Part shown: piece by piece, positions 1 to 64,000 of the stretch
Layout: every line of letters starts with the position of its first letter
Numbering within the stretch: position 1 is the first letter of the stretch
Source of the DNA: Citricoccus sp. K5
Lineage (GTDB): Bacteria > Actinomycetota > Actinomycetes > Actinomycetales > Micrococcaceae
Reading direction: 5' to 3'
NCBI RefSeq assembly: GCF_902506195.1
Contig: NZ_LR732817.1
Coordinates: 1,768,985 to 1,832,984 of the forward strand
DNA length: 64,000 bases
Program-made: the position numbers and the translations under genes
The notes under the pieces: model-generated
What the model was told of the DNA's origin: nothing
Seen by the model: the letters and a program-made list of their open reading frames with translations, nothing else
Databases searched by the model: none

Positions 1-100
1 ACCCACATGCCACCCAAAAATCCATGGCAAAAAGTCACTGCAAACACACGGGGTGTGTCCCAGCAACCAATCAACCAATTCAAAAAATTGGCATCAACAA

Positions 101-130
101 ACTTGGCACACTATTGAGTTCTCAAACAAC
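101..130 (-). promoter_or_regulatory. conserved rrn leader box (antitermination/processing region)
   Basis: The minus strand reads GTTGTTTGAGAACTCAATAG and then TGTGCCAAGT. This string is strongly conserved in actinobacterial rRNA leaders. It includes a boxA-like segment and an internal TTGAGAACTCAA palindrome. Its role in antitermination or RNase III processing is inferred from position. Confidence 0.5.
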
Positions 131-206
131 AGGTACGTAATAAATACTAACCAGATAAACCCAAATCTTTGGGCCGCTTTCCGGCTTTCCTCATCCGCGG
201 TTCTCA

Positions 207-235
207 ACCTTATCCCTTCGATTTCATCCCGTCAA
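207..235 (-). promoter_or_regulatory. rrn promoter P2
   Basis: On the minus strand TTGACG (230-235), a 17-base spacer and TAAGGT (207-212) form a near-consensus promoter closer to the 16S gene. Tandem promoters are usual for rRNA operons. Confidence 0.5.
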
Positions 236-459
236 ATCGGCGTTTCCGGCGATTTCTTCGAATCAAATCTCAGTTCTTCGGCTATATCCATCCAGGTGAT
301 CCGCGACGGCCGCTCAGGGGCTCAATCACTTCTTCCTGCATGGCCCGTACTTCGTGCGGGACCCTGACATTACACCTTGAAGGGCGCAGTAGTCTAGGCC
401 TGCATTTCAGTTCGGGGTGGCCACTTGTTTTTCCGCTTTCGCGGCTGGCGACTTGAAGA

Positions 460-488
460 ACTATACACACGGATTCGAGTGGCCGCAA
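460..488 (-). promoter_or_regulatory. rrn promoter P1
   Basis: On the minus strand a -35 TTGCGG (483-488) is separated by 17 bases from a -10 TATAGT (460-465). It points toward the 16S leader. A further TAGACT -10-like box at 391-396 has no convincing -35. Confidence 0.5.
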
Positions 489-617
489 AATCCGCCTCTG
501 ACAGCGCTCCACGGCCCCGGATGCGTGTGATTCCGGGGTCTTTTCCGGCTTGCGGCCCGGAGCGACCTGAGGTTGTGAGGCAGGTCTCTCCCGCGTTCCC
601 GAGTGATCTGAGACGAA

Positions 618-650
618 ACTGGCCGCCCCCTCCGTGAGGGGACGGCCAGT
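618..650 (-). terminator. terminator of tyrS
   Basis: An inverted repeat directly downstream of the tyrS stop pairs ACTGGCCGCCCCCTC with GAGGGGACGGCCAGT. It has 14 pairs with one mismatch and a 3-base loop. On the minus strand it is followed by TTTCGTCTC. It separates tyrS from the rRNA promoters. Confidence 0.7.
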
Positions 651-664
651 CGGGGGTCAGATGT

Positions 665-2011
665 TCAGGCGGTCAGGTCCACCAGGGCCATGTTCTTCTT
701 GCCGCGGCGCACCAGGAGGTACTTCCCGTGCAGGGCATCGTCCGTGCCAAAGGTGGCCTCCAGATCGGTGACCTTGACGTTGTTCACCGAGGCACCGCCG
801 TCGTTGACCGTACGGCGTGCCTCCGAGTTGGAGGCCGACAACCCGGTGGAGGTCAACAGGTCCACGATGCCTACGGGACCGTGCGTTCCGAGGCCGGCGG
901 CCGCCGTCGGCAGCTCGGCAGTGGCCGCGGCGAGGGTGTGCTCGTCCACCGACGCCAGATCCCCCTGGCCGAAGATCGCCGCCGAGGCGTCGATGACCTT
1001 GCGGGTGGCGTCCTCGCCGTGCACGAGGGACGTGACCTCCCAGGCGAGGGTCTTCTGCGCCTCCCGCCGGAAGGGCTCCTCACGCACCTTGGCCTCGAGC
1101 GTCCCGATCTGCTCGCGGGTGAGGAACGTGAAGACCTTCAGGCGGTCCAGCACGTCCGCGTCCGCGGTGTTCAACCAGAACTGGTAGAAGGTGTACGGCG
1201 AGCACATCCGGGCGTCCAGCCAGATGGCGTTGCCCTCCGACTTGCCGAACTTGGTCCCGTCCGAATTGGTGATCAGCGGAGTGCCGATGGCGTGGGCAGA
1301 GACGCCCTCGACCTTGCGGATCAGGTCCGTCCCCGAGGTCAGGTTGCCCCACTGGTCCGATCCTCCCGTCTGCAGCACGCAGCCGTAGTCGCGGTACAGG
1401 TTCAGGAAGTCCATCCCCTGCAGGACCTGGTAGGAGAACTCCGTGTAGGAGATCCCCTCGTCCGAGTTCAGGCGCTTGGCCACGGTCTCCTTCTTGACCA
1501 TGGTGCCCACCCGGAAGTGCTTGCCCACGTCCCGCAGGAAGTCCAGGGCGCTCATCTGACCGGTCCAGTCCAGGTTGTTGACCATGCGCGCGGCGTTGTC
1601 CCCCTCGAAGGAGAGGAAGCGCTCGATCTGTCCGCGCAGGTACCCGACCCATTCGGTGACGGTATCGCGGTCGTTCAGCACACGTTCGGCCGTCTGCCGC
1701 GGGTCGCCGATCAACCCCGTGGAGCCGCCCACCAGTCCGAGGGGCTTGTGGCCGGCCAGCTGAAGCCGGCGCAGCAGCAGGATCTGCACCAGGTTGCCCA
1801 GATGCAGCGACGGAGCCGTCGGGTCGAAACCGCAGTAGTAGGTGACCGGCTCGCCGTCGAGCAACTCCTCCAGGGCTGCCTCGTCCGTGGAGACGTGGAC
1901 GAGACCGCGCCACTGCAGTTCCTGCCAGAGGGTGGGGAAGGACGGGTCGTTGCTCTGTCCGGCCAGGGCCGGGTTCGCGGTGGGGGCACCGGTGGTGGAC
2001 GTGCTGGTCAC
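665..2011 (-). CDS. tyrS: tyrosine--tRNA ligase
   Basis: Class I aminoacyl-tRNA synthetase that charges tRNA-Tyr in the cytoplasm. The 448-residue product has the HIGH-type signature HLGN at residues 70-73 and the KMSKS-type signature KFGKS at 254-258. The tyrosine-binding region carries QWGN (220-223), and the C-terminus (about 375-448) is an S4 RNA-binding domain. Length is normal for bacterial TyrS with a slightly long N-terminus. The start is GTG at 2011 with AGAGG eight bases upstream. A strong hairpin lies directly after the stop. The helicase gene ends 83 bases upstream on the same strand, so the two could share a transcript. Confidence 0.97.
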   Translation of the reverse strand: MTSTSTTGAPTANPALAGQSNDPSFPTLWQELQWRGLVHVSTDEAALEELLDGEPVTYYCGFDPTAPSLHLGNLVQILLLRRLQLAGHKPLGLVGGSTGLIGDPRQTAERVLNDRDTVTEWVGYLRGQIERFLSFEGDNAARMVNNLDWTGQMSALDFLRDVGKHFRVGTMVKKETVAKRLNSDEGISYTEFSYQVLQGMDFLNLYRDYGCVLQTGGSDQWGNLTSGTDLIRKVEGVSAHAIGTPLITNSDGTKFGKSEGNAIWLDARMCSPYTFYQFWLNTADADVLDRLKVFTFLTREQIGTLEAKVREEPFRREAQKTLAWEVTSLVHGEDATRKVIDASAAIFGQGDLASVDEHTLAAATAELPTAAAGLGTHGPVGIVDLLTSTGLSASNSEARRTVNDGGASVNNVKVTDLEATFGTDDALHGKYLLVRRGKKNMALVDLTA

Positions 2012-2094
2012 GGGGAGGGCCTCTCGGGGAGTGTCGATGCGTCAGGGTCAGCGGGTGCGTCGGTGGCGGTGAGGGCCCGACGCCGGCCCGGTGG

Positions 2095-4353
2095 CTAGTC
2101 CAGTCCGGCCGGCAGTTCGCCGGAGGCCAGGATCCGCAGGGTCTGGGTGGACCGGGTCATGGCCACATAGAGATCGCCGACGATGCCGCCGGCCTCGGCC
2201 ACGATCTGGGCCGGCTCGAGCAGTACGACCGCGTCGAATTCCAGCCCCTTGGCCTCGCCGGGGGTGGTGGCCACGATGTCCTGGCCCAGTCCCCCGCCGC
2301 CGGAGCCCACGCGATCGCCGTACTTGGCCCGCAGCAGGGTGGTGACCTGGTCCTCGAGGGAGACCGGCGCGATCACGGCGAGCAGGCCGCCGTCGATCCG
2401 TTCCAGGTCTTCGGCGATGCCGGACAGCAGGGCGTCCTGACGGTCCGCAGCGGCCACTCGAGTGACCGTCGGCTCCCAGTCACCCTCTCGCACGGCTTGC
2501 GGGTTGGACACCGGCAGGCCCGCCTCCTGGGCCACGCGTGCGGCCAGTCGGGTGATCTTGGCCGGGGTGCGGTAATTCACCGTCAGCTCCTCCAGGTGCC
2601 AGCGGTCCTGGACGAACGGCTCGAGGGCTTCGGCCCAGGAGGTCACGTTGGCCGCCGAGGAGGCCTGGGCGATGTCCCCGACGATGGTGAACGACTTCAG
2701 CGGACAGCGGCGCACGAGCAACCGCCACTGCATGGGCGAGAGTTCCTGTGACTCGTCGACCACCACGTGTCCGTAGGTCCAGGTGCGATCCGTAGCGGCG
2801 CGCTCAGCGGCGGAGACATAGTGGTCCCCGGCCTGATTGGCATCCGCCAGGGCCTCCGCGGAGACCACGCCGTCCACCCCGAAGTCCTCGAGCATGGCGT
2901 GGACGTTCTCCAGGGTGGCCTCCGCGTTGGCCACGTCCCGTTTGCGGTCGGCCTGCTGAGTGGCCTGGAGGCGGCCGGCGCTGGCGTCCCACTCCCCCAG
3001 CAATTCGGCGGCCTCGTCCAGCAGCGGGACGTCCGCCTCGGTCCAGGGCGCGTCGGCCGCACGCAGCAGGCGGCGGCGTTGCTTCGCCTTGAGGAACGGT
3101 GCGGCCATCTCCAGGTGACCCGGTTTGGAGAACAGTTCAGAGAGGAGCTTCTCCGGGGTCAGCGGCATCCAACACAGGTTCAGGGCGATGCGCACGTCCC
3201 GAGAGGTCCGGACGTCCTCGGAGAGGTAGGAGCGGTCGATGTTGTTGCCCGCCCCGGAGGACTTCTCCAGCTTGTCCTTCAGCTGGTCGGCGAGCTCGCG
3301 CACCATGATCTTGACGAACGTGGTGCGCGCCTCGTTGTGCGGCTTGCCCGTGGCCCGGGCACGGTCGCGGGCCCGGCGGACCTGCTTCGGGCGGATGGTC
3401 AGGGTGGTCCCGCCGACGTCCACCCGGCGCGGCCCGTCCGGAAGGCGCTGGCGGTTGGCCACGGCGTTGGCCACCACCTCGGCCATGAACAGCCGGCCCT
3501 TCACCTTCGCGACCCGCCGGTCAGCCTCGGGGACGGCCTTGATGCCGGGCATCAGACGGCCGAGAGAGGACATGACCACGCCGGTCTCGCCGAGGGAGGG
3601 CAGCACGCGGTCGATATAGCGCATGAACGACTGGGACGGCCCCACGAGCAGCACGCCCGCCGTCTTCAGCCGTTCGCGGTGCGTGTAGAGCAGGTAGGCG
3701 GCGCGGTGCAGGGCCACGGCCGTCTTGCCGGTGCCGGGCCCGCCCTGGACCACCAGCACTCCCTTGAGGGGCGAGCGGATGATGGCGTCCTGTTCGGCCT
3801 GGATGGTGGCGACGATGTCACCCATCTGGCCGGTGCGCCGGGCCGTGACGGCCGCCAGGAGGGCACCCGCGCCGTGGTGGGTCGATTCATCGTCCAGCAG
3901 CGTGGCGTCCAGGACATCGTCCTCGAGGTCGGCCACGGTGCGGCCGCGCAGCATCAGGTGGCGGCGGCGGCGCACCCCCAGCCGTTGATGGGCGGTGGCC
4001 TGGTAGAAGGCGCCGGCCTCCGGGGCCCGCCAGTCGACCATGAGCCGGACCTGGTCCTCGTCCGTCAGGCCGATGCGCCCGATGTAGCGTTCGTCGCCTT
4101 CGTCCATGTCCAGCCGGCCGAAGACCAGCCGGTCGTCAACGGCGTAGAGCTGGGCGAGGCGGTCCTCGTAGAGACTGGCGAAAGCATCACGCTCGGAGAC
4201 GTTCTGCACCGAGCCCTGCGGGCCGTCCTTGCGGACACGGGCCAGCTGGCGTTCCTTCTCGGCACGCAGTTCGTCCAGGCGCTCATAGAGCCCGGCGACG
4301 TATTCGCGCTCATGCTCCAGTTCGGTCTGGTGGATCGGAACCACATCAGTCAT
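2095..4353 (-). CDS. helR: RNA polymerase-recycling motor ATPase, HelR/HelD type
   Basis: UvrD/Rep-like superfamily 1 ATPase of 752 residues with an N-terminal charged coiled coil (about residues 8-45) instead of a plain helicase N-terminus. That is the layout of HelD/HelR proteins, which remove stalled RNA polymerase from DNA. The Q-like motif QDAIIR is followed by Walker A GGPGTGKTA (about 204-212). Motif II is VVDESQELSPMQW, and the C-terminal motifs are EAKGLEFDAVVL and YVAMTRSTQ. In Streptomyces and mycobacteria HelR lowers rifamycin sensitivity (known for the family). I chose ATG 4353; a GTG at 4362 is in frame but has AAGG directly abutting it. I see no clear rifamycin-associated element upstream. 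Confidence 0.85.
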   Translation of the reverse strand: MTDVVPIHQTELEHEREYVAGLYERLDELRAEKERQLARVRKDGPQGSVQNVSERDAFASLYEDRLAQLYAVDDRLVFGRLDMDEGDERYIGRIGLTDEDQVRLMVDWRAPEAGAFYQATAHQRLGVRRRRHLMLRGRTVADLEDDVLDATLLDDESTHHGAGALLAAVTARRTGQMGDIVATIQAEQDAIIRSPLKGVLVVQGGPGTGKTAVALHRAAYLLYTHRERLKTAGVLLVGPSQSFMRYIDRVLPSLGETGVVMSSLGRLMPGIKAVPEADRRVAKVKGRLFMAEVVANAVANRQRLPDGPRRVDVGGTTLTIRPKQVRRARDRARATGKPHNEARTTFVKIMVRELADQLKDKLEKSSGAGNNIDRSYLSEDVRTSRDVRIALNLCWMPLTPEKLLSELFSKPGHLEMAAPFLKAKQRRRLLRAADAPWTEADVPLLDEAAELLGEWDASAGRLQATQQADRKRDVANAEATLENVHAMLEDFGVDGVVSAEALADANQAGDHYVSAAERAATDRTWTYGHVVVDESQELSPMQWRLLVRRCPLKSFTIVGDIAQASSAANVTSWAEALEPFVQDRWHLEELTVNYRTPAKITRLAARVAQEAGLPVSNPQAVREGDWEPTVTRVAAADRQDALLSGIAEDLERIDGGLLAVIAPVSLEDQVTTLLRAKYGDRVGSGGGGLGQDIVATTPGEAKGLEFDAVVLLEPAQIVAEAGGIVGDLYVAMTRSTQTLRILASGELPAGLD

Positions 4354-4471
4354 GCCTTGCACACCTTAGGGCTATCGATGGCGCCCGAAGGGTCCGACGA
4401 ATCCGTCAGAACCCCTGGGCACCTCGGAACGAGTGACCATCCATGGTACAGCCGTTGGGGTGAACGCCGTA

Positions 4472-6705
<2,234 letters not shown>

Positions 6706-7953
6706 TCAGCTCTCGTTCGAGAGCTGGGCGACGTCGGCCAGCGAGTCCACGTCCCCGGCCACGCGCTCGTCGCGTTCGGTGGCCACCTTCGAGGACAGGC
6801 CGAAGATGTCGATGAACCCGCGGGCCGAGGACTGGTCGAAGGCATCGCCCTCGTCGTAGGTGGCCAGGCTGAAGTCGTACAGGCCGGTGTCGGAGCGGCG
6901 TCCCTGCACGGTGGCGCGGCCGCCGTGCATCTCCATGCGGATGTCGCCGGAGACGTACTTCTGGGTCTCGTCCACGAAGGTGTCCAGGTTCTTCTTCAGC
7001 GGGGAGAACCACTGGCCGTCGTAGACGATCTCGGTCCAGCGCTGGTCCACGGTCTTCTTGAAGCGGGCCTGCTCACGCTCGAGCGTCACGTTCTCGAGCT
7101 CCCGATGGGCGGTCATGAGCGCCATGGCGCCGGGGGCCTCGTAGATCTCACGGGACTTGATGCCGACCAGGCGGTCCTCGACGATGTCGATGCGGCCGAT
7201 GCCCTGGGCGCCGGCCCGGCGGTTCATCTCCTCGATGATCTGCAACGCGGAGAGAGAGCGGCCGTCCAGGGCGGTGGGCACGCCCTGGTCGAAGGTCACG
7301 GTGACCACGTCCGGAGCCGGCGGGAAGGCCGGGTCGTCCGAGTAGTCATAGACGTCCTTGGTCGGTCCGTTCCAGATGTCCTCGAGGAAGCCGGTCTCCA
7401 CGGCGCGGCCCCAGACGTTCTGGTCGATCGAGAAGGGGTTCTTCTTCGTGGTGACGATCGGCAGTTCATGGCGCTCGGCATACTCGATGGCCTTGTCCCG
7501 GGTCAGGGCAAGGTCCCGGACGGGTGCGATGCACTTCAGGTCCGGGCCCAGGGTCTGGATGCCGACCTCGAAGCGGACCTGGTCATTGCCCTTGCCGGTG
7601 CAGCCGTGGGCCACGGTGGTGGCCCCGAACTGGCGGGCGGCGGCGACCAGGTGGCGGACGATGACCGGCCGGGAGATGGCCGAGACCAGCGGGTAGGCGT
7701 CCATGTACAGGCCGTTGGCCTTGAGCGTCGGCATGCAGTACTGCTCGGCGAACTCGTCCCGAGCATCCGCAACATAGGCTTCGACGGCGCCACAGTCGAG
7801 GGCGCGCTGACGGATGGTCTCCAGGTCCTCGCCGCCCTGGCCCACGTCCACGGCCACGGCGATCACCTCGGCGCCCGTGGCCTCACTGATCCAACCGATG
7901 GCCACCGACGTATCCAGTCCGCCCGAATAGGCCAAGACGATGCGCTCTGTCAT
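6706..7953 (-). CDS. argG: argininosuccinate synthase
   Basis: ATP-dependent condensation of citrulline and aspartate in arginine synthesis. The 415-residue product begins [16 protein letters not shown], with the PP-loop SGGLDTS at residues 10-16. The ATG at 7953 has AGAAGGAG eight bases upstream, so the longer open frame reaching 8142 is not used. It is the first gene of argG-argH-mpg. A paired TATGCA operator lies about 100 bases upstream, matching the one before argC, so ArgR repression is likely. Confidence 0.96.
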
Positions 7954-8052
7954 TGCGTACTCCTTCTGTTGCCTGCGATAGTGCCGGCGTTGCCGCCTGC
8001 GAGGGTGCCTGCCACGGGGCCGCGCACCGCGTGCGGAACGGCCGGCCTGCTC

Positions 8053-8078
8053 TATGCAAGAGTCTACATATTTATGCA
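8053..8078 (-). promoter_or_regulatory. argG operator/promoter (ARG box pair)
   Basis: Two TATGCA half-sites start exactly 20 bases apart (8053 and 8073). On the minus strand this reads TGCATAAATATG...TTGCATAG. A -10-like TAGACT (8061-8066 as AGTCTA) lies between them, so a bound repressor would cover the promoter. The same arrangement and spacing occurs before argC. ArgR binding is inferred. Confidence 0.6.
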
Positions 8079-8172
8079 GCGCATGCCGAACCACCCTTCG
8101 ACACCGGGTTGACCGCGCCGCTTTCCCCCAGGGCTTCTGCACGACGCCGTGCCCTCACCGTAATCTGGTGCC

Positions 8173-8631
8173 ATGACGAGCGATACCCCACACGCCAGCC
8201 AGTCCGACGACCAGCCGACAGCGAACAGCACGCCGGAGCTGACCGATGAGGAACTGGAGTTCCTGAACTCCCTCTTCGACCTGGCCCGCGCCGGGGACGG
8301 CGACCGGCTGCTACCCGTCCTTGACCAGGGTGTCCCCGTCGATCTCGCCAACCACAAGGGCGACACCCTGCTGATTCTTGCCACCTACAACAACCATCCG
8401 GGGCTGGTGACGGCCCTGATCGAGCGGGGCGCCGACGTGCACCGGCTCAACGGCCGCGGTCAGTCGGCGTTGTCCTGCGCAGTCTTCGTGCAGAACGAGG
8501 AGTCGGTGCGGGCACTACTGGCCGCGGGCGCAGATCCGGACGAGGGCCCCGTGAGCGCCCGCGCCGCCGTCGACATGTTCGGGCTCGAATCGATGCGGAC
8601 ACTCCTGGACGATCCCGAACTCCGCGCATGA
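8173..8631 (+). CDS. ankyrin-repeat protein
   Basis: A 152-residue protein with two to three ankyrin repeats over about residues 45-140. Recognisable repeat cores are KGDTLLILATYNNHPGLV and GQSALSCAVFVQNEESV, each followed by a GADV/GADP turn. An acidic N-terminus precedes the repeats. No signal peptide or membrane segment is seen, so it is probably a cytoplasmic protein-binding module. The partner is unknown. The start ATG has no Shine-Dalgarno sequence. TAATCT at 8161-8166 lies exactly six bases before it, the pattern expected for a leaderless mRNA. It is divergent from argG. Confidence 0.8.
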   Translation: MTSDTPHASQSDDQPTANSTPELTDEELEFLNSLFDLARAGDGDRLLPVLDQGVPVDLANHKGDTLLILATYNNHPGLVTALIERGADVHRLNGRGQSALSCAVFVQNEESVRALLAAGADPDEGPVSARAAVDMFGLESMRTLLDDPELRA

Positions 8632-8669
8632 GAGCAGGATGAGAATCCACCCCGAATGCCGAGGATAAT

Positions 8670-8698
8670 TTGACGTTATCGTTCTGATGCATTTCACT
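8670..8698 (+). promoter_or_regulatory. candidate promoter of the rpf gene
   Basis: TTGACG (8670-8675), a 17-base spacer and TTCACT (8693-8698). It would give a leader of about 170 bases before the rpf start. The -10 is a weak match. Confidence 0.35.
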
Positions 8699-8732
8699 GG
8701 ACCTAGTCCTGCTTCGTGATCTTTTCGTGATC

Positions 8733-8868
8733 TGGCAGGAAGCCTGCGGGGTTCCCCCACCTGCACCGTCCCTTGGGAACCCCGTGCCGTGAAATCCATC
8801 GCGGACGGCGGACGGTGCTGCATGGACGGTCGGGGACGGCCTGAGCAGTGGTGGGCCGAAACCCCAAG
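8733..8868 (+). ncRNA. structured leader of rpf, possible c-di-AMP (ydaO-type) riboswitch
   Basis: The leader can form a 10-pair stem CGGGGTTCCC (8747-8756) with GGGAACCCCG (8775-8784). The loop contains GCACCGTC (8763-8770), which is fully complementary to GACGGTGC (8811-8818), so a pseudoknot is possible. After the stem comes GTGAAATCC, reminiscent of the GTGAATC segment of ydaO-type c-di-AMP riboswitches, which precede many actinobacterial rpf genes (established). The match is partial, so the class assignment is tentative. Confidence 0.4.
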
Positions 8869-8873
8869 AAATC

Positions 8874-9599
8874 ATGCAGAAGACTTCCACTGCCTCCCAG
8901 TCCACCCGCCGCACCATCATCCGCCGCTCGGCCGCAGGCCTCGCCGGCGTTGCCGTGGCCGGCGCCGGCCTGACCGCCCTCTCCGCACCCGCCACCGCCG
9001 CCCCGGCCTCCAGCTGGGACGCCCTGGCCCAGTGCGAGTCCGGAGGCAACTGGTCCATCAACACCGGCAACGGCTACTACGGTGGCCTGCAGTTCTCCCC
9101 GAGCTCCTGGAGCGCCGCCGGCGGCTCCGGCATGCCGCACCAGGCCTCCAAGGCCGAGCAGATCCGCGTGGCCGAGAACCTGCTCTCCATGCAGGGCTGG
9201 GGCGCCTGGCCCGCCTGCTCCGCCAAGCTGGGCCTCTACGGCAACGGCGGCAGCGCCGAGGTGACCACCCAGTCGGCCGAGACCTCTTCCCAGACCCAGG
9301 AGGCCGCTCCGAAGGTCGAGAAGAAGCAGGCCGCGCCCAAGGCCGAGAAGAAGCAGGCCGAGCCGCAGCAGCAGGCACCTCAGCAGCAGGCTCCGGTCCA
9401 GGAGGAGCGCGCCTCCGCCGTGTCCCCGGTCGAGAAGTCGGACGAGACCATCACCGTCCAGGCCGGCGACACCATCTCCAAGCTGGCCGACGCCCACGGC
9501 GTCGACGGCGGCTGGGAGGCCCTGTACGCGGCCAACTCGGACACCGTGGCTGATGCGAACCTGATCTTCGTCGGCCAGACCCTGCACCTGCCGGCCTGA
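8874..9599 (+). CDS. resuscitation-promoting factor-like transglycosylase with LysM domain
   Basis: Secreted peptidoglycan-cleaving enzyme of 241 residues. An Arg-rich N-terminus followed by a hydrophobic segment (about 20-40) and the site APATAAPA looks like a Sec or Tat signal peptide. The Rpf domain (about 46-120) contains [13 protein letters not shown] with the catalytic-type Glu55 next to Cys54, then [14 protein letters not shown] Lys/Gln/Ala/Pro-rich linker (about 135-180) leads to a C-terminal LysM domain ([17 protein letters not shown] to the end). Family role: cell-wall remodelling and regrowth from dormancy. Expression is likely governed by the structured leader. A 40-base palindrome follows 77 bases after the stop. 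Confidence 0.9.
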
Positions 9600-9676
9600 T
9601 CCTGACGGTTCAGATCTGCAGCACCGGCTGACGGCACCGGACGGACCAGTGGTCCGCCGGCTGCCAGCAGCACAAC

Positions 9677-9716
9677 GAACGCGTTGGATGGGGAGTACTC
9701 CCCATCCAACGCGTTC
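9677..9716. terminator. 40-base perfect palindrome, probable terminator
   Basis: GAACGCGTTGGATGGGGAGT (9677-9696) is followed immediately by its exact reverse complement, giving a 20-pair arm with no spacer. It lies between rpf and the lipoprotein gene. There is no T-run, as is common for GC-rich actinobacterial terminators. A protein-binding palindrome cannot be excluded. Confidence 0.5.
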
Positions 9717-9822
9717 TGCGTTGGGGGTGGACGCCGATAGGCTGGCGTGGCCCGTGATCGTTTCGCCCTGTCGCACCCTGCGGCCGGACATCACCGGTTC
9801 AACAGTCTCGAGGGGGACCTCT

Positions 9823-10587
9823 ATGCCGACGAGCATCACCACCACCCAGCGCAAGCCGCTCCGCGTCCTGGGCATCACCGCACTGGGCGCCGCTGCAGCC
9901 CTGACCCTGGCCGGCTGCGCCGGCTCCGGCGTTCCGGCACTGGAGGACGTGTGGCCCGAGGCCCACGCCTCGATCGAGGACGCGACGTCCGTGGCCATCG
10001 ACGGCAGCGTGAGCCAGGGCGGCCAGGACATGACCGTGGCCATCTCCGGTCAGATCGACAATTCGTCCTACTCCGGCAACGTGGCCATGGGGGACGTCGC
10101 GGTCGAGATCCTCGGCAATGACGAGTACACCTACATGAAGCCGAACACCGCGTTCTACGAGGAGAACGGCGGCGGCGCCCAGCTGCAGGAGATGGTGGGT
10201 GACAAGTGGCTGGAGATGCCCGCCGAACAGGGCGGTTTCACCATGTCCGCCTTGTGGGAGGCCTTCACCGAGGACATTCCCTCGTCCGATGAATTCAGCG
10301 ACTCCGAGTACACCTCCGAGGCCGTCGATCTGAACGGCGAAGAGGTCTACAAGTACACCGGCAGCACCGAGGACTCCGATGAACCCGTGAGCCTCTACGT
10401 GTCCAAGGACAACAAGCTGGTCCGAGTCGAGGCCGAGGCGGCGTCCTCCGACGACGAGTCCGCCTCCCCTTCGGCCTCCTCCGACTCCTCGTCCGGCACC
10501 GGCACGATCGACTTCTCCGAGTGGGACGCCGTGGAGACGGTGGAGATGCCCGCCGAAGACACGATCTTCTCCGTCCCGGGCCTCTAG
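9823..10587 (+). CDS. putative lipoprotein
   Basis: A 254-residue exported protein. A basic N-terminus, a hydrophobic stretch (about 13-28) and the lipobox LAGC with Cys32 predict lipidation and membrane anchoring on the outer face. The mature part has beta-strand-like repeats about binding or stability (IDGSVSQGGQDMTVAISG, EEVYKYTGSTEDSDEPVSLYVSKDN). It ends with an acidic Ser/Asp-rich segment and a short C-terminal domain. The fold recalls LppX/LprG-type lipoproteins, but I cannot confirm that. The ATG at 9823 has AGGGGGA upstream, so the longer frame from 9649 is not used. It is convergent with argR. Confidence 0.75.
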   Translation: MPTSITTTQRKPLRVLGITALGAAAALTLAGCAGSGVPALEDVWPEAHASIEDATSVAIDGSVSQGGQDMTVAISGQIDNSSYSGNVAMGDVAVEILGNDEYTYMKPNTAFYEENGGGAQLQEMVGDKWLEMPAEQGGFTMSALWEAFTEDIPSSDEFSDSEYTSEAVDLNGEEVYKYTGSTEDSDEPVSLYVSKDNKLVRVEAEAASSDDESASPSASSDSSSGTGTIDFSEWDAVETVEMPAEDTIFSVPGL

Positions 10588-10600
10588 GACGCCGCTTCAC

Positions 10601-10623
10601 GGACCCGGCCGTCCTTCGGGTCC
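10601..10623. terminator. hairpin between convergent lipoprotein gene and argR
   Basis: GGACCCG (10601-10607) pairs perfectly with CGGGTCC (10617-10623) around a 9-base loop. It sits in the 44-base gap between two convergent stops, so it may serve both directions. No T-run. Confidence 0.4.
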
Positions 10624-10631
10624 AGGTGGAG

Positions 10632-11129
10632 CTACCCCGCGTATTCGAGGAACCGTCCGGCGACGGCGACTCCCCCGTCCGGCGCACGCGTCACGATCAT
10701 GATCGTGTCATCCCCGGCAATCGTGCCGAGGATGTCCGGTTGGCGTGACTGATCGATTACGCTGGCGAGGAACTGCGCCGCGCCGGGCGGGGTCCGCAGA
10801 ATGACCAGGTTGGCGCTGGATTCGGCCGCCACCAGGAGGTCCCGGCACAGGCTGGAGAGCCGGTGCTCCAGGGCCTCCGGAGCTCGCCGCGTGGCCAGCT
10901 CGCCCGGCACCGGCCCCTCCGGCGGAACCGAGTAGACCAGCTGACCGCTGTCAGCGCGCACCCGGTAGGCGCCCAGCTCGACGAGATCACGGGACAGCGT
11001 CCCCTGCGTCACCGAGACTCCCCGGTCGCTCAGCTCCGCCAGCAACTCGGCCTGGCTGTGCACGTCAGTGGCGGCGAGGACGTCCTTGATGGCCGCCTGA
11101 CGTGCTGTCTTGGTGGCCGGGGCGCTCAT
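10632..11129 (-). CDS. argR: arginine repressor
   Basis: Hexameric, arginine-responsive DNA-binding protein, 165 residues. The N-terminal winged helix includes SQAELLAELSDRGVSVTQGTLSRDL. The C-terminal oligomerisation and arginine-binding domain contains GTIAGDDTIMIV. It is the last gene of the arg operon and its start overlaps the argF stop by four bases (ATGA). Since the operon's promoter carries a matching operator, ArgR should repress its own synthesis. The same operator precedes argG. Confidence 0.96.
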   Translation of the reverse strand: MSAPATKTARQAAIKDVLAATDVHSQAELLAELSDRGVSVTQGTLSRDLVELGAYRVRADSGQLVYSVPPEGPVPGELATRRAPEALEHRLSSLCRDLLVAAESSANLVILRTPPGAAQFLASVIDQSRQPDILGTIAGDDTIMIVTRAPDGGVAVAGRFLEYAG

Positions 11130-12151
11130 CGGACGTCAGAACCGGCGGTGGAGACACGTCCGTCACCGAGGGTCGCGCCGGCCGGCGCGGCGGCCAGACC
11201 CGAACGGTAGAGCAGCCAGGCCATCAGTGCCTTCTGGGCATGCAGGCGGTTCTCGGCCTCGTCGAACACCACTGACTGCGGTCCGTCGATGACCTCCGCG
11301 GATACCTCGAGGCCCCTGTAGGCCGGGAGACAGTGCAGGAACACCGCGTCCGGCGCGGCCATCGCCATGGCCCGAGCGTCCACGGCGTAGTCACGGAACA
11401 GGGTCTGCCGGGCTTCCTTCTCCTCTTCCTGGCCCATGGAGATCCAGGTGTCGGTGACCACGACGTCGGCGCCGTCCAGGGCCTGCGCGGCGTCGGTCGT
11501 GATCAGCACCGATCCCCCGGTCTCGGCGGCCCGGGCCTCGGCGGCCGCGACCACGGCCGCGTCCGGCAGGTATCCCGAGGGGCCCGTGACCCGCACGTGC
11601 ATCCCCGCGGTCACGCCGGCCAGCAGGTATGAGTTGGCCATGTTGTTTGCGGCGTCCCCCAGGTAGGTCATGACCAGGCCCTCCGTGCGCCCCTTGTGCT
11701 CGCGCACCGTCAACAGGTCGGCCAGCAGTTGGCAGGGGTGGTAGTCGTCCGAGAGGGCATTGATCACGGGCACGGTGGCGTGCTCGGCCATCTCCTCCAG
11801 TCCCGCTTGCGCGTACGTGCGCCAGACGATGACGGACACCATCCGGGACAGCACCTGGGCGGTGTCCGCAATGGACTCCTTGTGGCCCAGCTGAGCCTCG
11901 CCGGGATTGACGATCAGGGGCTGCCCGCCGAGGTCGGCGATACCCGCGGCGAAGGACACCCGCGTCCGGGTCGAGGTCTTGTCGAAGAACACGATGCCGG
12001 TCTGTGGTCCGGCCAATGGCCGGTGCAGGTAGCGGTCGGCCTTCATGGCCTGCGCCAGGTCCAGAACTTCGGACTGTTCGGCGGCGGTGAGATCGGTGTC
12101 GACGAGGAAGTGCCGGAGTGGTGCCGAGGACGGCGAGGTACTGGGGGTCAT
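11126..12151 (-). CDS. argF: ornithine carbamoyltransferase
   Basis: Converts ornithine and carbamoyl phosphate to citrulline. The 341-residue product has the carbamoyl-phosphate motif STRTR (60-64), the HPCQ motif in YHPCQLLADLLT, and the ornithine-side motif HCLPAYRG. Length is normal. It starts two bases after the argD stop and overlaps argR at its 3' end, so it is tightly embedded in the operon. Arginine deiminase genes are absent nearby, which supports an anabolic role. Confidence 0.96.
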   Translation of the reverse strand: MTPSTSPSSAPLRHFLVDTDLTAAEQSEVLDLAQAMKADRYLHRPLAGPQTGIVFFDKTSTRTRVSFAAGIADLGGQPLIVNPGEAQLGHKESIADTAQVLSRMVSVIVWRTYAQAGLEEMAEHATVPVINALSDDYHPCQLLADLLTVREHKGRTEGLVMTYLGDAANNMANSYLLAGVTAGMHVRVTGPSGYLPDAAVVAAAEARAAETGGSVLITTDAAQALDGADVVVTDTWISMGQEEEKEARQTLFRDYAVDARAMAMAAPDAVFLHCLPAYRGLEVSAEVIDGPQSVVFDEAENRLHAQKALMAWLLYRSGLAAAPAGATLGDGRVSTAGSDVR

Positions 12152-12153
12152 GC

Positions 12154-13491
12154 TCAGTTCTCCTGATCGTGCTGTTGCTGGTGCGCCTGCAGGGCCGAGT
12201 CCAGGAGCGACGGGAGGTCGGCCACCAGGCGGTCGGCCTCCTCCTCCCCCAGGACCAGGGGCGGGGCCAGACGCAGGGTTGAGGGTCCGGTGGCGTTGAG
12301 CAGGTACCCCGCCTCGAGACCGGCGCGGACCACGGCCGGTGCCAGGCCGCCGTCGGGCACCCGGGCTTCCGCGCCGGCGGGCACGGTGATGTCCATGCCG
12401 ATGAGCAGGCCGTACTGGCGCACCTCGGTGACCGCGTCCACGGCGCCGAGCTTTCGCGCCAACCGGGCGCCGAGGTCATGGACGTGCTCCAGCAGACCGG
12501 TCTGGGCGATCGTGTCCAGCACCGCCAGACCGGCGGCCGTGGCGACGGGATTGCCGCCGAAGGTGGTGCCGTGCTGACCGGCGGTGAGCAAGGCGGAGAC
12601 CTGCGGGCCGAAGCTGATCATGGCGCCGATCGGGATGCCACCGCCCAGGCCCTTGGCCAGCGTCATCGCGTCCGGCACCACCGGCTCATCCTGTCCGGTG
12701 ACAGCGGGGTTCTGGTGGGCGAACCAGGTCCCGGTACGGCCGGTGCCGGTTTGGACCTCATCGAAGATCAGCAGCGCGCCGTGACGGCGGGTGAGGTCCC
12801 GGGCGGTCTGCAGGTAGCCGGCAGGCCAACCGTGCACGCCGGACTCGCCCTGCACGGGTTCGACGATGACGGCGGCCACGGTCTCATCGAGAGCGGCCTC
12901 GAGCGCGGCCGCGTCACCGGCGGGGATGAACTCGATGCCCCCGGGCAGGGGTTCGAACGGTTCGCGGTAGGCGGGCTTCCAGGTCATGGCCAGGGCGCCC
13001 AGGGTGCGGCCGTGGAAACTGTGTTCCATCGCCAGGACGCGCGTGCGGCGACCGGAGGGGTCCTCGCGGCCATGTCGGCGCGCCAGCTTCAGTGCGGCCT
13101 CATTGGCCTCGGATCCGGAGTTGGCGAAGAAGACGGTGGACCCCTCGGGGGCCTCGGCCAGGTCCAGCAGTCGCTCGGCGAGGGAGATCTGCGGGCCGGA
13201 GGTGAAGAGGTTGGAGATGTGGCCCAGGGTGCCGAGCTGCTCGGTCACCGCCGCGACGATGGCCGGGTGGGCGTGACCGAGCGCGTTGACGGCGATGCCC
13301 CCGAGGAAGTCCGTGTACCGGCGGCCGTCGGCATCCCAGACATGCACGCCCTCACCACGGACCAGGACCCGGCTGGGAGCACCGAAGACTCCGGTCAGCG
13401 AGGAAGCATAGCGCCCGAGCAGTCCCGACTGGGCAGAGGCGGCGGAGGCGGCGGAGGCGACGGTGGCGCCAGAGTTCGAATCGTTCATCAT
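12154..13491 (-). CDS. argD: acetylornithine aminotransferase
   Basis: Pyridoxal-phosphate class III aminotransferase that makes N-acetylornithine from the semialdehyde. The 445-residue product has FLGGIAVNALGHAHP, the cofactor-binding region FFANSGSEANEAALKLAR, the Asp motif LLIFDEVQTGTGRTG, and the PLP lysine in TLAKGLGGG. About 20 extra Ala/Ser-rich residues occur at the N-terminus and a His/Gln-rich tail (HQQQHDQEN) at the C-terminus. It starts six bases after the argB stop. Confidence 0.95.
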   Translation of the reverse strand: MMNDSNSGATVASAASAASAQSGLLGRYASSLTGVFGAPSRVLVRGEGVHVWDADGRRYTDFLGGIAVNALGHAHPAIVAAVTEQLGTLGHISNLFTSGPQISLAERLLDLAEAPEGSTVFFANSGSEANEAALKLARRHGREDPSGRRTRVLAMEHSFHGRTLGALAMTWKPAYREPFEPLPGGIEFIPAGDAAALEAALDETVAAVIVEPVQGESGVHGWPAGYLQTARDLTRRHGALLIFDEVQTGTGRTGTWFAHQNPAVTGQDEPVVPDAMTLAKGLGGGIPIGAMISFGPQVSALLTAGQHGTTFGGNPVATAAGLAVLDTIAQTGLLEHVHDLGARLARKLGAVDAVTEVRQYGLLIGMDITVPAGAEARVPDGGLAPAVVRAGLEAGYLLNATGPSTLRLAPPLVLGEEEADRLVADLPSLLDSALQAHQQQHDQEN

Positions 13492-13497
13492 GTTCCC

Positions 13498-14472
13498 TCA
13501 GTCAGTGTGGTCATCGGGCAGGACCTGGGTCCCCACCCCGGCCGTGGTGAAGACCTCGAGCAGCATCGAGTGCGGCGCCCGGCCGTCCACGATGTGGGCC
13601 TGGGGCACTCCGCCGTCCACGGCATGGAGGCAGGCGGCCATCTTGGGGATCATCCCGGCCTCCAGGGTGGGCAGCAGCTCACGCAGCTCACCGGCGGACA
13701 GGGACGAGACCAGCGATGTCCGGTCCGGCCAATGGGAGTACAGGCCCTCCACGTCCGTGAGGACCACGAGCTTCGAGGCACCGAGCGCCACGGCCAGGGC
13801 CGCAGCGGCGGTGTCGGCGTTGACGTTGAGCACCTCCCCCGTGGTCAGGCCGTCGGCGCTGATCTCCGGGGCCACCGAGGACACGACGGGGATCCGCCCG
13901 TTCTCCACCAGATCCCGGATGGCACCGGGGTTGACCTGGGTGACCTCGCCGACCAGCCCGAGGTCCACCGGTTCGCCGCCCACCTCGGTTCCGGTCCGCT
14001 GGGCCTGGAACAGGGCGGCGTCCTCACCGGACATCCCGACGGCATAGGGGCCATGCCCGTTGACCAGGCCCACGAGCTCGCGGCCGACCTGGCCCGTGAG
14101 GACCATCCGGACCACGTCCATGGCCTCGGCGGTGGTGACGCGCAGCCCCCCGGCGAACTCCGACTCGATTCCGAGCCGGTTCAGCATGGTGTTGATCTGT
14201 GGCCCGCCCCCATGCACCACGACAGGATGGATGCCGCAGTGGTGGAGGAAGACGATGTCCTCGGCGAAGGCTCGGCGCAGTTCATCCGACACCATGGCGT
14301 TGCCGCCGTACTTGATCACCATGGTGGTGCCGGCGAAGCGCTTGATCCAGGGCAGGGCCTCGACCAGCACCGCAGCCTTGGCGGCAGCACCGTCTGGGGA
14401 ACCCGGAGCGTCGGCGTTTCCGGGGCTGTCAGCGGTATCAGTCGTACCGCTGGAGTCGGTCATCTCGCTCAT
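13498..14472 (-). CDS. argB: acetylglutamate kinase
   Basis: Phosphorylates N-acetylglutamate, usually the arginine-inhibited step when argJ is present. The 324-residue product contains VIKYGGNAM (Lys in the phosphate site) and [12 protein letters not shown] in the amino-acid kinase fold. It also has [24 protein letters not shown] and [14 protein letters not shown]. The first 25-30 residues are a low-complexity Asp/Ser/Gly segment that precedes the fold, so an internal start is possible. Eight bases separate it from argJ. Confidence 0.95.
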
Positions 14473-14480
14473 GGTGGCCC

Positions 14481-15641
14481 TCAGCTCGAATACGCGGAGT
14501 TCTCATGCACGTAGTCGTGCGTGAGGTCGTTGGTCCAGATGGTCGCGGTGGCCTCGCCCGCGTGCAGGTCGATCACCACGTTCACCTCGCGTGGGGAGAG
14601 GTCCACGAGCTCGCGGTCCTCGCCCACCCCGGAGTCGCGACAGACCTGGACGCCGTTGAAGTGCACGTCGAGACGCTCGGCGTCGAACGGGGCCAGGTCC
14701 TCCGGCACCGTGCCGACGGCGGAGATGACACGCCCCCAGTTCGGGTCCTGGCCGAACACGGCGGCCTTGAACAGGTTGGAGCGGGACACGGCGCGGGCCA
14801 CCGCCTCGGCGGCCTCCTCGGTGCTCGCGTTGACCACCTGGATGGAGATCTCGTGGGCGGCGCCCTCGGCGTCGGCGATCAGTTGCCGCGCCAGGTCCGC
14901 GCAGACCGTGCGCAGTCCCTCCTGGAACTCCGCGGTGTCCGGCCGGGTCCCGGTCGCGCCGGAGGCGAGCAGCGCCACGGTGTCGTTCGTGGACATGCAG
15001 CCATCGGAGTCCGTGCGGTTGAACGTGGTCCGGACCGCCTCGGTCAGGGCCGCGCCCAGGTCCGCTGCGGCCACGACCGCGTCAGTGGTGATGACGCACA
15101 GCATGGTCGCCATTCCCGGTGCGAGCATGCCGGCGCCCTTGGCCATGCCCCCGATCACGTACCCCGGGCCGCGGTGGACCGCGGTCTTGGGCACCGAGTC
15201 CGTGGTCATGATGGCCTCGGCCGCATCGCCACCGCCGTCGGCGGCCAGCGCTTCCGCGGCGGCGGTCACGCCCGGGATCAACCGGTCCATCGGCTGGGGC
15301 AGCCCGATCAGGCCGGTGGAGCACACGAGCACGTCTCCGGCGGAGATCCCCAGCTGTGCGGCAGCATGCTCTGCGGTGACATGCGTGTCCTGGAACCCCT
15401 GGTGACCGGTGGCGGCATTGGCCCCGCCCGAGTTCAGAATCACGGCATCCACTCGTCCGTCCGCGACCACCTGGCGGGACCAGACCACGGGGGCGGCGAC
15501 CACCCGGTTGGTCGTGAAGACGGCGGCCGCGTGGCGGTCCGGTCCGTCGTTCACGACGACGGCCACGTCCGGTTTCCCGGTCGACTTCAGTCCGGCGGCC
15601 ACACCGGCGGCACGGAATCCCTGGGCTGTGGTGACGCTCAT
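14481..15641 (-). CDS. argJ: bifunctional glutamate N-acetyltransferase/ornithine acetyltransferase
   Basis: Recycles the acetyl group from acetylornithine to glutamate. The 386-residue precursor has the self-cleavage site in [20 protein letters not shown], cut between Ala and the nucleophile Thr. The C-terminal half holds [14 protein letters not shown]. The start ATG at 15641 overlaps the argC stop by four bases; the longer frame up to 15839 lies within argC. No argA is visible, consistent with a cyclic acetyl pathway. Confidence 0.95.
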
Positions 15642-16678
15642 GGTGCGATCCCCTGTTGGGTCAGGCCCGTCTCCTCGGCCAGGCCGAGAGCGAGGTTCAT
15701 GGATTGGATGGCGCCGCCAGCGGTCCCCTTGGTCAGGTTGTCCAGGGCGGCGGTGATGATGACGCGGCCGGCGTGCGCGTCCACGGCCAGCTGCATGACC
15801 ACGTGGTTGGAGCCCAACACGGACTGGGTGGTGGGCCACTGTCCCTCGGGCAGCAGGTGGACGAACTGCTCCTCCCCATAGGCCTGCTCCCAGGCGGCAC
15901 GTACCTCGGCGGGGTCCACGCCGGGCTTCAGGCGGGCTGTGGCGGTGGCCAGGATGCCGCGAGGCATCGGCGCCAGCGTTGGGGTGAAGGACACCGTGAC
16001 GGGCTCCCCCGCCGCCTGGGTGAGCCCCTGCTCGATCTCGGGGGTGTGCCGGTGTCCGCCCCCCACGCCATAGGGGCTCATGGAGCCCATGGCCTCACTG
16101 CCCAGCAGGTGCGGCTTGAGGGACTTGCCCGCCCCGGAGGTCCCCGAGGCTGCCACGATCACCACGTCCTCCGGAGCGAGGACGCCGGCGGTGAAACCGG
16201 GGGCGAGGGCGAGCAGACACGTGGTCGGATAGCAGCCCGGGACGGCGATCCGCGACGCCCCGGCGATCTCCGCCCGCTGTCCGGGCAGTTCGGGCAGGCC
16301 GTAGGGCCAGGTCCCGGCGTGGTCGGAGCCGTAGAACCTCTCCCAGGCCTGCGGTGACTGCAGGCGGTGGTCCGCGCCGGCGTCGATCACCAGGGTTCCG
16401 GGCGAGAGCAGCTCGAGCTCGGCGGCGATGACACCGCTGGCGCCGTGCGGCAGGGCCAGGAAGACGACGTCATGGCCGGCCAGCACCTCAGCCGTGGTCT
16501 CCTGCAGGAGGCGATCGGCCAGGGCATGCAGATGAGGCTGGAGAGCACCCAGTCGCTCCCCGGCGTTCGAGTGGGCCGTGATGGCCCCGATCTCCACTTC
16601 GGGGTGGGAGAGGAGAAGGCGCAGGACTTCTCCTCCGGCATATCCGCTGGCGCCGGAGACGGCAACTGTGAGGCTCAT
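15638..16678 (-). CDS. argC: N-acetyl-gamma-glutamyl-phosphate reductase
   Basis: NADPH-dependent reductase and first gene of the argCJBDFR operon. The 346-residue product starts with the Rossmann motif [12 protein letters not shown] and carries the catalytic cysteine in [13 protein letters not shown]. It also has [12 protein letters not shown] and the later [12 protein letters not shown]. The ATG at 16678 lacks a Shine-Dalgarno sequence and lies six bases after the -10 box TAGCAT, so the operon mRNA is probably leaderless at argC. The paired operator overlaps this promoter. Confidence 0.96.
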
Positions 16679-16684
16679 GCGCCC

Positions 16685-16723
16685 ATGCTAGGCGAAATAT
16701 GCAGTGTTGCCAATATTTATGCA
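16685..16723 (-). promoter_or_regulatory. argC promoter overlapped by ARG box pair
   Basis: On the minus strand TTGGCA (16708-16713), a 17-base spacer and TAGCAT (16685-16690) form the promoter, followed six bases later by the argC ATG. Two TATGCA half-sites at 16698-16703 and 16718-16723 start 20 bases apart, identical in spacing to the pair before argG. One lies inside the spacer and one just upstream of the -35. ArgR repression is inferred. Confidence 0.7.
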
Positions 16724-16787
16724 GAGTTGGGCTGCCGTACACCCATCACCGACCCACGGGCCGCCGGGCGCGACTACGGTAGGCACC

Positions 16788-17783
16788 ATGACCGAGACTC
16801 ACCTCCCCAGCACCCAGCATGCCGTTCGCGTCCAAGCCTCCGGGGGGCCCGAGGCGCTGCAGTGGACGGAGGTCCCCGTCCCTTCGCCGGGCCCCGGAGA
16901 GGTCCTGGTCAGGACCGCGGCCGCAGGCCTGAACTTCATCGAGACCTATCAGCGCTCGGGCGTGTACCGGATGCCTCATCCGTTCACTCCCGGATCCGAG
17001 GGTTCGGGGACGGTGGTCGCTCTCGGCCCCGAGGTCGAAGGTGCGTCCGCGGCGGTCGGTGAAGTGGTCGCCACGGCGGCCGGTGCCGGGACCTACGCCG
17101 AATACTTCACCGCCCCGGTGGACCAGTTGCTGCCGGTGCCGAGCGGAGTCGACCCGGCGGAGGCCGCGGCCATCCCCCTGCAGGGCATGACCGCCCACTA
17201 CCTGTGCCGGTCCACCGTGGAGGTCCAGCCGGGCCAGACGGTCCTCGTCCATGCCGGTGCCGGAGGCGTGGGCCTGCTGCTGACCCAGCTGTGCGTGTCC
17301 CACGGCGCCACCGTCATCACCACGGCCTCCACCGAGGAGAAGAAGGCGCTCTCCCGCGCGGCTGGCGCCAGCCACGTCCTCGACTACTCGGGGTTCGCCG
17401 ACGCCGTGCGGGACCTCACCGGTGGACGCGGCGTTGACGCCGTGTTCGACGGGGTCGGCCGGGACACATTCGACGAGTCCCTGGCCTCCCTGCGGATCCG
17501 TGGAACCCTGGCCCTCTTCGGTGGGGCGTCGGGGCCGGTGCCACCAGTGGATCCCCAGCGCCTCAACTCCGCCGGCTCGGTGTTCCTCACCCGCCCCACC
17601 CTGGTGCATCACACATTGACCGCCGAGGAGACGCGGTGGCGGGCCGGGGAGCTGTTCTCCGCCCTCGACGCCGGCACCCTCGACTTCCGGATCGGAGCAA
17701 CCTATCCCCTGGCCGAGGCAGGCCGGGCGCACGGGGACCTCGAATCCCGCCGCACCACCGGAAAGTCCCTGCTGCTGCCTTAG
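16788..17783 (+). CDS. qor: NADPH:quinone oxidoreductase (zinc-independent MDR family)
   Basis: Medium-chain dehydrogenase/reductase of 331 residues that probably reduces quinones with NADPH. Signs are the N-terminal GroES-like part with GLNFIETYQRSGVYRMPHPF, PGSEGSGTVVALG and the family motif PLQGMTAHYL. The nucleotide-binding fold is VLVHAGAGGVGLLLTQL. The zinc-ligand pattern of alcohol dehydrogenases is absent. The start at 16788 has TACGGT ending seven bases upstream and only a weak GGTAGG, so it may be leaderless. It is divergent from argC. Confidence 0.88.
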   Translation: MTETHLPSTQHAVRVQASGGPEALQWTEVPVPSPGPGEVLVRTAAAGLNFIETYQRSGVYRMPHPFTPGSEGSGTVVALGPEVEGASAAVGEVVATAAGAGTYAEYFTAPVDQLLPVPSGVDPAEAAAIPLQGMTAHYLCRSTVEVQPGQTVLVHAGAGGVGLLLTQLCVSHGATVITTASTEEKKALSRAAGASHVLDYSGFADAVRDLTGGRGVDAVFDGVGRDTFDESLASLRIRGTLALFGGASGPVPPVDPQRLNSAGSVFLTRPTLVHHTLTAEETRWRAGELFSALDAGTLDFRIGATYPLAEAGRAHGDLESRRTTGKSLLLP

Positions 17784-17787
17784 ACCA

Positions 17788-17808
17788 GCCGGCGGCCGGG
17801 ACGCCGGC
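17788..17808 (+). terminator. weak hairpin after qor
   Basis: GCCGGCG (17788-17794) pairs with CGCCGGC (17802-17808). It directly follows the qor stop. No T-run follows, so its efficiency is uncertain. Confidence 0.3.
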
Positions 17809-17959
17809 GGAGCGCATCGTCGGTCAGTCGTCGGGCGGCGACATCTCCGGACCGACGGACAGGAATCACGATAAGATGACAGGCATTCTTTTTTCGATCC
17901 GCATTTTTATCCCGTTTCGATCCCGTTGAACCTGAGCCGGAAGTAGGCCGAACGCCACC

Positions 17960-20900
17960 GTGTCCCCCCATGTGCCCCAGTTGCCCTCCGCTGAGAAGGC
18001 CCCTCCGGTCCGGACCCTGGTCCAGTTGCTGGAGGCCACCGCCCAGCAGCACCCCGAGGCGCCTGCCCTGGACGACGGCGAGACCGTCCTGTCCTACGCG
18101 GAACTGCTGGACGAGGTGAAAGTAACAGGCCGAGCCCTGCACAGTGCCGGCCTCGGCGCCGGGGACCGGATCGGCATCCGCATCCCGTCCGGAACAGTGG
18201 AGCTCTACGTCTCCATCCTGGCCACCCTGTACATCGGCGCCGCCTACGTCCCGGTGGACGCGGACGACCCGGACGAAAGGGCCCGGCTGGTGTTCTCCGA
18301 GGCCAAGGTGGCCGCCATCCTCTCCGGTCAGGGCCGGGTGCAGACATCCTCGAAGCGACCCAAGCCATTCCCCAGTCCCCGTCCACCCGGGCCGGAGGAC
18401 GATGCCTGGATCATCTTCACGTCCGGGTCCACCGGCACGCCCAAGGGCGTGGCCGTCTCCCACCGCAACGCCGCGGCCTTCGTGGACGCCGAGGCGCGCA
18501 TCTTCCTCCAGGACGACCCCCTCGGACCCGGCGACCGGGTTCTGGCCGGACTCTCCGTCGCGTTTGATGCCTCCTGCGAGGAGATGTGGCTGGCCTGGCG
18601 CCATGGTGCCTGCCTCGTCCCCGCCCCGCGCTCCCTGGTCCGCTCCGGCATGGACCTCGGCCCCTGGCTCGTCTCCCGTTCCATCAACGTGGTGTCCACC
18701 GTGCCGACGCTGGCCGCCCTCTGGCCGCCGGAGGCCCTGGAGAACGTGCGGCTGCTGATCTTCGGCGGTGAGGCCTGCCCGCCGGACCTGGCCGCCCGCC
18801 TGGCCGAGGACGACCGTGAGCTCTGGAACACCTATGGGCCCACTGAGGCCACCGTGGTGGCCTGCACCGCCCCCATGGACGGCACCGGACCGGTGCGGAT
18901 CGGTCTGCCCCTGGACGGCTGGGACCTGGCCGTCGTGGACCCCGCCACCGGCATCCCCGTGGCCGAGGGCGAGACGGGCGAGCTCATCATCGGCGGGGTC
19001 GGACTGGCCCGCTACCTCGACCCGGCCAAGGACGCCGAGAAGTATGCCCCGATGGAGTCCCTCGGGTGGGACCGCGCCTACCGTTCCGGGGACCTCGTGG
19101 TCTGGGACCCGGACGGGCTGCTGTTCGTGGGCCGCGCCGATGAGCAGGTCAAGCTCGGCGGCCGCCGCATCGAACTCGGAGAGGTCGATGCGGCCCTCCA
19201 GGCCCTGCCGGGCGTCGCCGGCGGGGCCGCCGCGGTCCAGACGACCCCGGCCGGAACCCAACTGCTCATCGGGTACCTGGCGGTGCCGGCGTCGACCACC
19301 GGACGCGGCGAACCCGACTTGAAGGCCTTCCGCCGGCTCCTCGAGAAGGAATTGCCCGGAGCACTGGTCCCCCGCCTGGTCACCGTGGAGACCCTGCCCA
19401 CCAAGACCTCCGGCAAGGTGGACCGCAACGCCCTGCCCTGGCCGCTGCCGGGTCAGTCGGGAGCTGGTGCGGGCCACGGCGGCTCAGGCCCGAGCACCGA
19501 CCTTCCTGTGGATCCCGAGTCCCCCGGCGGCTGGGTGCTGACCCAGTGGGCGGACGTGCTGGGCGCCACCCCCGAAGACCTGGATAGCGATTTCTTCGCC
19601 TCCGGCGGCGGGTCATTGGCGGCCGCCCAGCTCGTCTCCCGCCTGCGCACCCGCTACCCCTCCGTCACCGTGCGGGACGTCTACGCCCACCCCCGTGCCG
19701 GAGCCCTGCTCGAGGCCGTCACCGGCAATGACGGCAGGCCGGTGGAACCTGCTGAGCCCGTGGAGCCGCGCCCGGTGGCCCGTACCGCCCGCAAGGCCCA
19801 GGTATTCCAGACGCTGATGGGCATCCCCCTGGTCATCCTCGTGGCCCTGCGCTGGGTCGTCTACCTGGCCGCCGGGTCCAACCTGGCCGCGGCCTGGGGT
19901 GTCCTGCCCGGCGCTCCGACCGTCTCCTGGTGGTGGGTGCTGGCCGGCTGGCTCGTGTTCGTGTCCCCGCCGGGCCGCATGGCCCTCTCCGTGGTGGCGG
20001 CCCGGCTGCTGCTGCGCGGGATCCAACCCGGCTCCTATCCGCGGTCCGGCAAGGTCCATCTACGCCTGTGGCTGGCGCAGCACATCTCCGACCTCGTGGA
20101 CCCGGTGTCCCTGGGCGGCGCCCTGTGGGTCCCCACCTACGCCCGGCTGCTCGGTGCCCGGATCGGCAAGCACGTGGACCTGCACTCGGTCCCGCCCATC
20201 ACGGGGCTGTTGGACCTCGGCTCCGGCGGCTCCGTCGAGCCCGAGGTCGACCTGTCCGGTTACTGGATCGACGGTGACGTGGTGCACATCGGCGCCATCA
20301 CTGTCGGCGAGGACGCCGTGGTCGGTTCCCGCTCCACGCTGATGCCCGGCGCCGTCATCGGCACGGGGACCGTCATCCAGCCCGGCTCCACGGTGACCGG
20401 GAAGGCCAAGGACGGCCTCGAGTACGTCGGTTCCCCCGCCCAGCGTCTCGGCAAGGCCAAGTACGACGGCCCGAACATCGACCCGCCGCGCGCCACCGGA
20501 TGGCTCGTGCTGTCCACCATCGGCTCCGGTGCCCTGGCCCTGCTGCCAGTCGCCGCGGCTTTGGCAGCCGCCCTCGTAGGCCTGTGGTCCCTGACCTGGT
20601 GGCCGGACTGGGAGTCCGGCGGGGCCGGCGCTGCTCCCGAGACCGTGCTCGGCTCCGCCTGGCGGCTGTTGGCCGCCAGCCCCCTGATCGCCGCCGTGTG
20701 GTTCGGCGCGAACATGCTCTTCACCGTGGTGTCCGTGCGGCTGCTGTCCCTCGGCGTCGCCGAGGGCTACCACGCCGTCCGCTCCCGCATCGGCTGGCAA
20801 CTGTGGGCCACGGAACGTGTCCTGGACACCGCCCGTGACCTGCTCTTCCCGCTGTACGCCTCCCGGTTCACCCCGGTGTGGTTGCGCTGGCTGGGGGCCG

Positions 20901-22108
20901 AGGTCGGTGCCAACGTGGAGGCATCCACCGTCATCCTGCAGCCGGCCCTGACCCAGATCGGCGATGGTGCCTTCCTGGCCGATGACACCATGATCGGCTC
21001 CTATGAGCTGCAGCGCGGCTGGATGTACGTGGGGCAGGCGAAGGTCGGCAAGAAGTCCTTCGTCGGCAACTCCGGTATGGTCGCGGCCGGACGCAAGCTC
21101 TCCAAGAACGCCCTCGTGGCCGTGCTGTCCGCCACCCCGAAGAAGACCAAGGCGGGCTCCTCCTGGCTGGGGTCACCTCCCGTGCGTCTTCGCCGGACCG
21201 AGGTCGAGGCGGACGACGCCCTGACTTATGATCCGCCGGCACGGCTCAAGCTGGTGCGCAGCGCCTGGGAGTGCCTGCGCCTGCTGGCCGTCTGGTGCTC
21301 CGTGGTCATCGCCGTGGCCGTGGTGGTGGCACTCAACGGGCTCGCCCAAGTGGGCGGCGGGGCAGCTGACGGCGCCGGGGCCGGGGGCTGGTGGCTCGCG
21401 GTCCTGCTCGGCGGAGTGGTGCTCATGGCCGCCGGCGCGTTGGCGGCCGGCTCCTCCGTCCTGGCCAAGAAGGTCCTCGTCGGCCGGATCAAGGCCGGCG
21501 AGCATCCCCTCTGGAGCTCCTTCATCTGGCGCAACGAGGTGGTGGACAACTTTATCGAGGTGGTCTCCGCCCCGTGGTTCGGGCGGATCGCCTCCGGCAC
21601 TCCCTCCCTCGTCTGGTGGCTGCGCGCCCTCGGAGCCCGGATCGGCCACGGCGTGTGGTGCGAGTCCTACTGGCTGCCCGAGGCCGACCTGGTGACCCTG
21701 GGCCACTCCTCGACCGTGAACAGGGGCTGTGTGGTCCAGACCCACCTGTTCCATGACCGCGTCATGTCCCTGGATACCGTGCAGCTGGGCGAGGGTTCGA
21801 CCCTCGGTCCGAACTCCGTGATCCTTCCGGCGGCCTCCATCGACGACGGCGCCACGGTGGGCGCGGGTTCGCTCATCATGCGCGGTGAGATGGTCCCGGG
21901 CCACTCCTGGTGGGCCGGCAACCCGGTGGCGCCGTGGAAGGGACCGAAGGTGAAGGGCCGCGCTGCGGCCATCACTAGACTGGAACGGCTCGAGGAGAAG
22001 GCCGAGAAGGCAGCCGAGAGGGCCGCCGAAAGGCGATCCTCCGAGCGAGACGCTGAGACAACAGCCGCGACTGCGGCCGAAGACCCTGAGGAGCACAACC
22101 GCCCGTGA
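17960..22108 (+). CDS. Pls/PosA-type membrane non-ribosomal peptide synthetase
   Basis: A 1382-residue single-module synthetase of the epsilon-poly-lysine synthetase (Pls) type. Order: adenylation domain (about 15-495; FTSGSTGTPKG at 153-163, YGPTEAT at 292-298, TSGKVDR at 483-489), carrier domain with the phosphopantetheine Ser552 in GGGSL, then three soluble blocks with left-handed beta-helix-like repeats (about 725-815, 975-1060, 1220-1320). The blocks are separated by six predicted membrane helices (about 617-638, 655-685, 846-877, 903-930, 1107-1130, 1143-1170). It ends in a charged Ala/Glu/Arg coiled tail. This A-T-TM-C1-TM-C2-TM-C3 plan is that of Pls, which makes amino-acid homopolymers without a thioesterase. 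Aligned by eye to GrsA, the specificity residues are D203 A204 E207 S246 I267 G269 T291 V299 V300 K486, near the lysine code DAESIGSVCK. GTG start; a TAAGAT -10-like box lies at 17872-17877. The stop overlaps the next gene. Confidence 0.9.
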   Translation: MSPHVPQLPSAEKAPPVRTLVQLLEATAQQHPEAPALDDGETVLSYAELLDEVKVTGRALHSAGLGAGDRIGIRIPSGTVELYVSILATLYIGAAYVPVDADDPDERARLVFSEAKVAAILSGQGRVQTSSKRPKPFPSPRPPGPEDDAWIIFTSGSTGTPKGVAVSHRNAAAFVDAEARIFLQDDPLGPGDRVLAGLSVAFDASCEEMWLAWRHGACLVPAPRSLVRSGMDLGPWLVSRSINVVSTVPTLAALWPPEALENVRLLIFGGEACPPDLAARLAEDDRELWNTYGPTEATVVACTAPMDGTGPVRIGLPLDGWDLAVVDPATGIPVAEGETGELIIGGVGLARYLDPAKDAEKYAPMESLGWDRAYRSGDLVVWDPDGLLFVGRADEQVKLGGRRIELGEVDAALQALPGVAGGAAAVQTTPAGTQLLIGYLAVPASTTGRGEPDLKAFRRLLEKELPGALVPRLVTVETLPTKTSGKVDRNALPWPLPGQSGAGAGHGGSGPSTDLPVDPESPGGWVLTQWADVLGATPEDLDSDFFASGGGSLAAAQLVSRLRTRYPSVTVRDVYAHPRAGALLEAVTGNDGRPVEPAEPVEPRPVARTARKAQVFQTLMGIPLVILVALRWVVYLAAGSNLAAAWGVLPGAPTVSWWWVLAGWLVFVSPPGRMALSVVAARLLLRGIQPGSYPRSGKVHLRLWLAQHISDLVDPVSLGGALWVPTYARLLGARIGKHVDLHSVPPITGLLDLGSGGSVEPEVDLSGYWIDGDVVHIGAITVGEDAVVGSRSTLMPGAVIGTGTVIQPGSTVTGKAKDGLEYVGSPAQRLGKAKYDGPNIDPPRATGWLVLSTIGSGALALLPVAAALAAALVGLWSLTWWPDWESGGAGAAPETVLGSAWRLLAASPLIAAVWFGANMLFTVVSVRLLSLGVAEGYHAVRSRIGWQLWATERVLDTARDLLFPLYASRFTPVWLRWLGAEVGANVEASTVILQPALTQIGDGAFLADDTMIGSYELQRGWMYVGQAKVGKKSFVGNSGMVAAGRKLSKNALVAVLSATPKKTKAGSSWLGSPPVRLRRTEVEADDALTYDPPARLKLVRSAWECLRLLAVWCSVVIAVAVVVALNGLAQVGGGAADGAGAGGWWLAVLLGGVVLMAAGALAAGSSVLAKKVLVGRIKAGEHPLWSSFIWRNEVVDNFIEVVSAPWFGRIASGTPSLVWWLRALGARIGHGVWCESYWLPEADLVTLGHSSTVNRGCVVQTHLFHDRVMSLDTVQLGEGSTLGPNSVILPAASIDDGATVGAGSLIMRGEMVPGHSWWAGNPVAPWKGPKVKGRAAAITRLERLEEKAEKAAERAAERRSSERDAETTAATAAEDPEEHNRP

Positions 22109-23649
22109 GTGTGGAAACCCCGGTTCTGCCCGATCCGTACATCCCTGGATCGGGGACGCCGGACTTCACGGTGGGCCACTACGACCTGCAGTTGGAGGTC
22201 AAGCTGGCGGCCAATCGGATCGCCGGGAAGGCCCGCCTCGAGGGGACCGTCCTGCGGCCGGCCAAGCGGATCGAGCTCGATCTGCATGAGCTCTCGGTCA
22301 GCAAGGTCACCGCTGCCTCGGAGGGCCGTACCGTGAAGGTCGCCAAGTCCGCTGTGCGCCGGGGCCGGCTGGTCGTCGACCTGGCCACCAGGCTCGACGC
22401 CGGGGCCCCCCTGACCCTCGAGGTCACCTACGCCGGGGTGCCGAAGATGCTGAACGGGCCCTGGGGTGAGATCGGCTGGGAAGAACTGGACGACGGGGTG
22501 CTGGTGGCGGGCCAGCCCAATGGCGCAGCCACCTGGTTCCCGTGCGTTGACCACCCGTCCGTGAAGTCCACCTACCACTTCACCGTGGCCACGGACGCCG
22601 GCTACCTGCCGGTCTGCAACGGCCTGCCCACCGGTCACCGCCGCCGGTCCTCCCGTGAGGAGTGGACCTGGGAGCTGCGTGACCCGGCCCCCACCTACCT
22701 GGTCACCCTGCAGATCGGCCGGTACCAACTGGTCGCCGTGCCGGAACACCCGACCGGGCGCCACCGCTCCACCGTCTCCTTCCGGCAGCGGGTGCAGGGC
22801 CTGGTGCAGGACCTGCTGCCGGGAACGGACGGGCAATGGCGGCCCGGCCATGCCCCGGAGGGCGGCGACGGCCAGGAGGACCAGAGCCGGTACGAGGGCG
22901 AGATCCACGGCGAGAGGGCCCCCGCGGGCCTGGCCGAGAACGAGCCGGCTCCCGTGTTCCTGGCGGTCTCGCCGGCCCTGCAGGACCGCGCCCTGGAGGC
23001 CCTGGGGCGACAGACCGAGATGATGGCGTGCTTCAGCTGGCACTTCGGCCCCTACCCCTTCGACCGGTACACGGCCGTGGTGACGGACGACGTGCTGGAG
23101 ATCCCGCTGGAGGCGGCGTCCCTGTCCATCTTCGGGGCGAATCACCTGACGGGTTCCTGGGCCGCCGAGCGGCTGGTGGCCCACGAACTGGCGCACCAGT
23201 GGTTCGGCAACGCGCTGACCCTGCGCCGGTGGCAGGACATCTGGTTGCACGAGGGGTTCGCCTGCTACAGCGAGTGGCTGTGGGGCGCGGAGTCGGGGCA
23301 TGGCACGATGACCTCGCTGGCCCGCACCGCCTGGCGAGGACTGGCGCTGAAGGCCAAGGACCTGGTGGTGGCGGACCCGGGGCCCGAGCTGATGTTCGAC
23401 GACCGCATCTACAAGCGCGGTGCCCTGACCCTGTTCGCCCTCAACCGGGCCGTGGGCGACGAGGTGTTCACGGACCTGATCCGCTCCTGGGTGGCTGAGC
23501 ACCGGCACTCCTCCGTGGACACAGGGATGTTCCTGGACCACGCCGATCGCCAGGCCGAGGCGGCCGGACACCCGGCCGGTCACGCACGTGCGGTCATGCG
23601 GCCCTGGCTGTGCGAGCCCGCGCTGCCGGCCTTCCCCACGTCACGCTGA
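22105..23649 (+). CDS. M1-family zinc aminopeptidase
   Basis: A 514-residue metallopeptidase related to aminopeptidase N but shorter, lacking the C-terminal ERAP-like helical domain. Zinc ligands are HELAH (360-364) and Glu383 in LHEGFACYSEW. The transition-state tyrosine is plausibly in DDRIYKRGALTLFAL. The exopeptidase motif GxMEN is replaced by IPLEAAS (about 333-339). Residues 240-280 form a Gly/Glu/Asp-rich insertion between the N-terminal beta domain and the catalytic domain. No signal peptide is seen. It begins with GTG overlapping the synthetase stop (GTGA), so the two proteins are made from one mRNA. The epsilon-poly-lysine-degrading enzyme of Streptomyces albulus is also a zinc aminopeptidase, so trimming or detoxifying the polymer is a reasonable inference. 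Confidence 0.88.
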   Translation: MSVETPVLPDPYIPGSGTPDFTVGHYDLQLEVKLAANRIAGKARLEGTVLRPAKRIELDLHELSVSKVTAASEGRTVKVAKSAVRRGRLVVDLATRLDAGAPLTLEVTYAGVPKMLNGPWGEIGWEELDDGVLVAGQPNGAATWFPCVDHPSVKSTYHFTVATDAGYLPVCNGLPTGHRRRSSREEWTWELRDPAPTYLVTLQIGRYQLVAVPEHPTGRHRSTVSFRQRVQGLVQDLLPGTDGQWRPGHAPEGGDGQEDQSRYEGEIHGERAPAGLAENEPAPVFLAVSPALQDRALEALGRQTEMMACFSWHFGPYPFDRYTAVVTDDVLEIPLEAASLSIFGANHLTGSWAAERLVAHELAHQWFGNALTLRRWQDIWLHEGFACYSEWLWGAESGHGTMTSLARTAWRGLALKAKDLVVADPGPELMFDDRIYKRGALTLFALNRAVGDEVFTDLIRSWVAEHRHSSVDTGMFLDHADRQAEAAGHPAGHARAVMRPWLCEPALPAFPTSR

Positions 23650-24381
23650 CGCCGCGGGAGTTCCTTGGAGTTCGGGCCCGGACGGAGGCCGGTCCCCGGC
23701 GGGTGGCAGGAGCACGACAGCGCCGAGCAGGTGATCGGGGGCGGACCCCCCTGGCCAGTCACGGTCTGGGACGATGACGGAACCGGGCCGGTCCGGCACC
23801 GCCAGCTCCAGGGTCCCGGGCAGTGTGACCGCCACGTCTGCCGGGTCGCCGGTGAAACCGGTGCCATGGGCTTTGGCAAGGCCTTCCTTGGCGCACCACA
23901 GCAGGCCGCGGGTTCCCGGGCGCACGCGCTCCTCCAGGGCACCGAGCAGCCGCTCCTCCTCCTCAGAGAAGCCGACGCCGGCCAGTTCAGAGGGCTCGGC
24001 GAAGGCCGCGGACCCGGCCTGCTCGAGGTCGACCCCGATCCGCCAGCCCGCCACCGTGTCCGGGACCCCGATCCAGGCGGTGGCGAGCCATCCTCCGGCC
24101 CGGCTGAAGCTCACCGCCGGCAGCGGCGCGGCCAGGTCCCCCGGTGCGAGGGCGTCCGGGCCCCGACGGCGCCGGGCCAACCGGCTGTGACGCAGCTCCG
24201 GCTGGCCGTGATCCTCGGATCCACAGTGGGAACAGCGGTGGATGACCTCGAAGGTCCCCGGCCGGTGCCCCAGGGACACGGCAAGGAAGTCGAGGGCCTC
24301 ACGGCGCTGGTCACCGGTCCGGGGACCAGTGACCACCACGTGCCATCCCGGGTCCGACGCCGGCCCGTCACCTGTGCCCAT
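23641..24381 (-). CDS. 4'-phosphopantetheinyl transferase (Sfp/AcpT superfamily)
   Basis: Transfers phosphopantetheine from CoA to carrier-protein serines. The 246-residue product has the magnesium/CoA motif IGVDLEQ and the helix WCAKEGLAKAHGTGF (family pattern WxxKEA). An N-terminal CSHCGSEDHGQPEL segment typical of actinobacterial members is present. I chose ATG 24381 (AGTAGGG just upstream) over the GTG at 24441, which abuts the pheT stop without a ribosome site. It is convergent with the M1 peptidase and their 3' ends overlap by nine bases. It lies behind pheS-pheT, so it may be transcribed with them. The neighbouring carrier domain (Ser552) is the obvious client. Confidence 0.87.
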   Translation of the reverse strand: MGTGDGPASDPGWHVVVTGPRTGDQRREALDFLAVSLGHRPGTFEVIHRCSHCGSEDHGQPELRHSRLARRRRGPDALAPGDLAAPLPAVSFSRAGGWLATAWIGVPDTVAGWRIGVDLEQAGSAAFAEPSELAGVGFSEEEERLLGALEERVRPGTRGLLWCAKEGLAKAHGTGFTGDPADVAVTLPGTLELAVPDRPGSVIVPDRDWPGGSAPDHLLGAVVLLPPAGDRPPSGPELQGTPAASA

Positions 24382-24442
24382 GGTCCCTACTTTCCCTGAC
24401 TGCCCTGCCGGCGGAGTCCCCGGCCTGGTGGCCGAATACACG

Positions 24443-27064
24443 CTAGCGCTGCACGGCTCCGTGGCGACGGGCGGCCAGTTCGGTGGCGGCCGTTCGGGCC
24501 GCGGAGGCCTCGTCCGCGGTCAGGGTCCGGTCCGGGGCACGGAAGCGCAGCGAGAAGGCCAGCGACTGGTGACCGTCCTCCACACCCTGCCCGGAGTAGA
24601 CGTCGAAGAGCCTGACGTCCTCGAGCAGCTCCCCCGCCCCCTCGCGCAGGGTCTCCAGGACATCTCCCGCCACCACGTCGTCCGCGACCACGAGGGCCAC
24701 GTCCTGGCTGGTGAGTGGGAAGGTGGACATCGGCCGGGCCACCACCACGTCGGCTGCTGCGGCGATCAAGGCGTCCAGGTCGAGCTCCATGGCCACGGTG
24801 CGGGCGGGCAGGTCGGTGTCCTCGAGCCAGGACGGCAGCAGCTCTCCGGCAACCCCGATGAGGGCGCCGGCGGAATCAACAGAACCGGCCAACCGCAGCA
24901 CGGCGGTGCGGCCCGGGTGGAAGGCCTGATGGGATCCCTGGGCGACCTGCAGGTCTACGCCGAGGATCGCCGCTGCGTCCAGGGCGGCACCGAGGGCGTC
25001 CTGCCAGTCGTACGTACGGGGCTGGTGGCCGGTGCCGGGTGCGGAGTCGTGTCCGGTGAGGACGGCGGCCAGGTGCCGCGGCTGGTCCGGGATGCCGGCC
25101 TCCAGGTCCGCCAGCACCTCGTCCGCGGGGCGGGCGCCCAGCGGCGGGATCGTGGCCGAGCCCAACTGCTCACCGGGCAGGAAGACCAGACCCGACTCAT
25201 AGAGGGCCAGATCCCGGAATCCACGGGAGTGATTGCGGCGGGCGATGTCCAGCAGCCCGGGCAACAGGGAGGTGCGCAAGTACCCGAACTCGGCGGAGAT
25301 CGGGTTGGCCAGGTGCACCATCCTCTGCGCGGCGCCCGTGTCCTCGGTGGCGGAGCCGAAGAAGCGGTTCTGCGCCTCGGACACGAAGGGGTAGGCCAGC
25401 ACCTCGGTCAGGCCTGCGTCGGCCAGGCCCTGGACCACCCGGCGCCGGGCTGCCTGTTCCCGGGTCAGCCCGCGCCCCGGAGGGGCCACCGGGAGGGTGG
25501 ACGGGATCTGGTCGTACCCGATCAGACGCGCGATCTCCTCGACCAGGTCATCCCGGATCTCCAGATCGTGGCGCCAGGTCGGGGCGGTGACCGTGAAGAC
25601 CGTCCCGGACGGGCCGGCGTCGGGACGTCCCGCGTCCGGTTCCGTGCCGCGCTCGACCGTAGCGCCCAGGTCCCGCAGGGTCGTCTCTATCTGTTCCTCG
25701 GTGTACTCGATGCCCATGCGGGCCCCCGGGTAGGAAGCCGGCAGCTCGATGACGTTCGGCTCCGGACGGGTGCCCACTTCGGTGATCCCCGCGTCAGCGG
25801 TGCCGCCGGCCAGCTGGACGAGCAGCTGGACGGCGCGTTCGGCCGCCTCGTCCGCGATCTCCCAGTCCACGCCGCGCTCGTTGCGCTTGGAGGCCTCGGA
25901 GGGCAGGCGGTGGCGGCGGCGGGTGCGGCCCATGGACACGGGGTCGAAGTGCGCGGACTCGATGACGATCGTGGTGGTGGAATCGGACACCTCGGTCTCG
26001 CCGCCGCCCATGACGCCGGCCAGGCCGATCGGTCCACGGTCGTCGGTGATGAGCAGGTCCTCGGCGGAGAGCGTCCGCGACTTGCCGTCCAGGGTGGTCA
26101 GCGTCTCGCCCTCGGCGGCGCGGCGGACCACGATCGGGCCCTGCAGCTTCGCCGCGTCATAGAAGTGCAGCGGCTGACCGAGTTCCCACATGACGTAGTT
26201 GGAGATGTCCACGGACAGGGAGATGGACCGCATGCCGGCCAGGCGCAGACGCTGGGCCATCCACGGCGGGGTGGGACGGCTCGGGTCGATGCCGGTGACG
26301 GTGCGTGTCACGAAGCGGTCGCAGCCGGGGACGCCGTAGATGGGACGCTCGTCCTCCAGACGCACCGGGTGCCCCTGGCCGTTCGGCTCGGGAGCCGTGA
26401 CCAGGGAAGCCGGATCGGTGAAGGGCAGCCCGGTGGCGTGCGCGTACTCACGGACCACGCCACGGACGGAGAAGGCGTAGCTGCGGTCCGCGGTCACGTT
26501 GATCTCGGCGGCCTCGTCCCGCAGGTGCAGGAGGTCGTACACGTCCGTGCCGGGCTCCGGGTCATTGCCGTTCTCGGGCGAGAAGCCGAGGGAGGACAGC
26601 ACGATGATGCCGTCGTGGTCCTCACCCAGGCCCAGCTCGCGCGCCGAGGCGATCATCCCGGCGGAAAGGTGGCCATAGGTCTGACGCGGCGTGATGCGGA
26701 AGTCACCGGGGAGCACGGAGCCGGGCAGGGTGACGACGACCTTGTCCCCCACCTGGAAGTTGTGGGCGCCGCAGACGATGCCCTGCACTCCGGACGGGTC
26801 GATGCCCTCGCCGGAGAGAGTCTGTTCCTGGCCCTCGGGCACCACGCGGACCTGGCACCAGTTGATGGTCTTGCCGTTCTTCTGCGGCTCGGGGACCATC
26901 TCCAGGACCTCGCCGACCACGAGGGGGCCGGAGAGCTCGTCCAGGGGACGGTGGACGTCCTCCTCCTCGAAGCCGACCCTCACCAGGTCGGCCATGACGT
27001 CCTCGGCGGTCGCGTCCGCCGGGACCGGGACATATTCACGTAGCCATGACAGCGGGATGCGCAC
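24443..27064 (-). CDS. pheT: phenylalanine--tRNA ligase, beta subunit
   Basis: Large subunit of the alpha2-beta2 synthetase, 873 residues. The N-terminal EMAP/tRNA-binding domain is visible in GPLVVGEVLEMVPEPQKNGK and CGAHNFQVGDKVVVTLPGS. The B3/B4 editing region is followed by B5 (around PSYPGARMGIEYTEEQIE). A C-terminal ferredoxin-fold anticodon-binding domain ends the protein (ARPMSTFPLTSQDVALVV and FDVYSGQGVEDGHQSLAFSL). It starts six bases after the pheS stop. Length is slightly above the usual 800-850. Confidence 0.97.
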   Translation of the reverse strand: MRIPLSWLREYVPVPADATAEDVMADLVRVGFEEEDVHRPLDELSGPLVVGEVLEMVPEPQKNGKTINWCQVRVVPEGQEQTLSGEGIDPSGVQGIVCGAHNFQVGDKVVVTLPGSVLPGDFRITPRQTYGHLSAGMIASARELGLGEDHDGIIVLSSLGFSPENGNDPEPGTDVYDLLHLRDEAAEINVTADRSYAFSVRGVVREYAHATGLPFTDPASLVTAPEPNGQGHPVRLEDERPIYGVPGCDRFVTRTVTGIDPSRPTPPWMAQRLRLAGMRSISLSVDISNYVMWELGQPLHFYDAAKLQGPIVVRRAAEGETLTTLDGKSRTLSAEDLLITDDRGPIGLAGVMGGGETEVSDSTTTIVIESAHFDPVSMGRTRRRHRLPSEASKRNERGVDWEIADEAAERAVQLLVQLAGGTADAGITEVGTRPEPNVIELPASYPGARMGIEYTEEQIETTLRDLGATVERGTEPDAGRPDAGPSGTVFTVTAPTWRHDLEIRDDLVEEIARLIGYDQIPSTLPVAPPGRGLTREQAARRRVVQGLADAGLTEVLAYPFVSEAQNRFFGSATEDTGAAQRMVHLANPISAEFGYLRTSLLPGLLDIARRNHSRGFRDLALYESGLVFLPGEQLGSATIPPLGARPADEVLADLEAGIPDQPRHLAAVLTGHDSAPGTGHQPRTYDWQDALGAALDAAAILGVDLQVAQGSHQAFHPGRTAVLRLAGSVDSAGALIGVAGELLPSWLEDTDLPARTVAMELDLDALIAAAADVVVARPMSTFPLTSQDVALVVADDVVAGDVLETLREGAGELLEDVRLFDVYSGQGVEDGHQSLAFSLRFRAPDRTLTADEASAARTAATELAARRHGAVQR

Positions 27065-27070
27065 GGGTGA

Positions 27071-28141
27071 TCAGATCTCCATTCCGAAGTGCTGGGAGAA
27101 GCGGACGTCGCCCTCGATCATGTCTCGCATGTCGAGGACCTCATTGCGGAACATCAGGGTGCGTTCCACGCCCATGCCGAAGGCGAACCCGGAGTAGACC
27201 TCCGGGTCCAGTCCGGCGGCACGCAGCACATTCGGGTGCACCATGCCGCAGCCGCCCCATTCGATCCACTGCGGACCGCCCTTGGCGCCGGGGTGCCAGA
27301 TGTCCATCTCCGCGCTGGGCTCGGTGAAGGGGAAGAAGTTGGAGCGCAGCCGGATCGTGGCCTCGGGGCCGAACATCTGGCGGGCGAAGTACTCCAGGGT
27401 GCCGCGCAGGTCCGCCATGGTCAGTCCCCTGTCAACCGCCAGACCCTCGAACTGGTGGAAGACCGGGGTGTGGGTGGCGTCCAGCTCATCCGTGCGGAAG
27501 GTGCGGCCGGGCGAGAGCACGTACACGGGGACGCCACGCTCGAGCATGGCGCGCATCTGCACGGGCGAGGTCTGCGTCCGCAGCAGGAGGTGTGACTCGG
27601 CCGGGTCCACGAAGAAGGTGTCCTGCATCTCGCGCGCCGGGTGGTCCGGCTTGAAGTTCAGCGCATCGAAGTTGTACCACTCCGACTCGAGCTCGGGTCC
27701 CTCGGCGATCTCCCAGCCCATGCCGATGAAGATGTCCGAGACGCGCTCCTGCAGCACGGAGAGCGGGTGGCGGGCACCCACACGCCGGCGGCGCACGGCC
27801 GTGGTGACGTCCACGGTCTCCTCGACGAGCATGCGGGCGGCGTGCTCGGCCTCGAGGACCTCGGTGCGGGCAGCGAGCGCCCGTTCCATGGACTTGCGGG
27901 CCCCGCCCATGAGCTTGCCGGCCACGGCCTTCTGGTCCTTGACCAGCTTGCCGATCCCCCGGTTCGCCAGCGTCAGCGGCGCCTTCTCCCCCGTGTGGGC
28001 CAGACGTGCCGCCTTGAGTTCATCGAGGTCGGCGGCGGCGGCAAAGGCCGCCAGGGCCCGCTCGACGGCGGCGTGCACCGCGGTCTCGTCGGCCGGGGAG
28101 ATCTCCGGCCCGTTGGGGTCCGACTGGGGGGTTTCCGTCAT
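27071..28141 (-). CDS. pheS: phenylalanine--tRNA ligase, alpha subunit
   Basis: Catalytic subunit of 356 residues. The N-terminal coiled coil is followed by the class II core: motif 2 in [21 protein letters not shown] and motif 3 near [14 protein letters not shown]. The segment [19 protein letters not shown] is typical of PheS. I chose ATG 28141; a TTG at 28150 is also in frame but has GAAGG too close. A TAGACT -10-like box at 28246-28251 (minus) would give a leader of about 100 bases. That leader contains the short hairpin CGTAG-AG-CTACG followed by TTTTTT, which may be an attenuator. Confidence 0.96.
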
Positions 28142-28313
28142 GGTGGGCAACGACCTTCATGTTCTGAGGTTGCGAATGTAAAAAACGTAGCTCTACGGTT
28201 TTGACCTTGGGTGTGGCCACCCGCACCCGGCGGAAGGCCTTGGCCAGTCTAATGGCCGGAGGGAGGGCACGGCATACCGACGACGCCTCGGCCTGTCCGG
28301 GCAGAATGGGCCC

Positions 28314-28730
28314 ATGCCCCTCCGCCTGCGGTTCCGCCAGCTGTGGAACGCCGCGAACCTGACCACGCCCCTCGGACTGGTGCTGGCCCTGGCCTCGGGT
28401 TGCCGGATCCAGTATGGCCCGGACGGCCTGATCCTTGCCTTCGGCTACCGGTGGGCCTTTCCCGACGGCGGCGCCTTCACCGTCGGCAACATGGTCCTGT
28501 TCCGGCCCCACACGACTCCGACGGCCCGGCTGCTGGAACACGAGTCCCGGCACGCCACCCAGTACGCGTGGTGCCTGGGGCTGCCGTTCCTGGTGCTGTA
28601 CTTCACCGCGGCCGGCTGGTCCTTACTGCGTACCGGTGATCCGGCCTCCCGCAACCTTTTCGAACGCCAGGCAGGCCTGGTGGCCGGCGGCTACCGCGAG
28701 CGCCCGGTCCGGTGGCCACGGCGGCGGTAG
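28314..28730 (+). CDS. small membrane-associated protein with EHESRH motif
   Basis: A 138-residue protein I cannot name. It has a hydrophobic N-terminal segment (about 18-30) and a second one (about 85-102, CLGLPFLVLYFTAAGW). Between them lies LLEHESRHATQYAW. The HExxH-like string HESRH with a preceding Glu resembles zinc-peptidase motifs, but a third ligand is not obvious. The C-terminus is Arg-rich. CAGAAT (28302-28307) lies six bases before the ATG, suggesting a leaderless mRNA. It is divergent from pheS. Confidence 0.65.
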   Translation: MPLRLRFRQLWNAANLTTPLGLVLALASGCRIQYGPDGLILAFGYRWAFPDGGAFTVGNMVLFRPHTTPTARLLEHESRHATQYAWCLGLPFLVLYFTAAGWSLLRTGDPASRNLFERQAGLVAGGYRERPVRWPRRR

Positions 28731-28772
28731 CCGGCTGGTCGGCCGGTGCCTGCCCGTCGAGTCCTGTGGGAC

Positions 28773-29762
28773 TCAGAGCCAGGTTTCGGCCAGCAGTTCC
28801 AGGGAGCGGTCCCGCACGGCAGGGTCAAAGGCGTAGGTGACGGTGATGAGCTCATCGGCGCCGGTACGCTCCACGAATTCCTCCAGCTGGGCCTTCACCA
28901 TCGAGGGGGCGCCAACGGCCTTGATCCGCAGCATCGGGTTCTCCTCACCACCAGGACCGGCAAGGGTGTCCGGGTCCACGGGCGGCTGGAGCTTGCGGCG
29001 CTGCCCGCGCTGGATGTCGAGGAACATCTGCTCGATCACCGTGTGTTCACGTGCTGCCTCCTGGTCGGTGGGGGCCACCATCACGTTGATGCCCGCCATG
29101 ACGTAGGGCTCGTTGATCTGAGCGGTGGGTGCATCGGCCGTGAAGGAGTCCCGGTACACCTGGATGGCCTGATCGAGCTGGTCGGGGGCGAAGTGCGAGG
29201 CCAGGGAGAACGGCAGACCCAGCTGGCCGGCGATGGACGCCCCGTTGACGGTCGATCCGAGGACCCAGATGGGCACCTCGGTCCCCGCGGACACGGCGGA
29301 CATGATGGGCACGCTGTGGGCGGTCCCGGTCTCGCTGAACCAGCCCTGCAGATCGTAGATGCTCTGGGCGAAGGCCTGCGGCTCGGCCGAGGAACGGCTC
29401 AAGGCCTGGGCGGTCATCATGTCCGTTCCCGGAGCACGCCCCAGGCCCAGGTCGATCCGGTCCCCGTGGATGTTGGCCAGGGTCCCATACTGTTCGGCCA
29501 CCATCAGCGGGGCATGGTTGGGCAGCATGACTCCGCCGGAGCCCAGCCGAATCCGTTCGGTGACCGAGGCGGCCTGGGAAATCAGCAGTGCGGTGGCGCT
29601 GGACGCCAGATTGGGAGTGTTGTGGTGCTCCGCGAACCAGATCCGGTGAAAGCCCAGCTGATCAGCGGTGCGGGCCGAATCCATCGAGGCGGCGATGCCG
29701 TTCCGGGCAGTGGACCCCTCTGAAATGGAGACCAGATCAAGAATGCTCAGGGGCACAGACAA
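28773..29762 (-). CDS. LLM class flavin-dependent oxidoreductase
   Basis: A 329-residue luciferase-like monooxygenase-family protein that probably uses FMN. The product begins SVPLSILDLVSISEG, followed by GFHRIWFAEHHNTPNLASSA and IRLGSGGVMLPNHAPLMVAEQ. DLGLGRAPGTD and VPIWVLGSTVNGASIAGQLGLPFSLASH also match the YhbW/alkanal-like group. I chose TTG 29762 with GAGGAAC ten bases upstream. The open frame extends to 30164 but passes through the hexamer repeat (Gln/Asp-rich, not protein-like). It is divergent from the MFS exporter. Substrate unknown. Confidence 0.88.
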   Translation of the reverse strand: MSVPLSILDLVSISEGSTARNGIAASMDSARTADQLGFHRIWFAEHHNTPNLASSATALLISQAASVTERIRLGSGGVMLPNHAPLMVAEQYGTLANIHGDRIDLGLGRAPGTDMMTAQALSRSSAEPQAFAQSIYDLQGWFSETGTAHSVPIMSAVSAGTEVPIWVLGSTVNGASIAGQLGLPFSLASHFAPDQLDQAIQVYRDSFTADAPTAQINEPYVMAGINVMVAPTDQEAAREHTVIEQMFLDIQRGQRRKLQPPVDPDTLAGPGGEENPMLRIKAVGAPSMVKAQLEEFVERTGADELITVTYAFDPAVRDRSLELLAETWL

Positions 29763-29948
29763 TTGTCGAAGTTCCTCACGTTGGCAGAAGCAGGCGCGTA
29801 CGTCAGGGACAACCACCACTGACGGCCCTTCTATTCCACGGAAGCCGCCGACCAGGACACCGGCCACCCCGTCGTCTTGCCCCGCTCCCCCGTTCCGTCC
29901 CAAGCGCCTGAGCGCCTGAGCGTGCTGGTGGGGCCGGCGTCGCCGTCC

Positions 29949-29978
29949 GTTGACTAGGATCAACACGTTCCGGATTCG
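29949..29978 (+). promoter_or_regulatory. putative operator/promoter of the MFS gene
   Basis: GTTGA-N6-TCAAC (29949-29964) is a perfect inverted repeat. It contains a -35-like TTGACT (29950-29955); 17 bases on is GATTCG (29973-29978), a weak -10. A regulator bound here would block the -35. No regulator gene is adjacent. Confidence 0.35.
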
Positions 29979-29984
29979 GTCCGG

Positions 29985-30032
29985 TTCTTGTTCTTGATCT
30001 TGATCTTGATCTTGTTCTTGATCTTGTTCTTG
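29985..30032. repeat. eight tandem hexamers (A/T)TCTTG
   Basis: Eight consecutive units alternate TTCTTG and ATCTTG in the intergenic region, 22 bases before the MFS start codon. Unit order is T,T,A,A,A,T,A,T (first base). It is a short-sequence repeat whose copy number could vary. It is not coding on either strand as far as I can judge. Confidence 0.85.
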
Positions 30033-30054
30033 TTGTTCCCTTGTCCGCTCTCCG

Positions 30055-31335
30055 TTGGGAGACACCTCGCGCCGCCCTCCTGTCACCAGCCCGATCCTGC
30101 CGTGGATCATCGTCGGTATTGTCGTGTTGGCCCTCAATCTCCGGTCACCGATCATCGCGCCCACCGCGATCCTCGGGGAGATTCAGGCCGGGACCGGCCT
30201 GAACGCCGCCGGGGCCGGCCTGCTGACCGGGCTGCCGATCCTGCTCTTCGCCCTGGCAACGCCCTTGGCCACCCGGACCATCGGACGCCTCGGTGCCGAG
30301 TCCACGGTGTTCGCCTGCCTGGCGGGAGTGCTGGCCGGCACCGTGCTGCGGTCTGCCGGCCCGGCATGGATGGTCCTGGCCGGCACCGTGGTGATCGGCC
30401 TGTCCCTGACGTTGGGGAACATCGTGGTGCCCGTCATCATCCGCCGCGAGGTGCCCTGGGACCGGGTGTCTCTCGCCACCGGGCTGTACTCGGCGGGAAT
30501 GAACCTCGGCGCGATGGCCACCCTGCTCGGGACCGGCCCGCTGGCCGCCGCCGTGGGGTGGCGCTGGGCCCTCGCGCTGTGGGGAGTGCTCGCCGTCGTC
30601 GGGATGGCCTATTGGCTGGCACTGGTCCGGCGGCGGCTGCGGGATGCCGCCACCGAGCAGCCCGACGCCCCCGAGACCGGTCCGGCATCCGGGGAGGTGG
30701 CTCCGAGCGACCGGAGCACCGCCGGTGACCGGACCACACCGCAGTTCCGCCGTGTCATGTGGTTGCTGGTCATCACCTTCAGCGGCCAGTCAGCCGGCTA
30801 CTTCACGACCACGACCTGGTTGCCTACGATCCTCATGGAGACCCAGGGTCTGGACACGGCGGGGTCCGGTGCCATCGCGTCCCTGTTCCAGGTCGCCGCC
30901 ATCGTGGGAGCCCTCGGAGTTCCGATGATGGCAGCCCGTTCCAGGCCCTGGGTTCCCATGGCCGTGGTCGCGGTGCTGTGGCTGTCCCTGCCCATCGGCC
31001 TGCTGCTGGCGCCCGATGCCTACGTACTGTGGGCACTCACCGGTGGCGTGGCGCAGGGGGGCGGCTTCACAGCCATCTTCTCGATCATCGCCCGAATGGC
31101 CCGCAACGATTCAGAGGCAGCCTCCGGATCGGCCTTCGTCCAGACCGGCGGCTACCTGGCCGCCACGATCGCCCCGCCGTTCGCCGGCTGGCTCCACACC
31201 GCCACCGAAGGCTGGACGGCACCGATTCTGCTGGTCCTCGCCGCCACGCTGGCCTTCACCATCGCCGGACTCCTGGCCGTCCAGGCAGCGGGGCGTTCAC
31301 CCGGCCCTCGACAGGCAGGAGCGGACCCGGCCTAG
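30055..31335 (+). CDS. MFS transporter, CynX/NimT type
   Basis: A 426-residue inner-membrane transporter with about twelve hydrophobic segments. The opening WIIVGIVVLALNLRSPIIAP and GLLTGLPILLFALATPLATR are typical of the CynX/NimT (cyanate/2-nitroimidazole) group. A cytoplasmic Pro/Ala/Glu/Asp-rich loop at about 200-230 separates the halves. The TTG at 30055 is the first usable codon after stops within the hexamer repeat. No clear ribosome site precedes it, so the start is uncertain. The substrate cannot be read from sequence. Confidence 0.82.
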   Translation: MGDTSRRPPVTSPILPWIIVGIVVLALNLRSPIIAPTAILGEIQAGTGLNAAGAGLLTGLPILLFALATPLATRTIGRLGAESTVFACLAGVLAGTVLRSAGPAWMVLAGTVVIGLSLTLGNIVVPVIIRREVPWDRVSLATGLYSAGMNLGAMATLLGTGPLAAAVGWRWALALWGVLAVVGMAYWLALVRRRLRDAATEQPDAPETGPASGEVAPSDRSTAGDRTTPQFRRVMWLLVITFSGQSAGYFTTTTWLPTILMETQGLDTAGSGAIASLFQVAAIVGALGVPMMAARSRPWVPMAVVAVLWLSLPIGLLLAPDAYVLWALTGGVAQGGGFTAIFSIIARMARNDSEAASGSAFVQTGGYLAATIAPPFAGWLHTATEGWTAPILLVLAATLAFTIAGLLAVQAAGRSPGPRQAGADPA

Positions 31336-31344
31336 CCTGGGGAC

Positions 31345-31725
31345 ATGAGCACCGAGTCCAAGCCGAGCACCGTCGACGAGTACATCGATTCCGCCCCCGA
31401 ACAGCTGCGGGGCAGACTTGAGGAGTTGCGGGCGTTGACCCGGTCCGCGACGCCCGAGGTCACCGAGGCACTGAAATGGGGCACCCCGGCCTTCCTGCAC
31501 CCGAGCGGGACGATCCTGTTCATCGTCAGCGGTCATCAGCGCCACTCCAACGTGGTCTTCACCCCCAGCATCCGCGAGGCCTTCGACGATGAGCTCTCCG
31601 ATGTCGAGACCGGCAAGGGATCCGTGAAGATCTCCCACGGCGATCCCTTGCCCCGCGAGCTCCTGACACGGATGATGCAGGCCCGCTGGCGCGAGTTCGA
31701 GGAACACGGCGTCACCTGGATGTAG
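31345..31725 (+). CDS. DUF1801 (YdhG-like) family protein
   Basis: A 126-residue cytoplasmic protein. The pattern VDEYIDSAPEQLRGRLEELRAL, EALKWGTPAFLHPSGTILFIV and the C-terminal RMMQARWREFEE fit the DUF1801/YdhG-YobT fold, sometimes called iron-chaperone-like. TAGCCT (31333-31338) lies exactly six bases before the ATG, so the gene has its own probable leaderless promoter even though it starts nine bases after the MFS stop. Confidence 0.8.
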   Translation: MSTESKPSTVDEYIDSAPEQLRGRLEELRALTRSATPEVTEALKWGTPAFLHPSGTILFIVSGHQRHSNVVFTPSIREAFDDELSDVETGKGSVKISHGDPLPRELLTRMMQARWREFEEHGVTWM

Positions 31726-31780
31726 CAGGTATGGGCTCCCTGCCGGAGGCGGCGGCTCACCGCCCGTCCGCGAGCTTTCG

Positions 31781-32512
31781 TCAGTACAGCGAGCCTTCTG
31801 GCTCATCGAGGTCCGACTCCGGCCGGGCCGCTTCCAGCGCGGCGATCATGAGCGCCTCGGCCAGCCGGGTGCCCGGCAGGGTCGGCCATGGTTCCGGACG
31901 GGCCCTGTCATCGGCGCGGGCTCCCGCCCGTGCTGTTCTTCGCGGCGCGTTCTCGTCCCATGGCACGTGGATGAACCCGGCGGTTCGCACTGAACTGGTT
32001 TCAGCCCGGGCCATCAGTGTGTAGAAGAGGTGGTTGCAGACGAAGCTGCCCGCGCTCAGGGACAGCTCTGCCGGGATCTCAGCCTCGCGCAGCGCGGCGA
32101 CGATGCGCTTGACCGGCAGGGTGGAGAAATAGGCGGCGGGGCCGGCGTCGTCCACGGCCCGCCCTGCCGGCTGGGCCCCGGCGTTGTCCGGGATGCGGGC
32201 ATCCTGAAGGTTGACGGCCACCCTCTCCACGGCCACCCGCGTCCGGCCGCCAGCCAGGCCGCAGGCGATGACGGTCCCGGGGCGGTGCTCGGCCAGTGCC
32301 CGCTCCAGGGCCTCGGTGGATCCGGCGAAGGAACAGGGCAGCCTCACGGCGACCGCTTCGACGCCGCGGTCCCGGAGGCGACGGGCCGCCTCCTGCGCCG
32401 CGGGCCACGAGGGGTTGTGCCCATCCCCCGCGAAGGGCTCGAAGCCGGTGAGCAGAAGGGGCGCGAGCCCTGTGCCGTGGTGGGCTGCGATGGCGGGGGC
32501 TGGACCGGTCAT
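31781..32512 (-). CDS. pcp: pyroglutamyl-peptidase I
   Basis: Cysteine peptidase (family C15) that removes N-terminal pyroglutamate. The 243-residue product opens with LLLTGFEPFAGDGHNPSW. Catalytic residues are visible as Glu96 (ERVAVNLQDARIPDN), Cys159 (AGSFVCNHLFY) and His182 (GFIHVPW). The N-terminal 17 residues precede the usual start. On the minus strand TACGCT lies six bases before the ATG, suggesting a leaderless mRNA. It is divergent from the radical SAM gene and convergent with DUF1801. Confidence 0.92.
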   Translation of the reverse strand: MTGPAPAIAAHHGTGLAPLLLTGFEPFAGDGHNPSWPAAQEAARRLRDRGVEAVAVRLPCSFAGSTEALERALAEHRPGTVIACGLAGGRTRVAVERVAVNLQDARIPDNAGAQPAGRAVDDAGPAAYFSTLPVKRIVAALREAEIPAELSLSAGSFVCNHLFYTLMARAETSSVRTAGFIHVPWDENAPRRTARAGARADDRARPEPWPTLPGTRLAEALMIAALEAARPESDLDEPEGSLY

Positions 32513-32532
32513 GGCTTCAGCGTAGCGCCCCC

Positions 32533-32562
32533 TTGCACCACTGTTAGTACATGTGTTCTAAT
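32533..32562 (+). promoter_or_regulatory. promoter with LexA-like SOS box before the radical SAM gene
   Basis: TTGCAC (32533-32538), an 18-base spacer and TCTAAT (32557-32562) form a promoter whose transcript would begin at the ATG. TAGTAC-ATGT-GTTCTA (32545-32560) matches the actinobacterial SOS box TCGAAC-N4-GTTCGA at 9 of 12 defined positions and overlaps the -10. Confidence 0.5.
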
Positions 32563-32568
32563 CGAGGC

Positions 32569-33687
32569 ATGCGATGGGAAGCGCAGACTCTGCAGGCCGG
32601 CGACGGGAACGAGCAGGGCGACGGCGGCACTCCAGCCGCACCGGCCGCTCTGCTCCCGCTCTCCGGTCTGCAGCGTTCCATCACCACGCCGGAGTTCGCG
32701 GACACCACCTTCCACGAGGTCGTGGCCAAGTCGGCCCTGAACAAGGTCCCGGACTCCTCCCCCATGCCCTTCCGCTGGACCGTCAATCCCTACCGGGGCT
32801 GCACCCATGCATGCCGGTACTGCTACGCGCGCAACACCCACGAGTATCTGGACTTCAACGCGGGCGCCGATTTCGATCAGCAGATCGTCGTCAAGGTGAA
32901 CACCCCCGAGATCCTCCGGCGGGAGTTGGCACGCCCCAGCTGGAATCGCGAGCTGGTGGCCTTGGGCACCAACACGGACCCCTATCAGCGGGCCGAGGGC
33001 CGGTACCGGCTCATGCCCGGCATCATCACGGCCCTGGCGGATGCGGGCACCCCCTTCTCCATCCTGACCAAGGGCACCCTCCTGGGGCGGGACCTGGACC
33101 TGCTGGCCTCGGCCTCTCGCCAGGTGCCGGTACAGGTCTCCGTCTCCCTGGCCATGCTGGACGCGGGCCTCGCCCACCGGGTCGAGCCGGGCACCCCCAC
33201 CCCGGCTGCACGGCTCAAGCTCATCGAGAGGCTGTCCTCGGCCGGCGCCCAGGTCACGGTCATGGCCATGCCCCTGCTGCCCTGGCTCACAGATTCCGAC
33301 CGCCAGCTGGAGGACCTCATGACCGCGCTGGCCGGTGCCGGCGCCCAGTCCGTCCTGGCCGGGGCCCTGCACCTGCGGCCCGGGGCTCGGCAGTGGTATC
33401 TGCAGTGGATCGAGGAGGACCACCCGGACCTGCTGGACGGATACCGCCAGCTCTACGGCCGCAGCTCTTATGCGCCCGCCTCCTACCGCAAGGCACTCGG
33501 ACGCCGAGCCTCCGCCGCAGCCCGGCGTCACGGCCTGCACCACGAGGGGGCCCACCGCATCACCCGCCCGGACGGGGACGGACCGAGCCCGGCGGCCCAT
33601 CGCCCCGGAGCGGATGACCACCGGCCCCCGACCGGGACCACGGTCCCTGCCCAGCCGGTTCCCGCCCCGCAACTCGCGCTGTTCTAG
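32569..33687 (+). CDS. Rv2578c-family radical SAM protein
   Basis: A 372-residue protein with the iron-sulfur motif CTHACRYCYA (Cys78, Cys82, Cys85). Before it is the family segment FHEVVAKSALNKVPDSS and PFRWTVNPYRGC; after it VALGTNTDPYQRAEGRYRLMPG and FSILTKGTLLGRDLDLL. This is the spore-photoproduct-lyase-like group found across Actinobacteria (Rv2578c). The reaction is unknown. The start MRWEAQ at 32569 fits the family; the frame's earlier ATG (32551) lies within the operator. The C-terminal 45 residues are low-complexity Pro/Arg/Gly. The LexA-like box suggests induction by DNA damage. Confidence 0.87.
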   Translation: MRWEAQTLQAGDGNEQGDGGTPAAPAALLPLSGLQRSITTPEFADTTFHEVVAKSALNKVPDSSPMPFRWTVNPYRGCTHACRYCYARNTHEYLDFNAGADFDQQIVVKVNTPEILRRELARPSWNRELVALGTNTDPYQRAEGRYRLMPGIITALADAGTPFSILTKGTLLGRDLDLLASASRQVPVQVSVSLAMLDAGLAHRVEPGTPTPAARLKLIERLSSAGAQVTVMAMPLLPWLTDSDRQLEDLMTALAGAGAQSVLAGALHLRPGARQWYLQWIEEDHPDLLDGYRQLYGRSSYAPASYRKALGRRASAAARRHGLHHEGAHRITRPDGDGPSPAAHRPGADDHRPPTGTTVPAQPVPAPQLALF

Positions 33688-33691
33688 AGTC

Positions 33692-34198
33692 TCAGCCCTG
33701 GGGGCGCACGAGCTCCACCAGCGCATCCACGATGGGCCGGTCCGCCGGAATCCAGTCCAATTCCTGCAGCGCAGCCCGGTCGAGGGCACGCCACTCGAGC
33801 AGGTCGTGGTCCTCCAGCGGCTGGGGGTCGCCCTCGATGATCACCGCGGTGAACACCCGCATCCTGGCCCCGTTGCCCAGCAGCCAACCCTCCGGATGGT
33901 CGGCGGTCACCTCGCGGTCCAGCCGGATGTGGACCCCGAGCTCTTCGCGCACCTCCCGGACCAGCGCGGCGCGGGCGTCCTCCCCCGGCTCCACCTTGCC
34001 GCCCGGGAACTCCCACAGACCCGCCAGGGCCTCCGGTGCGCTTCGCCGGGCGGCCAGCAGCACCGTCGGGGCCATCTCCTGATCCATGACGGCAGCTCCC
34101 ACGACCGGCCGGGGCGTTCGGGAGACGGGACGGGACTCCGCATCCGGATCCGTCACCTGGAAGGGCACGGCCGGGGTCTCCGGGGTGATGTCGCTCAT
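33692..34198 (-). CDS. Nudix hydrolase (MutT-like)
   Basis: A 168-residue hydrolase that probably cleans oxidised nucleoside triphosphates. The Nudix box GX5EX7REUXEEXGU spans about residues 67-89 ([12 protein letters not shown]...REVREELGV), preceded by GLWEFPGGK. The N-terminal 30 residues are a low-complexity extension. TAGGCT lies six bases before the ATG on the minus strand, suggesting a leaderless mRNA. It is convergent with the radical SAM gene, with stops four bases apart. Confidence 0.9.
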
Positions 34199-34302
34199 CC
34201 CCCGAGCCTACCCACCTCCCCCTGCGCCTTCCGGGCGATCTCCACCGGTGGGGATCGCCCGGAAAGCGCGTCGTGGGAGCGTGGGGACCGTAGTCTGGAT
34301 CA

Positions 34303-35565
34303 GTGCCGAACACTGCCGACGACCCACCCTCCACCTCACCATCCACGCCATCTCCCGCCTCGCCTTCCTCGTCATCTGCCTCATCGTCCGCTTCGCGCTC
34401 CGACCCGCCTGGCCGTCGCGCCATCCTGCCGGGCATCCTCGCGCTGGCCCTCGGCGGCTTCGCGATCGGCACCACCGAGTTCGCCATCATGGGCCTGCTC
34501 CCCGAGGCGGTCGCAGACCTGGGCGTCGACCTGCCCGCCGGCGGCATCCTCATCTCCGCTTATGCCCTCGGCGTGGTCATCGGGGCACCGCTGCTGGCCG
34601 CCGGCATGGCCCGGATCGACCGGCGTGCCTCCGCCCTGTGGCTGATGGCACTGTTCGTCATCGGCCACGCTGCCAGCCTGTTCGCCCCGGACTTCACCAC
34701 CATGCTCGTGGCCCGGTTCATCTCCGGCCTGCCCCACGGCGCGTACTTCTCGGCTGCTGCCCTGGCGGCCGCCCACTTGGCCGGACCGGCCCGTCGCGGT
34801 CAGGCCATCGCCTGGGTCATGGCGGGATTGTCCGTCGCGAACCTCATCGGGGTCCCGTTGGCCACCTGGTTGGGCCAGAACTCCGGATGGCGGTGGATGT
34901 TCATCGTCACGGGCCTCTTCGGCGCCGCCACCCTGGCCGCCGTGGCCTGGCTGGTCCCCCGCGTCCCGGCTCCGGCCGGCGCCTCCGTGCGCAGTGAACT
35001 CACGGCCCTGAGATCTCCGGCGCTCTGGAGGGCGATCGTGGTCGGCATCATTGGCTTCGCGGGCATGTTCGCCCTCTACACCTACATCGCTCCCGTCTTC
35101 ACGGACGTCGGTGGAATGCCCCCGCAGCTGGTGCCGGTCATCATGGGCCTCTACGGCGTCGGCATGGTGGTCGGCACCCTGGTCGGCGGCACCCTGTCCG
35201 ACCGCTCGGCACGGCGGACCCTGCAGGGGATGCTCGCCATCGTGGCAGTGGCGCTGGCCTGCTTCAGCCTCACCGCTGAATGGTGGATCCTCTCGCTGGT
35301 GCCACTGCTGGCCGCCGCCATGGCCGCCTCGGCTCTGGTCCCGTCCCTGCAGGTCCTGCTCGTCGACGCCGCGCCGCAGGCACCCCAATTGTCCGGGGCA
35401 CTCAACCATTCGGCCCTCAATCTCGCCAATGCCATGGGTGCCTGGGTGGGTGCCGGCGTGATCCAGGCCGGTCTCGGCCTGCAGGTGCCGGCAGGCGCCG
35501 GAGCGGCCTTGGCCGTCGTCGGATTCCTGCTCTCCGTGGTCCTGCTCCGGTCCCGCAACACCTGA
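34303..35565 (+). CDS. MFS exporter (AraJ/DHA1-like)
   Basis: A 420-residue transporter. The first 36 residues are a Ser/Pro/Thr-rich cytoplasmic tail. Twelve membrane helices follow, with FAIGTTEFAIMGLLPEAVADLGVD and GLPHGAYFSAAALAAAHLAG, typical of the AraJ/YdhP group of DHA1 drug or sugar exporters. The GTG at 34303 has no ribosome site but TAGTCT (34291-34296) is six bases upstream. It is divergent from the Nudix gene. Confidence 0.85.
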   Translation: MPNTADDPPSTSPSTPSPASPSSSSASSSASRSDPPGRRAILPGILALALGGFAIGTTEFAIMGLLPEAVADLGVDLPAGGILISAYALGVVIGAPLLAAGMARIDRRASALWLMALFVIGHAASLFAPDFTTMLVARFISGLPHGAYFSAAALAAAHLAGPARRGQAIAWVMAGLSVANLIGVPLATWLGQNSGWRWMFIVTGLFGAATLAAVAWLVPRVPAPAGASVRSELTALRSPALWRAIVVGIIGFAGMFALYTYIAPVFTDVGGMPPQLVPVIMGLYGVGMVVGTLVGGTLSDRSARRTLQGMLAIVAVALACFSLTAEWWILSLVPLLAAAMAASALVPSLQVLLVDAAPQAPQLSGALNHSALNLANAMGAWVGAGVIQAGLGLQVPAGAGAALAVVGFLLSVVLLRSRNT

Positions 35566-35698
35566 GAATTCCGCTCCGGCTTGCTATGTTGCGCTCAGGC
35601 GCAGTTCCTGGCCGTCCATCAACCGTGGACCGGGAGCGCGCCGTGGACGGACACTATCCGTATCCGTATTGCTTCACGAGCATGAAGGGGTAGACAAC

Positions 35699-35974
35699 AT
35701 GAGCATCATCAGCTGGATCATCATGGGCCTCGTAGCAGGTGCCATCGCCCGGCTCATCCTTCCGGGCAAGCAGGGAGGTGGCTGGTTCGGTGCCCTGATC
35801 ACCGGCATCATCGGCGCCGTCTTGGGTGGCTGGATCGGCGGCGCCCTGTTCAACCTCGACCTCAACGAAGGCTTCTTCGACTTCTGGACCTGGGTCTTTG
35901 CCATCATCGGTGGCGTCATCGTTGCGTTCATCTGGCAGGCCATCACCGGCCGGCGAGACCGCACGACGGCCTGA
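35699..35974 (+). CDS. GlsB/YeaQ/YmgE-family stress membrane protein
   Basis: A 91-residue integral membrane protein with three hydrophobic segments. It carries the family pattern IISWIIMGLVAGAIARLILPG and GGWFGALITGIIGAVLGGWIG. It ends with a short basic tail. The ATG at 35699 is preceded by GAAGGGG. The family belongs to the transglycosylase-associated (Tag) proteins and is often stress-induced. Function unknown beyond that. Confidence 0.9.
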   Translation: MSIISWIIMGLVAGAIARLILPGKQGGGWFGALITGIIGAVLGGWIGGALFNLDLNEGFFDFWTWVFAIIGGVIVAFIWQAITGRRDRTTA

Positions 35975-36020
35975 TCACCCGGGTACGCCAACCAATCTCA
36001 ATCCCCGACCTCCCCGACCG

Positions 36021-36055
36021 CGAAGGGCGCCCCCTCATGGAGGGGGCGCCCTTCG
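36021..36055. terminator. bidirectional terminator
   Basis: A perfect 15-pair stem, CGAAGGGCGCCCCCT against AGGGGGCGCCCTTCG, closes a 5-base loop (CATGG). It lies between the GlsB-type gene and trmH, which converge, so it can serve both. On the plus strand TCTTCTC follows. Confidence 0.8.
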
Positions 36056-36101
36056 TCTTCTCGTGGTGGCGACTGCAGCGGTGATTCCGGCCCGGATCAC
36101 C

Positions 36102-37058
36102 TCAGGCAGGGGTGCCGCCGGGCGCGTGCTGCGCCATGGCCGAGGCATAGAGGCAGACGGTGGCTGCCGTGGCCACGTTGAGTGATTCGGCCCGACCGTA
36201 CAACGGGACCGCCACCCTCTCGGAGGCCAGGGCCAGCTCATCGGCGGACAGGCCCTGGGCCTCGTTGCCGAACAACCAGGCCGTCGGACTGGTCAGCAGG
36301 CCCGACGGCGGCCGGTCCAGCACCACGGACCCGTAGCCGTCCGCTGCCAGCACCGCCAGGCCACGGTCGCGAAGCGAGCCCACGGCAGTGGCGGCCTCCA
36401 CTCCGGTCACGACCGGTACGTGGAACAGCGAGCCGGCGGTGGAGCGCACCACCTTGGGATTGAACACGTCCACGGAACCTGCCGTCAGCACCACCGCGCC
36501 GGCCCCCGAGGCATCGGCCGCCCGCAGGATGGTCCCCGCATTGCCGGGGTCCTGGATTCGGCACAGGACGGCGGCCAGCCGTGGTTCCGGAAGCGCAGCG
36601 AGGACGGTGGCGGCTCCGGTGTCCGGGATGTGACAGACGGTGATGATGCCCTGCCCGGTGACGGCATCGGCCATCGCATCCAGGACCTCGTCGGTCACCC
36701 ACCGCACCGTCACGTCCCGCTCGACGGCACGGCGGACCAGTTCCGCCAGCTCCGGGTCACGATCTGCCACCCGAGTGGAGAGGTAGACGGACTCCACGAC
36801 CCGGCCCGGAATCCACTGGGTGTAGCCCTCCGGACGAGGGGGCTGACGGCCGGCGCCATGGGCGGGGCCGGCGTTGTGGTCTGGACGAGGGCCCAGCATT
36901 CCCAGGTGCGCCCGCAGCGCCTCCCGGGATGACTGCGGCCCCTCGGCGAGGAACAGGCCGTCCCGGGAACGCGACGAGCGCCCCGCCAGGCGTGCGACCT
37001 TCCGGACCCGGTCTGCCCGGGGGTTGGTCATCACGTCCTGATCGGGGCGCTCGTTCAT
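36102..37058 (-). CDS. TrmH/SpoU-family RNA 2'-O-methyltransferase
   Basis: A 318-residue SPOUT methyltransferase, probably acting on rRNA or tRNA. The N-terminal substrate-binding part has NPRADRVRKVARLAGRSSRSRDGLFLAEGP. The knotted catalytic part has RIQDPGNAGTILRAADASGAGAVVL, WLFGNEAQGLS and VPLYGRAESLNVATAATVCLY. A Pro/His/Gly-rich insertion at about 55-80 is unusual. Start: ATG 37058 or ATG 37031 (AGGA just upstream); I kept the longer one. It is 55 bases after rplT and fits as the last gene of the infC operon, a common actinobacterial order. Confidence 0.88.
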   Translation of the reverse strand: MNERPDQDVMTNPRADRVRKVARLAGRSSRSRDGLFLAEGPQSSREALRAHLGMLGPRPDHNAGPAHGAGRQPPRPEGYTQWIPGRVVESVYLSTRVADRDPELAELVRRAVERDVTVRWVTDEVLDAMADAVTGQGIITVCHIPDTGAATVLAALPEPRLAAVLCRIQDPGNAGTILRAADASGAGAVVLTAGSVDVFNPKVVRSTAGSLFHVPVVTGVEAATAVGSLRDRGLAVLAADGYGSVVLDRPPSGLLTSPTAWLFGNEAQGLSADELALASERVAVPLYGRAESLNVATAATVCLYASAMAQHAPGGTPA

Positions 37059-37113
37059 GGTGTTCCGAGTTCGGTGGCGATCCTGTGCCGCCACCGTCAC
37101 CGGGTGCGCGTAC

Positions 37114-37500
37114 TTACTTCGCGGCTGCCGGGGCGTTGACGTCTGCCGGCAGGGCCGCGCGGGAGGCCGTCACCAGGGCGGCGAACGCCGCAGAGTCGGA
37201 CACGGCCAGCTCCGCGAGCATGCGGCGGTCCACCTCGATGCCAGCCAGCTTGAGGCCCTGCATGAAGCGGTTGTAGGTCATTCCGTTGGCGCGGGAGGCC
37301 GCGTTGATGCGGGTGATCCACAGCCGGCGGAAGTCACCCTTGCGCTTCTTGCGGTGCTGGTAGTTGTAGACATACGAGTGCAGCAGCTGTTCCTTGGCCT
37401 TGCGGTAAAGGCGGGAACGCTGTCCGCGGTAACCGGCCGCGCGGTCCAAGACCACCCGGCGCTTCTTGTGGGCGTTGACTGCCCGCTTCACACGTGCCAC
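37114..37500 (-). CDS. rplT: 50S ribosomal protein L20
   Basis: A 128-residue basic r-protein that binds 23S rRNA early in assembly. [40 protein letters not shown] and [20 protein letters not shown] are family hallmarks. A C-terminal Ala-rich tail is slightly long. It lies 88 bases behind rpmI in the infC-rpmI-rplT operon. Confidence 0.98.
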
Positions 37501-37588
37501 GTGCGTACTCCTTCGAATCGATGCCCACCGCGTACTTCGTCAGTCGCGGCGGCTAGCTGTGTGCGGCCGAGAAGGCCACGGGGAAATG

Positions 37589-37783
37589 TCAGATGCCCAG
37601 CATCCGCTTGATGGTCTTGACGTTGGCCTTGGAGACCAACTGGTCGGAGGCCAGACGGCGGGTCAGCGTGGAGGGCTTGTGCTCCAGGTAGTGGCGGCGG
37701 TTGGCCTGCTGACGCATCAGCTTGCCGGAACCGGTCACGCGGAAGCGCTTCTTGGCTCCGCTGTGGGTCTTCATCTTCGGCAT
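37589..37783 (-). CDS. rpmI: 50S ribosomal protein L35
   Basis: A 64-residue r-protein, [21 protein letters not shown] and [20 protein letters not shown] being diagnostic. AGGAGAACG lies upstream of the ATG. It is the middle gene of the infC-rpmI-rplT operon, 126 bases behind infC. Confidence 0.98.
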
Positions 37784-37909
37784 GGCTGCCGTTCTCCTTC
37801 ATGTTGGCCGTCCGCCCGTGGGGCGGACAGTGCTACGTGGACCCTCCCGGAGGTGGGGCCGATCTGGTCCGTACCGGTCTGAAGCCGGTGACGAAAGGGT
37901 GGTGCTGGT

Positions 37910-39025
37910 CTACTTGCTTCCGCCCGGCTTGGGGCCGGGCCTCGGCGCTGCACCGGGCTTGGGTGCCGCAGACGGCTTCGGCATGCCCGGCTTGGGAGCC
38001 GATGCCGGTTTCGCGGCGGGCTTGGCCGCCGCAGGCTTGGGAGCAGCGGCAGGTTTGGCCACCGCGGGCTTCGGCGCTGCCGCAGGCTTGGCGGCGGCAG
38101 GCTTGGCGGCGGCAGGCTTGGCGGCGGCAGGCTTGGCGGCGGCAGGCTTGGCGGTCGCCGGCCTGGCGGCCGGAGCTGCCTTGGCCGGAGCCGGCTTGTC
38201 TGCCGGAGCCTCCTTGACCGGAGCCGGCTTGTCTGCCGGAGCCTCCTTGGCCGGAGCAGCCTGCTGGTCTGCAGGCTTCTCGGCCGGCTTCTCCACCGGA
38301 GCCTCCGGAGCTTCCGCAGCCGGAACCTCCGTACCGGCCTGGGCCAGCTTCTTCAGCTCTTCCGGCATGGCATCCGACATCGTGCTGGACAGCGGTGCCG
38401 AGGAGGTGTCCTCGGCGACCTTCTCCTTCGCCTCACGAGCCGCCACGTCACGGCGGGAACCGACGCGTTCCTGCTTCGGCTCCTGGTGCTTGCGGGCCTC
38501 AGCACGGGCCTCTGACTTGTTCTTCAGCGGACCGATCACCATGACCATGTTGCGGCCGTCCTGGCGCGGACTCGACTCGACCATGCCGACGTCGGCCACG
38601 TCCTCGGCGAACTTCTGGAGCAGGCGGATGCCCAGCTCGGGACGCTGCTGCTCACGTCCACGGAACTGGATCATGGCCTTGACCTTGTCCCCAGCGGTGA
38701 GGAACTTGCGGGCATGACCGGTCTTGGTCTCATAGTCGTGCTTGTCGATCTTCAGGCGGAAGCGGACTTCCTTGAGGATCGTGTTGGTCTGGTTCTTCCG
38801 GGCCTCACGGGCCTTGACAGCGGCCTCGTACTTCCACTTGCCGAAGTCCATGAGCTTGCAGACCGGCGGCTTGGCCGTGGGGGCCACTTCAACGAGGTCC
38901 AGATCGGCCTCGGCGGCTAGACGCAACGCATCCTCGATGCGCACAATTCCCACCTGTTCGCCCTGGGGGCCGACCAGGCGCACCTCGGGCACGCGGATCC
39001 GTTCGTTGATTCTTGGCTCGCTAAT
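37910..39025 (-). CDS. infC: translation initiation factor IF-3 with ATT start and long C-terminal extension
   Basis: IF-3 controls start-site selection on the 30S subunit. The start is read as ATT at 39025 ([17 protein letters not shown]) because AGGAG lies seven bases upstream and no ATG/GTG/TTG fits. AUU starts in infC are the classic autoregulatory device. The two-domain IF-3 core ends near residue 172 ([11 protein letters not shown]). About 199 further residues follow: an acidic/basic linker, then Lys/Pro/Ala repeats (PAAAK units, APADKPAP twice) and a Gly/Pro-rich end. The tail exceeds the core in length. It is the first gene of infC-rpmI-rplT-trmH. Confidence 0.95.
38082..38156 (-). 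repeat. 15-base tandem repeats in the infC tail
   Basis: Four exact and one degenerate copy of GCAGGCTTGGCGGCG (plus strand) encode the PAAAK units. Copy number may vary between strains. Confidence 0.9.
38185..38249 (-). repeat. 33-base tandem duplication in the infC tail
   Basis: A 32-base unit beginning CCGGAGCCGGCTTGTCTG occurs at 38185-38216 and again at 38218-38249, separated by one base. It keeps the reading frame and duplicates 11 residues ([12 protein letters not shown]). Confidence 0.85.
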
Positions 39026-39352
39026 CTTGCAACTCCTGTTTCTGGACGCTGTGGATGCGGGGCCGCCATCCCGGTGCGGCTCCCTGCGCTGATCGAGAGA
39101 CAACTAAGGCCTCCGTGCTCAACGCAGACGGAGGCCTGGCCGACGGACGTATCCGCCGACCCATCGGCCGACTGGTCCCCTTCCGGGGCCGTCCGACCGG
39201 TGACCCGGCAACTCGGTCCGCCGTGGCGGACGTGCTGCTGACGCGGGTGGGAGATGGCCTCCACTTCGATGGCTGATCTCGTCACCCATCTCACACACGT
39301 ACTACAGTGGAATGGGACACGGGACCAGCCGGTCTGTGACAAGCTTACCAGC
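39026..39352. other. divergent regulatory region infC / DUF1844 gene
   Basis: No gene is supported in these 327 bases. The infC side has a hairpin, GGCCTCCGT (39108-39116) with ACGGAGGCC (39128-39136), 11-base loop, which would lie in the infC leader 80-110 bases before the start. It may be an attenuator or processing site. The strings TACAGT (39303-39308, plus) and TGTAGT (minus) are -10 candidates for the two directions. No clear -35 is seen. Confidence 0.45.
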
Positions 39353-39724
39353 ATGAATGACGAACAGCAGAATCCCTCCCCCTCGGACGATCCCGTCAAC
39401 GATCGGGTGCGGGAGATCCATGAGGTCCCGGCCGTGGAACTCATCAACACCGCCGCCGTGCACCTCATGACCGCCTCTGCGGTGAAGGTCGGCTTGGCTG
39501 ACACGCCGAACGCCGAGGAACTGATCGACCTGGATGAGGCACGCAAGCTGATCACCGCGCTGGCCGGCCTGGTCACGTCCGCTGCCCCGGAGATCGGCAG
39601 CCAGCACGCCGGCCCCTTGCGCGACGGACTGCGTTCGCTGCAGTTGGCGTTCCGCGAGGCCTCGCCCTTCCCGGATGCACCGGGCAAGGGTCCGGGCGAG
39701 AAGTACACGGGTGCCGTGAACTGA
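39353..39724 (+). CDS. DUF1844 protein
   Basis: A 123-residue cytoplasmic protein. The segment VPAVELINTAAVHLMTASAVKVGL and DLDEARKLITALAGLVTSAAPEIG define DUF1844, found next to infC in many Actinobacteria. The Ser/Pro/Asp-rich N-terminus and a C-terminal Pro/Gly tail flank it. The frame reaches back to 39254, but ATG 39353 begins the usual MNDEQQ start. Function unknown. Confidence 0.85.
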   Translation: MNDEQQNPSPSDDPVNDRVREIHEVPAVELINTAAVHLMTASAVKVGLADTPNAEELIDLDEARKLITALAGLVTSAAPEIGSQHAGPLRDGLRSLQLAFREASPFPDAPGKGPGEKYTGAVN

Positions 39725-39827
39725 CATGACCACCGGCCGCACCAGCGGCCACCCTGTGCACAGACTCCCGGGCCTGGCCCCGTCCTCGGACGGTGCCAGG
39801 CCCGTATGTTTCGGCCCTGACCGCTCT

Positions 39828-40259
39828 TCAGCGGTGGAGGCCCGCCAGATGCTCGGCGACCTGGCGGCTGAACATCAAGAACAGGATCCCAGCGGCCGGC
39901 ACGAGGAAGAGCAGTCCGGTCGCCACGTTCCCGGCGGAGAAGAAGCTGACGGACAGGATCACGGCGAACAGCTCGATCACCACCACGGCGGCCCGGACCC
40001 AAGCCCTGCCGGCCCACAGGCTCAGGCCGGCAGCACCGATCCAGAATCCCGCGGCCGCGATCAGGACCACCAGGAAGATCTGCGCGCCCAGGTTCAACAC
40101 GCCGCTGCCGATCTCGAGGGCGTACACCACGGCGACACCGAGGACCGCGAGGGCCTGGAGGAGTAACAGCGCGGTCAGTGTCACCACCGCCGGCGGCCGG
40201 TGCGCGCGATCTTGAGGGGAGGATGACCGGAGGTTGGCCTGGTGTTCTGGCGTGGGCAC
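39828..40259 (-). CDS. small four-helix membrane protein
   Basis: A 143-residue protein with four hydrophobic segments: VTLTALLLLQALAVLGVAVVY, a second from about IFLVVLIAAAGFW, a third VRAAVVVIELFAVILSV and a fourth TGLLFLVPAAGILFLMF. It resembles small hypothetical membrane proteins common next to whiB1 in Micrococcaceae. The open frame reaches ATG 40364, but those extra 35 residues are basic and non-hydrophobic and have no ribosome site. GTG 40259 is my preferred start, with low certainty. Function unknown. Confidence 0.65.
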   Translation of the reverse strand: MPTPEHQANLRSSSPQDRAHRPPAVVTLTALLLLQALAVLGVAVVYALEIGSGVLNLGAQIFLVVLIAAAGFWIGAAGLSLWAGRAWVRAAVVVIELFAVILSVSFFSAGNVATGLLFLVPAAGILFLMFSRQVAEHLAGLHR

Positions 40260-40352
40260 GGCATCCGGCTTTCTGTTGCTCTGCGGGCTGATGGCCGCAC
40301 CCTTGACAGTGGTGACGGCGGGCCGGAATAGTCTACGGCACCGGCTCCGCGC

Positions 40353-40368
40353 TGTGATCAACATCGCA
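40353..40368 (+). promoter_or_regulatory. CRP-like binding site upstream of whiB1
   Basis: TGTGA-N6-TCGCA matches the CRP/GlxR palindrome TGTGA-N6-TCACA at nine of ten positions. whiB1 of Mycobacterium tuberculosis is controlled by the CRP protein Rv3676 (established), so the site is plausible. It lies about 220 bases before whiB1 and could also act on the divergent membrane-protein gene. Confidence 0.4.
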
Positions 40369-40442
40369 TGATAACCGCAAGTTAACCTGCTGGGCCTCTT
40401 GTTTACTCGTATTCGACATGAAAAGATATTTCACGAAGTTCA

Positions 40443-40506
40443 GCGGGGGTCGTCGCAACGGCCCTTTTTTGTTGCCGTCGACAGGATGCTGCAGATCAGC
40501 CCCCGC
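40443..40506 (+). promoter_or_regulatory. candidate transcription attenuator in the whiB1 leader
   Basis: GGGTCG-TCGCAA-CGGCCC (40447-40464) followed by six T (40465-40470) is a textbook intrinsic terminator, facing whiB1 and 118 bases before its start. The same 5' arm can instead pair downstream: GTCGTCGCAAC (40449-40459) with GTTGCCGTCGAC (40471-40482). GCGGGGG (40443-40449) pairs with CCCCCGC (40500-40506). The two folds exclude each other. Role inferred. Confidence 0.45.
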
Positions 40507-40587
40507 ATGAGGACTACCGTCCGATGACCCGAGACAGTATTGCCGGGGCCACCCGTGTGCCCGGCAGCGAAGGAGTGAACGATCAGC

Positions 40588-40836
40588 ATGGATTGGCGTA
40601 GCCGGGCAGCGTGCCTGGACAAGGACCCGGAACTTTTCTTCCCGGTGGGGAACACGGGTCCGGCCCTGCTCCAGATCGAAGAGGCCAAGGCTGTCTGCCG
40701 CACCTGTGAAGTGGTCGACACGTGCCTGCAGTGGGCCATCGAGTCCGGACAGGACTCCGGCGTCTGGGGCGGCATGAGCGAGGATGAGCGCCGCGCCCTC
40801 AAGCGCCGGGCCGCCCGCGCGCGCCGCGCCTCCTAA
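40588..40836 (+). CDS. whiB1: WhiB-family iron-sulfur regulator (WhiB1-like)
   Basis: An 82-residue transcriptional regulator with the [4Fe-4S] ligands Cys9, Cys37, Cys40 and Cys46. GVWGG (58-62) and the basic C-terminal RRALKRRAARARRAS are also present. Opening MDWRSRAACLDKDPELFFP is typical of WhiB1, which senses nitric oxide and interacts with the primary sigma factor in mycobacteria (known for the family). GAAGGAG precedes the ATG. It is next to pdtaS, as in Mycobacterium (Rv3219-Rv3220c). Confidence 0.95.
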   Translation: MDWRSRAACLDKDPELFFPVGNTGPALLQIEEAKAVCRTCEVVDTCLQWAIESGQDSGVWGGMSEDERRALKRRAARARRAS

Positions 40837-40872
40837 GCCTGAAGCCAGACCGGGAACCCTGCGAACACCACA

Positions 40873-40920
40873 GACACGTTACAGGCCCTGACCCCGTGGG
40901 GTCAGGGCCTGTGACGTGTC
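40873..40920. terminator. bidirectional terminator between whiB1 and pdtaS
   Basis: A 48-base inverted repeat with arms of 23-24 pairs (one G-U) and a very short loop, centred at 40896/40897. The arm is GACACGTTACAGGCCCTGAC followed by CCCG. It separates two convergent genes and lacks a T-run. Confidence 0.8.
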
Positions 40921-40943
40921 CCGTCAAATCCCTCGGCACTCCA

Positions 40944-42548
40944 TCAGTGCTCCGGGACCGGCGCCTGGATGACCACCTCGGTGCCGCCGGACTCCAGCGC
41001 CATCCAGTCGATGGTGCCCCGCAGGTCCCCCGCCACCAGCGTGCGGACGATGTGAAGGCCGAGCCCGGGGCTCTGCCCCGGTGCCGGAACGACGCCGGCT
41101 GACCCACCTCGGGCGTTCCGGGGATCGGCTCCGGTGTCCATCGCCGAACCGCCGGCGGCCCGCCCGGGTTCGCTGCCGACGTCGGACACCTGATCAGGGC
41201 CTCCCGCCCCCTCCATTCCGCTGTCCCAGAGGCGGACCTCCAGTCGCTCGCCAGAGGGTGTCTGCGTCCGGCGAGCCGAGAGCCCCACATGGCCACCCTT
41301 CGGCCCGATCCCGTGTTCCACCGCGTTCATGGCGAGTTCATTGATCACCAGGGCCAAGGGGGTCGCAAGGTCGGAGGGCAACTGGCCGAAACCGCCTCGG
41401 AATTCCGTGCTGATCTCCCGTCCGTCGCCGGCCACCTCCACGGCGAGCCGGAACTGGCGCCCCAGCAGGGAGTCCATGTCCACCTGTTGGTCCAGGCCTC
41501 GGGACAGCGTCTCGTGGACGAGGGCGATGGTGTCCACGCGGCGCATGGCCTGCTCCAGGCCCTTCTTCGCCTCCTCTGAGTGCATCCGCCGCGACTGCAT
41601 CCGCAGCAGGGACCCCACGGTCTGGAGATTGTTCTTCACGCGATGGTGGATCTCCCGGATGGTGGCGTCCTTGCCGATGAGCTGCTGCTCCCGCCGGCGC
41701 AACTCCGTGACGTCCCGCAGGAGCACTAGCGCCCCGAAACGTCCTGCCTCATCGCGCAGCGGCACCGTGTGCAGGGTGAGGTTGACCGAGCGGACGTCCA
41801 GCTCGGCGCGGGCTGCGGCCTTGCCCGTCAGAACCAACGGCAGGGACTCGTCCACGGGCCGGCGTTCATCCTGGAGGTCCGTGACGATCCTCGCCAGGGA
41901 CCGCCCCTCCAGGGGCTCGGTCTCCCCCAGCCGGCGGAAGGCCGAGACGGCGTTCGGCGTCGCGAAGTCCACCAGTCCCTCGGCGGTCAGGCGCAGAACA
42001 CCGTCTCCGACCCGGGGCGAACCCCGGTGAGAGCCGCTGACGGCGTCGTCCGTCTCCGGCCACTGGCCGCGGGACAGCATGGTCAGCAGTTGTGTGGCGC
42101 TTTCCCGGTAGACCAACTCGAGCCGGGACGGCGTGCGCTGGCCCGTGAGGTTCTGGTGGACAGTGACCACCCCGATGCTCCGGTGGTGGCGGACCACGGG
42201 CCACACCGCCACCCTCATGGAGCTGTCCGGACCGTGCACCGAGGGCGCCGTGGCCGTCGGCTCGCCGGTGGTCCAAGCCTGGTCCACCAGGGACTTCAGG
42301 TCGGTCCGGACCCGGCTGCCCACGATGTCCCGGTGCAGGGAGGTCTGTGAGGTGAAGGGCCGGGCCTGGGCCAGGGCCACGAAGCCGCGGCCGGTGGCCT
42401 CCGAGCCCGCGACCGGATACCACAGCACCAGGTCCGCGAAGTCCAGGTCCGCGATGAGCTGCCACTCACCGACCACCATGTGCAGCCAGTCGACATCGCC
42501 CTCCGCCAGGTCGGGGTCGTCGTGGAGGGGGTCGGTGAACAAGGCCAT
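40944..42548 (-). CDS. pdtaS: sensor histidine kinase, PdtaS type
   Basis: A 534-residue cytoplasmic kinase with no membrane segments: an N-terminal GAF domain (about 15-155), a PAS domain (about 180-290) and a HisKA_2/HATPase core. The phospho-acceptor is in REIHHRVKNNLQTVGSL (His301/His302). The N box is VINELAMNAVEHG. The partner is normally the antiterminator PdtaR, not in this window. Odd: about 45 extra residues, Gly/Ser/Asp-rich, sit between the D box (RLWDSG) and the G box (SPGLGLHIV). It starts nine bases after the gdh stop. TAGAAC six bases before the ATG may be its own leaderless promoter. Confidence 0.9.
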   Translation of the reverse strand: MALFTDPLHDDPDLAEGDVDWLHMVVGEWQLIADLDFADLVLWYPVAGSEATGRGFVALAQARPFTSQTSLHRDIVGSRVRTDLKSLVDQAWTTGEPTATAPSVHGPDSSMRVAVWPVVRHHRSIGVVTVHQNLTGQRTPSRLELVYRESATQLLTMLSRGQWPETDDAVSGSHRGSPRVGDGVLRLTAEGLVDFATPNAVSAFRRLGETEPLEGRSLARIVTDLQDERRPVDESLPLVLTGKAAARAELDVRSVNLTLHTVPLRDEAGRFGALVLLRDVTELRRREQQLIGKDATIREIHHRVKNNLQTVGSLLRMQSRRMHSEEAKKGLEQAMRRVDTIALVHETLSRGLDQQVDMDSLLGRQFRLAVEVAGDGREISTEFRGGFGQLPSDLATPLALVINELAMNAVEHGIGPKGGHVGLSARRTQTPSGERLEVRLWDSGMEGAGGPDQVSDVGSEPGRAAGGSAMDTGADPRNARGGSAGVVPAPGQSPGLGLHIVRTLVAGDLRGTIDWMALESGGTEVVIQAPVPEH

Positions 42549-42557
42549 GGGACAGTT

Positions 42558-45500
42558 CTACTGGGCCGTCACCGATCGCAGTTGGCGCAACGCCACGGAG
42601 AGCGAGGCCAGATCGTCCGACCCCGACTCGCGGATCTCCTCGAGGAAGCGTTCGGCCCTCTCCAGCCGGGTGGCGTTCTCCTCCTCCCAGGCCTCGACCA
42701 GGCGGGATCCGTCGTCCGTGTCCGCCTCGGTCCCACCGGCCAGGACGTCGGTGGTGACGTTGAGGATCAGGGCGTACAGGTCATCCCTCAGGGCGGCTCG
42801 CGCCAGCGCCTTCCAGCGCCCGCTCCGGGGCAGGTCCGTGATGAGATTGAGCATCTCCTCGGCGTCGAACCGGTCGTAGAGACGGAAGTAGACGTCCGCC
42901 ACGTGCCGCGGTTCCCGTCCGGTCTGCCGGGCCAGGCGGACCACGTCCAGCAGACCGAAGGACTCGAACAGGATGGATCGCCGGCGGGCCAGCTCTGAGG
43001 GCAGACCAGCTTCCAGGGAGGCGTCCCGCCATTCGGCGAAGCGCTCGGCGTCCTGGCCCTGCACCAGCTGGGGCAGGTCCTCGACGAGGGCCTGAAGGGG
43101 GGCGGCGTAGTACTCGACGACTGCGCCGATGCCCTCGCCCTCCGCCCGGTGGTTGACGAGCCAGCGCACCGCCCGGTCGAGGAGCCTGCGGGCATCGAGG
43201 TAGACGCGTGCTTTGACCTCGCCGTCCACGCTGGCGGGCAGCGCCCGGAGCGACTCGAAGTAGTCGCCGTACCCGTAGATCTCCTTCATCGCCGAGTAGG
43301 CGGCGACCACGGTCGCGGCATCCGCCCCCGTCTCCTCCATGGCCCGGAACACGAAGGTGGTGCCGCCGGTGTTGACCACGTCGTTGGCCACGACGGTGGC
43401 GATGATCTCCCGGCGCAGCGGATGCTGCTGGATCCGCTCGGCATAGCGGCCACGTAGAGCGGAGGGGAAGTAGGCGTCCAGGGTGCGGTCATACCAGGGA
43501 TCGTCCGGCAGGTCCGAGTCCAGCAACTGGTCGGACAGGTTCGTCTTCGCGTAGGCCACCAGCACCGCCAGCTCCGGCGTGGCCAGGGACTGGCCCTGCT
43601 CGAGGCGTTCTCCCAGCTCGTCGTCACTGGGCAGGTCCTCCAGCTCACGGTTCAGGTCCGCGTTCTCGACCAGCCACTGGATGTGCCGCTCGAAACTCGG
43701 CAACCATTCGGACACCTTCTGGGAATCATTGCGCAACAGGGTGTTCTGGTCGACGTTCGTCTTCAGGACCAGTTCGGCGACCTCATCCGTCATGGACTCC
43801 AGCAGGCCGGACCGGTCGTCTGCGTCCAGCGCCCCGGTGGAGACCAGCTGGTCCACCATGATCTTGATGTTGACTTCGTGGTCGGAACAGTCCACGCCGG
43901 CCGAATTGTCGATCGCGTCCGTGTTGATCAGCACCCCGGACAGGTTGGCCTCGATCCTGCCCCGCTGGGTGAAACCGAGGTTGCCGCCCTCCCCCACGAC
44001 GGCCGCACGCAATTCACTGCCGTTGATGCGGATCGCATTGTTGGCCCGGTCCCCGACCTCGGCGTGGACTTCGGACTCCCCCTTGACGTAGGTGCCGATG
44101 CCGCCGTTGTACAGCAGGTCCACGGAAGCCTTCAGGATGGCCTGGAGCAGGTCGTTGGGCCTCAACTCGGTAGTGCCCAAGGGCAGATCGAGCAGTTCCT
44201 GGACCTGGGGGCTCACCGGGACCGATTTGGCATTGCGGTCATACACGCCACCGCCCTCGCTGAGCAGCGACGCGTCGTAGTCGGACCACGAGGACCGGGG
44301 CAGCTCGAACAGCCGCCTGCGCTCGGCGAAGGACACGGCCGGATCCGGATGCGGATCCAGGAAGATGTGCAGGTGATTGAAGGCGGCCACCAGCCGGATG
44401 TGCTCGGACAGCAGCATGCCGTTGCCGAACACGTCGCCGGACATGTCCCCGATCCCCACGACGGTGAAGTCCTCGGTCTGGGTGTCCCGGCCGAGGGACG
44501 CGAAGTGGCTCTTGACCGACTCCCAGGCGCCCCGGGCGGTGATGCCCATCGCCTTGTGGTCGTAGCCCACCGAACCGCCGGAGGCGAATGCGTCGCCCAG
44601 CCAGTGCCCGTACTCGGCGGAGATGGCGTTGGCGGTGTCGGAGAAGGATGCCGTGCCCTTGTCCGCCGCCACGACGAGGTAGGCGTCGTCCTCGTCATAG
44701 CGCACGATCCGCTCCCGGGTGGAGAAGACCATCCCGGTTCCGTCGGTGCTGCGCGACTGCTGGTCGGTGATGTCCAGCAGCCCGCGGATGAAGGTCCGGT
44801 AGGCCTCCCGGCCCGCCTCCACCCAGGCACCGCGGTCCACGGCCGGGTCCGGCAGGCGCTTGGCGAAGAATCCGCCTTTGGCCCCGGTGGGGACGATGAC
44901 AGCGTTCTTGACCTGCTGTGCCTTGACGAGTCCAAGGACCTCGGTGCGGAAATCCTCCCGGCGGTCCGACCAGCGCAGACCGCCGCGGGCGATGGGGCCG
45001 AACCGCAGGTGCACGCCTTCGACCTCCGGGTCGTACACCCAGATCTCCCGTGCGGGCCGGGGCTGCGGGGCGAAGTCGATCTCCGAGGTCGCGATCTTGA
45101 AGCTCAGGCGCCGATGCCCTTGGAAGAAGTTGGTGCGCTGAGTGGCCTGCATGACGGTCAGGAAGCCTCGCAGCACGCGTTCGGCGTCCAGGGTGACGAC
45201 GTCCTCCAGCGCCTCTTCGGCCCGTTCACGGACCCGCTCCAGACTCTGGCGCCGGGTCTCGCCGGCATCCGGGCCGTCGTCGTCTGTGGCCGAGGGGGTC
45301 GTGGGATCGAAGCGGGTGAAGAAGTAGTCGACCAGGGCCCGCGTCACGGTCTCGTGGGCCAGGAGCGCGTCCGCCATGAAGTCGAAGGAGTTCTGCATCC
45401 CGAGCAGCCGCAGGTACTTCGCGTAGGCACGCAGGACGCTCACGGTTCGGGAGTCCAGGCCGTGGGCGAGGACGAGGCGATCCAGGGCGTCGGACTCGGA

Positions 45501-47492
45501 GACGCCGGTGGTGGCGGCGACGACCGCGTCCTCGAGCAGCCCGGCGGTGGCCTCAGATTCGGTGCCCACCGGGTAGCCCAGCCCGAAGTCATAGAGGTAG
45601 AACTTGCGTCCGTCCGCCGGTTCCACCTCGAAGGGCCGTTCGTCCAGCACGGACAGGCCGAGGTTCTGCAGCACGGGCAGGATCTCGGTGAGCGTGCGTG
45701 GCCGGTCCGAATAGACCTTCATCCGGCCGATCGTGAGGTCTGTGACCCGTTCCTCGGCGATCCGTGAGCGCTCGTCCTGGTGTTCGGGGACGACGTGCAC
45801 CACGGGCGCCCCCTCCCCCGGAAGGCCATTGAACCGGCCGATGTCCTCGAGGGCGTTGTCGATCTCGTAGGCCACCCGGTAGGCGGGCGGAAAGGCCTCG
45901 TCCCACAATCGGGCGGCGTCCACGCCGGAATCGGCGCCGAACGCCTCGACCGCCTGTTCGTCCACCCCCTCCTTCCAGGACCGGACGGCCCGGACCAGCC
46001 GGTTCTCGAGGTCCTTGGCGTCCACCGGTGCGGCGCGTTCGCGCTCGCGCGGCAGCCGGATGCGGAAGTACAGGCGTGCCAGCACGGATTCGGTGAGCCT
46101 GACCTGGAAGTCCAGGGACTCCCCGCCCAGGGCTTCCAGGAGCACGTCCTGGATACGGCCGCGCACATCCGTGTTGTAGCGGTCGCGGGGCAGGAAGACG
46201 AGGGCGTTCATGAAACGGCCGTAGGTGTCCGGCCGCAGGAACAGCCTGGTGCGGCGGCGTTCCTGCAGCTGCAGGATCTGCCGACAGGTCTCCCACAACT
46301 CATCCACGCCCACCTGGAACAGTTCGTCACGCGGGTAGGTCTCGAGGATCTGCTGGAGTTCGGCACCGGAGTGGGAGTCCCGAGGGAACCCGGACCGGTG
46401 CAGCACCTCGGCTGCCTTCTCCCGCACCAGCGGGATGTCTTCGAGTGACACCGAGTACGCCTTGGGGTCCCACAACCCCACGAACCGGCGTTCACCCGTG
46501 ACCTTGCCGTCACGGTCGTAGGTCTTCACGGCCACATAGTCCATGTAGGCAGAACGCTGCACCCGGGAACGCGAGTTCGCCTTGGTGATGATCAGCGGGA
46601 TGGGTCGCTCGATCTGGTTGCGACCGGCGATGGACAGGGGAGCCGGCGGCGTGGTGGGCCGTCGGCGCAGGATACCCAGGCCGGTGTCCTCCACCGGGAC
46701 CAGGACCTGGCCGTTGTCCCCACTGTGCAGCACGTACTCGCGGTAGCCGGTGAACGTGAAGTGGCCGTCCTCCATCCAGTTCAGCAGCTCGCTGCTCTCG
46801 CGCACGCCCTGCACGTTCGTCGGGGCATCGTGCGTCAGAGTGCGGGCGGCGGTGAAGGCAGCCGCGCGCATGCGGTCAGCATCGGCGATGGCCGCGCGCA
46901 CGTCCGCCAATGCGTGGCCGAGTCCCTTCTCGAGCCGGGCGGCCTCCTCATCGTCCAACGGGCCGACGGTCTGCACGCCGATCCAGGACTCTACGCCGGT
47001 GCGTTCGCCATCACCGGCGACCAGGGGGCCGAGGTCGGCGAGCGCTGCCGTGGTGTCACCGCTGGCGGTGCCCTGCTGGGTGGGGACGCGGTGGACGGCG
47101 GTCAGCGTCCCGGTGTCCTTGGCCCGATGGGTGATCACGGTCGGGTGGGCGACCATGCGGATCGCGTGCCCCTGGCGGGTCAGCTCACTCGTGACGGAGT
47201 CCACGAGGTAGGGCATGTCCGCATGCACGATCTGGACGAAGCCGTGGGGCCGGCTGGGGGTCACCCTCACGACCGCTTCGTTGGTGCCACGCCCGGCGGC
47301 CATCTCCACGTGCGTGGCGACGAGCCTCTCACGCGTGGGTGGGTCCAGCTCGGCCAGGTCCGCCTCCGAGACGTGCTCGAAGTACGCGCGGGCGAGGTGT
47401 TCGAGACCGAGGGGGGCGTCCGGGGTGCCGGCGGCCTGTTGATCGGTCCACAAAGGGGTTGACGACGACATCTGGGGGGTGTCCTCTTCCAT
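42558..47492 (-). CDS. gdh2: NAD-specific glutamate dehydrogenase (180-kDa class)
   Basis: A 1644-residue enzyme for catabolic oxidation of glutamate to 2-oxoglutarate and ammonia. The N-terminal third holds ACT-like regulatory domains (from about residue 60 to 700). The catalytic domain contains [24 protein letters not shown] and the lysine in [16 protein letters not shown] (about residue 870). The Rossmann part follows with [17 protein letters not shown]. The C-terminal helical domain completes the L_180 class, known in Streptomyces and mycobacteria. Two starts are possible: ATG 47492 (TATAGC ends seven bases upstream, possibly leaderless) and ATG 47471 (AGAGGA about ten bases upstream). 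It may be cotranscribed with pdtaS. Confidence 0.96.
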   Translation of the reverse strand: [1644 protein letters not shown]

Positions 47493-47633
47493 CGCTGCAG
47501 CTATACCGGAGGAACCGGGCCTGGGCCGGGTGCAACCGGATGAGTGGAACGTCCTTGGTCCACTAGGGCGAGCCTAACGGCCCGCAGGTCAAAGCGTGAA
47601 CGACGTGTGCCCGCTGCGGAGCGACGCGGGGGC
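47493..47633 (-). promoter_or_regulatory. gdh2 promoter region
   Basis: Between the CpaE-like gene's stop and gdh2 lie 141 bases without a gene. TATAGC (47500-47505, minus) is the best -10; no good -35 accompanies it. Confidence 0.35.
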
Positions 47634-49256
47634 TCAGCTGCGCCGCAGCAACGTCCGCAGACCGTGTCCGACGGCGGCCGTGGCGGGTCCCGTCTGGTGG
47701 CTTCCGGCAGCCGTGCCGGCCAGCCGGGCCACGGCGCGGCGCAGGGCCGACTTCGGTGCGGCCTCGGCCAGCACCTGCCCGCCGAGCAGCGCACGGTCCA
47801 AGGCCCGGCGGTCCCAGGGTAAGAACCCTCCGACGGTCCATGAACCGCCGAACCGGTCGAGGACGCCGGTGATCTGCGATTGTGGGGCCACCCCGGAGGC
47901 ATCCGTCCGGACCTGGTTGACGACCACCTCGACCCGGCTTCGCTCCATGGTGTCCACGTGCAGGCCCAGCTCGTCCAAGCCGTGGATGAGCCGGGGCAGC
48001 CCCACCGGGTCGCCGGTGCCGACGGCCAGGATGCGGTCCGCGGCGGCCAACCCGGCCAACGTGGCCGCGTTGCGCTGTGGAGCGGGGATGTCGAAACTCA
48101 GTTCCTCGTCCTCCTCCAGGCAGAACCCACAGTCCAGCACGACCTCGTCCCAGCCGGCTGCTGCCGCCGACAGCACGCCGTCCAGGGCGGCGCGGCGCAG
48201 TTCCGGCCACCGGTCCGCACGGGTCAGTCCCGTGAGTACCTGGAGGGTGGTCCCGGCCACCCGAGCCCGGAGCGCTGCTCGTCCGACCCCCTCCGGGGAG
48301 ATCCCTCCCTGGTCGGCGGTCCGGCACGCTTGGGCGATGCCCGCGGATTCGTCTAACAGGCCCAGGTGGATGCCCGCGGAGGCCGCATAGGTGTCCAGAT
48401 CGATCAGCAGGGTCCTGCGTCCGGCGAGGGCCAGCTCCACCGCGAGGTTGACTGCCACCGTGGTGCGGCCCGGGCTCCCAGCGGGTCCCCAGACGGCAGT
48501 CACCCGGGGCGGTGCCGCGGGCTCGGTGGCAACTTCCCCGGGGACCAGGGGCTCCGGCTCGCCGCGTCGATCGGATGGGGCTTCCATGGCCGGATCATCG
48601 CCGGGGTCCGGCGCCAGAACGCCCGGCACGGCCGGGCAGGCGTCGCCCCGGTCTGCTCCATCCCGCTCTGCGCTAGCCGGTTCTGCGCCGACCCGGATGG
48701 CGCCAGCCCCCGTGACGGAGAAGGACAGAGCCTGAGCGTGATCGGCTCCCGGGCCAGGGGTGCGCACCTCGTCGTCGGCCGGGCGAGCCGGCGTCGTCTG
48801 CTCTGACTCGGTCAGGTCGTCAGCGCCGTTCTGGGCTGCCCGGCGCCCACGGCCGCGCGCCCCGGGTCCGGCCGCGGCGCGCTGGCGTTGCTGGTCCTGG
48901 GAAGCCGCGTCGGCCAGCAGCACGGCCAGCTCTTCCGGGTCCAGATCCGGGGAGGCCACCGGGATACCGAGACCGGAGAGGCGGTCGCGTTCAGCGGCCA
49001 CCTCACTGAGTGCCACCACCGCGGCGGTCCGGGAACCCGCACTCCCGTCACCCAGGGATTCCATGAACGTCAAGGTGAGTTGATCGGTGTCTCCGGCCAC
49101 GAGAACGACGTCCGCCAGACCCGTGCGGGCCATCGAGATCAGTTCGGCGAGACTCTCGCAGCGGCGGATCACCGTGACGGGCCCACGCAGTCGCTCGAGT
49201 CCGGAGACGTGGTCGAAGCCGGGCATGATGGTGGTGGCCACCGAGACCTTGCGCAT
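47634..49256 (-). CDS. CpaE/MinD-like P-loop ATPase
   Basis: A 540-residue protein. Residues 1-115 look like a receiver-like pseudo-domain (VSVATTIMPGFDHVSGLERL, LADVVLVAGDTDQL, VVALSEVAAERDRLSGLGIP). A disordered Ala/Pro/Asp-rich linker (about 120-250) leads to a MinD/ParA-type ATPase. Its P-loop is WGPAGSPGRTTVAVNLA, in which Arg replaces the usual Walker A Lys. Later motifs are RTLLIDLDTYAASAGIHLGL and DEVVLDCGFC. The start ATG 49256 has AGGAG six bases upstream. It follows the SAF-domain gene by eight bases. Such CpaB/CpaE-like pairs relate to Tad pilus genes, but no other tad gene is present here. Confidence 0.8.
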   Translation of the reverse strand: MRKVSVATTIMPGFDHVSGLERLRGPVTVIRRCESLAELISMARTGLADVVLVAGDTDQLTLTFMESLGDGSAGSRTAAVVALSEVAAERDRLSGLGIPVASPDLDPEELAVLLADAASQDQQRQRAAAGPGARGRGRRAAQNGADDLTESEQTTPARPADDEVRTPGPGADHAQALSFSVTGAGAIRVGAEPASAERDGADRGDACPAVPGVLAPDPGDDPAMEAPSDRRGEPEPLVPGEVATEPAAPPRVTAVWGPAGSPGRTTVAVNLAVELALAGRRTLLIDLDTYAASAGIHLGLLDESAGIAQACRTADQGGISPEGVGRAALRARVAGTTLQVLTGLTRADRWPELRRAALDGVLSAAAAGWDEVVLDCGFCLEEDEELSFDIPAPQRNAATLAGLAAADRILAVGTGDPVGLPRLIHGLDELGLHVDTMERSRVEVVVNQVRTDASGVAPQSQITGVLDRFGGSWTVGGFLPWDRRALDRALLGGQVLAEAAPKSALRRAVARLAGTAAGSHQTGPATAAVGHGLRTLLRRS

Positions 49257-49264
49257 GTGCACTC

Positions 49265-49936
49265 CTACTGTCCAGCGAGCGACGGGACCACGCTGATGCG
49301 CGCACCATTGCCCTTGGCGTCCAGGACCTGTGGCAGCTGCTCCGGACCCACGAGGATCTGCACGTTCATCCCGCCCGTGGAGCCGAACGATCCGGTGGCC
49401 TCCGTGATCTCGGCCAGTTCGGCCGACGGGGCAACCAGTTGCGGTTCGCTGAAGCCCTGATTGCCGTCCTTGGCTGCGATCCACACGTCCACCCGGGACC
49501 CGGAGGCCGTTCCCTCGGGGAGCGGGTCGGCCACCGTCAGGGACACAGCCTGCCGGGACTGTGGGTCCACCACGGCCACGGCACCGGCCGGGAGCAGTTC
49601 ACCCTGGCGCACCGTGCCCACCACCGCGCTGTCCCCCGGGAACGGTTCGTCCGCTCGGAGGTAGTCGTCGGCCGCGTCTCCCAACCGGGCCTGCACCACC
49701 GTCAACTGTTCGGCCTCGACGACGTTGCCCGGAACCAGGTCCTGCCCGGCGGCCCAGTAGCCCTCTGATCGGTCCAGTGACTGCACCAGTGCCACGATCC
49801 CGGCCACCGACAACAGCACCAGCAGGAGCCCGGCCAGCAGCCGGGGGTCCTTCCATCCCGGCCGCGTGAGCCGCGGAGCCTCCGCCGTGTTCGTCCCCTC
49901 CACGGGCGTCCTCCCTCTCCGGTTCAGCAGCCCCAT
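49265..49936 (-). CDS. SAF-domain membrane protein (CpaB/RcpC-like)
   Basis: A 223-residue protein with one N-terminal membrane helix (about 32-52, LLAGLLLVLLSVAGIVALV) and a periplasmic-side SAF domain (about 60-130). The SAF domain has VPGNVVEAEQLTVVQARLG and GTVRQGELLPAGAVAVVD. The C-terminal half (SLTVADPLPEGTASGSRVDVW, LVGPEQLPQVLDAKGNG) matches RcpC/CpaB-like assembly proteins. It is coupled to the CpaE-like ATPase. Function in this orphan context is unknown. Confidence 0.8.
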   Translation of the reverse strand: MGLLNRRGRTPVEGTNTAEAPRLTRPGWKDPRLLAGLLLVLLSVAGIVALVQSLDRSEGYWAAGQDLVPGNVVEAEQLTVVQARLGDAADDYLRADEPFPGDSAVVGTVRQGELLPAGAVAVVDPQSRQAVSLTVADPLPEGTASGSRVDVWIAAKDGNQGFSEPQLVAPSAELAEITEATGSFGSTGGMNVQILVGPEQLPQVLDAKGNGARISVVPSLAGQ

Positions 49937-50108
49937 TCGCCGCTGACGTCCCCGACCACCTTAGCCAAGCCCGGCGCCTCCGCTGCCGGGGTGTGGACAA
50001 CACGGGGTGAACAGAGCGCACAGAACCGCTGCTGTGGACAACCCCTGCACGGAAGGCGACCGTGGAAGAATGGAGGTGACCGATGCCCGCTCTCGACCCG
50101 GAGGACCA

Positions 50109-50339
50109 ATGCCGCGCTTCCTGACCCTGACCGATGTCGCCGAGGAGCTCCAGGTCTCCATGGCGCAGGCACGTGCGCTGGTGCGCAGTGGGGAGCTGCC
50201 GGCCATCCAGATCGGCGGCCGGGGCCAGTGGCGGGTGGAGCAGGTCAAGCTCGACGAGTACATCGAGGACCTCTACGTGCAGCAGGCCGCCAAGGCCGAG
50301 GCCCGGAAGGCCGGTGCACCTCAGACGGAGGACGCCTGA
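50109..50339 (+). CDS. small helix-turn-helix (excisionase/BldC-like) protein
   Basis: A 76-residue DNA-binding protein. FLTLTDVAEELQVSMAQARALVRSGELPAIQIGG is a MerR/excisionase-type winged helix, followed by WRVEQVKLDEYIEDLY and an Ala/Lys/Glu tail. GGAGGACC ends right before the ATG at 50109, so I reject the longer frame from 50007. It is divergent from the SAF gene. Its 3' end overlaps the next gene by 19 bases in convergent orientation. Confidence 0.85.
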   Translation: MPRFLTLTDVAEELQVSMAQARALVRSGELPAIQIGGRGQWRVEQVKLDEYIEDLYVQQAAKAEARKAGAPQTEDA

Positions 50340-50884
50340 GCCGAACGCACCAGGTGGATGGCGTCGAAGGGGATCACCCTGAGCCCGCGGACATTGCGCC
50401 CGCGCCGCTGTTCGTCCCGCGGGTGGACCGCCAGGTCGAGGTGGTCCAGCCCCACCCGGTCGATGGTCCCCTCCCCGAGTAGCCGCCCGTCCCGGCCGGT
50501 GACCACGAGAGCCACGCGGGCCCGGGACAACGACCGGTACAGGGAGCCGATGCCCAGCCGCCGCCGCCCGGGGGACGGTTCCTGGGCCACCACGGCCAGG
50601 GGGCTGTCGACGGCCGCCACGGCAGCGAGGTTCACCACCAGGCTCCCGCTCCGGTCCGTGCCGCCGATCCAGGTGGACCCCACTGTGGAGAGGCTCAACT
50701 CCAGCCGTTCTCCGTCCGCCAGCAGAAGCGCCAGCGGCGTCCCCACCGCCCCGCGCAATCGATCGATCAGGGCGATCGAGGATCGCTCGCCGCGCGTCAT
50801 CTCGGCCGCCTCGGCCTCGGTGTCCTGCCAGTGTCCCTGGGCCAGCTGGGCCTCCAGATCGGCAAACAGCCCATCCCATCTCAT
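50321..50884 (-). CDS. conserved hypothetical protein
   Basis: A 187-residue soluble protein. An N-terminal helical part (RWDGLFADLEAQLAQGHWQD, AEAAEMTRGERSSIALIDRL) is followed by a beta-rich part with repeated Sm-like strands (LALLLADGERLELSLSTVGSTWIGG and LLGEGTIDRVGLDHLDLAVHP). Proteins of this form sit beside small HTH genes in many Actinobacteria. I do not know its function. TAGGCT lies six bases before the ATG on the minus strand, suggesting a leaderless mRNA. Confidence 0.75.
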   Translation of the reverse strand: MRWDGLFADLEAQLAQGHWQDTEAEAAEMTRGERSSIALIDRLRGAVGTPLALLLADGERLELSLSTVGSTWIGGTDRSGSLVVNLAAVAAVDSPLAVVAQEPSPGRRRLGIGSLYRSLSRARVALVVTGRDGRLLGEGTIDRVGLDHLDLAVHPRDEQRRGRNVRGLRVIPFDAIHLVRSAQASSV

Positions 50885-50987
50885 CTCTCCAGCCTAGACG
50901 GGGGAACCGGCCTCACCCGTCTCCGGGGTGAACGGGCCACCGTGGGGCGCGGTCCAGGACCTGGCGCCGCCTCAGCATCTGTGAAGC

Positions 50988-51012
50988 TCAAATCGCATCA
51001 AACGTCATCAAA
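50988..51012 (+). promoter_or_regulatory. three TCAAA repeats at 10-base spacing
   Basis: TCAAA occurs at 50988, 50998 and 51008. The last two are within an exact 10-base tandem, CATCAAACGT (50996-51005 and 51006-51015). They sit on one DNA face, 20 bases before a TTGACA -35. Head-to-tail operator binding is inferred. Confidence 0.45.
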
Positions 51013-51031
51013 CGTTCATTGCAGCACCCTA

Positions 51032-51060
51032 TTGACATCGCAAGCCAACTATTGTTGCCT
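51032..51060 (+). promoter_or_regulatory. promoter of the LysM gene
   Basis: TTGACA (51032-51037), 17 bases, then TTGCCT (51055-51060). The -35 is perfect; the -10 is weak, which fits an activated promoter. Confidence 0.4.
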
Positions 51061-51118
51061 TAGTCCATCAAGGAAGAACGACGGGCGTCCGGCGCCCGCG
51101 TGGCTGAAGGGGCACACT

Positions 51119-51898
51119 GTGAGTGCATCGTCTGAGAACCGCCGCCCGGCACTCCGGGGCGAGGACCTGGTCCTGACCCTGCTGTGCACCGTGGCCGGAC
51201 CGTTGCTGTGGTGGTTCGGCGCAACCGGGCTGGGAGGGGCCGCTCCCAGCGCCGGCCTGCCCCTCGTCGAGCGGCTGGTGGCCTCCCTGTGTGCCGGAGC
51301 GGGCGCCGTCGTGGCCGCATGGTGGTTCCTGGCTGTGCTGGGCACCGCCTTGGTGGCACTGGGTCACCGGACCAGGTCGCTCCGCCTCATACGCTGCGGC
51401 GGCACACTCTCCCCCGCCTTCCTCCGCCGGGTGGCGGCGTCAGTCCTGGGAGTCAACCTGCTGCTGGCGCCGGGGGCCTGGGCCACGCCGGGGTCCACCG
51501 TCGAGCCGCTCCCGGCGGCCCACGTTTCCACAGCGCGGGCGGCCTCGGTGTACACGCCCACCGCCCTCCCACACCCGGGTTGGCTCTCGGCCGCCTCGGC
51601 ATCCCTGCCGGACGAACAGCCCCTTCCGACACCCACGTGGAAACCCTCGGCCCCGGTACCGTCCGCTCCCGGTGCACCGCGCTCGGGCCAGTCCGCCACG
51701 GACGACGTCAAGACCGTCACGGTACGCCGGGGTGATTGCCTGTGGGACATCGCAGCGCATGAACTGGGTCCCACTGCCACCGACCTGGAAGTGGACGGCC
51801 GATGGCGCCAGTGGCATGACCACAACCGCACCGTCATCGGCAGCGACGCCGATGTACTCATCCCCGGCACCGTCCTCACGGCACCGCCCCTGAACTAG
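51119..51898 (+). CDS. membrane-anchored LysM protein
   Basis: A 259-residue protein. Three hydrophobic segments occupy about 15-125 (VLTLLCTVAGPLLWWFGATG, LVASLCAGAGAVVAAWWFLAV, and SVLGVNLLLAPGAWA, which resembles a secretion signal). A Pro/Ala/Ser-rich spacer (about 130-200) leads to a C-terminal LysM-like peptidoglycan-binding domain (VTVRRGDCLWDIAAHELGP to VLIPGTVLTAP). It probably spans the membrane and touches the wall. The GTG at 51119 has GAAGGGG upstream; the longer frame from 50831 is not used. Rv3235 follows 79 bases later. Confidence 0.8.
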   Translation: MSASSENRRPALRGEDLVLTLLCTVAGPLLWWFGATGLGGAAPSAGLPLVERLVASLCAGAGAVVAAWWFLAVLGTALVALGHRTRSLRLIRCGGTLSPAFLRRVAASVLGVNLLLAPGAWATPGSTVEPLPAAHVSTARAASVYTPTALPHPGWLSAASASLPDEQPLPTPTWKPSAPVPSAPGAPRSGQSATDDVKTVTVRRGDCLWDIAAHELGPTATDLEVDGRWRQWHDHNRTVIGSDADVLIPGTVLTAPPLN

Positions 51899-51977
51899 TC
51901 GGCACCCCGCACCGCATCCCGACCGAAGCCCCCACCGAACCCCGAACACGCTCGATTCCAGCACAACCGGAGGAACC

Positions 51978-52544
51978 ATGACGACCTTGACCACGGCAGC
52001 AGAACAGACCCCGGAGCAGACTCCGGCCCTGACCGTGACCGCCGTTCCCGCCACCCTGCCGCCCCTGGACTCCGTGGCCGGCTCCGGCCTGGGCCTGGCC
52101 TCCCGTGAAACGCGGAGTCAGCAGCACCCGGCATGGGCGCCCCGGCAGCGTCCACTCGACGAGACCACGATGACCGAGCGTGCACAGGCAGAGCACCGGC
52201 GCGAGGAAGAACGCCATGTCCGGTCCCTGGCGCGGATCGTGGCCTTGGCCTGTGTGGAGGCCGAACTCGGTCTTCGGTCGGCACGTCAGCTGTCCGCATG
52301 GCTCGACCTGGCCACCTACCAGAAGATGATCCGCCGGGCCGACCTGGCCCAACGAATCCGGGCCACCCGGAGCGATGGTCCCTCCGCGGCACCCAAGGCC
52401 CTCGGGGCTCGGGCCTGCCGACTGGGCCAGGATGCCTATGAGGCCAGTGCCACTGTCCAAATGCCGGACCGCGCCCGGGCCATGGCCTTGCGCATCGAGA
52501 AGCACCGCAACCGGTGGAAGGTCACGGCGCTGGAACTCGGTTAG
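51978..52544 (+). CDS. Rv3235-family protein
   Basis: A 188-residue protein. The conserved part (about 70-188) has [42 protein letters not shown] and [20 protein letters not shown]. This domain is regularly found beside secA in Actinobacteria (Rv3235 in M. tuberculosis); its function is unknown. The N-terminal 65 residues are Thr/Pro/Ala-rich. GGAGGAACC precedes the ATG. The stop overlaps the secA stop on the opposite strand (TTAG). Confidence 0.88.
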
Positions 52545-55330
52545 CGGCGGCTCTTCTTGGATTTCTTGGCACTGCGCGGAGCGTCCTTCGCCCCGTCGGC
52601 TCCGTTACCGGAGTCTTTCTGGCCAGCCTCATCAGCGGCCCCTGCAGACGTCTGAACGTTGCTCGCCCCTTCGGTTCGGCGCACCTGCGTGGTGACCTCA
52701 CCGGAGTCCGACGGCGCGGAGAATCGTAGGGTGGACGGCTGGCGAGGCGCGTCGAGGCCCTTGACGTTCAGGACCGGCGTCATCGTCGTGGACCGGGCGT
52801 CCTGGACACCGGGCAACGAGGTCGGTGCCGGAGCGGTCTGCACCTCGAGGTTGAACAGGTATCCGATCGACTCCTCTCGGATGGCCTCCATCATGGCCTC
52901 GAACAGGATGAAGCCCTCGCGCTGGTACTCCACCAGGGGATCACGCTGGGCCATGGAGCGCAGCCCGATCCCCTCTTTGAGGTAGTCCATCTCGTAGAGA
53001 TGCTCCTGCCACTTCCGGCCGATCACCGAGAGCACCACGCGGCGCTCCAGTTCGCGCAGAGTGTCCGGCCCGATTGCCTTCTCGCGGTCCTCATAGGCCA
53101 GCCGGGCATCGGAGACCAGCTCACGCTTCAGGTCCTCGGCCTTGAGCTTCGTCAGGCCGCCGGACTCCTCCACCACCTCGTCCACGGTGACGCCCACCGG
53201 GTACATCTGCTTCAGATCCGTCCAGAGCTGGTCCAGGTCCCAGTCGCCGGCGTGCCCGGCACCCGTGGCCTCATCCACCACGGTGGAGACGGCATCCTCG
53301 AGGAAGTTCTGGATCTTGGACCGCAGGTCCTCCCCCTCCAGGATGTGCCGGCGGTCCGTGTAGATGGCCTCACGCTGGCGGTTCATCACGTCGTCGTATT
53401 TCAGGACGTTCTTGCGCTGCTCGGTGTTGCGCGATTCGACCTGCTGCTGGGCGTTCTGGATGGCGCCAGACACCATCTTCGACTCCAGCGCCATGTCATC
53501 CGGAACGGAGGCAGAGTTCATGATGCGGGACGCGGCACCCGGGTTGAAGAGGCGCATCAGGTCATCGGTCAGCGAGAGGTAGAAACGGGATTCGCCTGGA
53601 TCACCCTGACGGCCGGAACGGCCGCGCAGCTGGTTGTCGATGCGCCGGGACTCGTGGCGCTCAGTGCCGAGCACGTAGAGCCCGCCAAGCGCGAGGACCT
53701 CCTCGTGTTCCTTCTTGACCGCCTCCTGGGCGGCGGCCAGGACCTCGTCCCACAGTTCCTCGTAGCGTTCGGCGTCCTCAACGGGATCCACGCCACGCTT
53801 CTGCATCTCGGTGACGGCATTGTGCTCAGCGTTGCCGCCCAGCATGATGTCGGTGCCGCGGCCAGCCATGTTGGTGGCCACGGTGACGGAACCCTTGCGA
53901 CCGGCCTGAGCCACGATCGACGCCTCACGAGCGTGGTTCTTGGCGTTGAGCACCTCGTGCCGGACGCCGTTCTTGGCCAGCAGCTTGGAGAGGTACTCGG
54001 ACTTCTCCACGGAGGTGGTGCCCACCAGCACGGGCTGGCCCTTCTCGTGCCGCTCGGCGATGTCCTTGACCACCGCGTCGAACTTCGCCACCTCATTCTT
54101 GTAGATGAGGTCGGTCTGGTCCGCGCGCTGGATGGACCTGTTGGAGGGAATGACCACCACGCCCAGCTTGTAGGTGGACATGAATTCACCGGCCTCGGTC
54201 TCGGCGGTACCGGTCATGCCGGACAGCTTCTCGTAGAGGCGGAAGTAGTTCTGCAGGGTGACGGTGGCCAAGGTCTGGTTCTCCGCCTTGATCTGCACGC
54301 CCTCCTTGGCCTCGATGGCCTGGTGCATGCCCTCGTTGTAGCGGCGGCCGGCCAGGACACGGCCGGTGTGCTCGTCCACGATGTTGACCTCGCCGCCCAG
54401 CACGACGTAGTCCTTGTCCTTCTTGAACAGCTCCTTGGCCTTGATGGCGTTGTTCAGGTACTGGATCAGCGGGGTGTTGGCGGACTCGTAGAGGTTGCTG
54501 ATGCCCAGCCAGTCCTCCGTCTTCTCGATGCCCGGTTCGAGTACGCCGACGGTCTTCTTCTTCTCGTCTACCTCGTAGTCCTCGTCCAGGGTCAGCTTGC
54601 GCACCAGCTTGGAGAACTCGGTGTACCAGCGCGAGGCGTCACCCTGGGCCGGACCGGAGATGATCAGCGGGGTGCGGGCCTCGTCGATGAGGATGGAGTC
54701 GACCTCGTCGACGATGGCGAAGTGGTGGCCGCGCTGGACGAGTTCGTCCTTGGACCAGGCCATGTTGTCCCGCAGGTAGTCGAAGCCGAACTCGTTGTTC
54801 GTGCCGTAGGTGATGTCCGCGGCGTACTGGGCGCGCCGGGTGGCGGGATCCTGGTTGGCGACGATCACGCCGGTCTCCAGGCCGAGGAACCGGAAGACGC
54901 GGCCCATCAGCTCGGACTGGTAGCTGGCGAGGTAGTCGTTGACCGTGATGACGTGGACGCCCTGACCGGAGAGGGCGTTGAGGTAGGCCGGGGCGGTGGC
55001 CACGAGGGTCTTGCCCTCACCGGTCTTCATCTCGGCGATGTTCCCGAGGTGCAGGGCCGCACCGCCCATCAACTGGACGTCGTAGTGACGCTGGCCGAGG
55101 GTGCGTCCGGCCGCCTCGCGGACAGCCGCGAAGGCCTCGGGCAGCAGTGAGTCGAGCGACTCGCCGCCGGCGATCCGCTCACGGAACGCGTCGGTCTCGC
55201 CGCGCAGCTCGGCGTCGGACATCTCGCGGAACTCGTCCTCGAGGACATTGATGGCGTCGGCGAATCCCCTCAGGCGCTTGAGGACCTTCTTGTCCCCGGT
55301 CTTCAGGATTCGTTCGATGAATGATGCCAC
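52541..55330 (-). CDS. secA: preprotein translocase ATPase SecA
   Basis: A 929-residue motor that drives Sec-dependent export. Walker A is [14 protein letters not shown] (101-114) and the DEAD-type motif is [14 protein letters not shown]. The second nucleotide domain has [16 protein letters not shown] and [25 protein letters not shown]. The C-terminal zinc-binding CxC motif is absent; the protein ends in a Lys/Arg-rich tail ([13 protein letters not shown]). It is the essential SecA1-type protein of Actinobacteria. A TAGACT -10-like box lies about 100 bases upstream, overlapping the stop of the next gene. Confidence 0.98.
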
Positions 55331-55429
55331 GTGCCTAGACTCCCTGTTCCCCGGTGCACCGGGTGCGTCGGTATGCGTTGCGCTCGGGTACCCCGGTTCG
55401 GCCAGCGGCCACGGGGATACCCGGACAGT

Positions 55430-56701
55430 CTACGGTCTAATCTCTGGGAGCTTCCTCCATGTCCGCCGCAGTTCCACTGGCAGGTCCCCGTCGGCATTCC
55501 CCTCCACCACCACGTCCTCGAGGCCCAGCCATCGAGCCAGCTCGCCCAGCTCGGCGGCCAGCTCCACCACCACCTGCCCGACGCCGGCCGCCCGGCCCCC
55601 TGACCCACTCGCCTTCCCTGGGCCGCCGGGTACTGCTCCCGGATCCTCGGACCAGGCACCGCGCACCATCAGTACCTTGCCGGCACGGTCCGCCTTGAGG
55701 TCGACCTGCGCGACCAGCCGCTCCCCGAGCAGGAACAACAGGGAGTAATAGCCGCGGGTCCGTTTCGGAGCGGGGGTGTAGATCCCCAGGCGGTACCGGA
55801 CGCCGAACAGCGCTTCGACCCGCGGCCGGTGGAACACCAGGGGATCGAAGGGGCTGACCAGGGCCCGGCCCGTTGCGGCCCTGGGGGTCACCGCCTCGGC
55901 GTGGCGCCACGCCGCCACGGTCGTCCCGCGGAGACCCGGCAGCCGGACGGGTTCCAGCACGCCCTCGTGGTGCAGTTGCACCGCTGCGGCGCGGGCGGCC
56001 GTGACGGTGATCCGGTAGTAGTCGGCGAGGCTGGCCTCGGTGGCGACCCCGAGGGCCCGCGCGGCGGTGTCCACCAGCTCCAGGACCGCCGCGTGACGGT
56101 CCGGCACCTCGGAAGCCGGATCGATGGCCGAGGCCGGCACGAAGCGGCGTTCGAACTGGGGATTGCGGCCGGCACTGGCGATCTGCCCGGACGCGAAGAG
56201 GTCTTCGAGGACCCGCTTGACCACGGACCAGTTCCAGCCCCAGTGCCCCTGGTGGCCGCCGTGGTGCCCCAGCCGGCCCTCGACCTGCCGCGCCGTCAGC
56301 GGGCGGTAAGCCGAGAGCAAGGTGAGGATCTGGTGCGACAGCTCATCCCTGATCTGAGTGTCCAGGCCCGTGGCGGTCATCCAGGTGCGACGCTGGACCG
56401 CCACGAGCGCCGGCCGCAACCTGACCGGAACCAGGGAGGCCTCGTGGGCCCAGTACTCGGTCCACGGGGGGTGCCTCTGGTGGGACAAGCGGTCCAGCAG
56501 AGCCGGATCATAGGGGCCCAGCCGGCTGAAGAGGGGCACGTAGTGGGCCCGCGCGAGGATGTTGACCGAGTCCACCTGGAGCACGCCGAGCCGGTCCAGG
56601 GTCGACCTGAACTTCCGGGCGCCAGGCGGGCCCGGCCGGCGTCGTTGGTGGATCAGCTGGGCGGCCAACGCCGTCCGGCGGGCCTCGGAGTAGCCGAGCA
56701 C
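55430..56701 (-). CDS. YcaQ-like winged-helix DNA glycosylase family protein
   Basis: A 423-residue member of the HTH_42/AlkZ-YcaQ family, which unhooks interstrand crosslinks or excises bulky lesions. The catalytic-type motif QVD lies at 42-44 in LGVLQVDSVNILARAHYVPLFSRLG, matching the QxD signature. WTEYWAHEASLVPVRLRP and later SPFDPLVFHRPRVEALFGVRYRLGIYTP are also typical. The open frame runs back to 57190 through hpf. The GTG at 56701 is the sensible start, but a strong hairpin sits just before it and no ribosome site is clear. A 20-residue Gly/Ala/Pro insert occurs near the C-terminus. Confidence 0.85.
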   Translation of the reverse strand: MLGYSEARRTALAAQLIHQRRRPGPPGARKFRSTLDRLGVLQVDSVNILARAHYVPLFSRLGPYDPALLDRLSHQRHPPWTEYWAHEASLVPVRLRPALVAVQRRTWMTATGLDTQIRDELSHQILTLLSAYRPLTARQVEGRLGHHGGHQGHWGWNWSVVKRVLEDLFASGQIASAGRNPQFERRFVPASAIDPASEVPDRHAAVLELVDTAARALGVATEASLADYYRITVTAARAAAVQLHHEGVLEPVRLPGLRGTTVAAWRHAEAVTPRAATGRALVSPFDPLVFHRPRVEALFGVRYRLGIYTPAPKRTRGYYSLLFLLGERLVAQVDLKADRAGKVLMVRGAWSEDPGAVPGGPGKASGSGGRAAGVGQVVVELAAELGELARWLGLEDVVVEGNADGDLPVELRRTWRKLPEIRP

Positions 56702-56705
56702 CGGA

Positions 56706-56731
56706 CCGCCCGGCCCCGAGGGGCCGGGCGG
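56706..56731 (-). terminator. hairpin after hpf
   Basis: CCGCCCGGCCCC (56706-56717) pairs perfectly with GGGGCCGGGCGG (56720-56731) around two bases. It lies between the hpf stop and the YcaQ-like start. No T-run. Confidence 0.45.
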
Positions 56732-56759
56732 GCGGCGGCCATGGCGTGATGCCAGGGAC

Positions 56760-57440
56760 TCAGACGGTTGCGGCTCGATAGTGGACGTCCTCTTCCTGGA
56801 CCTCTGCGTCAGGATGGTCGGCGTCGAGAGTGATGACGCCGTAGCTCCAGCCCTTGCGGCGGTAGACAGCGGAGGGACGGCCGGTGGACTCGTCGATGAA
56901 GAGGTAGAAATCGTGTCCCACCAGCTCCATGGCATCGACTGCGTCGTCAACGCTGACGGGCCTGGCGGGGAAGACCTTCTTGCGGATCTGCACGGGGGCC
57001 TCGCTACTCTCCTCCTCTGCAGCGTGGTTCTCCGCGGCCTGGTCCGCCTTGACCTGCTCCACCAGTGACTGCCCCGGTTGGACCAGTGGCAACGCCGCCG
57101 TCGCATCCGCCACCGAGACCCGCTTCTGATGGCGGTCCTTCTGCCGGTCTCGGAGGCGCCGCAACCGCTCCAGGAGCTTGCCGAAGGCAAGATCGAAGGC
57201 GGCGAACTTGTCGTCAGCCTGGGCCTCCGCGCGAATGACCTTGCCCTTGCCGTGGACGGTCAACTCCACGGTGAGCTTCTCGTCCGAATGACGGTGGTTG
57301 GTCTGCTTGGTGACCTTGATCTCCAGCCCCTGAGCGCGAGTGGATAGCTGCTCGATTTTGCTGAACTTCTCCTGGGCGTAGTCCCGGAACCGGTCCGGAA
57401 GGGAGACGTTGCGGGCAACGTAGCTGACGTCCATGGTCAT
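56760..57440 (-). CDS. hpf: ribosome hibernation-promoting factor, long form
   Basis: A 226-residue factor that dimerises or silences ribosomes in stationary phase. The N-terminal HPF/RaiA domain (1-100) has DVSYVARNVSLPDRFRDYAQEKFSKIEQL and VIRAEAQADDKFAAFDLAFGKLLERLRR. A Glu/Ala-rich linker joins it to the C-terminal dimerisation domain (about 170-226) with SVDDAVDAMELVGHDFYLFIDE and GVITLDAD. GGAGGACATC lies before the ATG. It corresponds to Rv3241c, between secA and comF. Confidence 0.95.
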   Translation of the reverse strand: MTMDVSYVARNVSLPDRFRDYAQEKFSKIEQLSTRAQGLEIKVTKQTNHRHSDEKLTVELTVHGKGKVIRAEAQADDKFAAFDLAFGKLLERLRRLRDRQKDRHQKRVSVADATAALPLVQPGQSLVEQVKADQAAENHAAEEESSEAPVQIRKKVFPARPVSVDDAVDAMELVGHDFYLFIDESTGRPSAVYRRKGWSYGVITLDADHPDAEVQEEDVHYRAATV

Positions 57441-57587
57441 GATGTCCTCCTAGGAGCCTGACGGCTATTCGAACATGTTTGTGCACCGTGCGGCCGGCCC
57501 CGTGCCAGCCCCTTAATGCACCTCGGCGGCGGGAAGAACTCCTCCTTCCAGCCGCCGAAGACGATCCCCGAGGGGTCCGTTGCCTTC

Positions 57588-57616
57588 ACCCTAGTACTTT
57601 CTTCACGCCGAGTTAA
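57588..57616 (-). promoter_or_regulatory. candidate hpf promoter
   Basis: On the minus strand TTAACT (57611-57616), a 17-base spacer and TAGGGT (57588-57593). It overlaps the comF stop and would give a leader of about 140 bases. Confidence 0.35.
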
Positions 57617-58550
57617 GACCTTCGTCAGGTGCCGTTCCCGGTGCGGTCACCGCGGCCACCACCACCGCGCCCACCGGCCGGACTCCCACCTGTTCGAGGG
57701 CGTGCCACGTGGCCGCGAGGGTGGATCCCGTGGTCATGACGTCGTCGAACACCACCACGTTGCGTCCGGGATCGCGGTGAGCCCCCGCGGAGAAACGCCG
57801 GGTGACCCGGAACCGGTCCCGTCCGCGATGGCGCCGCTGCCGCGATCCTGCACCCGCGTGACTGCTGCGGGGGCGGAAGGCGGCCACGAGGGGCCTCCTC
57901 CGGTGCGCCAGCCATCCGGGGGCCACCTGCCAACCGGGTGGCAGGGCACCGGTCAGCAGTTCCTCCACCGGGTCATAGCCCCGGCTGCGGAATCCGGCTG
58001 CGCTGGACGGCACCGGCACCAGGGTGAACGGGCCCCGTGCATCCAGCAACCGCGGAGCGGCAGCCAGGGCCCGGTGGACGGCCGGACGCAGGTACCCGGC
58101 CACGGCCGTCCGCCCGTGGTCCTTGAAAGCCAGGAGCGCCCGCGAGGCCTCCGCCCCGTAGCGTGCGGCCGCCACCACGGGCACCGGGTGCAGGGACGGT
58201 TCCGGACCGCCCCGGGGCGGCGGTGGGTCTTCGTCACCGGACGAGGCCGCGGGCAGGACCACGCCGTCGGGTGACCTGGCCGGCGGCGGCCAAGGTGGGG
58301 TCCGGGCAGGCCAGAGGGGGTAGAGCGGCAGGGCGGCCGCGTCCTGTTCCGCCCGGAAGGGGTGAAGCAGTTCGGCCACCAGTCCGGGGGCGCACTCCGG
58401 ACACACCGTCCCGTCCTGCCGTCCGCAGAGGACACAGAGGCTGGGCATCAGCAGTCCCGCCAGCTCGCGTCCCGACCGGCCCAGTGCACGCGCCGCCGGG
58501 GCATGGACCAGCCGGTCCAGTCCAACGGCACATCCAGAAGGGATCCTCAT
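57603..58550 (-). CDS. comF: ComF-family phosphoribosyltransferase-like protein
   Basis: A 315-residue protein. An N-terminal zinc-finger-like part carries CVLCGRQDGTVCPEC, and the C-terminal part is a type I phosphoribosyltransferase fold with the PRPP loop NVVVFDDVMTTGSTL. TLVPVPSSAAGFRSRGYDPVEEL is diagnostic for ComF. A Pro/Ala-rich insertion at about 75-110 is unusual. Family members are linked to DNA uptake or nucleotide recycling. It corresponds to Rv3242c. The next gene upstream, lpqB, ends 81 bases away. Confidence 0.92.
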   Translation of the reverse strand: MRIPSGCAVGLDRLVHAPAARALGRSGRELAGLLMPSLCVLCGRQDGTVCPECAPGLVAELLHPFRAEQDAAALPLYPLWPARTPPWPPPARSPDGVVLPAASSGDEDPPPPRGGPEPSLHPVPVVAAARYGAEASRALLAFKDHGRTAVAGYLRPAVHRALAAAPRLLDARGPFTLVPVPSSAAGFRSRGYDPVEELLTGALPPGWQVAPGWLAHRRRPLVAAFRPRSSHAGAGSRQRRHRGRDRFRVTRRFSAGAHRDPGRNVVVFDDVMTTGSTLAATWHALEQVGVRPVGAVVVAAVTAPGTAPDEGLNSA

Positions 58551-58631
58551 GATCCCAGCCTGCTCCTCGGGACCGATGCCCGGGACACCAGTCGGGGTCC
58601 GCTGTGCATGACACGCCCGGGTAGGCCCGAG

Positions 58632-60377
58632 TCAGCCGGGGAAGGCCATGTCGTGGGCCATGGCGCCGGCCTGGGACCGCCACGTGGACCCGGCCAGGGT
58701 GTGCACCGCCTCAGCCGTCTCCGCATAGATCGGATTGTCACCGGGACCGGTGGAGAAACCGGTCATGCCCAGCAGCGGCCGCAGCGTGTCGAGCGAGCCG
58801 TCGAGTCCGACGAGCTGTGCCTCCACCGAGGACGTGCTGCTGGTGGCGGCCACCAGCAGCTTCTGGTCGGAGACCCAGTTGACGTCGCTGACGGGCACCG
58901 TGGGCTCCATCCGGACCGGCGAGCCGAGTCCCCGGGGTACGCCCTCCGAATCGCGGATGACGCCGGAGAGGTACAGGTGGGACGAATCCCCCTCCCCGGC
59001 CACGATCGCCGCCCGCGTGCCATCGCGGGAGATGCGCAGAGCCTGGACGGTGCGGTCGCCGAGCCATTCCGCGCTGATCTCCAGGGGCGCCTCGTCCTGG
59101 CCAGAGGTCTGCAGGGCCATGATGCGGGTGCCGTTGGCGTGGTCCACGGTCCAGGTCCAACCGGACGAGTCGAAGCTCGGCCGCGTCAGGTTCTCTCCCT
59201 CCAGCTCGAGTTCCTGGGATCCGTCCGTACCGGCGGAGACCATCTGCGTCCTGTCGCTGTTCAGGAACGCGAAACGGGTGCCGTCCAGGCTCATGGCCGG
59301 GTCCACCGGCCCGCCATCGATGTCCAGTTGCAGGCCACCCACCGGTACCGTGGCGTCGCCTTCGAAATAGACGAGTTCTCCGTTGGCGACGGCAACCTGG
59401 GTGGAGCCCACCCCGGGGTTGATCTGGGCCGGTTCGAAGTTGTCCGCCACCGACCCCAGGTCGAGCGGGTTCAGATCCACGGACATCTCCACACTGGAGA
59501 CGTTGTTCAGGCCGTCCAGTGTCAGCTCGAGCTGTTGCTGCATCCGCTGCCGCATCAACGGATCGGCGCTCTCGACTGTCTGTTGGGTGAGGTCGACCAT
59601 GGCCGAGCCCGCGTCGACCGGAACGGAGGGACGCGACAGCTCCGAACCGGCTTGGAAGGCCGTCCGCACGGCGCCGTCCAGGTACGGGGCGGGCCCGTCC
59701 AGCAGGGCACCCACGATGTCCGCCGCCGAACCGGACCGGTTGAGGAACCACCGCAGATCCGGAACGGCATAGGAATAGGACTGGTCGTAGAAGTACAGCT
59801 CATGTGAGGCGAAGAGGGCACGGAACTGGGCGGATTCCAGCATCGTGCCGCCCGGCGCCTCCGCGATCCTCCACTGGCCGTCCTCCTGCGCCAGGGCGAA
59901 GCCCACGGCCTCAGAGGTGTTGGCCGGCATCCGGTTCATGATGCCGCGCTCATCCACCACCGAGTCGACCTCGATCTGGACCTCGTACTGGTTGTCCTGG
60001 GCCGACGGGACCACGGTGGGTGTCTCGTTGTAGACCAGAGTCCGGGCCTCGGGGTTCCAGGCCTCGGCGGCCTCCTCCGTGAGGAACTCACGGGCAGTGG
60101 CGTAGTCGTCCTGGGTGCCGGTCCCCGCGGTGAGGAAGCCACGGATGACGTCCTCCGGGCTGGCATCCTCCGCCGGGCCAGCGGGGGTGAAGGAGTAGTT
60201 CACCTGGTTCTCGGCACCCGGCAAGGGGTCCGAGGTGCCGACCGGGCCGCTCTGGGGCAGGTGGGCACAGCCACTCAGCAAGAGCAGGCCGGCCACGAGT
60301 GCGGCACAGAGCGCGGCCATCGGGCCTCGGGTGCGGGCCGGACGACCTCGGTCCACGGTGTGCTGGGGATCCGTCAT
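58632..60377 (-). CDS. lpqB: lipoprotein LpqB (MtrAB accessory)
   Basis: A 581-residue lipoprotein that modulates the MtrAB system. The signal peptide ends in the lipobox LSGC with Cys37. The N-terminal part (about 60-200) contains GerMN-like segments, and the C-terminal half folds as a beta-propeller (LSLDGTRFAFLNSDRTQMV, RDGTRAAIVAGEGDSSHLYLSGV). The ATG overlaps the mtrB stop by one base (TGATG). The order mtrA-mtrB-lpqB is conserved in Actinobacteria. Confidence 0.95.
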   Translation of the reverse strand: MTDPQHTVDRGRPARTRGPMAALCAALVAGLLLLSGCAHLPQSGPVGTSDPLPGAENQVNYSFTPAGPAEDASPEDVIRGFLTAGTGTQDDYATAREFLTEEAAEAWNPEARTLVYNETPTVVPSAQDNQYEVQIEVDSVVDERGIMNRMPANTSEAVGFALAQEDGQWRIAEAPGGTMLESAQFRALFASHELYFYDQSYSYAVPDLRWFLNRSGSAADIVGALLDGPAPYLDGAVRTAFQAGSELSRPSVPVDAGSAMVDLTQQTVESADPLMRQRMQQQLELTLDGLNNVSSVEMSVDLNPLDLGSVADNFEPAQINPGVGSTQVAVANGELVYFEGDATVPVGGLQLDIDGGPVDPAMSLDGTRFAFLNSDRTQMVSAGTDGSQELELEGENLTRPSFDSSGWTWTVDHANGTRIMALQTSGQDEAPLEISAEWLGDRTVQALRISRDGTRAAIVAGEGDSSHLYLSGVIRDSEGVPRGLGSPVRMEPTVPVSDVNWVSDQKLLVAATSSTSSVEAQLVGLDGSLDTLRPLLGMTGFSTGPGDNPIYAETAEAVHTLAGSTWRSQAGAMAHDMAFPG

Positions 60378-62158
60378 CAGGATTCGACCTCCGGCTGCGT
60401 GGTATCCGGGCGAGGCTGGTACAACGACTGCTCATGGATCCGGTCCGGCAGCGCCTCGCCGTTGAGCTGCGCTGGTTCCGGGTTCTCCAACTCCAACGGC
60501 AGCCGGCGTTGGGACTCGGTGTAGATGGGCGGCAGTTCCAGCGGCACGCTGTCCCCGACCGTGCCGCCGCTGCGACGCGGGATGGTCAGGCGGAAGGCCG
60601 AACCGTCCCCCGGGGCACCCCAGGCGTCCAGGCGCCCATTGTGCAGCCGGGTGTCCTCCGTGGCGATGGACAGGCCCAGCCCGGAGCCGCCGGTAGTGCG
60701 GGCCCGTGCGGGATCCGCCCGCCAGAACCGGTCGAAGACGCGGGAGGCCTGTTCCTCGGACATGCCGATCCCATGGTCACGGACCACCACAGCCACTGTG
60801 TCCTCCCCGGCCCCGACGATCACGTCGACGGGACGGCCCTCGCCGTGCTCGATCGCGTTGTTGACGAGGTTGCGGATGATGCGCTCGATGCGGCGGGGAT
60901 CGACGTCTGCCGTCACCTCCATGTCCATCGGGACGACGAAGACGGCCGTGTTGGCCTTGTGGGCCAGCGGCTGGGCCGTGAGGACCACGTCGGTCGCCAG
61001 GTGCAGGATGTCCGTCTCCTCCGGGGCCATCGTGGCGGCTCCGGCATCGAAACGGGTGATCTCCAGCAGGTCGGCGAGCAAGGCCTGGAATCGTTCGACC
61101 TGGTGGTAGAGCAACTCGGTGGAGCGGCGGTTGATGGCGTCGAACTCCTCCCGGGAGTCATAGAGCACCTCCGCCGCCATGCGCACCGTGGTCAGGGGCG
61201 TCCGCAGCTCGTGCGAGACGTCCGAGACGAAACGCTGCTGCATCTGTGAGAGTTCCGCCAACTGGGTGATCTGGTCCTGGATGTTGTCCGCCATCCGGTT
61301 GAAGGACGAGCCGAGCCGGGCCATCTCGTCCTCGCCGTGGACGGGCATGCGCACAGTCAGGTCCCCGGAGGACAGGGACTCCGCGGCGGAGGCCGCCTGG
61401 CCCACCGGGCGGACCACGGACCGGGTGACATAGACGGCGATGAGGGAGTTCATCATCACCAGCATGGCCCCGGCGACCACGAGGACCCGCATGAGGTAGT
61501 CCAGGGTGTCCTGCACGCTAGTGAGGTCGTACACCATGTAGAGCGCATAGATGTTGCCCGGCGGCAGGGTCACCTGGGTGCCGAAGGCCAGGCCGGGGCT
61601 CGTCCCGCCGTCCTCGGCCGGAAGACTGATGGACTGCCAATAGGTGCCGTTGTCCTCTTGGACCGCCTGGGACAGCTCCTCAGGGATGACCTCCGTGGAC
61701 AGCCCGGAACTGGACTTGGGCCCCACGAAGAGGTTCTGGGCCTCCTCCAACGGGACCAGGAGCATGTCCCTCACCACGGTGGCGCCGGTGTCCCCGGCCA
61801 GCTGGTTCAGCGTGTTGGTGACCAGCAGGTCGGTCGACTCGGAGTCGTTGGTGACGGCGTTGTCGAAGATGGACCGGGCCTGGTTCAGACCGCGGTTCGA
61901 TTCGGCCTCGACCTGGTCGAACCGGGACTGGAACAGGCCGGAAGTGATCTGCTGGCTCAGGAAGAGGGCCAGCACACCGGCCGCCACGAGGGTCAACACG
62001 GCGGTGATCGCCACGGTGCGCAGCTGCAGCGACGCGGTCCAGCGGCGTCGCAGGCCCATCAGCCACCGGCCGATCACTGCACGGATCCCGGCCCCCGCAC
62101 CCGAGTCTGAGCCGACGGTGTCCGCCTGCTCGGGGGCGGTGACGGTGCCCGTGGTCAA
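60377..62158 (-). CDS. mtrB: sensor histidine kinase MtrB
   Basis: A 593-residue membrane kinase. Two helices (about 47-68 and 225-247) flank an extracellular sensor domain. HAMP (about 247-300), HisKA (phospho-His in FVSDVSHELRTPLTTV) and HATPase (NLVNNAIEHGEG, GIGMSEEQASRVFDRFWRAD, GGSGLGLSIA) follow. MtrB phosphorylates MtrA, controlling division and cell-wall genes including rpf family members. Start: TTG at 62158, one base behind the mtrA stop, with only a weak ribosome site. Coupling to mtrA is likely. A Pro/Glu-rich tail ends the protein. Confidence 0.95.
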   Translation of the reverse strand: MTTGTVTAPEQADTVGSDSGAGAGIRAVIGRWLMGLRRRWTASLQLRTVAITAVLTLVAAGVLALFLSQQITSGLFQSRFDQVEAESNRGLNQARSIFDNAVTNDSESTDLLVTNTLNQLAGDTGATVVRDMLLVPLEEAQNLFVGPKSSSGLSTEVIPEELSQAVQEDNGTYWQSISLPAEDGGTSPGLAFGTQVTLPPGNIYALYMVYDLTSVQDTLDYLMRVLVVAGAMLVMMNSLIAVYVTRSVVRPVGQAASAAESLSSGDLTVRMPVHGEDEMARLGSSFNRMADNIQDQITQLAELSQMQQRFVSDVSHELRTPLTTVRMAAEVLYDSREEFDAINRRSTELLYHQVERFQALLADLLEITRFDAGAATMAPEETDILHLATDVVLTAQPLAHKANTAVFVVPMDMEVTADVDPRRIERIIRNLVNNAIEHGEGRPVDVIVGAGEDTVAVVVRDHGIGMSEEQASRVFDRFWRADPARARTTGGSGLGLSIATEDTRLHNGRLDAWGAPGDGSAFRLTIPRRSGGTVGDSVPLELPPIYTESQRRLPLELENPEPAQLNGEALPDRIHEQSLYQPRPDTTQPEVES

Positions 62159-62159
62159 C

Positions 62160-62837
62160 TCAGCTCTGACCGGCCTTGTAGCCGACGCCGCGGACGGTCA
62201 GGACGACCTCCGGGTTCTCCGGGTCCTTCTCCACCTTGGAACGCAGTCGCTGGACGTGCACGTTCACCAGCCGGGTGTCCGCCTGGTGGCGATAGCCCCA
62301 GACCTCCTCGAGCAGCATCTCCCGGGTGAAGACCTGCCACGGCTTGCGGGCCAGGGCCACGAGGAGATCGAACTCCAGGGGCGTGAGCTGGATGGCGCCG
62401 TCGCCGCGGGTGACCTGATGGCCGGCCACGTCAATCGTGAGATCGGCGATCTTCAGGGTCTCCGGGGCGCGGGTCTCCCCCTCGCGCAGCCGGGCGCGGA
62501 CGCGGGCCACCAGCTCGGCGGGTTTGAAGGGCTTGGGCACGTAGTCATCGGCGCCGGCCTCCAGACCACGCACCACGTCCGAGGTGTCCGACTTGGCGGT
62601 CAGCATCACGATCGGAGTGTCCGACTCGGCCCGGATGACCTGGCAGACCTCGATTCCATCCATGCCGGGCAGCATCAGGTCCAGCAGCACCAGATCGGGC
62701 CGCGTGGAACGGAACATCTCCAGGGCTTGGGATCCGTCCGCACAGAACGTCGGTTCGAAGCCGTCGTTGCGCAGCACGATGCCGATCATCTCCGACAGTG
62801 CCTCGTCATCATCGACTACGAGAATTCTGGCCTTCAC
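62160..62837 (-). CDS. mtrA: response regulator MtrA
   Basis: A 225-residue OmpR/PhoB-type regulator. The receiver has the acidic pocket VVDDDE and the phosphorylation site Asp53 in LLDLMLPGMDG. The DNA-binding part ends VVLTVRGVGYKAGQ. The start is GTG at 62837, with GGGGAGGAC upstream, rather than the frame's distant ATG at 62954. A -10-like TAAGGT lies at 62941-62946 on the minus strand. Confidence 0.97.
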   Translation of the reverse strand: MKARILVVDDDEALSEMIGIVLRNDGFEPTFCADGSQALEMFRSTRPDLVLLDLMLPGMDGIEVCQVIRAESDTPIVMLTAKSDTSDVVRGLEAGADDYVPKPFKPAELVARVRARLREGETRAPETLKIADLTIDVAGHQVTRGDGAIQLTPLEFDLLVALARKPWQVFTREMLLEEVWGYRHQADTRLVNVHVQRLRSKVEKDPENPEVVLTVRGVGYKAGQS

Positions 62838-62947
62838 CGGATTCGTCCTCCCCTGACTGAAGTTCCCGCCGGTGGGTCCCGCCCGCCGACGCCGCCGCCC
62901 GGTGGCCCCGTGCAGACCGGACCGAACGGCCATCCGTTCCACCTTAT

Positions 62948-62976
62948 CCGACAAGGAGGGATGCGGCCGATATAGT
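62948..62976 (+). promoter_or_regulatory. promoter of the PQ-rich membrane protein gene
   Basis: CCGACA (62948-62953), 17 bases, TATAGT (62971-62976). It overlaps the mtrA promoter region in opposite direction, so the two genes may be linked in control. Confidence 0.45.
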
Positions 62977-63064
62977 CAGCCCTGCAGGTGGGCGCGCCGC
63001 ACTGACATCGGTGGATCCACCCGCCGACGGGCCGCGACCGCAAGACCATCAGGGGGACCCTCCA

Positions 63065-64000
63065 ATGAACGAGAACGAGGTCCCGGGCCAAAACCCGGAC
63101 CAGCAACCAGTCCAGCAGCCGGGCCAGCAGCCTCAGGACCCGAGCCGGCAGCCGGCCCCGCCGGTGCACCAGCCCTGGGGACAGTCACCCTACGGTCCGG
63201 CGGTCAGCCAGTCCCCCTACGGTGCCTATGGCCAGCCCGCGAGCCAGCAGAACCCCTACGGCCAGCAGCCCGGGTACGGGACGCCGTCACGGCGGCCGGG
63301 CATCATTCCGCTGACGCCCCTCGCGCTCGGCGACCTGCTCAGCGGCTCCTTCGCCGCCATCCGCCGCAATGCGGCGGCCGTCCTGGGAACCGCGCTGATC
63401 GTGGCCCTGATCGAGATCGTCGTGTCCGTCTTCGCCACCAACGTGCTCTTCGACGCCACCTACAGCATCATCCTCATGGAGGAGGGCGGCCAGGACCCGT
63501 TCCTCGGTGACCCCCTCACCAACCCGGTCTTCGGCCAGTTGTTCGGATCGATCGCCCTGCTCTTCCTGGGGGCCCTGCTCGCGGCGCTGGCCGGGGTCAT
63601 CGCCAATGGTGTCCTGGCCGTGGTGGTCCTCCGCTCGGCCGCGGGACTCAAGACCTCATTGGGTCAGGCCTGGAAGCTGACCGGCCGTCAGATCTGGTCG
63701 CTCATGGGCCTCGCGCTCGTCTACCTGGTCGCCGGGGCCATCGTCTTCGCCCTGTTCATCGGTGTCTTCGTGGGGCTCGTCATCGCGGCGGTCAGCGAGG
63801 ACGGCGGCATGGCCGCCCTGATGGGCATCCTGCTGTTCGTCCTGACCGTCGCGTCGGTCGTCATCTCCGCCTGGCTCTACATCAAGCTGGTGCTCGCCGC
63901 GGCTGCCTCCGCCGTGGAGCTCAAGGGTCCGTTCAAGGCCATGGGCCGCTCCTGGTCCCTGACCCGCGGCCACTGGTGGCGGACCCTGGGCATCATCCTG
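63065..64000 (+). CDS. Pro/Gln-rich multi-helix membrane protein, partial
   Basis: The frame runs off the right edge after 312 codons. The N-terminal 85 residues are rich in Gln, Pro, Gly and Tyr (SPYGPAVSQSPYGAYGQP). They are followed by TPLALGDLLSGSFAAIRRNAAAVLGTALIVALIEIVV, a DUF7847/glycerophosphodiesterase-membrane-type start. At least four further hydrophobic segments follow, with VELKGPFKAMGRSWSLTRGHWWRTLG at the visible end. GGGGGACC precedes the ATG. It is divergent from mtrA, a common actinobacterial arrangement. The function is not established. Confidence 0.8.
   Translation, partial: MNENEVPGQNPDQQPVQQPGQQPQDPSRQPAPPVHQPWGQSPYGPAVSQSPYGAYGQPASQQNPYGQQPGYGTPSRRPGIIPLTPLALGDLLSGSFAAIRRNAAAVLGTALIVALIEIVVSVFATNVLFDATYSIILMEEGGQDPFLGDPLTNPVFGQLFGSIALLFLGALLAALAGVIANGVLAVVVLRSAAGLKTSLGQAWKLTGRQIWSLMGLALVYLVAGAIVFALFIGVFVGLVIAAVSEDGGMAALMGILLFVLTVASVVISAWLYIKLVLAAAASAVELKGPFKAMGRSWSLTRGHWWRTLGIIL

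What the first reader, a model, noticed from the sequence alone, without database searches (positions are those of the whole stretch)
17960..24381. Pls/PosA-type synthetase island with a predicted lysine code
Seen: a single-module A-T synthetase with six membrane helices and three C-terminal soluble blocks, coupled by GTGA to an M1 peptidase, with a PPTase immediately convergent. The specificity residues, aligned by eye to GrsA with identical spacing from positions 235 to 299, read D-A-E-S-I-G-T-V-V-K. The published lysine code of bacitracin synthetase is DAESIGSVCK, 8 of 10 the same. Known: Pls of Streptomyces albulus makes epsilon-poly-lysine with this architecture. Inference: this organism may make an epsilon-poly-lysine-like or other cationic homopolymer, and the three genes encode synthesis, trimming and activation.
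Basis: partly seen in the sequence, partly recalled or inferred. Interest (0 to 1): 0.72.

Follow-up and report, generated by a model that had tools for sequence, protein, structure and literature searches.

The report
Polylysine synthetase operon in an actinobacterium
This stretch carries the genes with which an actinobacterium very probably makes epsilon-polylysine, a known natural preservative, together with a matching polymer-cutting enzyme and an activating enzyme; it is a new member of a known and widespread system rather than something new.

Summary
Window 17960-22108 encodes a complete Pls/PosA-family synthetase (TIGR02353, 678 bits). Its closest solved relative is the epsilon-poly-L-lysine synthetase A domain 7wew (669 bits; ornithine-type 8g95 181). 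The pocket, DAESIGTVVK, equals 7wew's at all ten positions, better than the bacitracin match. The coupled M1 peptidase (22105-23649) is an orthologue of PldII, the polylysine-degrading enzyme of S. albulus. Such pls-peptidase operons are published for Streptomyces and Corynebacterium, and 69 of 80 named loci fetched have the M1 gene behind pls. So: a new member of a known kind, predicted monomer lysine; no product measured. New in detail: the block is a syntenic locus beside argC/qor, not a recent island; a PPTase lies near it in Micrococcales; the peptidase lacks the signal-like N-terminus seen in 8 of 66 named orthologues, all Streptomyces; and a second lysine-code synthetase in the same genome is coupled to dapA and an HGSNAT-like acyltransferase instead of M1.

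The parts
17960..22108 (+). pls: A-T-(TM/LbH)x3 epsilon-poly-L-lysine synthetase, 1382 aa; A domain residues ~18-495, T ~525-587, polymerisation domain ~615-1323
18566..19417 (+). span of the specificity positions DAESIGTVVK (residues 203, 204, 207, 246, 267, 269, 291, 299, 300 and K486)
   Evidence: identical in 7wew
19745..21949 (+). polymerisation domain as modelled (residues 596-1330): three beta-helical blocks and six membrane helices; H1262 (21743-21745) is its only His invariant in 56 of 56 aligned sequences
22105..23649 (+). pldII-type two-domain M1 metallopeptidase, 514 aa, coupled to pls by GTGA; site E336, H360-E361-x-x-H364, E383, Y436; insert ~229-276 rare among orthologues and of low model confidence; no signal-like N-terminus
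23641..24381 (-). Sfp-type 4'-phosphopantetheinyl transferase, convergent with the M1 gene (frame opens at GTG 24441)
16704..17783 (+). zinc-type quinone oxidoreductase (qor-like), conserved upstream neighbour
15638..16678 (-). argC, first of argCJBD: conserved flank
24443..27064 (-). pheT, flank on the other side (pheS 27071-28150)

Best explanation
An epsilon-poly-L-lysine operon. The PPTase loads pantetheine on the carrier domain of Pls. The A domain adenylates L-lysine and loads it. The membrane-bound polymerisation domain, which resembles a fused trimer of beta-helix acyltransferases, joins lysines through alpha-carboxyl to epsilon-amino bonds and passes the chain to or through the membrane. 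The coupled M1 enzyme cuts the polymer: it would recognise the free alpha-amino group that every residue of this isopeptide keeps, and so protects the cell or recycles chains. Shown: gene content, coupling, pocket identity, intact conserved residues, orthology to PldII, conserved linkage. Inferred: the product, its export, the peptidase's mode and cytoplasmic place, and the PPTase-Pls pairing.
For: TIGR02353 678 bits. Top PDB match is polylysine synthetase, 668.8 bits, pocket 10 of 10 identical. Pls tree (96 of 100 aligned sequences; four short ones dropped): the window lies among DAESIGTVVK enzymes with M1 partners; codes DFECLSVVTK and DGESVSVVNK are far off. No departure from the near-invariant C-terminal residues of 99 relatives. 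L024 (93% to 7wew in the A domain) carries a 467-aa M1 overlapping pls by 4 nt; its length equals the published 1404-bp pldII, and its D44, T45, D173, K174, T194 and E281 match the six PldII residues named in PMC9223678, so the M1 family is PldII. M1 site conserved in 40 of 40. M1 behind pls in 69 of 80 named loci; 4 of the other 11 run off the contig in or just after pls. A C. variabile Pls, 51% identical to Streptomyces Pls and also in a peptidase operon, made epsilon-PL in S. coelicolor (PMC8117764, Results section).
Against: No chemistry. The 80 named loci were found with a polylysine synthetase A domain and only the best 80 were kept, so 79 of 80 sharing the code is partly selection. Seven named loci with room on the contig have no M1 behind pls. 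C. variabile itself made no detectable epsilon-PL, nor did C. glutamicum carrying its gene, so the locus may be silent. Identity of the window Pls to the L024 enzyme is only 52%.
Confidence: 0.88

Rival explanations
1. Same architecture but another monomer: ornithine, diaminobutyrate, diaminopropionate or beta-lysine.
For: The family does make these polymers (PMC10522769), and NRPS codes are degenerate. The argCJBD genes next door belong to the ornithine/arginine pathway and could be read as ornithine supply.
Against: Position 2 is Ala, as in Pls, not Met or Phe; pocket identical to 7wew; clade placement. The arg genes are on the other strand, and argC and argJ flank the locus in relatives too. 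No Dab, Dap or aminomutase gene among the ten window proteins scanned (the rest of the window was not scanned).
Confidence: 0.07
2. A silent locus: a conserved operon that makes no polymer under ordinary growth. (Not exclusive of the best explanation.)
For: C. variabile produced none in culture and its Pls was not detected in the proteome (PMC8117764).
Against: No broken domain or lost conserved residue; kept in all seven congeneric genomes searched, beside the same flanks.
Confidence: 0.3
3. The M1 protein is an ordinary aminopeptidase that is only a neighbour of pls.
For: Closest solved structure is a two-domain M1 peptidase of Deinococcus with amino-acid and peptide ligands (6a8z, 6koz and others).
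Against: GTGA coupling, linkage in 69 of 80 named loci and in 18 of 21 genomes, own included, that have the family over its cut-off, orthology to PldII.
Confidence: 0.06

Closest known systems
pls-pldII operon of Streptomyces albulus (epsilon-poly-L-lysine)
   Same: Domain order, pocket, translational coupling to an M1 peptidase
   Different: 52% identity to the S. albulus-like L024; the window peptidase lacks the RR-plus-hydrophobic N-terminus; it has a convergent PPTase and argC/pheT flanks
Corynebacterium variabile pls-peptidase operon (PMC8117764)
   Same: Non-Streptomyces Pls in an operon with a peptidase; the paper also reports Pls homologues in Arthrobacter, Micrococcus, Brevibacterium and others
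   Different: Its DNA was not compared here; the word 'phosphopantetheinyl' does not occur in its main text
PosA delta-poly-L-ornithine synthetase (Acinetobacter baumannii)
   Same: Family and predicted fold of the polymerisation domain
   Different: Code DMEHNGTVSK; described as a single-gene operon
M1dr two-domain M1 peptidase (6a8z, 6koz)
   Same: Two-domain fold, TMt about 0.9
   Different: 26% identity; no link to a polymer known to me

Membership tests
Pls/PosA cationic homopolymer synthetase | A-T followed by the TIGR02353 terminal domain over its cut-off | tested here: met
   678.2 bits against 423.1; A and T by Pfam
Pls/PosA cationic homopolymer synthetase | six membrane helices and three tandem beta-helix blocks | tested here: met
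epsilon-poly-L-lysine synthetase (Pls) | lysine pocket as in 7wew | tested here: met
   10 of 10
epsilon-poly-L-lysine synthetase (Pls) | falls with Pls and not with the Dab/Dap-like or unknown-code types | tested here: met
   tree; PosA itself and proven Dab/Dap synthetases were not in the tree
epsilon-poly-L-lysine synthetase (Pls) | makes epsilon-PL | not testable with these tools
   needs chemistry
PldII-type degrading enzyme | M1 peptidase coupled to pls, full M1 site | tested here: met
   4-nt overlap; E336, H360, E361, H364, E383, Y436 in 40 of 40
PldII-type degrading enzyme | outside the cell membrane (reported for S. albulus PldII; not known to define the family) | tested here: inconclusive
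   no signal-like N-terminus by a simple rule; no dedicated predictor was run
PldII-type degrading enzyme | degrades epsilon-PL | not testable with these tools
   needs an assay
Sfp-type PPTase | ACPS domain with its GVDxE-like and KE motifs (motifs recalled) | tested here: met
   33.7 bits against 25; both patterns found

The most novel reading that the evidence does not exclude
Polylysine-type synthetases come with one of two exclusive partners. Lysine-code enzymes like the window's carry an M1 depolymerase, exported in one Streptomyces group but cytoplasmic elsewhere, so that it polices polymer that was not exported. Others, including a second lysine-code copy in this very genome, carry an HGSNAT-like membrane acyltransferase that may cap the polymer's amines during export (8 of the 13 examined loci without M1 in own genome and relatives). 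One cell would then make two differently handled lysine polymers. Against it: six named Streptomyces/Kitasatospora loci have the window's code and neither partner.
Probability: 0.25. Interest if true: 0.55.

Novelty: new member of a known kind. Interest (0 to 1): 0.3.

Why it matters
It adds a well-supported predicted producer of epsilon-polylysine, a food preservative, in bacteria with genomes of 3 to 4 Mb, and a PPTase linkage that may matter for heterologous production. The M1 alignment points to a zinc site that differs from the one modelled in print for PldII. The two-partner pattern gives a direct test of how cells survive making a cationic antimicrobial.

Tried and rejected
Recent island: rejected. 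The pls-M1 block lies beside qor and argC in 7 of 7 congeneric loci fetched (pheT seen in 5 of 7; the other two stretches end near the PPTase) and in further genera.

PPTase as a mere fixture of pheT: not upheld. A PPTase is found near pls without pheT matched in the fetched stretch (L055, L063, L092), and pls lies near pheT with no PPTase found in L122 and L140 (also none near in G015 and G019). It was not found in the 71 named loci outside Micrococcales, but the model was grown from the window protein and may miss divergent ones.

First M1 count by open frames (62 of 81 rows) was replaced, because it missed frames that open far upstream; tblastn gave 69 of 80. Seven loci with room on the contig lack M1: L029, L033, L034, L036, L049, L083 (Streptomyces/Kitasatospora) and L070. 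L052 gave two rows because its pls is broken into two frames; it was not mended. L131 (the separate M1 of G011) holds no pls and was left out's count.

Published PldII active site: PMC9223678 (passages) models zinc at D44/T45/D173/K174 and catalysis at T194/E281. Of those six columns only K174 is kept (39 of 40); the M1 motif is invariant in 40 of 40. I follow the M1 motif.

Literature on the PPTase link and on the HGSNAT or dapA partner: searches showed nothing on it (listings only; one returned no paper). The library lacks most subscription papers, so this does not show that they are unreported.

Not examined: further TIGR02353 places in relatives listed but not fetched with flanks (G003:C4, several in G006, G015:C14 and C1). 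The structure comparison of the C-terminal model tested mainly its first block.

Full report
What is there. The window is 64 kb of a 3.88-Mb, 9-contig genome. Placement next to a MAG called Micrococcus and near Arthrobacter loci suggests Micrococcales; no name is given. Window 17960-24441 holds three genes. pls (1382 aa) has an AMP-binding domain, a carrier domain and the TIGR02353 terminal domain. The next gene overlaps its stop by four bases and is an M1 peptidase. A PPTase converges on it, the 3' ends overlapping by 9 bases.

The code. By alignment the ten positions read DAESIGTVVK. The alignment to 7wew, a polylysine synthetase A domain, shows the same letters at all ten. The score to 7wew is 668.8 bits; to the ornithine-type A domain 8g95 (a shorter construct, 414 residues) it is 181.4. 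PMC10522769 (passages; outline; sections 13, 10 and 14) gives PosA as DMEHNGTVSK and attributes chain-length choice to position 2, Ala in Pls.

Is it intact? Every column listed as near-invariant (polar, Gly, Pro or Trp; over 96%) from residue 600 on, across 99 relatives, keeps the consensus in the window. H1262 is the only His of that domain invariant in 56 of 56 aligned sequences, a candidate for the condensing residue (inference). The AlphaFold2 model (mean pLDDT 90.3) has six membrane helices and beta-helical blocks, and matches hexapeptide acyltransferases, as published for PosA.

The peptidase. L024, a Streptomyces locus 93% identical to 7wew in the A domain, has a 467-aa M1 gene overlapping pls by 4 nt. 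Its length equals the published 1404-bp pldII, and all six residues named for PldII in PMC9223678 (passages) match by letter and number. So PldII belongs to this M1 family. Across 40 orthologues, window included, E336, H360, E361, H364, E383 and Y436 never vary. The model is a two-domain M1 (mean pLDDT 88.2), nearest to M1dr. Without the C-terminal domain that closes larger M1 enzymes (recalled), and with a free alpha-amine on each residue of an isopeptide, such an enzyme could cut inside the chain; that is inference, consistent with the 'endo-type' label in PMC9223678. Of the 66 named M1 proteins whose start could be read (three more M1 loci gave no start), eight have an RR-plus-hydrophobic N-terminus; all eight are Streptomyces, while three other Streptomyces (L048, L060, L064) and the window lack it. 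This rests on a simple rule, not on a signal predictor.

How common. 79 of 80 share the window's code and one, L070, has DAESIGTVIK; this is partly selection. 69 of 80 have M1 behind pls; four of the other 11 run out of contig in or just after pls, seven lack it. Of 39 genomes in the relatives search (own included), 21 have the family over its cut-off, and 18 of those 21 have an M1 match next to a copy. PF01648 matches over the cut-off lie within 6 kb beyond M1, convergent, in 13 of those 18. Among named loci a PPTase near pls was found in 7 of the 9 that I assign to Micrococcales (five convergent beyond M1, one on the same strand in L092, one upstream of pls in L068) and in 0 of the other 71. 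The own genome has one region with condensation-domain matches (five matches, C1:823213-830937), and a PF01648 gene lies about 5 kb from it.

Locus. In congeneric genomes argC and qor lie beside the operon in 7 of 7 stretches, and pheT is seen in 5 of 7. argC, qor and pheT recur together in L094, L119, L122, L135 and L140. It is a long-held locus in these bacteria, though pls loci of other families lack these flanks in the stretches fetched.

The second copy. G000:C1 2755896-2757878 marks another full synthetase (L104:5759-9898 -), code DAESIGTVIK. Its stop overlaps a dapA (TIGR00674, 252 bits against 206), followed by an HGSNAT-like acyltransferase (PF07786, 39 bits against 22). The genome has another dapA over the cut-off, at C1:767566. 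Of 31 family loci in own genome and relatives that were fetched with flanks, 18 (window included) have M1 and no HGSNAT-like gene adjacent (one, L139, has such a gene about 7 kb before the end of pls), 8 have an HGSNAT-like gene downstream on the same strand and no M1, and 5 have neither adjacent (two of them, L112 and L133, have one 5-6 kb away on the other strand). Of the 80 named loci 69 have M1, one (L070) has the HGSNAT-like gene, none has both, and ten have neither, four of these at contig ends.

Known or new. pls-pldII is in print for Streptomyces (PMC9223678, passages) and a pls-peptidase operon for Corynebacterium variabile; Pls homologues with pockets identical or highly similar to Pls are in print for Arthrobacter, Micrococcus and others (PMC8117764, Results section). 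The window is a new member of that kind.

Noticed in passing
L104:3520-9898 (G000:C1, second synthetase of the same genome): Second lysine-code synthetase (DAESIGTVIK) coupled to its own dapA and an HGSNAT-like membrane acyltransferase, with no M1 peptidase; same three genes in L106 and L108.
   Followed up: partly
L070, L104, L106, L108, L110, L113, L115, L130, L132: HGSNAT-like acyltransferase gene downstream of Pls-family synthetases on the same strand; not found adjacent to those with M1.
   Followed up: partly
L112:3287-11819, also L120:7083-9992: Split synthetase: a protein with two carrier domains plus the polymerisation domain but no A domain by Pfam; in L112 beside a separate A-T protein, a TauD-like dioxygenase, and PALP and OCD genes that recall diaminopropionate synthesis.
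   Followed up: partly
L115:7776-12675: Synthetase with code DGESVSVVNK (close to DGESISVVNK, printed in PMC10522769 as unassigned) next to a dapA-like gene and an HGSNAT-like gene.
   Followed up: no
L110, L113, L114: Synthetases with code DFECLSVVTK; L110 lies beside a class-III aminotransferase, which would fit a diaminobutyrate-type polymer.
   Followed up: no
window:22105-23649 and L024: Of the six zinc and catalytic residues modelled for PldII in PMC9223678 only K174 is conserved (39 of 40), while the M1 motif is invariant.
   Followed up: yes
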